From: a virus
Virus record (IMG/VR): IMGVR_UViG_3300037492_000422
Location: 1 to 24,860 of that record
Reading direction: 5' to 3' (one strand)
DNA length: 24,860 bases
Below the pieces are notes generated by a model. That model had not been told where the DNA came from. It worked only from the letters and a program-made list of their open reading frames with translations, and did not search any database. Below, piece by piece: positions 1 through 24,860 of the stretch. How positions within the stretch are numbered: position 1 is the stretch's first letter; the number at the start of each line of letters is the position of its first letter. The position numbers and the translations under genes were made by a program.

Positions 1-1
1 C

Positions 2-1264
2 GACCTCGCCGGCAAGCTGGAAGAAGCTATAGCACTTAAAGATACTCTAATGGCGGTTCACCCGCTAACAACAGAAGAAGATGCAGAAGTCTGGAATAGT
101 AAAATTGAAGTACTTAGAAAAGCTTCTCTTAAAATAAATACGAATATTCAGGCTAAAAACATTCTTTCACAGTTTAAAGCAGCCATCGATCCTCTTGAAT
201 TAGCCGTCGGAGGAGCGTCTATTGCTAATGATATTCTCCGTGGCGGTAACGTTTTAGGTAGTTTCGGTAAGATTATAAAAAAAATGCCCATGCCTTCTAG
301 AATTGCCGGCGTTGGTCCCGCAGAAGAACTTCCGATAGATTTAATTACGAATTATCCAAAAATATTGACTACGACTCATACTGAATTTGAACTTAAAGCT
401 CTTAAAGATAGATCGTTTCGACGAGCAGCAAAACTTACAGTACCTAGAGATTTAACTTTTAACACGGGCAAGAAATTAATTAAAAGTATATTTTCTGTAC
501 CTAAAACTAGACCGTTAAGTGATGGAAATGAGTGGAGTGAAGAAAACCAATTTACTCTAAGCGTCGCCGACGAGCAAGATCGACAAGCTGCCACCGCGGC
601 GCTTCCGGTGACCGAAGCAGGCGAATGGAGTAGAAACAATCTTTATAGTAGCAAGTACGCAGATCAAAACAAAAGTTTAGCTTCAAAAATTTTAAAATTT
701 ACTATTCAGGCTCAGCATATTACAAGCAATAATTTAGAAATATTTCCTGCTTATATCAAATCGTTTAACGAATCTATACAAGTAGACTGGACTCCCATTA
801 ATTTTATTGGTAGATCAGAACCGTTAGTTGTCTATGGAAGTACAAGAAGACAATATTCTTTAGATTTTATGCTTTTTGTCGACTCCGGTGATACTCCTAA
901 TTCACCTCAAATCAGTGTGTCACCACTCTACGACGAAATTAAAAAATCTTCGCTTTCACTCTCTAGTATGTATTCTTTAATTGAATTTTTACATGCGTGC
1001 ACAAGACCTCGCTATAATGGTACATCTTTCGCAGCTTCACCTATTCTCAAACTCACTCTTGGAGATTTTATTAAAGATCAAACTTGTATCATAGACACGC
1101 TTAACGTTTCGTATGATCCTTTAATCTGGGATATGCAAACATCAGTCGCTCCTAGATTTGCTCATATTAACATGACGGGTATGTTTTTTGGAGCTAAAAC
1201 AGGAGATAACCGTGATACAATGCCTAGAGCAGATCTTACAAACAGCAGATTCTACAGCATTTAA
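2..1264 (+). CDS. Baseplate / tail-tube-junction-like structural protein (5' partial)
   Basis: The reading frame is open from base 2 and no Shine-Dalgarno sequence precedes the first ATG (base 50), so the gene most likely begins outside the window and about 420 residues are visible. The C-terminal half, after the ATG-numbered residue 230 or so, reads as a beta-rich structural domain containing 'INFIGRSEPLVVYGSTRR', a short helix with 'EFLHACTRPRY', and a final strand set ending near 'MTGMFFG'. The 'GRSEP...Y..T.R.YSL.F' pattern resembles contractile-phage baseplate proteins at the tube/baseplate junction (T4 gp48/gp54-type), and the two following genes are also baseplate-like. The N-terminal half is helical and not recognised. 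The general role as a virion structural protein is fairly safe; the specific T4 counterpart is an inference. Confidence 0.55.
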   Translation, partial: DLAGKLEEAIALKDTLMAVHPLTTEEDAEVWNSKIEVLRKASLKINTNIQAKNILSQFKAAIDPLELAVGGASIANDILRGGNVLGSFGKIIKKMPMPSRIAGVGPAEELPIDLITNYPKILTTTHTEFELKALKDRSFRRAAKLTVPRDLTFNTGKKLIKSIFSVPKTRPLSDGNEWSEENQFTLSVADEQDRQAATAALPVTEAGEWSRNNLYSSKYADQNKSLASKILKFTIQAQHITSNNLEIFPAYIKSFNESIQVDWTPINFIGRSEPLVVYGSTRRQYSLDFMLFVDSGDTPNSPQISVSPLYDEIKKSSLSLSSMYSLIEFLHACTRPRYNGTSFAASPILKLTLGDFIKDQTCIIDTLNVSYDPLIWDMQTSVAPRFAHINMTGMFFGAKTGDNRDTMPRADLTNSRFYSI

Positions 1265-1293
1265 GTTAAGTAAAATGAAAGTGATTAAAATAA

Positions 1294-1584
1294 ATGGGAT
1301 ATAATAGATATTATCGTTTAGTTGATGCAGAAAAGGGGAAAACAAGAGCTTTTCCTTCTGTAAGTATAGATAAGCGTGCAAGTGATTTATATATTCGCTA
1401 TAATCAGGCTGATAGATTAGATCTTATGGCTGCAAATTATTACGGTACAGCAGAATACTGGTGGGTGTTACTATTAGCGAATAGTATTCACATAGAATTC
1501 GATATAGTTCCAGGGCAGCTTATTAGAATACCCTGGCCAATTGAAGAAACTTTAGAAGAAATAGATAGGAAGCTAAAGGTTTAG
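1294..1584 (+). CDS. Baseplate wedge gp53-like / LysM-like tail protein
   Basis: This 96-residue protein has the compact pattern of T4 gp53 and P2 gpX/LysM-like tail proteins: 'DRLDLMAANYYGTAEYWW' (residues 40-57), then a short helix, then 'PGQLIRIPW' near the end. In these families the segment describes a small peptidoglycan-binding-like fold used to join wedge subunits in the baseplate. The ATG at 1294 directly follows an in-frame TAA at 1291, so no longer form is possible in this frame; a Shine-Dalgarno sequence is not evident. It lies between two other baseplate-type genes, with 29 bases upstream and 2 bases downstream. Assignment to the gp53/LysM group is likely; which of the two is closer was not resolved. 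Confidence 0.7.
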   Translation: MGYNRYYRLVDAEKGKTRAFPSVSIDKRASDLYIRYNQADRLDLMAANYYGTAEYWWVLLLANSIHIEFDIVPGQLIRIPWPIEETLEEIDRKLKV

Positions 1585-1586
1585 AT

Positions 1587-3332
1587 ATGACAATCCCCGC
1601 TGCTATTCCTGAAAGCGATTATAGTATTCCTACGTCTAAAACGTCTTTTGCTAAAAATCTTGAAGTTTTAAGTCTCGTACCTTTCGTTAAATTAGAAAAT
1701 ATAAAATCTGGCCGCGATATTGGTTTTGTGGGACCAAGAAACGCTGCTGGGGCAGAGTCTAATATTTTTGGAATTTCATCAGTTAACGTTAAATTACAAC
1801 CAAATATCGGATACGTAATAGTAACGTGTATGCTTTCAGTTCCTATGGGAGCTCTTAAGCAATTATCAATACAAGATAACCAAAGACAATTCCCGCAGGG
1901 CGCTTCGCCGGGGGCCATTGTTTTTGAGGGAGCAGAACCTATTAGAATAGAAACTATTTTTACTTCTGACTTACACGATCTCTTAGAAGTTGGTGGTCGA
2001 TGGGATTTTGAGTTCGGCTGGAGAGATGGTAATAGTGGAAAAAAAGTAAACCAATTAAAAACATCACCCTCCCCAGGCCTGAATAGATATACTTTAGTTC
2101 TTATAAGTGCTAATGCTTCTTATAATAATAATATTAAGGGATTAGACATATCTTTAGAGTTTATTAGTTCTTTAAATAATACATTAAGCGGAATTCCTAT
2201 TAAAGCTCTAGAATTAGGAAAATTAGATAAAGATGAAAATTTAAAGAAGAAATCTATCTTATATATTATAGATAAAATTCTTCAGAAAAGTAAATCTTTT
2301 ATAGCATCTTCTTCAGAAAATAATTTACAAGAGCTTAAGATCTTTCCAAGCTCTAATATGACAATGAATTCTAACAGTCTTTTTAATTCTGATAATATCT
2401 ATTTAAACAACGGCGGATGGGATATAGATCCAATTTTTTCTACAGAAGATATAATTCCTTCAATTAGCGATATTACGTTTATTATAACGTCTGTTGGAAG
2501 CGCGGGTACTGTTCTTAATGGCATTCAAATGTTGCAACAGAAACCAACTAATTTGTTAACGTTTACAAAAATATTATCCGATCAGCCGGGGGATATGTCA
2601 GTGTGGAGTTTTTTAAGCGAGTTTTTAAAAGAGCACGCTTTTGACTTAATGCCGTATTATCCAGCGGGCGATAAAGGACTTATCGCTTATAATACTTCTT
2701 GTGAAGCTGCAACACCTCTTAATAGTACTTCTTCAGCAGTATCTTTTCAGTTAGCTAATAATACTTATACGCCAAGCCAGGGCGGCATCGTTATTCAAAA
2801 AAATTGGGTTCCCGCTTTTAATCCATTAAACTACAACGGAACTATAATTGAATTGAGTATCGACACTAATGCGGGAACTGCTACTTATGCGTCTGTCGTG
2901 TTTGATACGAAAATGTTTAAACAGCTTACTGGCGCCGCTGCTCTGCAATACGGTGCTAGCTCTACTATTTCTGGCGATGAAGAGAATGAAGCTGGTAGGG
3001 ATTTTTTGTATAGCAATTATACTCAGTGGATTAATTCATCAAAATTATTAAAAACTACTATTCTTGGTGAGCCAAGAATGTACATCCAAGATACTATCGT
3101 ATTAGAAGGAATGACGGAAGTTTTTAACGGAATCTACGTAGTGCAAACGTTAAGTCACAATATTGATATGAATTTGTTTACTTCTACGCTAGAATGTTTA
3201 AGAATATCTAATAGCACTCGTGCTTTTCTTCCCGAAACTACAACTGCCGTTGAGGAAAGTTATAACGAGAGAGAAAAAGCCCATTCAGCCCAAAGCGACA
3301 GAAATTTAATGACGCGACAGAGCTGGAAATAG
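1587..3332 (+). CDS. Baseplate hub-like tail protein
   Basis: The 581-residue product starts two bases after the gp53-like gene, in the same transcriptional unit. The N-terminal half contains beta-strand segments and the pattern 'LEVGGRWDFEFGWRDG' (about residues 131-146), which resembles the 'aeI.fGW.g' strand common to phage hub proteins of the gp27/gpD (late control D) fold. Near the C-terminus the segment 'YIQDTIVLEGMTEVFNGIY' followed by 'VVQTLSHNIDMN' also looks like a hub barrel ('G.Y.V..v.H.I'). A Ser/Asn-rich stretch lies in the middle (about 230-280). No peptidoglycan-hydrolase motif is visible, so it is not an obvious gp5-type lysozyme fusion. The hub assignment rests on context and weak motifs only. 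Confidence 0.5.
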   Translation: MTIPAAIPESDYSIPTSKTSFAKNLEVLSLVPFVKLENIKSGRDIGFVGPRNAAGAESNIFGISSVNVKLQPNIGYVIVTCMLSVPMGALKQLSIQDNQRQFPQGASPGAIVFEGAEPIRIETIFTSDLHDLLEVGGRWDFEFGWRDGNSGKKVNQLKTSPSPGLNRYTLVLISANASYNNNIKGLDISLEFISSLNNTLSGIPIKALELGKLDKDENLKKKSILYIIDKILQKSKSFIASSSENNLQELKIFPSSNMTMNSNSLFNSDNIYLNNGGWDIDPIFSTEDIIPSISDITFIITSVGSAGTVLNGIQMLQQKPTNLLTFTKILSDQPGDMSVWSFLSEFLKEHAFDLMPYYPAGDKGLIAYNTSCEAATPLNSTSSAVSFQLANNTYTPSQGGIVIQKNWVPAFNPLNYNGTIIELSIDTNAGTATYASVVFDTKMFKQLTGAAALQYGASSTISGDEENEAGRDFLYSNYTQWINSSKLLKTTILGEPRMYIQDTIVLEGMTEVFNGIYVVQTLSHNIDMNLFTSTLECLRISNSTRAFLPETTTAVEESYNEREKAHSAQSDRNLMTRQSWK

Positions 3333-3374
3333 CAAAAATTATTATTCTTAACTTCTTAACAAAGGTTTTAAAAA

Positions 3375-4883
3375 ATGTCCCGAACCACCCCGTCTTATTC
3401 TTATAATATCCAAAAAATTAATTGCGTGTATGATCCAACGATATGGAGAGATTTTTTGTGCGAGGATCCTTCTCATTCTATTTTACACAAAAATAGAAGC
3501 GAGTTCGGACTGTCACCTCTTTTTTTGTTTGAAACTGAAAAAGATTTTGTAGCTACTGTTTTTACTTCTTCTGACATCGCAAATAAGATAGATGCATTCT
3601 GTATAGACAAAGAAAGTATTGCTTACGCTGATAAGAAAATGAACTTTCTTGAGTTTGTAGAAACAATTGTTGAGTCGTCTCCTAGAAAGCGCGGCTCTAT
3701 CTGGATTCTTTCTATGGACTGTTTACTATCAGAAGATCTCAAAACCGACGATGAAGTAAATAGGGCTTATAACCTTCTAACGACTTCTCCACCACACAAT
3801 CCAGAAAAAGTTTTAAGTGCTATTGAATTTGCAATACAAAATAGAATTCATTTATTGAATCTTCTTGAAGAATTTGATAGTTCAGTTCTTACTCTTGTAC
3901 ACAAACTGAAAATAATCAGCTGTTTTCTGCATCTAGCTGTAATAAACAGACATTCTCTTCCTATAAGTTATGTCGCTGAATTATACGATGCTTCTGGAAA
4001 AGGATATGCAAGATTTTCTACAGCAAGATTAGCTGAAGTAATGTTGTATCGACACAGTAAGATTGCTTGCTACGATCACGGAAAGCCTACAACTAGTTTA
4101 AGATATCGCTATCATTCTAGAGATGTAGCTACGTATAGATCTTTCATAAAAAAAATAGATAAAACAGGCCCTGGTGCTGCTATCAACTTACAAAATCTAT
4201 CCAACGATTCACCAGAACAAAAAAGAGTGATTAGCTCTGATCCAGATGGTAGCATATTCGAATTTGACTTTGCTACTCAAGAGTTTACAATATTAAAACA
4301 TCTTTGTGGATTAGAAGCTCTATATGATCACGATATTCATCAGAAAGCAGCCGATCTATTAGTAGTAGACAGAGCAATTGCCAAGAAGGCAAATTATGCT
4401 GTCATCTATGGTGCCGGAGATAAAACTGTGCGAGATCTTTTCGTAAAGCATAAAGTTACTCAAGAGAGCAAGAATGCTTATTACGATTACATCTATCCGG
4501 CGCACAAGGCGATTACTGATTATGTAGATAAGACTAAGAAGACGGGCTTTAATGATGCTTATACTTTTAACTCTTACGGTAGAGTAATTGTTTTAGAAAA
4601 AGACGAAAAGAGTAGAGCTAACAGAAACAGAATAATTCAGTCTATTTCTTCTGAGATTCTAGTTGATACTATCATTAGAAATTTAGAATGCTTAAAAAAC
4701 AAAAAGTCTAAGATTTTATTCCACAAGTGGGATTCGTTGTTTATTGACGTTTATAGAGAAGAAGAAACAGAGATAATTTTAGCAATTAGAGATATAATGA
4801 AAAATCAAGCCAACGGAATGATATTTAACATTGATATCAAGCGAGGTAGTTCTTTGGGCTGTTTAAAGCCATATCAGATATGA
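3375..4883 (+). CDS. polA: Family A DNA polymerase, polymerase domain only
   Basis: This 502-residue protein carries the three polymerase motifs of family A (Pol I/T7) enzymes in its C-terminal half. Motif A is at 'FEFDFATQEF' with Asp298 and the +5 Glu303. Motif B (O-helix) is 'DRAIAKKANYAVIYG' with Arg333, Lys337, Tyr341 and Tyr345. Motif C is 'FHKWDSLFIDV' with the second catalytic Asp453. Tyr341 occupies the Taq F667 / T7 Y526 position. The usual 'HDE' of motif C reads Trp-Asp-Ser here, so the Glu after the Asp is lost. A 'NLQN' segment (271-274) precedes motif A, as in the family. The first 230 or so residues show no 3'-5' exonuclease DxE motif. A Shine-Dalgarno sequence (aaagg, ~3361) precedes the ATG. 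A second, unrelated polymerase is encoded at 17919-21761, so this one may serve repair, gap filling or Okazaki processing. Confidence 0.88.
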   Translation: MSRTTPSYSYNIQKINCVYDPTIWRDFLCEDPSHSILHKNRSEFGLSPLFLFETEKDFVATVFTSSDIANKIDAFCIDKESIAYADKKMNFLEFVETIVESSPRKRGSIWILSMDCLLSEDLKTDDEVNRAYNLLTTSPPHNPEKVLSAIEFAIQNRIHLLNLLEEFDSSVLTLVHKLKIISCFLHLAVINRHSLPISYVAELYDASGKGYARFSTARLAEVMLYRHSKIACYDHGKPTTSLRYRYHSRDVATYRSFIKKIDKTGPGAAINLQNLSNDSPEQKRVISSDPDGSIFEFDFATQEFTILKHLCGLEALYDHDIHQKAADLLVVDRAIAKKANYAVIYGAGDKTVRDLFVKHKVTQESKNAYYDYIYPAHKAITDYVDKTKKTGFNDAYTFNSYGRVIVLEKDEKSRANRNRIIQSISSEILVDTIIRNLECLKNKKSKILFHKWDSLFIDVYREEETEIILAIRDIMKNQANGMIFNIDIKRGSSLGCLKPYQI

Positions 4884-4899
4884 TTCTATTGGAGAAGTT

Positions 4900-5283
4900 A
4901 TGAAAAATATTCTACTTGCTTCTTTTGTTCAAGAAGCAGATTTAGATAAAGCATTAAAATTAATATCAGAAAAAGTACAGATTGATCCTTCTAGAATATT
5001 TGTATTTAAAGCGTCTAATGAATTTGTTCTTACTTATAATTTTGCAAGTTTAAACATAGAGTACGACGCCGTCTGGCCCGATACGATAATGATTCACAGA
5101 AAGAAAGAAACTAATACTCTTTTTTCAATAAATGCTCTTAATCAGATAATCAAAGATGAAAATGGGGGTGTTTTGGATATAAGATTTTCTGTTAATTGGG
5201 AGAATTATAAAGATGCAATATTACTAATTAGAAATGGTAAATTGCGTGTGGTTCCAATTTCGCTGAAAAAGAATTTCAGTTAA
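4900..5283 (+). CDS. Unknown 127-residue protein between polymerase and SSB
   Basis: No family was recognised. A strong Shine-Dalgarno sequence (ttggag) lies just before the ATG and the gene follows the polymerase by 16 bases, so it is surely translated in the same unit. The protein is soluble-looking, mixed alpha/beta, with a segment 'NTLFSINALNQIIKDENGG' near residues 72-90 and a basic C-terminal tail ('SLKKNFS'). The ssDNA-binding-protein promoter and leader follow directly after its stop codon. Its place between a polymerase and an SSB suggests a replication accessory or translational regulator, but nothing in the sequence proves this. Confidence 0.6.
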   Translation: MKNILLASFVQEADLDKALKLISEKVQIDPSRIFVFKASNEFVLTYNFASLNIEYDAVWPDTIMIHRKKETNTLFSINALNQIIKDENGGVLDIRFSVNWENYKDAILLIRNGKLRVVPISLKKNFS

Positions 5284-5314
5284 CATTTACTTTTTTATAA
5301 AAACCAATTACAAT
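5284..5314 (+). promoter_or_regulatory. Predicted sigma70-type promoter for the ssDNA-binding-protein gene
   Basis: A -35-like TTTACT (5286-5291) and a -10-like TACAAT (5309-5314) are separated by exactly 17 bases, directly after the stop codon of the upstream gene. The first 14 bases (catttactttttta) match 13/14 with a second site at 17882-17895 upstream of the UDG-PolIII gene, which also has a 17-base spacer. Recurrence at two gene boundaries supports a real promoter class recognised by the host sigma factor. Transcription would begin near 5321. Confidence 0.55.
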
Positions 5315-5322
5315 CAACTAGA

Positions 5323-5346
5323 CAACACACACTAGTGTTGCAACAC
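5323..5346 (+). promoter_or_regulatory. Palindromic leader element upstream of SSB gene
   Basis: Three copies of one 6-base arm occur in a row: CAACAC (5323-5328), its complement GTGTTG (5335-5340), then CAACAC again (5341-5346). The first two can form an RNA hairpin with a 6-base loop. The last two form a perfect 12-base DNA palindrome. ACACTAGTGT (5329-5338) is a further 10-base palindrome. The element lies between the predicted promoter and the ribosome binding site of a gp32-like gene. T4 gp32 is known to bind a structured leader in its own mRNA to repress translation, so an autoregulatory operator is a reasonable inference. Confidence 0.4.
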
Positions 5347-5376
5347 AACAATTATCTCTTGAAAGGGGATATCATT

Positions 5377-6162
5377 ATGGCGTTCGACATTGAAGCAATG
5401 AAATTGAAACTAGCTAAACTACAAGAAAAAAGCGGAGGTAGAGGTTCGAGTATCTGGTGGAAGCCGACTGATAAAGCAGCTGTAATTAGAGGCGTCCCGA
5501 ACCCTCATAATTCCAGTGAGCCATTTATTTCTGCTTGGTGGCACTACGATATCGGCGGGGTAAAAACTATTTATTGTCCAAAGATGAATGAAGGAAAAGA
5601 ATGTCCCGTTTGCGATCTCGCTGAAAAGTTCCGTACGATGGGGGGCGACGACAACTATAAGATTTTTAAGCAATTTGTAGCTAAAATTAGGATGTATCTT
5701 CCTATAATTGTCAGGGGTGAAGAAGCTTCGGGTGTTAAGCTTTGGGGTTTCACTCCCGTCGTCGAAAGAGAACTTTTGAGCTATATTTGCGATCCCGATT
5801 GGGGCGATTTTACCGATCCTTTTACGGGCCACGATATGTCTGTTAAGTCTATCCCTTCTGGCAAAGAAGTTGATGGAAAACAGATTCCTATGATCGATCA
5901 TAAGTTGAAGCCCGCGGTGACCCCTCTTCTCCCGGGTGGCGACAAGATGGCTATTAAGAAGTTTTTAGCAGCTATTCCAGATTTTCTATCGGATTCAAGC
6001 AACTTCACTCGAAAGACAACTGAAGAACTTCAAGCTATCTTATCAAAGCTAGATGGCTCAAATGTTGAAGAAATTGAAGAAGAAGAGCCTCGGCCAAAGC
6101 GTAAGAGCAGCTCTGTAGATGATGAGTTAGACGATCAATTAGATAATGCTTTTAAAAGATAG
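5377..6162 (+). CDS. gp32-like single-stranded DNA-binding protein
   Basis: The product is a 261-residue T4 gp32-type SSB that coats ssDNA at the replication fork and during recombination. The core has the gp32 zinc-site pattern His56-x10-Cys67-x8-Cys76-x2-Cys79. Basic and aromatic residues ('SSIWWKP', 'SAWWHY') lie just before it, and an OB-fold-like beta region follows. The C-terminal tail is acidic (an E-rich run, then 'DDELDDQLDNAFKR' after a basic KRK patch), as expected for the partner-recruiting tail. I chose the ATG at 5377 because AAAGGGG (5362-5369) lies at good distance. An in-frame GTG at 5335 lies inside the palindromic leader and lacks such a site. Codon composition is richer in G+C than most neighbours, which fits high expression. 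It has its own predicted promoter. Confidence 0.9.
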   Translation: MAFDIEAMKLKLAKLQEKSGGRGSSIWWKPTDKAAVIRGVPNPHNSSEPFISAWWHYDIGGVKTIYCPKMNEGKECPVCDLAEKFRTMGGDDNYKIFKQFVAKIRMYLPIIVRGEEASGVKLWGFTPVVERELLSYICDPDWGDFTDPFTGHDMSVKSIPSGKEVDGKQIPMIDHKLKPAVTPLLPGGDKMAIKKFLAAIPDFLSDSSNFTRKTTEELQAILSKLDGSNVEEIEEEEPRPKRKSSSVDDELDDQLDNAFKR

Positions 6163-6168
6163 GTTGCG

Positions 6169-6525
6169 ATGAAACAAGTCAGCGATCTCTATATCATTAG
6201 AGGTACTGGCTACAATATAGACGGCACGATCGTCGAAAAGGTTGAAAGAGCGTACGAGGATTATTTTCAAGTGCGCTCTTTCAATCCGCATAAAATTGTA
6301 GTTAGTAAATCTCTGTTGATTCACGATAAATATTTAGAAAAATTAGATTCTCTAACAAAGAAATTTACTTATAAAATCGTAATTACAAAAGAAATAGGCG
6401 GAAGTTCTGGGGATTGTGTCGAGGCTTCTTTTGTAATCCATAACGCTCTTAGAGATATTAATATAGAAGATCTTACCAGTAAAATTGGAGAAGATTTATT
6501 GCCAATTCTTCGATTAGAGGAGTAG
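6169..6525 (+). CDS. Unknown 118-residue protein between SSB and recombinase
   Basis: No family was recognised. The gene starts 6 bases after the SSB stop (the spacer is ggttgcg, a weak Shine-Dalgarno) and ends one base before the recombinase ATG, so it is part of the same operon. The protein is mixed alpha/beta with basic patches in the first half ('VRSFNPHKIVVSKSLL') and an acidic C-terminus ending 'LRLEE'. The position between gp32-like and UvsX-like genes would suit a recombination mediator such as T4 UvsY, but the sequence itself does not show UvsY features that I can identify. Confidence 0.6.
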   Translation: MKQVSDLYIIRGTGYNIDGTIVEKVERAYEDYFQVRSFNPHKIVVSKSLLIHDKYLEKLDSLTKKFTYKIVITKEIGGSSGDCVEASFVIHNALRDINIEDLTSKIGEDLLPILRLEE

Positions 6526-6526
6526 A

Positions 6527-7681
6527 ATGGCTAAAAATAAAGAAATAGTAGTAGAGCCCACAACAGAAAATAAACAAATAGAGAGAGAGTTCGTTGAAGA
6601 ATTAGCTGGATTTTTTAAGAAAAGCGATTCGCAAGCTACGGCTGGATTTTTATGGGAGAGCTCTTCGGTCGTTTCATCGTGGGTATCAACTGGAAGTCTC
6701 TTATTAGATCTCGCTATTTCTAACGTTAAAGACGGCGGACTGCCAGTAGGGCGCCTTAGCGAATTATCGGGTCTTGAAGGATCAGGAAAAAGTTTACTAG
6801 GTGCATACATTTTAGCTAATACTCAGAAAAAAGGTGGCGTCGGAGTTCTTATCGACACGGAACACGCTACTTCTAAAGAAGTTCTTAAAGCTGTTGGTGT
6901 AGATATGAACAAGTTAGTTTATGTCCAAGCAGGCACTGTAGAAGATGTCTTTCGTGCCATGGACGCAATTACAAATAAAGTAGCTAATGATCCCGAAAAG
7001 GGTAAAAGACTTATCACGATTGTTTGGGATTCGGTCGCTGCAACTTCTACGTATGCTGAAGTAGAAGGAAACTATGGAGATCACACAATAGGTTTAGCCG
7101 CTAGATTAATTGGTCAGGGTTTGCGGAAATTTATTCCTATAGTTTCAACTCACAATATTTGTCTTGTATTTATTAATCAATTAAGAATGAAGATTGGGGG
7201 TATGGGTTACGGGGATCCGTATGATACTCCAGGCGGAAAAGCAATTGGATTCCATTCTTCTGTTAGAGTTAGATTACAGCATTATTCTCAATTAAAAGAA
7301 AAAGACACTAAAGTTCAACTAGGTAGAGTTGTAAAAGCAGAAATAAAAAAGAATAAAGTAGCTCCTCCCATGCGTACTCAGTTTTTTACGATTAAGTGGG
7401 GAACTAAACCCGGAGCTTGGATTGACGAAGCTTCTTCTTTACTAGATGCTTGCGAAGCTTGTAAGATTGTCAAGAAACTTTCTACTATATCGTTCGAATT
7501 AGAAATGCCTAATGCTATTCCAGTGAAGTTCAATAGAAAATCTTGGGAAGACATGATGAATGATCAAAATATCTACGCTTACATAAAAGAGAAGCTTGAA
7601 GATAAATACATTATAACCGAAAAGAACGTAACAGCGGATAATCTTATAGTTTCACCCGCTTCTCCAGATGAAGGAGAGTAG
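6527..7681 (+). CDS. uvsX: RecA/UvsX-like recombinase
   Basis: The 384-residue protein is a RecA-fold strand-exchange ATPase. Walker A is 'GLEGSGKS' (82-89). The following strand is 'GVGVLIDTEHATS' (about 104-116), as in RecA's 'FIDAEHALD'. Walker B is 'LITIVWDSVAA' with Asp168. The segment 'FINQLRMKIG' (215-224) and the Gly-rich stretch after it correspond to the conserved NQ(I/L)R motif and DNA-binding loop L2. 'TPGGKAIGFHSSVRVRL' (234-250) matches the RecA 'GG.AL.F..S.R..' region. The size is near T4 UvsX (about 390). It should promote recombination-dependent replication together with the SSB upstream. The ATG follows a clear AGAGGAG site and lies one base after the preceding stop. Confidence 0.92.
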   Translation: MAKNKEIVVEPTTENKQIEREFVEELAGFFKKSDSQATAGFLWESSSVVSSWVSTGSLLLDLAISNVKDGGLPVGRLSELSGLEGSGKSLLGAYILANTQKKGGVGVLIDTEHATSKEVLKAVGVDMNKLVYVQAGTVEDVFRAMDAITNKVANDPEKGKRLITIVWDSVAATSTYAEVEGNYGDHTIGLAARLIGQGLRKFIPIVSTHNICLVFINQLRMKIGGMGYGDPYDTPGGKAIGFHSSVRVRLQHYSQLKEKDTKVQLGRVVKAEIKKNKVAPPMRTQFFTIKWGTKPGAWIDEASSLLDACEACKIVKKLSTISFELEMPNAIPVKFNRKSWEDMMNDQNIYAYIKEKLEDKYIITEKNVTADNLIVSPASPDEGE

Positions 7682-7683
7682 TT

Positions 7684-7881
7684 GTGGTAACAAAAATAAT
7701 TGATTTCAAACAGTGTTCTAAATGCTTAGAATTTCCAAGTATAAAAGTTGTCAATATTCCCCTTTCTGAATTTACTCGCTATCGTTCAACTTGTTCTTGT
7801 AGAGAAAGTGATTTAAGCAATGTAAATTTTCACTTCTTAGAAGACGCAGCTCTTTTTTGGAATAATGTTTGTAACACGTAA
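7684..7881 (+). CDS. Small Cys-rich protein, possible zinc finger (GTG start)
   Basis: This is a 65-residue protein starting with GTG at 7684, three bases after the recombinase stop and behind GAAGGAG (about 7671). It contains two Cys pairs, 'CSKC' near residues 11-14 and 'CSC' near residues 37-39, with another Cys at the C-terminus. The two pairs could bind one zinc ion. The function is unknown. Spacing and ribosome binding site support a real gene. Confidence 0.5.
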   Translation: MVTKIIDFKQCSKCLEFPSIKVVNIPLSEFTRYRSTCSCRESDLSNVNFHFLEDAALFWNNVCNT

Positions 7882-7895
7882 CAAAAGGTACTGAA

Positions 7896-8120
7896 ATGAA
7901 GCATAATTTTTTAATTACTTTGAAGATGGATGATAATATAATAGCTAGTAGGTCACTTGACATTCCAGAATACAATGAAAATGTTATATATAGTTTAAGA
8001 CTCAATAAACTCACGAAAGATATGGCTACTTTATTAGAAGAAGCATTTAAAGAATCAGATGTAAGTAGAATTTTTTCAGAGATATCTCTTAGGCCCGGTA
8101 AGATGGAAGCGAATAAGTAG
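7896..8120 (+). CDS. Unknown 74-residue protein
   Basis: This small protein starts at an ATG behind an AAAAGG site (7881-7887), 14 bases after the previous gene. A beta-strand-like N-terminus ('NFLITLKMDDNIIASRSL') is followed by a helical, charged second half. No family was recognised. Its TAG stop shares a base with the GTG of the next short ORF, which supports coupled translation of small accessory genes in this stretch. Confidence 0.5.
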   Translation: MKHNFLITLKMDDNIIASRSLDIPEYNENVIYSLRLNKLTKDMATLLEEAFKESDVSRIFSEISLRPGKMEANK

Positions 8121-8269
8121 TGAGTAGCAATATTTTAGTTCTTGTTTTGGGTTTCGTGTGGCTTACAGCAATGCTGTTCTATGAACAGTGGTCTTGGTGG
8201 ATATTCGAACAGTGCAATAAGTTAGTTCAATTTATCTCGAAAAGAGTAAATCGTGATAGAAAGCAATAG
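8120..8269 (+). CDS. 49-residue single-pass membrane protein (GTG start)
   Basis: A GTG at 8120 overlaps the previous stop by one base (taGTG) and opens 49 codons ending TAG at 8267. The product has one hydrophobic segment, residues 4-21 ('NILVLVLGFVWLTAMLFY'). An aromatic belt ('QWSWWIF') and a basic C-terminus ('KRVNRDRKQ') follow, as expected for a bitopic inner-membrane peptide with its positive end in the cytoplasm. The size and form recall phage lysis-related or superinfection-exclusion (Imm-like) peptides, but there is no specific match. A weak ggaag lies about 12 bases upstream. The composition makes a chance ORF less likely. Confidence 0.5.
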   Translation: MSSNILVLVLGFVWLTAMLFYEQWSWWIFEQCNKLVQFISKRVNRDRKQ

Positions 8270-8441
8270 AGACAGCTCTAGTGATGAAAAAATTCATCAG
8301 CATAAGAAAATTCTTTTGTTTGATGGATTCTAATTAAATACTTATATTCGCTCATTTCAAGTCATTCCAATTGCAAACGATGATGGAAACCATTTTGGTG
8401 GAGTTTTTGGATTTATTAGAAGTGTAAAATCTGCTATAGAT
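8253..8441 (+). pseudogene. Interrupted N-terminal part of the 5'-3' exonuclease gene (in-frame TAA at 8331)
   Basis: The frame of the downstream exonuclease continues upstream and encodes the family's N-terminal block: 'KKILLFDGF' (8304-8330), then TAA at 8331-8333, then 'LNTYIRSFQVIP' and 'NHFGGVFGFIRSVKSAID' running into the ORF at 8442. Phage RNase H/FEN proteins have 'LLIDG.N.(F/Y)IRSF' here, and the Asp of 'LFDG' is a metal ligand in the family. Removing the six bases TAATTA (8331-8336) would give a canonical 'DGFNTYIRSF'. The only start in this frame is GTG 8253, which overlaps the upstream ORF. An ATG at 8284 is in another frame. The result could be a sequencing error, a decayed gene or recoding. 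Confidence 0.6.
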
Positions 8442-9305
8442 ATGTTCAAGCCCACAGAAGTTGTTGTCGCTTGGGATGGTCCTCAATCGGGACTGAAAAG
8501 AAAGCTTCTTTTTAAGGAGTATAAAGCAAACCGGCGAGCGCAACCGTGGAAGAAGGGTTCTGTTAGGGCTTTTGATTTTCTCAATGAAGATCAACAAAGA
8601 GAAAATTTTACGATGCAATTAGCTCGAATTAGGGAATACCTCACATTCCTTCCAGTAAAAACTCTGACTTTACCGTATATAGAAGCTGATGATATTATTG
8701 CTGATCTAGTTAACATGGCAAAAGAAGCCGGCGACGAATGTGTTGTTTATTCTTCTGATGCTGATTATCAGCAGCTAATATCGCCACTTGTTTCTTGCTA
8801 TAATCCAATTACAAAAAAGTTAATGAATGAAGAAACGTTTGAAGATAAACACGGATACTCACCTCAAAATTTTGTGTTTGTGAAGTCTCTTAAAGGGGAT
8901 AATTCTGATAACATTCCCGGCGTTAAGGGTTTTGGAGATAAAACGATTGCTAAACTTCTAAAGATGGACGTAAAAATATATTCTAGTGTTAGTGAAATAT
9001 TAGAAGAGTGCGCTTTTATCGTTAACGGAAACGCAAAAGGATACACTAAATCACAATTGTCAAAATATCAATTGATTATAGATAATGCTGAAGTATTTAA
9101 GCGAAATTATACTCTTATGCAGCTTCAAGACGTTGATGTTTCTATTCAATCAAAAGATATTATTAGAAAATTTAAAGACGATAAGCCCAACGAATTTAAT
9201 CGTTTTAAGTTAAAGATGATGCTAATAGAAGATCGCATGGGTCAGCAACTAAATAGTTTTGATTCTTTAAGTATAACATTCAATGGTCTTAGGTTCTGGC
9301 AGTAG
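8442..9305 (+). CDS. 5'-3' exonuclease / RNase H (FEN family), open C-terminal part
   Basis: The product resembles T4 RNase H and the 5'-nuclease domain of Pol I, which remove RNA primers and flaps. From the first ATG the visible landmarks are 'VAWDGPQSG' (9-17) with a metal-ligand Asp, 'EYKANRR' (26-32), 'EADDIIADL' (81-89), 'SSDADYQQL' (104-112) and the helix-hairpin-helix 'KGDNSDNIPGVKGFG' (151-165). All are typical of the family. The ATG at 8442 has no Shine-Dalgarno and lies inside the domain: about 35 further conserved residues are encoded just upstream, beyond which an in-frame TAA intervenes. As annotated from this ATG the protein would lack the first catalytic Asp and probably be inactive. 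The rest of the gene is intact and shows no sign of decay, which argues for a sequencing error, recent mutation or recoding. Confidence 0.82.
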   Translation: MFKPTEVVVAWDGPQSGLKRKLLFKEYKANRRAQPWKKGSVRAFDFLNEDQQRENFTMQLARIREYLTFLPVKTLTLPYIEADDIIADLVNMAKEAGDECVVYSSDADYQQLISPLVSCYNPITKKLMNEETFEDKHGYSPQNFVFVKSLKGDNSDNIPGVKGFGDKTIAKLLKMDVKIYSSVSEILEECAFIVNGNAKGYTKSQLSKYQLIIDNAEVFKRNYTLMQLQDVDVSIQSKDIIRKFKDDKPNEFNRFKLKMMLIEDRMGQQLNSFDSLSITFNGLRFWQ

Positions 9306-9306
9306 A

Positions 9307-9323
9307 TTTCGGAGCAGTACAAA
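9307..9323 (+). repeat. Inverted repeat, left copy flanking the porin-like gene
   Basis: The 17 bases tttcggagcagtacaaa begin two bases after the exonuclease stop codon. They match the reverse complement of 10250-10266 at 16 of 17 positions. The pair encloses only the porin-like gene. Confidence 0.7.
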
Positions 9324-9341
9324 CTAACATTGGAGGAATTA

Positions 9342-10220
9342 ATGACAAAGAAGATTTTCGTTTTGTTTGCCGTGCTAAGTATTGGGCTTTTCGGGTCTCT
9401 AGCGTTTGCACAGAGTGATTCTACTACTGTGGCGCATAAGGCTTGTATCGTTCATGCTTGCAACAGTAATTTTGACGGCTTTTACGGAGAAGCCTCAGTA
9501 ACAGCTACTCTCGATAAGGGTAAGAAAGATCTTAGCACTGATCTAACTTATTTCGCTATCGGCAACTCTTCCGATAGATTTGAGTTGTATGCTAAGATCG
9601 ATTCGAAGACGGGTAGTTCGGATCTGCAGGAAGCATTTGTTAGGTTTAAGTTCTTTGATCTGGACTTTAACGTCGGTAAGCAGGTTGTTCCTTTTGGAAT
9701 AAACTACCTTAGCCGGCCGTCTAGTTCAGTATTCGTTACAACTCCAAATCAAGACGCTTACGTCGATGGCTTCGGTTCTTACATCGAAGATAGTCGAATG
9801 CGCTTTGATGGTTTCTACGGCGGAGGCGGAGTATATTCTCTAAGAGCTAAGGCTTATTTCTTCGACAAGGGCTTTATCCCTTCGATGAGCTATAATGACC
9901 AAGAGCAAGTCAATCTGGCCATAGAGACTTACTTCGATACTGCTCTTCTCAAGACTTCTCTATTGGGAGAGTGGCATTGCTGGAATGGAAACACTTGGGC
10001 TAGAACACTAATCACTCCGGGATTCTACGATAGAATTGGTGTGCTTTTTAGCTACTACAATACGAGTGCAAATCTTGGTCTACAGAATTTTGACTTCACT
10101 CCCGACGCTTGGACTTACGGTCTTTATTGCGAAGTCAGTAAGGGTATTGATGTTACAGCCGAGTGGAAATCGGGCGAAACTTTTAGGCCAGTTTCAGTGC
10201 GGTTTGCTACAACTTTCTGA
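9342..10220 (+). CDS. Secreted outer-membrane beta-barrel (porin-like) protein
   Basis: The 292-residue product begins with a classic Sec signal peptide: 'MTKK', a hydrophobic core, then 'AFA|QS' with predicted cleavage after residue 23. The mature part is made of alternating, aromatic-edged strands, and the segment 'FNVGKQVVPFGINYL' resembles the 'vG....PFG' strand of Gram-negative porins of the OprO/OprP-like kind. It ends in 'VRFATTF': a C-terminal Phe with alternating hydrophobics is the Bam recognition signal for outer-membrane proteins. Cys35 and Cys40 could pair. I chose the ATG at 9342 because TGGAGGA (9331-9337) lies just upstream; an in-frame TTG at 9330 overlaps that site. Codon composition is richer in G+C than neighbours. 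It sits between exonuclease and helicase genes, flanked by inverted repeats, and looks like an acquired host-derived cargo gene. Possible roles are nutrient uptake, or masking or replacing the receptor porin. Confidence 0.78.
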   Translation: MTKKIFVLFAVLSIGLFGSLAFAQSDSTTVAHKACIVHACNSNFDGFYGEASVTATLDKGKKDLSTDLTYFAIGNSSDRFELYAKIDSKTGSSDLQEAFVRFKFFDLDFNVGKQVVPFGINYLSRPSSSVFVTTPNQDAYVDGFGSYIEDSRMRFDGFYGGGGVYSLRAKAYFFDKGFIPSMSYNDQEQVNLAIETYFDTALLKTSLLGEWHCWNGNTWARTLITPGFYDRIGVLFSYYNTSANLGLQNFDFTPDAWTYGLYCEVSKGIDVTAEWKSGETFRPVSVRFATTF

Positions 10221-10249
10221 TAATTATTACCACTTAGATCGTTTCATAA

Positions 10250-10266
10250 TTTGCACTGCTCCGAAA
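10250..10266 (-). repeat. Inverted repeat, right copy flanking the porin-like gene
   Basis: The bases tttgcactgctccgaaa are the inverted partner of 9307-9323 (one mismatch, a/g). The copy lies 30 bases after the porin stop. It overlaps the GAAAGG ribosome binding site of the helicase gene (10263-10268), so an RNA duplex between the copies could hide that site. Confidence 0.7.
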
Positions 10267-10273
10267 GGTTTTT

Positions 10274-11662
10274 ATGACATCGTTCGAAAAGTTTGGTAAT
10301 GAGTTTCAGATAAAAATATTACACTATTTCTTAAGTGATAATGATTTTGCAATCCGGGTGATAGACATACTTCACCCGGAGTTCTTTTCTAATGAGAACC
10401 TTCGGTTCCTATATTCTAAAATTATAGAACACCAGCAAAAATACGAATCTATTCCCAATTCAAGTTCTCTTGATGCCATAATAGGAACTCTCGACGAATC
10501 TGTCGACGAAAATGTCAAAGAATATCTCACTACTGTTGTTGATATCTTCAAGAGTACAGCTAATGATCAATCGGATAAGAAATACGTAGAAGAACAGACT
10601 TTAGAGTTTTGTAAGCAGCAAGCTATGCGCGATGCTATCATGCAATCTATAGACTTTCTAAAAAAAGAAGACTATGAAGCTATTTTTACGGCTGTTAAGA
10701 AAGCGCTGGCTGCTGGTGCATCAAGAGAAATTGGTCACGACTATTTTGAGGCTGTAGCTTCTCGTCTTCTTAATAAGAGAAATCCTATCTCAACTGGTAT
10801 GAAATTGCTTGATGATTATATCGCAGGAGGCCCTTCAGCTGGCGAACTTATGATTATTATGTGCGCGACTGGAGTGGGAAAATCAATGTTTATGGTATAT
10901 CTTGCTTGTCAAGCTATGCTTCAAAATAAGAAAGTTCTCTATTATTCTTTTGAAATGTCTGAAAGTATGATTGGTATTAGAGCTGATGCTTATTTTACGA
11001 AAATTGGTCTTACGAGTCTATTGATGGACACTGAGGGAGTTCATAGAGCCGCTGTTAAAGAGCGATTAATAGGCCTTAAAGAAGTGTGCCCTTCAGCTGC
11101 TCTAATGATCAAAGAGTTTCCCACAAAAACTTGTACAATTACAGCACTCAAGAATCACATCAACAACTTACAAGCAAGAGGATTCATTCCAGATATTATC
11201 TTCGTCGATTATGCTGATTTAATGCGCTCTACGTCTAAATACAATGATAAGAGATTTGAGCTTGAATCTCTTATTGAGCAACTTAGAGGTATGGCAATGG
11301 AGTTGCATATTCCAGTTGTTACAGCTTCTCAGGCAAATAGAGAAGGCTTAGATACTTCTATTGTAAAACTGAAGCACATCTCAGAGTCTTTAGCAAAAGC
11401 GATGATTGCCGATGTTATTATTTCTATAGGTAGAGATAGTGAATTAATAAGAGAAACCAAGGCTTGCTACTATCTTGCAAAAAATAGACTCGGCCGCGAT
11501 AAAGTGATCTTTTCCGGTAAGTTTGATACAAGTATCCTAGATTTTACTATCGATCGTGAAGGCTTCGAGGAGTCGTCTTCTCGTGGAGATGACCTAAACG
11601 AAAGGGTTGCGTCTGCAGTTAGAGAACTGCTAGCTAAAAAAGTTGACGAGGAAGATGAATAA
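10274..11662 (+). CDS. dnaB: Replicative DNA helicase, DnaB/T4 gp41-like
   Basis: This 462-residue protein is a hexameric 5'-3' replicative helicase of the DnaB/gp41 family. An all-alpha N-terminal domain (about 1-120) contains 'HPEFFSNENLRFLYSKI', the usual DnaB-like N-terminal pattern. The RecA-like motor follows from about 170. It shows 'STGMKLLDDYIAGGPSAGEL' (173-192), Walker A 'ATGVGKS' (198-204), 'VLYYSFEMSE' (221-230), Walker B 'DIIFVDYADLM' (307-317), the sensor segment 'PVVTASQANRE' (347-357) and a late 'YYLAKNRLGRDK' arginine-finger region. The ATG lies 6 bases after GAAAGG. The gene is followed at once by the reductase, whose ATG abuts its TAA. No primase was seen in the window, and gp41-type helicases normally need one. 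Confidence 0.93.
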   Translation: MTSFEKFGNEFQIKILHYFLSDNDFAIRVIDILHPEFFSNENLRFLYSKIIEHQQKYESIPNSSSLDAIIGTLDESVDENVKEYLTTVVDIFKSTANDQSDKKYVEEQTLEFCKQQAMRDAIMQSIDFLKKEDYEAIFTAVKKALAAGASREIGHDYFEAVASRLLNKRNPISTGMKLLDDYIAGGPSAGELMIIMCATGVGKSMFMVYLACQAMLQNKKVLYYSFEMSESMIGIRADAYFTKIGLTSLLMDTEGVHRAAVKERLIGLKEVCPSAALMIKEFPTKTCTITALKNHINNLQARGFIPDIIFVDYADLMRSTSKYNDKRFELESLIEQLRGMAMELHIPVVTASQANREGLDTSIVKLKHISESLAKAMIADVIISIGRDSELIRETKACYYLAKNRLGRDKVIFSGKFDTSILDFTIDREGFEESSSRGDDLNERVASAVRELLAKKVDEEDE

Positions 11663-13546
11663 ATGCTAGAGATGAATGAGTTTCAAGTATCTCTTATGAA
11701 GCAGAGATACGCTTTACCCAAAGAAGAAAGCTGGTCGGATGTAGCTTCAAGAGTATCGGAGCACTTGGCTAAAGCTGAGAATAATGGTGACATGCCGATC
11801 TGGGAAAGACGCTTTAGAGATATTATGTCAAATGGCTACTTTTTTCCTGGCGGAAGAGTACTCTATGGTTCTGGTAGAAGAATTGGTGGGTTGTTAAATT
11901 GCTTTTGCCTTGATATAGACGATAACAGGCACTCTATTGCTAAAAATTTGCACGACATGTATATTATAACATCTAGTGGTGGCGGAATTGGTATTTCTTA
12001 CAGTAAGATAAGACCAAAGGGTGATCCGATTCAGGGAGTTCAGGGTGTAGCTCCGGGTGCAGTATCAGAGATAAAAAAAATTGATGCAGTAGGAAGCGAA
12101 ATAAAATCTGGCGGCGGAAGACGATGCGCCCTTCTTGCAACACTCTCTATAGACCATCCAGACGTTTTAGAGTTTTTAGCGGTAAAGACCAATAAGCAAG
12201 CTTTAAACAATCACAACATATCTATTTCTTACACTAAGAAATTTTTTGACGCAGTAAAGCAAGACAAAGACTGGACTTTTTCTTTTAGAGGACAAGAGTA
12301 CAAAGTTTATAGATTGAATGTAATAAATAACGGAGAGCATGTTTCTAAAGTAGACATTCCTGCTACATCTCAAGAAAATGCAATCATAACAGCAGAGAAT
12401 TTCTATAAGAAACACTATCAAGATCAGTTTGAATTTAGCGATGTAATACAGATAAAAGCAAAAGATCTTTTCAAGAAGATAGTTAATCACTCTGTAGAAA
12501 CTGGTGAGCCCGGTTTCCTTTTTGTAGACAATATTCTTAAGAATTTTGCACCCAGCTATTTTGAAGAATTTTGTAATCCAAACCCTTGTGTTGAAGCTCT
12601 ACTTCCTGCAGACGGTAACTGCTGTTTAGGTTCGATCAATCTTTCAGCTATGTACGATGAGGAAACTAAAGACGTTAACTGGAAGCTCCTTGGAAGAGTA
12701 ATACGCACAGCAGTTAGAGCTCTTGATAACGTCCTCACAATGAATGTTTACCCCACTCCAGAAACTAAAGTAAGAGCAGAGCTGTCAAGAAGAATTGGTC
12801 TTGGTGTTATGGGATTGCATCACCTTTTGATCAAGCTCGATTTGCGCTACGGTTCAGAGAAGTCTATTGAGTTCATAGAGAGATTATTTGCAACAATTAG
12901 AAATGAAGCGTTTGATGCTTCTATAGACCTCGCTCAAGAAAAAGGCCCTTTTACGGCTTATGACTATGACAAATATACTCAGAATGCTTACATCCAGAAA
13001 TTACCTACTAGATTGCTAAACAAGATGAAAAAGCATGGCATAAGAAATGCTGTACTTTTGTCGTGCGCTCCTACTGGAACTATTTCTGCTGTTGCTGGAA
13101 CTAGCTCTGGAATTGAGCCTATTTTTGCTCCTATCTACAAGAGGCGTTATTATCAAAAGAGCGTTCTTGCTGAAGAGATCATTGTAGATCCTATTTTCAA
13201 GAATGCCATACTTTCTGGTAGTAGTTTTGAAGAAGTGGCAGTTGGAGCTTATGACGTCACTCCGGCAGAGCATGTAGCTGTTCAGGCTGCTGTTCAAGAC
13301 AACATAGATCAGGCTATCTCTAAAACAATCAATCTTCCAGCTGATTATAATTATGAAGATATGATCGACGTCATTTTAGACTATTCTGATAGACTTAAGG
13401 GCCTTACTTTCTACAAAGCGGGATCTAGAGGAGAAGAACCACTTTCTGTCATTGCGGTAACGGCCGAATCTATTTCTCAGTATATTTATAAGGGAACAGC
13501 TACTGTTGAAGAACAGAGTTGCAACACGGGAGCTTGTGAAATATGA
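11663..13546 (+). CDS. nrdJ: Class II (adenosylcobalamin-dependent) ribonucleotide reductase
   Basis: The 627-residue enzyme should reduce ribonucleotides to deoxyribonucleotides using coenzyme B12. The visible landmarks are 'FPGGRVLYGSG' (61-71), the first redox Cys80 in 'LLNCFC', and the active-site 'NPNPCVE' with Asn307, Cys309 (thiyl radical) and Glu311. Cys320, eleven residues later, is the second redox Cys. 'SCAPTGTISAVAGTSSGIEP' and the C-terminal shuttle 'CNTGAC' (Cys620, Cys625) follow. The NPC.E and PTGTIS combination without an N-terminal ATP-cone, and no NrdB partner in the window, favour class II. An extra segment of about 45 residues (roughly 215-260) interrupts the usual core. 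Cys321 replaces an Asn common after the second redox Cys. It directly follows the helicase and its TGA overlaps the next ATG, so it is co-translated. Confidence 0.9.
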   Translation: MLEMNEFQVSLMKQRYALPKEESWSDVASRVSEHLAKAENNGDMPIWERRFRDIMSNGYFFPGGRVLYGSGRRIGGLLNCFCLDIDDNRHSIAKNLHDMYIITSSGGGIGISYSKIRPKGDPIQGVQGVAPGAVSEIKKIDAVGSEIKSGGGRRCALLATLSIDHPDVLEFLAVKTNKQALNNHNISISYTKKFFDAVKQDKDWTFSFRGQEYKVYRLNVINNGEHVSKVDIPATSQENAIITAENFYKKHYQDQFEFSDVIQIKAKDLFKKIVNHSVETGEPGFLFVDNILKNFAPSYFEEFCNPNPCVEALLPADGNCCLGSINLSAMYDEETKDVNWKLLGRVIRTAVRALDNVLTMNVYPTPETKVRAELSRRIGLGVMGLHHLLIKLDLRYGSEKSIEFIERLFATIRNEAFDASIDLAQEKGPFTAYDYDKYTQNAYIQKLPTRLLNKMKKHGIRNAVLLSCAPTGTISAVAGTSSGIEPIFAPIYKRRYYQKSVLAEEIIVDPIFKNAILSGSSFEEVAVGAYDVTPAEHVAVQAAVQDNIDQAISKTINLPADYNYEDMIDVILDYSDRLKGLTFYKAGSRGEEPLSVIAVTAESISQYIYKGTATVEEQSCNTGACEI

Positions 13547-14040
13547 GTAAGTTTATAAATGAAATAGCATTCAGATTGCAGCAGATGGATGAAGCAGGAC
13601 CTTCAGACGAGTGGTATAAGTTTAAAAGCACAGATCCTCATCCTATGGAACACCCGCATAATTGGGGATACGAACACAACAGGAAAGGTTCAGTTTCTTA
13701 CGTAAATTCTAAATATACAAAGAAACCAGGCTGGTATCATTCAACTATTGGTGGTGACAATACGCACGAAGAACCTTTCAAGACTCCAGAAGAAGCATTA
13801 GAACATGCAAGAAATTATAAGAAACCTAAAAGACATCAAAAACTAAAACAGATGGATGAGGGAACTTACGGCCGCTGGAAGAAAGATTCAGAGGGCAATT
13901 ACTATCATAGCAATGGCGATAGAGTATTCATCCAGGCTAGTGGCTGGACAAGTAGATGGGTAGAGGGATTTTTTGCAACTCCTAAAGAAGCTATGGCTGC
14001 AGCTGATAAACTGAATGATCCCGGTTGGAGAAATGATTAA
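13543..14040 (+). CDS. Unknown protein with two internal repeats
   Basis: This 165-residue protein overlaps the reductase stop (ATGA), so translation is coupled. It holds two copies of one module. The first spans about residues 13-95, starting 'QQMDEAG' and ending 'PFKTPEEALEHARNY'. The second spans about 102-160, starting 'KQMDEG' and ending 'FFATPKEAMAAADKL'. Both have a leading W.K, Tyr/Trp/His-rich strands in the middle and a short helix at the end. A third copy closes the protein encoded at 14740-15729. The high content of Trp, Tyr, His and Gly suggests a small beta-rich binding module. The function is unknown; no catalytic motif is visible. Confidence 0.65.
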   Translation: MSKFINEIAFRLQQMDEAGPSDEWYKFKSTDPHPMEHPHNWGYEHNRKGSVSYVNSKYTKKPGWYHSTIGGDNTHEEPFKTPEEALEHARNYKKPKRHQKLKQMDEGTYGRWKKDSEGNYYHSNGDRVFIQASGWTSRWVEGFFATPKEAMAAADKLNDPGWRND

Positions 14041-14056
14041 TTAGAAAGGTTACATT

Positions 14057-14329
14057 ATGCCAACGACAAGAGAAAAAGCTAAGAGAAACAGAATACTGCT
14101 TGCTAAGGCCAAGAAGGATGGAGCAAGAAATTCTGCTAGGAAGAAGCATAGATTCGAGACAAAAGAGAAGCGAGCTGAAAAGCGAGTAGCTCTTTCTGAA
14201 TCTCTACAAAAAATGTATAAAGAAGCAATAAATCTTGCGTGGGCGAAGGGTGTTGATTTAAAAGATGCCGTGGCCGAGATACAAGCGAAACAATCAGCCA
14301 TTATCAAGAAAGATAAGAGTACCCCTTAG
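14057..14329 (+). CDS. Small highly basic helical protein
   Basis: The 90-residue product starts behind AAAGG (14045-14049). The first 55 residues are dense in Lys and Arg ('REKAKRNRILLAKAKKDG', 'ARKKHRFETKEKR'), the whole chain looks helical, and there are no Cys residues. Such a protein probably binds nucleic acid. No family was recognised. An open frame on the other strand (14050-14307) mirrors the biased composition and is not supported. Confidence 0.6.
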   Translation: MPTTREKAKRNRILLAKAKKDGARNSARKKHRFETKEKRAEKRVALSESLQKMYKEAINLAWAKGVDLKDAVAEIQAKQSAIIKKDKSTP

Positions 14330-14711
14330 ATCTGGATTTAGAATTTGGCCGGGAACTCTTATGGAATTTCGATATGGTACTTATCATCCGCCCGGAACTA
14401 CGGGTGGTTATCACGTCGATCCTTCGCCTTTTATCTTTGTATTTTACGACGATATGTTTCACGCGATCCAGGGAGTAAACATAAATTATCTTCCTACACC
14501 CTATTTAATAAGATTAATATCGATTATAGATAAATTCCCGGGTTTAAAAACAGTTATCGGCGGGCAGTTGCTTTATAAAGTTGCAAAAAGAACTGCATCT
14601 CAAGCTTTAGAATTGGGTTATAGAAAATATTTAAGAAGTGTAATTAGAGAAGTTGTGTATCACGAACTTAGCTTAGAGAAGAAGCAATTACATTTACCCA
14701 AAGTTTTGTAA
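14265..14711 (+). CDS. Conserved-looking phage protein of unknown function
   Basis: Two starts are possible: ATG 14265, overlapping the previous gene by 65 bases, or ATG 14361 (116 residues) behind a weak cggga. I keep the longer form because 'RIWPGTLMEFRYGTYHPPG', which crosses the second ATG, looks like one continuous domain segment. It is followed by 'DPSPFIFVFYDDMFHAIQG' and 'VNINYLP'. This 'PG.L..F.Y...H.P...D..P.IFVF...FH.IQG.NINYL' pattern resembles a group of uncharacterised small proteins in T4-like phages, though I cannot name a function. The C-terminal third is helical and basic. The 65-base overlap is larger than elsewhere in the window, so the start remains open. Confidence 0.6.
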   Translation: MPWPRYKRNNQPLSRKIRVPLRSGFRIWPGTLMEFRYGTYHPPGTTGGYHVDPSPFIFVFYDDMFHAIQGVNINYLPTPYLIRLISIIDKFPGLKTVIGGQLLYKVAKRTASQALELGYRKYLRSVIREVVYHELSLEKKQLHLPKVL

Positions 14712-14739
14712 GTAGTAGAATAACACGAAAGAAGATAAG

Positions 14740-15729
14740 ATGAGCAGTGAAGTTAAGCCCGGATTCAAATTCGAAGCATGGGGAAAGAGTTGGTGGAAAG
14801 TATCAAGAGTTGGACCCGAATCTTCTGAAATAGTTTGCGTAAAATCAGGCCCTAAAGTTCCCGGATATAATGGCCCGCCTTTGTTTATTCCCGGTGATGT
14901 GCAGAAAATGAGCAATAGACACATAGCAATCAGTACCCCAATAAGAGAGAGTAGAAATACGACAAGAAACTTAGATGAATCCCATTCAGTGCGCTTCCCA
15001 ACTTTAAGAAAGATGGTTGAAACGACTTACGTTGACCCTAGACAAGAAGGAAAACGAATTCATTTCCAAAAAGAGGGTACTTTTGCTGGCAATGATGGTA
15101 GAATAATGAGAGGGACCTACGTATGCTACCATGAAGCCGCAATGCCCTCGAAGTGCGTTACAGTTTTCGTCGATGAAGAGATTAGAGAGGGTATGGCTGA
15201 AGATTACAATCCAGTAAATCTTATCTCTATCACTGGAGATAGAAAAGCCGCTATGTCTAGAGTCTCTTACAGAAATAGAGTAGCTGAGAGAATGCAGACA
15301 GAACAGAAGGAACTAGAAGAGGGAAGACGCCCAGATCTAGCTCGTTATCAAGATGTTCAGGATTTAGGAGAAGCTGTTGAAGAAGCCTTTGGCGATTCTG
15401 CTCTAAAATCAGCTTCCAATCGCGATGAAGAAGTTTGGAGAAAGCCTAAAGGTAGTTTTGAGAGAGAATTGAGACGGTTTAAGAAACCACCTAAGAATCT
15501 TTATCCTACTGTGAAGACAGAAACTTCTACAACTCCTCCAGGAAAATGGACAAAGATGGATTCTGATTCGGATTCGTGGGATCATAGTGATTATGGTACA
15601 GTAGAAAAGTCTTATAGAGGATACGGCTACGTCCATTATCCTCGCGGTGAAGACCGGACTTCTCACGATAAGCCTTTTGCTACAAGACAACAAGCCATGA
15701 AACACGCAGAAGGAAAACTTCGCAAGTAG
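14740..15729 (+). CDS. Unknown 329-residue protein sharing a repeat module
   Basis: An ATG behind a purine-rich gaaagaagataag site opens this gene 28 bases after the preceding one. Residues 1-60 form a beta-rich unit with several Trp and Gly ('KFEAWGKSWWKVSRVGPESS'), perhaps an SH3- or KOW-like fold. Residues 100-165 form another beta-rich block. A charged helical linker spans about 175-250. The last 60 residues (268-326) are a third copy of the module found twice in the protein at 13543-14040, ending 'KPFATRQQAMKHAEGKL'. There are no catalytic motifs. The shared module and close spacing suggest the two proteins work together or arose by duplication. Confidence 0.62.
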   Translation: MSSEVKPGFKFEAWGKSWWKVSRVGPESSEIVCVKSGPKVPGYNGPPLFIPGDVQKMSNRHIAISTPIRESRNTTRNLDESHSVRFPTLRKMVETTYVDPRQEGKRIHFQKEGTFAGNDGRIMRGTYVCYHEAAMPSKCVTVFVDEEIREGMAEDYNPVNLISITGDRKAAMSRVSYRNRVAERMQTEQKELEEGRRPDLARYQDVQDLGEAVEEAFGDSALKSASNRDEEVWRKPKGSFERELRRFKKPPKNLYPTVKTETSTTPPGKWTKMDSDSDSWDHSDYGTVEKSYRGYGYVHYPRGEDRTSHDKPFATRQQAMKHAEGKLRK

Positions 15730-15858
15730 TCTGCGTACTGCTTTCGTGCAGATAGTTTTTGTCTAAGGTCGGTATGTATCCATGGGTCTTGTATAGCAAT
15801 CGAGCTGCTCGCAAGCTGCTTTGTGCAGTAGGTCTTAATCTTAAGGTTACGGAGTGTA
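15730..15858 (+). repeat. 129-base intergenic region with an imperfect direct repeat
   Basis: Two related units lie 78 bases apart. The first is CTGCTTTCGTGCAG (15738-15751) followed by TCTAAGGT (15762-15769). The second is CTGCTTTGTGCAG (15816-15828) followed by CTTAAGGT (15840-15847). Each can form a short CTGC/GCAG hairpin. The first is followed by TTTTT (15756-15760) and might act as a weak terminator for the preceding gene. No tRNA cloverleaf or good promoter was found. The region ends in GGAG (15851-15854), the ribosome binding site of the next gene. Confidence 0.4.
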
Positions 15859-16890
15859 ATGCAACAATATTCGAAAAATTTGATTCTTGGTGGCGGAATT
15901 GCTGGACTAGTAGCTGCAGAAGTTCTATCTTGTCACAATTTTCACATAGTTCAAGAAGAGGGTGCTGCTCAAGATAATAGCACTATAAAGACTATCGGGG
16001 GGCAAATGGCTAATGAGTGGCCACTTGGTCCCCGAGTTTTGCATTTCTCTGAGCGAATGGAGGATTTCTTAAAACTGATTGGCTTCAAAGAAGAAGAAAT
16101 CTTCATGAAGATCTTCAAAGTTGGCTATAAAGTAGAAGATGAAGTGCTACCAGTAGCTCCGGAAGGTTTCAGAGAAGCGTATATTAAGAAAACAAGACCG
16201 CACGCAATAGCTGATAGTAAAAGCTACATGTCAGAAGGTTTGAATGAATTTGTAGGATTTGTAGATCCTAATATCCAAGATATAACTAGAAGATTGCACG
16301 AAAGAGCTAGTAATAGAGAAGTATTCATAAGATCTCGAGTGTTCTCAGTTGACCCTATTCAAAAATGGATATCAATAAACAAGTGCTTGATAGAATATCT
16401 CAGATATGAGAAATTGATCTCAACAATTCCGCTAAATAAGCTTCTAGAAATGACAGCTAATTTCCATCTTGGCGATAGCCACAGATTTGCACATTACGAA
16501 GATAAGACAAGAAACTTTGAGATAACTGAGAAAATATTATTATATGCAAGATTCAAGTCTGCTGCTTTAGAATCAATGCGCAGTAAGTGCGATTACTTCT
16601 ATTCAGCTACCGACCCGTATACTAGAGTAACGTTTGATCCGAAATACGGTGAAAACATCATCATAGAAACAGATTATATTAGCTATTTGCCAGACATCAT
16701 GAACGATAAGTTCTTAGGAATAGAGAAGCTTCTAGATCAAAAGCATATTCCAGTTCAGATTCAGAGAAATCTTAGTTTGAAGACGCTGAATGGAATTTGG
16801 TTAGTTGGCAGATTTGCTCAATGGGATCACGATATTCTTACTACTGATGTTCTTGATAGAGCTCTTGAATTAAGGAGAGGCTGGGAATGA
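15859..16890 (+). CDS. FAD-dependent oxidoreductase (amine-oxidase-like fold)
   Basis: The 343-residue product begins with a strand and dinucleotide-binding loop 'LILGGGIAGLVAAEVL' (8-23), the GxGxxG signature of FAD/NAD(P)-binding Rossmann enzymes. The C-terminal segment 'NGIWLVGRFAQWDHDILTTD' resembles the second FAD-contact motif ('G.y.vGd/GR....') of amine-oxidase, protoporphyrinogen-oxidase and UDP-galactopyranose-mutase-like proteins. The middle region, which would set substrate specificity, is not recognised. Its stop overlaps the start of the dUTPase/HAD gene (ATGA), which suggests a role in nucleotide or modified-base metabolism. Some phages with hypermodified thymine are known to use FAD enzymes. 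The substrate remains unknown. GGAG at 15851-15854 supports the chosen ATG. Confidence 0.68.
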   Translation: MQQYSKNLILGGGIAGLVAAEVLSCHNFHIVQEEGAAQDNSTIKTIGGQMANEWPLGPRVLHFSERMEDFLKLIGFKEEEIFMKIFKVGYKVEDEVLPVAPEGFREAYIKKTRPHAIADSKSYMSEGLNEFVGFVDPNIQDITRRLHERASNREVFIRSRVFSVDPIQKWISINKCLIEYLRYEKLISTIPLNKLLEMTANFHLGDSHRFAHYEDKTRNFEITEKILLYARFKSAALESMRSKCDYFYSATDPYTRVTFDPKYGENIIIETDYISYLPDIMNDKFLGIEKLLDQKHIPVQIQRNLSLKTLNGIWLVGRFAQWDHDILTTDVLDRALELRRGWE

Positions 16891-17879
16891 GAGAAATAAT
16901 GAAAGATAGACTTGACATCATTTTTGAAATACAGAGAGAATTCAATAAAGAGTTCTTGGCAAAGATCAAGGGTCAGAATCTTGATGGTTTGACTGTGGAA
17001 CAGACGGAAGATCTGGTTAAAGACTATATTCTCCACTTAATCAAAGAAGCAACAGAGCTACTGGATAACTTTAAGTGGAAGATGCATCATTTTAATGAGA
17101 AGTCTCATTCTCATCTTAATTCTGACAATCAGCTAGAAGAAATAGTTGATATCACAAAGTATCTTGTAGGAATTTGTAATCTGCTAGGATTTGATTCAGA
17201 AGATTTAAGCAATAGATTCGTTAAGAAGTCTATTCTTGTACAGCATAGATTAAAGCAAGACCTATTGATGAAGCAGATAGCCGAACAACCAGATGTCAAG
17301 ATTGCAGCTATTGACATTGATGGAGTGCTTAACAACTATCCTTTTGAGCTGGTAGAGCTTGCAAAGAAAATGTTCAAAAAAGATGTTGATCTTGGGTTCG
17401 AAGTACATCGACCAAATCTATCAGATCTTCTTCCTTTTGAGAAATTGAAGGCTCTTAAGCACGAGTATAGATCTAATGGATCGAAGGCTAATCTTTCAGC
17501 TGCAGAATTCGCAAGTGAATTTTTGAGAAACTTAAAAGAACTAGGCTACACTATAATTCTAGTTTCTTCAAGGCCCGTTAAGAAATATGCCTCCATAGAA
17601 CACGATACTCTCAAGTGGTTGAGAGACCAAGATCTCGCGTACGATCTATTGTTCTGGTCAGATGAAAAAGAAGAGTTCTTACTCAACAGATTCTCAGAAG
17701 ACAAATTAGCACTTTTTATCGACGACGATCCCTTGAATTGCCTCAAAGTAAAAGGTTCTTCAGCTAATACAAAAGTTGTGCACAAGATAAACTCACTAAT
17801 CTGTCATCCAGTTTCTGCTCTAGCATTAACTCGGAGAAATGTAATATCTGTTGATTCTTTAAGCAAAATAGTGATTTAA
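16887..17879 (+). CDS. All-alpha dUTPase (MazG-like) fused to HAD 5'-nucleotidase
   Basis: The 330-residue protein has two domains. The first 130 or so residues are helical and carry the all-alpha NTP-pyrophosphatase metal pattern: 'KEATELLD' (Glu54, Glu57, Asp60) and 'EEIVDITKYLVG' (Glu85, Asp88), as in dimeric dUTPase/MazG proteins. Residues 137-330 form a HAD-type phosphatase with motif I 'AIDIDGVL' (Asp143, Asp145), motif II 'LVSSRP' (Ser227) and motif IV 'LFIDDDP' (Asp279-Asp281), of the kind seen in 5'(3')-deoxyribonucleotidases. Together they could turn dUTP (or another dNTP) into dNMP and then into deoxynucleoside. The ATG overlaps the FAD-gene TGA, with a GGAGAGG ribosome binding site (16874-16880). 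The domain calls are good; the dUTP substrate is inferred from the neighbouring UDG-polymerase and the family. Confidence 0.78.
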   Translation: MREIMKDRLDIIFEIQREFNKEFLAKIKGQNLDGLTVEQTEDLVKDYILHLIKEATELLDNFKWKMHHFNEKSHSHLNSDNQLEEIVDITKYLVGICNLLGFDSEDLSNRFVKKSILVQHRLKQDLLMKQIAEQPDVKIAAIDIDGVLNNYPFELVELAKKMFKKDVDLGFEVHRPNLSDLLPFEKLKALKHEYRSNGSKANLSAAEFASEFLRNLKELGYTIILVSSRPVKKYASIEHDTLKWLRDQDLAYDLLFWSDEKEEFLLNRFSEDKLALFIDDDPLNCLKVKGSSANTKVVHKINSLICHPVSALALTRRNVISVDSLSKIVI

Positions 17880-17881
17880 TT

Positions 17882-17912
17882 CATTTACTTCTTTAGCTAA
17901 AAGTGATATGAT
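17882..17912 (+). promoter_or_regulatory. Predicted sigma70-type promoter for the UDG-polymerase III gene
   Basis: The -35-like TTTACT (17884-17889) and the -10-like TATGAT (17907-17912) are separated by 17 bases. The first 14 bases match the promoter at 5284 at 13 of 14 positions. The -10 ends only six bases before the ATG at 17919, so transcription from it would give an almost leaderless mRNA. AAGG (17914-17916 and the base before) lies just two bases from the ATG, which is too close for a usual ribosome binding site. Confidence 0.5.
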
Positions 17913-17918
17913 AAGGTT

Positions 17919-20900
17919 ATGAAAGAACTAAACGAAGCTATTCTTGCGTGCAAAAAGTGTCCCAACGCCGAGTTGGAAATAAATGCGACTAGACTAAAGC
18001 CGCACGGATTTCCCTCTTCTCGTTTTATGTTAGTTGGCCTCAGCCCTTCATATCTTGCTCCTAGTAACAGAGAATGGCATTTCATAGAACCTGACGAGGG
18101 TAGACCTACTGGAACTAAGAACGAAACTCTGATCAAAGCTTTGCTTCTAAGAGCGGGAATTGATTATTGGACTTGCTATAAGACGAATGTTTTGAAATGT
18201 AAAGCTCCCGATAATAACGTCGAAGATGCTCGTCTAAGAGTTTGCGTTGACACTCATTTTGTAAGCGAGCTAAAGTCAGTAAAGCCTGATTTCGTTATTG
18301 TCATGGGAAATCAAACGTGGAAGTCTATAGTTTCGCTGATTGAAAAGTTTCCAAAAATCAAGTTTGTTGGAATCAACCACGTTTCTTATTGCGTAAGAGG
18401 TGGATGCTCAGAAGAAGAGTTCACTAGTCAACTCGACAAGTATAAGGGTGTCATTACTTCTATCAGAAACAAATCATTCGTAAATCTTCATCATCACAAT
18501 GAATTTTCTATTAGAGACGGAATTGGCAATACTGAAGATGTTGCTGACCGTCTTGTTGAGTTGCGCTCTCATGCTTTTTGTCTTACAAATCATGGAAACG
18601 TCAACAGTATCTACCGTCAGTTTAAAGCTTCAACAGAAAGAGGCTTGAAGCCTATTTTTGGTTGTGAGTTCTACTACAATGAACACGCTAGAGCTCTTGT
18701 TGAGCTTGATCAAGAAGTAAAGTTGACGCCTGAACAAAAAGCTCTTAAGAAGGCTCTAGACAAACAGCGTCATCACGTTACTATTATTGCTAAGAATGAC
18801 GCGGGTTATCACAACTTGATGCGATTGAACAATCAGGCGTGGATTGAAAGATTCTATAGATTTCCTCTCATCGATGATATTGCTTTATTTGGTCATGCTG
18901 AAGGATTAGTTGTAGGATCTGGATGCATTGGTGGATTCATTCCATCTCACCTGCTGTCTGGAGATTTTGAGGGTGCCAGAGCTAAAGCTCTAATGTACAA
19001 GGAAGTTTTTGGCTCTGATTTCTACATAGAGCTCATGTCCACTCTTTATGAGCCTCAAAAGAAGGCTAATGATGAACTAGTAAAGCTTGCTAGAGATATT
19101 GGTGTTAAGGTAATTGTTACAAACGATTGCCACTACATCAATAAGGGTGATCACGTTATTCAAAAGACAGCAATGCTTTCAAGAGACAATAAGACTTTTG
19201 AAGATGCTAATGATCCCACGGCTAAGGTCTGGACTTTCGAATCAACTGATCTCTTCATAAAGACACCAGAAGATCTCAAGAGCGACCTGGAAAAGAATTT
19301 GAGAAGTGAAAATTATACTGATGATGTTCTTGAAGAGGCTGTTAGTAATGTTCATGATCTAGTTTCTAGGATAGAACTTCCTAATATCGACAGGAAGATT
19401 AAGCTTCCTAAGATTGCCAAAAATCCAGAACAGAAATTCAAACAACTAGTAAAAGAAGGAATCATTAGAAGAGGCTTAACGCTCGACGAAGTAGCAAAGA
19501 AGCGTTTGAAGCTTGAAGTTCAGACTATCATCAGTCTGGGCTTTGTCGACTACTTTCTTATTCTTGCCGAACTCATTACTTGGACTAAAGAGACTTATGG
19601 AAAATTTTCTACAGGTGTCGGCCGCGGTTCTGCTGCTGGTTCTTACGTAAATTACATATTGGGCATCACTGGAGTTAATCCTCTTGTGGTTGGCGAAGGC
19701 AATCTTATGTTTGAGAGATTTATGTCTCCCGGTAGACGAGATTTACCAGACATCGATACAGATTTTGACTCAAGGATTAAGCGTTCAGTTGTACAACACG
19801 CTATCGAATTATTTGGTAGAGATAATGTTGTTGCTATCGGCAATTACGGAACTAACAAGCTAAAGTCTACGATTCAGGATGTCCTTAGAGTTCATGATGC
19901 TCCATTCGGAGAAGTGACTTCAATTACTAAGAAACTTCATGATGCTCTAGAAGACATGTCCTTGGAAGCTGTACTAGAAAAGACTCCAGCTCTTAAAGAG
20001 TTGCTTGATAAGTATCCCGGTTCAATAAAAGCAGTTACTGCTCTTAGAGGATCAATTAGATCTATTGGTCAGCATGCTGCTGGTATTTGCATTGCAGGTG
20101 TTCCTGTAACAGAAAACTTGCCGCTTATTAAAACATCAACTGGTGAGCTTGTTACAGCTAATACTGAAGGTGGAGACTATCACGAACTCACGGATATGGG
20201 ATTCGTCAAGTACGATATTCTTGGATTGACTTGTATCGATATCATCTCTGATGCTGTTGAACTTGTTATGAAGCATAGAGGCATAGATCTAGATTGGGAT
20301 AAATTCGAAACAACAATCGACACAAATGCTCCTGGTATGTACAACTTGCTCGATACTGGGGATACTTATGGAATCTTCCAGTTTGGATCTAAGCTAGCTA
20401 CCAACTATTGCAAGATGCTAAGTCCTAAGAACTTGGATGACTTAGCCGCCGCATCGGCCTTGCTAAGACCGGGTCCTCTTGACGTATCAGCTCACTTGAG
20501 CTTTGCTAAGAGGAAGCACGGTAAAGAAGAATTTACTGTCCCTGAATGCTTGCAGGACATTCTAGGAAGAACCGCCGGAATTCTTGTTTATCAGGAGCAA
20601 ATTCTTAGGATTTGTCAAGAGCTTGGAGGATTCACTCCAGAGGAAGCTTCCGATTTCAGGAAAGCTCTAGTAAAGTATGAACGCTCTGTCACTCACGAAA
20701 AGAAAAGGAAAGCTAGAGTTAAGACTTATGCTGAAAAGCTTATCAAGGGCTTGAAGAAGCATATGTCGAAAGAAGAAGCAGATCTTTGGTGGAAGAACAT
20801 TGAAGCCTTCGTAAGATATGGATTTTGTGCTGCTCATGCTTATAGCTACGCTATACAATCTCGCAGAGAAATGTATCTCAAGTATTACTATGGTCCAGAG

Positions 20901-21761
20901 TTCTGGACTTCGCTGCTCAATTCTAGCAACAGGGATGAGCTACTAGTCGTCGTAAACAATATGATGAGACATCCAGTTAGAAGGTTTGATAGTGAAGGAA
21001 AAGAGACTGATTATTACCTTAGAATCAGCTTGCCTTCTCTAAAGAAGCGGAACTCAACATTCACTCTTGAGTATGACGATAATAATGAAGCAACTGTTTT
21101 CTACGGGCTTGAGCACATCAAGGGTCTTACAGAAAACTTCTTTAATGCAATAGCAACTCTTACAGCTGAAGTGTTTGACAATGCTGAAAAGCTATTTACT
21201 GCTAAGTTTGAAAATCCAAAGAAGGATGGAAAGCTCAAGTTTGTCATAGACAAAAGATGCGCTCAAGCATTGCTCTATTCTGGAGCTCTTGACTATTTGG
21301 GCGATAGAAGCGAGCTTGTTAAGACTTGGAACGAAGTGAGAAAAGGTTCGCCTATTGGCACTATCAAGAACAAGCGTCACAAAATGAATCTTGAGGAGAC
21401 TTACAATTCTTATAGTCTAGCCAAAATTAGCGCTAATGCTAAGGATAGGAAGATATTACTAGAAGGCTTAGAAGAGACTTTGGGCTCTTCGTTTACAACT
21501 TCACGGTCGTACGATATCTTTAATGATGCTGATACGACATATGCTGTGGACATTGGTACTATTACTAAGATGAAGTCAAAGACGTCTAAGAATGGAAAGC
21601 CCTACAGATTGCTTGAGATCACTTGCGATGGAGAAGCTTTCTATCCACTGATATGCTGGAAGAACGCTGACATGGAATCCGGTGTGAACTATATCTACTT
21701 CATGTCGAAACAGCGAGGAACAACTTTCGTCAACCTCAATAACATAGTACCAATAGAATAG
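17919..21761 (+). CDS. dnaE: Uracil-DNA glycosylase-like domain fused to DNA polymerase III alpha
   Basis: This 1280-residue protein joins two enzymes. Residues 1-185 match family 4-type UDG. Four Cys can bind an Fe-S cluster (Cys11, Cys14, Cys94, Cys109). Further matches are 'LVGLSPSY' (38-45), 'KTNVLKCKAP' (88-97) and 'GINHVSY' with His154 as motif 2. The usual GE.PG motif 1 is altered. A PHP domain follows, with 'LHHHNEFSIRDG' (190-201), 'TNHGN' (223-227; canonical TDHGN), 'FGCEF' (247-251) and 'TNDCHY' (401-406). The family C palm has 'GVGRGSAAGSYVNYILG' (566-582), 'LPDIDTDFD' with Asp611 and Asp613, and Asp766 in 'KYDILGL'. 'FRKALVKYE' and 'YGFCAAHAYSYA' lie in the fingers. An OB-like fold closes the protein. 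It is probably the replicative polymerase. No in-frame start exists upstream of 17919, because TGA is at 17904. Confidence 0.9.
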   Translation: MKELNEAILACKKCPNAELEINATRLKPHGFPSSRFMLVGLSPSYLAPSNREWHFIEPDEGRPTGTKNETLIKALLLRAGIDYWTCYKTNVLKCKAPDNNVEDARLRVCVDTHFVSELKSVKPDFVIVMGNQTWKSIVSLIEKFPKIKFVGINHVSYCVRGGCSEEEFTSQLDKYKGVITSIRNKSFVNLHHHNEFSIRDGIGNTEDVADRLVELRSHAFCLTNHGNVNSIYRQFKASTERGLKPIFGCEFYYNEHARALVELDQEVKLTPEQKALKKALDKQRHHVTIIAKNDAGYHNLMRLNNQAWIERFYRFPLIDDIALFGHAEGLVVGSGCIGGFIPSHLLSGDFEGARAKALMYKEVFGSDFYIELMSTLYEPQKKANDELVKLARDIGVKVIVTNDCHYINKGDHVIQKTAMLSRDNKTFEDANDPTAKVWTFESTDLFIKTPEDLKSDLEKNLRSENYTDDVLEEAVSNVHDLVSRIELPNIDRKIKLPKIAKNPEQKFKQLVKEGIIRRGLTLDEVAKKRLKLEVQTIISLGFVDYFLILAELITWTKETYGKFSTGVGRGSAAGSYVNYILGITGVNPLVVGEGNLMFERFMSPGRRDLPDIDTDFDSRIKRSVVQHAIELFGRDNVVAIGNYGTNKLKSTIQDVLRVHDAPFGEVTSITKKLHDALEDMSLEAVLEKTPALKELLDKYPGSIKAVTALRGSIRSIGQHAAGICIAGVPVTENLPLIKTSTGELVTANTEGGDYHELTDMGFVKYDILGLTCIDIISDAVELVMKHRGIDLDWDKFETTIDTNAPGMYNLLDTGDTYGIFQFGSKLATNYCKMLSPKNLDDLAAASALLRPGPLDVSAHLSFAKRKHGKEEFTVPECLQDILGRTAGILVYQEQILRICQELGGFTPEEASDFRKALVKYERSVTHEKKRKARVKTYAEKLIKGLKKHMSKEEADLWWKNIEAFVRYGFCAAHAYSYAIQSRREMYLKYYYGPEFWTSLLNSSNRDELLVVVNNMMRHPVRRFDSEGKETDYYLRISLPSLKKRNSTFTLEYDDNNEATVFYGLEHIKGLTENFFNAIATLTAEVFDNAEKLFTAKFENPKKDGKLKFVIDKRCAQALLYSGALDYLGDRSELVKTWNEVRKGSPIGTIKNKRHKMNLEETYNSYSLAKISANAKDRKILLEGLEETLGSSFTTSRSYDIFNDADTTYAVDIGTITKMKSKTSKNGKPYRLLEITCDGEAFYPLICWKNADMESGVNYIYFMSKQRGTTFVNLNNIVPIE

Positions 21762-21774
21762 AGGAAGTAAAGTA

Positions 21775-22731
21775 ATGGTAAAAGGTCACAGAATCTACAT
21801 CGAAGGTCCAGATCTAGCAGGCAAGACTACTCTTGCTAGAAATACTTCTTACAAATTTTGTAATGAAGTTCAAGATCGCAGTTTTATTTCGGCTTTTGTC
21901 TACGATCAAGCTCTTAGACGCGGAAAGTTGATCTCAGAAACTGAATTTGAAGATTGGTGTAATAAGTTTCTAAACAATAATGAAACTCATGTCGCTATCC
22001 TAATTCCCGATGAAAAGACTTTAGAAAAGCGTTATAGTGAACGTGGAGATTCTCTTTCATTAGAAGAAATAATGAAAGTTAGAGCTATGTATGTAGCTGT
22101 TTACGAAAAATTTATGAAGGAAAGAGGAAATGTATCCCGCGTGAGTTATGGCGATTACGATTTCAGGGAATATTCTGATTGTGATGAATTAATTGATTGC
22201 TTAGTCGGAACAGAAACATTTTCGTACAAAATAAAAAATGATATAGAAGAATTGAGACTTCTTGTTATAGAAAAGCCAGTTCTAGGCTATGACTTCAGAT
22301 ACAGATTTGAAGACTGTGCTCAATTGGGTGAAGTTGCTAGAAGTTTCTTTAGCGAAAATCGCTCTGATATAGAAATAGATCATAACGACTACTATGCTAT
22401 TCATGGTTTGATTTTAGACAAACTTCATTATTGCAAATCAATTCTTGGAGATAGAAGACTAATAGCCCATACTGATATGTGCATTTCTCTATTTCATTTC
22501 CAGCTTGAAGATAACAAAGTAGTTGTAAATTGGGTCATAAGAAGTTCTGACGTAAAGAACAAGCTAGTTTCTGATATGTGCTATATGCTAGAAGAGACTT
22601 TCTTAGTTTTCGGGAACATCATTGGTAGAATTATAATTGGAGAAGTTCCTTTGGGAGTTGGAAGTTTTCCAATAGAATTCAATGTCAGAATTCTGAACGC
22701 TCATAACGTAGAGGTAAAGAATGCAAAATAA
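21775..22731 (+). CDS. Nucleotide-kinase-like domain fused to thymidylate-synthase-like domain
   Basis: Residues 1-145 form a P-loop kinase like thymidylate kinase: Walker A 'EGPDLAGKTT' (10-19) and a lid-like 'EKRYSERGD' (84-92). Residues 150-318 look like a TS/dCMP-hydroxymethylase core. Cys236 in 'HTDMCISLFHF', Arg256-Ser257-x-Asp259 in 'IRSSDV' and Asp267 have the spacing of E. coli TS Cys146, Arg166 and Asn177 (20 and 31 residues). Asp in place of Asn177 is known from T4 dCMP hydroxymethylase (Cys148/Asp179). The N-terminal TS features (Glu58, Trp80) and the His207/Tyr209 pair are not evident, so the domain is divergent. It may make or phosphorylate a modified dCMP. GAGGAAG precedes the ATG, and the gene overlaps the ThyX-like gene by 11 bases. 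Confidence 0.68.
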   Translation: MVKGHRIYIEGPDLAGKTTLARNTSYKFCNEVQDRSFISAFVYDQALRRGKLISETEFEDWCNKFLNNNETHVAILIPDEKTLEKRYSERGDSLSLEEIMKVRAMYVAVYEKFMKERGNVSRVSYGDYDFREYSDCDELIDCLVGTETFSYKIKNDIEELRLLVIEKPVLGYDFRYRFEDCAQLGEVARSFFSENRSDIEIDHNDYYAIHGLILDKLHYCKSILGDRRLIAHTDMCISLFHFQLEDNKVVVNWVIRSSDVKNKLVSDMCYMLEETFLVFGNIIGRIIIGEVPLGVGSFPIEFNVRILNAHNVEVKNAK

Positions 22732-23722
22732 TGAAATAGAGAATCTTAGGAGCGCAATGGGCACTTTGCCTAACCAAGCTCCAGAAAAAAGCTACGAATA
22801 CAGAAATTGTCTCGATACTATCTATACTAAGATGGTAGAGTGGCCAGATAATCCCTATAGAATGATGGTTCGCATGGCTGCTTCTACTTGGGGTGATGGT
22901 GGAACTGGGCAGGGACATGGTAGTACTCAAAAATGGGAGAAGCTCACACCCGAAAATCGTTTTCGTGTAGCTCTCAGCGTTCTCACAAACAATACACTAC
23001 CTGTCCCTGCTGAGGCTCCTCAGTTCGTCTTTGAATTCAACGGAGTGCCAAGACATACATTTGACCAGTTCGCTAGAATGAGACTTGGCTCTGGTCATGC
23101 TTCAATCGGATGTAGAGACAACAATAAGCTGGATGTCCCATTTGTTCTATATCCAGGGCTTTATGAGATGATTAAGAAATACTCGAATCTAAGACGTCAG
23201 TTTGAAGATTGGATAGTTGATACAAAAGATCTTTACGAAGCAATCTTGAAAGAGGGTAGCGGATCTTGGCAGGAAGCTCGAGCTGTCCTTCCCATGAGCT
23301 ATAGTCATAGTTGGACAAGCTATATCAATTTCTTAGCTTTCAAAGGGCAGTGTGGTAGAAGGTTGATGGCTTGCGAGGAAGCACCTATCGTTCTTTTGTT
23401 CTGGAAGATGAGAGCTGAAATCGAAAACAAGTTCCCTCTTCTTGCCAACTATTGTAGACCAGTTTGTGATAATGCTAGAAAGTGTGTTTATACAGAAGGT
23501 CCAGAGGGCTTGACAAAGCTATTCTCTAATTTGTTCGCAGGTTGCGGTAGATGGCCAGACAGCTCTGGTTATTCCGAGTTCAATAGAAGCTGTACTTCTT
23601 ATGCTGAACTAGAAAAGCATGTTCACATAGTTGGAGCAGAAGAGTGGAAGAAATTTGGTCTAGATGATTTTGAGAAGCTAGACAGAAAAGACAAGGAGTT
23701 GTTTGCCGATGGCTACGTATAG
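22721..23722 (+). CDS. thyX: ThyX-like flavin-dependent thymidylate synthase homologue
   Basis: The 333-residue protein resembles ThyX, which methylates dUMP using FAD and folate. The segment 'PRHTFDQFARMRLGSGHAS' (110-128) aligns with the family's 'R...fQ.vRHR..S.nE.S.RY' signature. 'WQEARAVLPMSYSHSW' (183-198) matches 'E.ARavLP.s..T.w'. 'FKGQCGRRLMACEEAPIVLL' (207-226) and the following 'FWKMRAEI' match the distal helix with the catalytic Arg and 'AQ.EIR'. The RHR signature reads RMR here and the nucleophile-position Ser is shifted, so function may have changed. Length is above the usual 220-250. AGAGG precedes the ATG, which lies within the end of the TS-like gene. Having both a TS-like and a ThyX-like protein in one operon is unusual. 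Confidence 0.7.
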   Translation: MQNNEIENLRSAMGTLPNQAPEKSYEYRNCLDTIYTKMVEWPDNPYRMMVRMAASTWGDGGTGQGHGSTQKWEKLTPENRFRVALSVLTNNTLPVPAEAPQFVFEFNGVPRHTFDQFARMRLGSGHASIGCRDNNKLDVPFVLYPGLYEMIKKYSNLRRQFEDWIVDTKDLYEAILKEGSGSWQEARAVLPMSYSHSWTSYINFLAFKGQCGRRLMACEEAPIVLLFWKMRAEIENKFPLLANYCRPVCDNARKCVYTEGPEGLTKLFSNLFAGCGRWPDSSGYSEFNRSCTSYAELEKHVHIVGAEEWKKFGLDDFEKLDRKDKELFADGYV

Positions 23723-24005
23723 AAAAAAGCCCATTATAATTGAAGCTTTCCAGATGACAAAAAGACTAAGAGGAGTTCCGGATGCATGGCCAGAGTGGCT
23801 TGTAAAAGCTAGAGAACTGCCAAGATTATCTACGGGTTCTCTTTATCTAACTAGAGAGGGAGATTCTGAGAGTACTCTTTCTATTCGTACTTTAGAAGGA
23901 CAACACGAAGTAAGCTGGAATGATTGGATCATCAGAGGTATAAAGGGAGAGCTATATCCACGCAAGCCAGATATTTTTGAAGCTACTTATGAGAAAGTGG
24001 AGTAG
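23709..24005 (+). CDS. Small phage protein of the 'YRKKP.IIEA.Q / KPDIFEATYE' type
   Basis: The 98-residue protein matches a widespread small phage family recognisable by 'YRKKPIIIEAFQM' at the N-terminus, 'DWIIRGIKGELYPRKP' in the middle and 'DIFEATYEKVE' at the end. It is a compact beta-rich protein of unknown role found in many tailed phages. I chose ATG 23709, ten bases after AAGGAG (23693-23698), giving a 14-base overlap with the ThyX-like gene. An in-frame TTG at 23703 is less likely. Confidence 0.72.
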   Translation: MATYRKKPIIIEAFQMTKRLRGVPDAWPEWLVKARELPRLSTGSLYLTREGDSESTLSIRTLEGQHEVSWNDWIIRGIKGELYPRKPDIFEATYEKVE

Positions 24006-24007
24006 AG

Positions 24008-24241
24008 ATGAGTAGAGAGTATAGTTTTCAAAAACCGCTTGTTAGAGAATTGAATTTTTGGGATAAGGGATTAAAAAGAATTTTTGTTCTTAATGCGGGT
24101 CGCTATAATACGCTAATAGAAGATTTTCCAAAATCTATAAGAAAGACTTTTATTTTTTCATGCTATGCCGATCCTTGCGGTAGCAAAACGATAAGTTTAA
24201 CTTATAGAAAGCTGTCCTATGAAGATCTAGGCTGGGTGTAG
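24008..24241 (+). CDS. Unknown 77-residue protein
   Basis: This small protein starts two bases after the previous stop, behind GTGGAG (23997-24002), and ends one base before the dCMP deaminase ATG. It contains 'FILRVLNAGRYN'-like hydrophobic and basic strands and two Cys residues ('SCYADPCGS', residues 51-59). No family was recognised. Tight spacing on both sides supports translation. Confidence 0.55.
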   Translation: MSREYSFQKPLVRELNFWDKGLKRIFVLNAGRYNTLIEDFPKSIRKTFIFSCYADPCGSKTISLTYRKLSYEDLGWV

Positions 24242-24242
24242 A

Positions 24243-24677
24243 ATGGGATTTACAAAACTATCTTGGGATTCTGTCTGGATGCATTTAGCTCTAGATCTAT
24301 CTTCTCGATCCACTTGTTCTCAAATGAACAGACGAGTAGGTTGTGTTATAGTAGATGCTGAAAACAGCTCTGTCCTCTCTCTAGGGTACAACGGCAATGC
24401 TAAAGGTCGAGACAACAATTGCGAGATAGTTGATTCTACTAGAAAAGATACGATAAGCAATTGTACTTGCGTTCACGCTGAAGCTAATGCGCTGATCAAG
24501 TTTAACTATAGCTACCCCTTTCCCGTTGTAATGTATCTTACGCTATCTCCTTGCGAGACGTGTGCTAAGATGATTGTAAATGCAGGTATTTCAAAAGTAA
24601 TTTACCGAGATCTTTATTCTACGGAAGTTCTTAGAATTTTAACAGATGCAGGAATAAAAATTTGTCACTACACTTAA
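24243..24677 (+). CDS. dCMP deaminase
   Basis: The 144-residue protein is a zinc deaminase of the dCMP deaminase type, converting dCMP to dUMP to feed thymidylate synthesis. The catalytic motifs are 'HAEANAL' with His78 and Glu80, and 'PCETC' with Cys104 and Cys107. 'NRRVGCVIVD' (29-38) and 'LGYNGNAKG' (47-55) are the expected substrate-pocket strands. The insertion 'DNNCEI...NCTCVHAE' has extra Cys residues (60, 74, 76) that could hold a second, structural zinc, as in T4 dCMP deaminase. The length is normal for a bacterial or phage enzyme. It lies in an operon with TS-like and ThyX-like genes, a fitting place for a dUMP supplier. The dCMP substrate, rather than a tRNA or free cytidine, is inferred from context and motifs. 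Confidence 0.88.
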   Translation: MGFTKLSWDSVWMHLALDLSSRSTCSQMNRRVGCVIVDAENSSVLSLGYNGNAKGRDNNCEIVDSTRKDTISNCTCVHAEANALIKFNYSYPFPVVMYLTLSPCETCAKMIVNAGISKVIYRDLYSTEVLRILTDAGIKICHYT

Positions 24678-24860
24678 TAGAAGCTAGCGATAACAGCAAA
24701 TTTGAAGTAATACGACCAATTCACGGTACAATTGATCAAGCTAAACTAATTTTTGCGTCTTATCAGAATATTTACATTGGACTTAAGCTTATCGTAAATA
24801 CTTCTGAAGAAAGGTCGTATTACATTGCCAGAGAAATTGAAGAAATCGAATTTGACGAAA
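24662..24860 (+). CDS. Partial CDS at window end, unknown (TTG start)
   Basis: A frame is open from the TTG at 24662 to the end of the window (66 codons), with the upstream in-frame stop at 24632. AGGA (24650-24653, in the dCMP deaminase end) is at good distance from the TTG, and the two genes would overlap by 16 bases. The visible part is mixed alpha/beta with an acidic end ('AREIEEIEFDE'). The start codon is uncertain and the function is unknown. Confidence 0.5.
   Translation, partial: MSLHLIEASDNSKFEVIRPIHGTIDQAKLIFASYQNIYIGLKLIVNTSEERSYYIAREIEEIEFDE

Follow-up and report, generated by a model that had tools for sequence, protein, structure and literature searches.

A viral family C DNA polymerase with an N-terminal uracil-DNA glycosylase-fold domain, encoded beside genes for a predicted modified pyrimidine nucleotide

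Background

Uracil-DNA glycosylase (UDG) domains recur independently on viral DNA polymerases, at the N- or the C-terminus and on members of both family A and family C. Among family C polymerases, the DnaEX group described by Timinskas et al. 2014 (PMC3919608) carries a UDG domain of the PF03167 type in place of the C-terminal OB and CTD domains. The same C-terminal order is found on the DnaE of a 112-kb Escherichia coli plasmid (L015) and of about 15 viral contigs, and an Acinetobacter plasmid (L016) has it in fragments. Timinskas et al. mention a Y. pestis homologue; our comparison used the two plasmid relatives instead.

On family A polymerases of phages the UDG fold is N-terminal, as in SPO1 gp31 and its relatives, the PaBG/Lupandier group (PMC7412058) and PMBT14. 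The domain of SPO1 gp31, correctly cited in the initial annotation of the locus described here, is devoid of Fe-S cysteines, and the dUMP hydroxymethylase gp29 is encoded about 2 kb upstream of this UDG-PolA; in PMBT14, the UDG-PolA gene lies directly downstream of genes for a kinase, an NTP pyrophosphohydrolase, a thymidylate synthase (TS) and a dCMP deaminase. SPO1 is an hmU phage. The family A polymerase of phiLo (PDB 9qhs, released in 2026, for which we found no paper) also has a UDG-fold N-terminal region, is distant in sequence and was recovered as a Foldseek match; the title of the PDB entry describes the structure as "with modified template". The published account of the YerA41 polymerase makes no mention of a UDG domain.

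Here we analyse a UDG-polymerase fusion encoded in a stretch of 24,860 nucleotides (the window; IMG/VR record IMGVR_UViG_3300037492_000422) from an uncultured virus of the tailed-phage type that is known solely from sequence data.

Results

A UDG-fold domain precedes a complete family C polymerase

The fusion gene is a single open frame of 1280 codons for amino acids, with an ATG start and no internal stops, and comprises the following features.

17919..21761, + strand: UDG-DnaE fusion gene (protein P0001); single open frame, Pfam and NCBIfam domains
17919..18476, + strand: UDG-fold domain, residues 1-186; Pfam, PDB profile match, AlphaFold, Foldseek, alignment
18036..18050, + strand: altered UDG motif 1, residues 40-44, GLSPS (canonical GE[AG]PG); alignments
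18375..18389, + strand: altered UDG motif 2, residues 153-157, NHVSY (canonical [FY]HP[AS]); alignments
18486..19040, + strand: PHP domain, residues 190-374; Pfam, E 2e-32
19434..20225, + strand: family C palm/thumb (DNA_pol3_alpha), residues 506-769; Pfam, E 8e-59
20238..20711, + strand: family C finger domain, residues 774-931; Pfam, E 6e-39
21024..21311, + strand: helix-hairpin-helix region (HHH_6), residues 1036-1131; weak Pfam match below the cut-off, E 0.0024

P0001 belongs to the DnaE family, scoring 591.7 bits against TIGR00594 (cut-off 434.35). Its three catalytic aspartates (Asp611, Asp613, Asp766) are invariant across the clade of related polymerases described below, and so are nine residues that we take to be the metal-binding positions of a proofreading-type PHP domain (H191, H193, D200, H225, E250, H286, C336, D403 and H405, the last two outside the Pfam match). 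No OB family was matched in P0001 by Pfam up to E 1, and the C-terminus can be aligned across the clade.

The N-terminal region matches Pfam UDG (PF03167) over residues 32-144 with an E-value of 5e-5 and 23.8 bits, narrowly missing the cut-off of 24.3, which is exceeded when only this record is searched. Against the PDB, residues 1-188 retrieve the family-4 UDGs of S. tokodaii (4zbx, E 3e-8) and T. thermophilus (1ui0, E 6e-6), and a profile of the domain from eight relatives reaches a family-4 UDG at E 5e-21. The AlphaFold model (pLDDT 78, pTM 0.78) has family-4 UDGs as its top Foldseek matches (E 2e-10, TM 0.67-0.69). Profile and structure comparison of the first 190 or so residues thus place a family-4-derived UDG-fold domain ahead of the PHP domain of the virus's family C polymerase, as the initial annotation had proposed.

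With family-4 UDGs (TthUDGa 1ui0, TM0511, S. tokodaii 4zbx) the domain shares the fold, the Fe-S cysteine pattern C-x2-C ... C ... C (Cys11, Cys14, Cys94, Cys109) and the motif 2 histidine (His154, within VGINHVSY); Asn90 is also kept. The four cysteines, like Asp611, Asp613 and Asp766, stand at the positions first read from the sequence. It differs from them in motif 1, where the canonical Glu is gone, and in motif 2, where the Pro that follows the His is gone; the aromatic PFxG segment is likewise unconserved. The curated family-4 models are far from reached, at 39 of 125.3 bits for TIGR00758 and 46.9 of 250 for NF040953. The original label "family 4-type" therefore holds for the nearest family and the four cysteines and fails for the two motifs and the curated scores. 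The altered motif 1 was borne out by alignment, and the three roles first suggested for the domain, excision, sensing and tethering, are all retained as options.

We found no description of this N-terminal arrangement in the literature. The initial annotation went further and knew of no UDG-family C fusion at all, a claim overturned by DnaEX and by the common occurrence of C-terminal UDGs on viral DnaEs. In DnaEX the UDG domain takes the place of OB and CTD at the C-terminal end, whereas in P0001 it precedes PHP, on a polymerase of a separate clade in the polymerase tree. One further DnaE, L086, also has a UDG domain before PHP, but with canonical family-4 motifs, a remote position in the tree and no ThyX2 (see below), and probably represents an independent fusion.

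The fusion defines a clade in which the UDG domain varies

Relatives were recovered from viral contigs with alignment queries, which were needed since a query with P0001 as a single sequence returned nothing. The N-terminal fusion is present in independent contigs (L018/L019, L020/L108, L021, L022, L100, L101, L102), that is, in at least seven related viruses with the same neighbouring genes. A scan of GTDB genomes gave one match, a polymerase without UDG in a Euryarchaeota MAG, and therefore no cellular host was found. Two matches from a phage collection, MT836093 and LR756511, were set aside as stand-alone UDG genes.

Motif 1 reads GLSPS, GQCPS, GMNPS (L020/L022/L101/L102) or SLNPS in the intact members of the clade, and the canonical Glu is absent from all of them. 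The Fe-S cysteines are present in every distinct UDG-bearing member except L018/L019, where all four are lost and motif 1 is replaced by SEKPL (L018); the domain is still recognisable there (E 8e-8 with a profile built without L018). For the close relatives L022/L101/L102, dN in the UDG domain is 0.17-0.22 and dS is 1.75 or higher or saturated, which indicates purifying selection, although the ratio is merely indicative because dS is saturated in most pairs. In L105 and L107, which share one polymerase nested within the clade, the UDG domain is completely absent. No hidden remnant of it was detectable in L028, a UDG-less sister of the clade.

The domain co-occurs with a pyrimidine-nucleotide operon

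The fusion gene is flanked on the same strand by five genes.

15859..16890, + strand: FAD/NAD-binding-like protein; GGGIAGL motif, PF13450 at E 0.014 only; conserved beside UDG-DnaE in the clade
16887..17879, + strand: fusion of an all-alpha dUTPase/MazG-like domain and an NT5C-like deoxynucleotidase; PF08761 E 1.4e-4 (narrowly below the cut-off), PF06941 E 2e-5, synteny
21775..22731, + strand: fusion of a kinase (YorR/TMK-like) and a thymidylate-synthase-superfamily domain (kinase-TS); conserved Cys and RSSD
22721..23722, + strand: ThyX2, a divergent flavin-dependent thymidylate synthase homologue; PF02511 E 3e-10, signature SIGxRDNNKLD
24243..24677, + strand: dCMP deaminase; PF00383 E 5e-22

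The kinase-TS profile matches 2axp (E 6e-7) and T4 dCMP hydroxymethylase 1b49 (E 6e-4) in the PDB, and its fold matches include YorR, the phage dCMP hydroxylase 9iqu and many TS. ThyX2 is conserved at 55-59% in most of the clade. As judged from sequence, a gene set for a modified pyrimidine nucleotide is present (dCMP deaminase, hydroxymethylase/TS-like domain, kinase, dUTPase-like domain), its product being a prediction. The TS-like domain might have dCMP as its substrate or merely make dTMP, a consideration that speaks against a modified base.

ThyX2 was found in the window and in all eight of the UDG-bearing clade records searched, whereas 42 further viral records with a family C polymerase, which include L107 and L028, both devoid of UDG, gave none. 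For kinase-TS, each of the 10 UDG-bearing clade records gave a match, and 28 others gave none of similar strength; like ThyX2, it is missing from the clade member that lacks UDG and from the sister record. The co-occurrence lies within one clade, the nested loss of UDG counts as one event, and the records may be fragments. The L107 record (37.9 kb, from DnaB to RecA) is without ThyX2, kinase-TS, the dUTPase/NT5C fusion and the FAD-like gene. A simple rule that a degenerate UDG equals modified DNA was dropped because L005 (ctfzr933), with a canonical UDG motif 1 beside pyrimidine-modification genes, contradicts it. The pyrimidine operon, the way the catalytic motifs vary across the clade and the UDG-less clade member, none of which figured in the initial annotation, are the points that bear most on function.

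Discussion

The UDG domain is probably not an efficient excision enzyme. Our tentative reading, held with a little less than even confidence, is that it serves the replicase as a template-base reader or tether in viruses that make modified pyrimidines. The deaminase would convert dCMP to dUMP, the TS/hydroxymethylase-like domain, ThyX2 or both would modify the nucleotide, the kinase part of kinase-TS would phosphorylate it, and the dUTPase-like/nucleotidase fusion would clear competing nucleotides, so that a modified pyrimidine, itself a prediction, would be placed in the virus DNA. The UDG-fold pocket may then bind a uracil-type or modified template base without removing it efficiently, and once bound might hold the polymerase on modified DNA or check bases ahead of synthesis. 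Removal of its own bases would harm the virus, so the catalytic motif would decay while the fold is retained. In favour of this reading are the family-4 fold, the missing motif 1 Glu in all intact clade members, the persistence of domain and operon in the cysteine-free L018/L019, the constraint on the domain, its co-occurrence with the operon genes, and the parallels in SPO1, PMBT14 and phiLo; L005 and the confinement of the co-occurrence to one clade weigh against it. A fuller version is possible but doubtful: a non-excising UDG-derived domain would read the virus-made modified pyrimidine in the template strand, a single operon would link base modification to replication, and comparable links would have evolved independently around family A polymerases (SPO1, PMBT14, phiLo).

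If the domain is instead a working glycosylase, it would clear the template of uracil before the polymerase arrives, and the dUTPase-like protein, the dCMP deaminase, ThyX and the kinase would keep dUTP low. The dUTPase_2-like domain encoded next to UDG-DnaE and the canonical motifs kept in most C-terminal UDGs of other viral DnaEs fit such repair in cis, as do the four cysteines, Asn90 and His154, whose integrity in P0001 runs against a non-excising domain. A GLAP-type motif 1 is compatible with activity in family-5 UDGs, and the Asn of GMNPS resembles that of GxNPG, the motif 1 of TDG/SMUG-type enzymes. However, the losses in both motifs and in PFxG tell against repair, L018 has kept the operon without any of the four cysteines, and an abasic site ahead of the fork would be expected to stall synthesis; we regard active repair as unlikely, if far from negligible. 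The domain might also bind DNA without base specificity and replace a sliding clamp, like vaccinia D4 with the poxvirus polymerase. Searches of clade records 105-163 kb long, which may be incomplete, gave neither a beta clamp (PF00712) nor PCNA, P0001 lacks a clamp-binding pentapeptide where one would be expected, and L018 dispenses with cysteines and motifs alike. Yet a host clamp could be used, and a T4-type clamp may be present, the search for one having given no ring even in controls; moreover, joint loss with the nucleotide operon is not predicted by a generic tether, and L107 manages without the domain, all of which leaves a pure processivity role unlikely.

That the UDG part is an old passenger decaying without function would agree with the degraded motifs, the cysteine-free L018 and the domain-less L105/L107. 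It is hard to reconcile with the indicated purifying selection, with cysteines kept elsewhere in the clade and with the fact that UDG has turned up independently on several kinds of viral polymerase, and seems to us highly improbable. An assembly chimera or a frameshift joining two genes, suggested by nothing more than the origin of the window in a single metagenomic contig, has a negligible probability: the frame is open, and the fusion is neither chance nor chimera because independent contigs carry it, with the same neighbours.

The reading of the domain as a template-base reader or tether bears on the question of why phage polymerases repeatedly gain UDG domains. Within one clade, the same polymerase exists in versions with intact cysteines and altered motifs, without cysteines, and without the domain, and the presence of the domain tracks a nucleotide-modification operon; whether the UDG fold reads modified template bases thereby becomes testable. 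If it does, these viruses would offer a bacterial-virus counterpart to the template base sensing of archaeal polymerases, and their replicase would be a tool for copying modified DNA.

Results

The fusion protein under study (UDG-DnaE) has a uracil-DNA glycosylase (UDG) fold N-terminal to a family C polymerase and is encoded together with the following operon genes:

15859-16890: FAD/NAD-binding-like protein (weak evidence)
16887-17879: all-alpha dUTPase-like/NT5C fusion
17919-21761, plus strand: UDG-DnaE, single ORF, 1,280 residues
21775-22731: kinase fused to a thymidylate synthase (TS)-superfamily domain (kinase-TS)
22721-23722: ThyX2, a divergent ThyX (flavin-dependent thymidylate synthase)
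24243-24677: dCMP deaminase

Residues 190-1131 comprise the PHP, Pol3 palm/thumb and fingers regions of a family C polymerase in Pfam, with only a weak HhH match, and the protein scores well over the TIGR00594 cut-off. The three catalytic aspartates and nine putative PHP metal-binding residues, which we take to be the metal binders of proofreading-competent PHP domains, are invariant in the clade alignment. The UDG fold (residues 1-186) matches PF03167 (E 5e-5) and family-4 UDG models (E 2e-12 and 6e-10, yet far under the curated cut-offs), and its profile finds family-4 PDB entries at E 5e-21. In Foldseek, its AlphaFold model (pTM 0.78) is closest to family-4 UDGs (TM 0.67-0.69), followed by UdgX and, lower in the list, 2d3y, a second Thermus UDG, of family 5. 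The joining of a UDG-fold domain to a family C polymerase, proposed in the initial annotation, is borne out by these matches.

The fusion is real: a frameshift or assembly error is countered by the single frame and by the same fusion in further contigs, an alignment-based IMG/VR scan having recovered it in L018/L019, L020 (protein identical to that of L108), L021, L022, L100, L101, L102 and the fragment L111. In a polymerase-core tree the window groups with L018 and L100 (support 100) within a nine-row clade (support 97) that includes L105/L107, whose polymerases start with the PHP domain itself; a search of the whole L107 record gave no UDG, and none was detectable in the clade's sister, L028. 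The viral contig L086 combines an N-terminal UDG of canonical motifs with a polymerase distant from the clade, a fusion that probably arose independently, and in L023 the UDG is a separate gene overlapping the start of the dnaE frame. In L021 the polymerase is broken after RYGFNK. The interruption (at 6990-8280) resembles an intein of the naturally split type, its putative halves enclosing a stand-alone endonuclease-like ORF (7324-8157).

A UDG profile run against all fetched ORFs placed the domain at the DnaE C-terminus in about 15 viral contigs (L031, L033, L037/L038, L039, L044, L045, L047, L049, L060, L064, L078, L080, L088, L089), as well as in plasmid loci of E. coli (L015) and, split into pieces, of Acinetobacter (L016). 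Because Timinskas et al. (PMC3919608) reported this C-terminal arrangement, the initial annotation was wrong that no UDG-family C fusion had been described, and its interpretation is supported only in part; our literature search, incomplete in coverage, found no description of the N-terminal form. The Acinetobacter dnaE (L016, 3505-7748) is interrupted by a NUMOD4 gene, its downstream piece (HhH plus UDG) being annotated as a glycosylase. An intein-like insertion in L044 (ORF 3923-8554, residues 1054-1435) includes an endonuclease-like stretch and interrupts the C-terminal UDG where its third Fe-S cysteine lies (NVVK|C).

Such C-terminal domains are common on environmental viral DnaE, and their family-4 motifs are mostly canonical: GE[AG]PG, four cysteines and HP are mostly retained there and in L086. 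Throughout the UDG-bearing window clade motif 1 is altered, to GLSPS (window), GQCPS (L100), GMNPS (L020, L022, L101, L102), SLNPS (L021) or SEKPL (L018). Motif 2 is HVSY in the window and L100, and HPS in L020-L022, L101 and L102. All four cysteines persist except in L018/L019, which lack every one; the UDG-like domain of SPO1 gp31 also has none, its motif 1 region reading QENPF. The domain is under constraint in the closest trio (L022/L101/L102).

UDG-DnaE is flanked by most of the operon set, in varying order, in L019, L108, L022, L021 and L100. The kinase half of kinase-TS matches YorR and thymidylate kinase; the TS half has a profile match (E 6e-4) to T4 dCMP hydroxymethylase and fold matches (model pTM only 0.54) to thymidylate synthases and to 9iqu, a phage dCMP hydroxylase. 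The halves are separate genes in L022, L101 and L102; between or beside them L022 and L101 encode a nucleotide-sugar epimerase-like protein, possibly pointing to a sugar added to a modified base. ThyX2, in which SIGxRDNNKLD replaces the usual ThyX motif, shows 55-59% conservation across the clade, exceeding that of the polymerase, and in the phage collection it has only two matches, both distant; the genome of L100 has two diverged partial ThyX2 ORFs (L122, 12176-13725) in place of a single one. The window also encodes a second polymerase-like protein, of family A (3375-4883, 502 aa), with HKWDS instead of HDE in the motif C region, and most clade genomes have both polymerase families.

Searches found ThyX2 alongside the UDG domain in the window and 8/8 UDG-bearing clade records, and did not find it in any of 42 family C records besides these. 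Kinase-TS is found in all ten UDG-bearing clade records and, at comparable strength, in 0/28 others, which gave three weak matches confined to the TS part. The 37.9-kb contig of the UDG-less L107 spans the DnaB-to-RecA interval and retains dCMP deaminase, RNR, helicase and recombinase; ThyX2, kinase-TS, dUTPase/NT5C and the FAD-like gene are all absent. This joint absence is the most direct functional clue, though it is a single event in material where fragments can mislead.

Discussion

Phages with hydroxymethyluracil (hmU), such as SPO1, encode a deaminase, hydroxymethylase, kinase, dUTPase/dTTPase and nucleotidase, a set that the window operon resembles. The SPO1 polymerase likewise bears a UDG-like domain, and a dUMP hydroxymethylase gene lies ~2 kb upstream; in PMBT14, UDG-PolA directly follows kinase, NTP pyrophosphohydrolase, TS and dCMP deaminase genes; and the window domain has a fold match in the family A polymerase of phiLo, whose structure was determined with a modified template. 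Given this gene set and these parallels, we tentatively favour, at somewhat under even chances, a UDG fold that would read or hold modified bases in the template strand, over excision and over a clamp substitute. Active excision seems less likely; GLSPS may or may not support it, and family-5 UDGs with GLAP-type motifs are active enzymes. Ranked just behind it, and similarly improbable, is a base-blind substitute for the clamp. Searches of the larger clade records, which are possibly incomplete, turned up neither a beta clamp nor PCNA nor a PF00692 dUTPase, but the T4-clamp search lacked a positive control. The adjoining operon and the graded decay of the domain add to the interest of UDG-DnaE.
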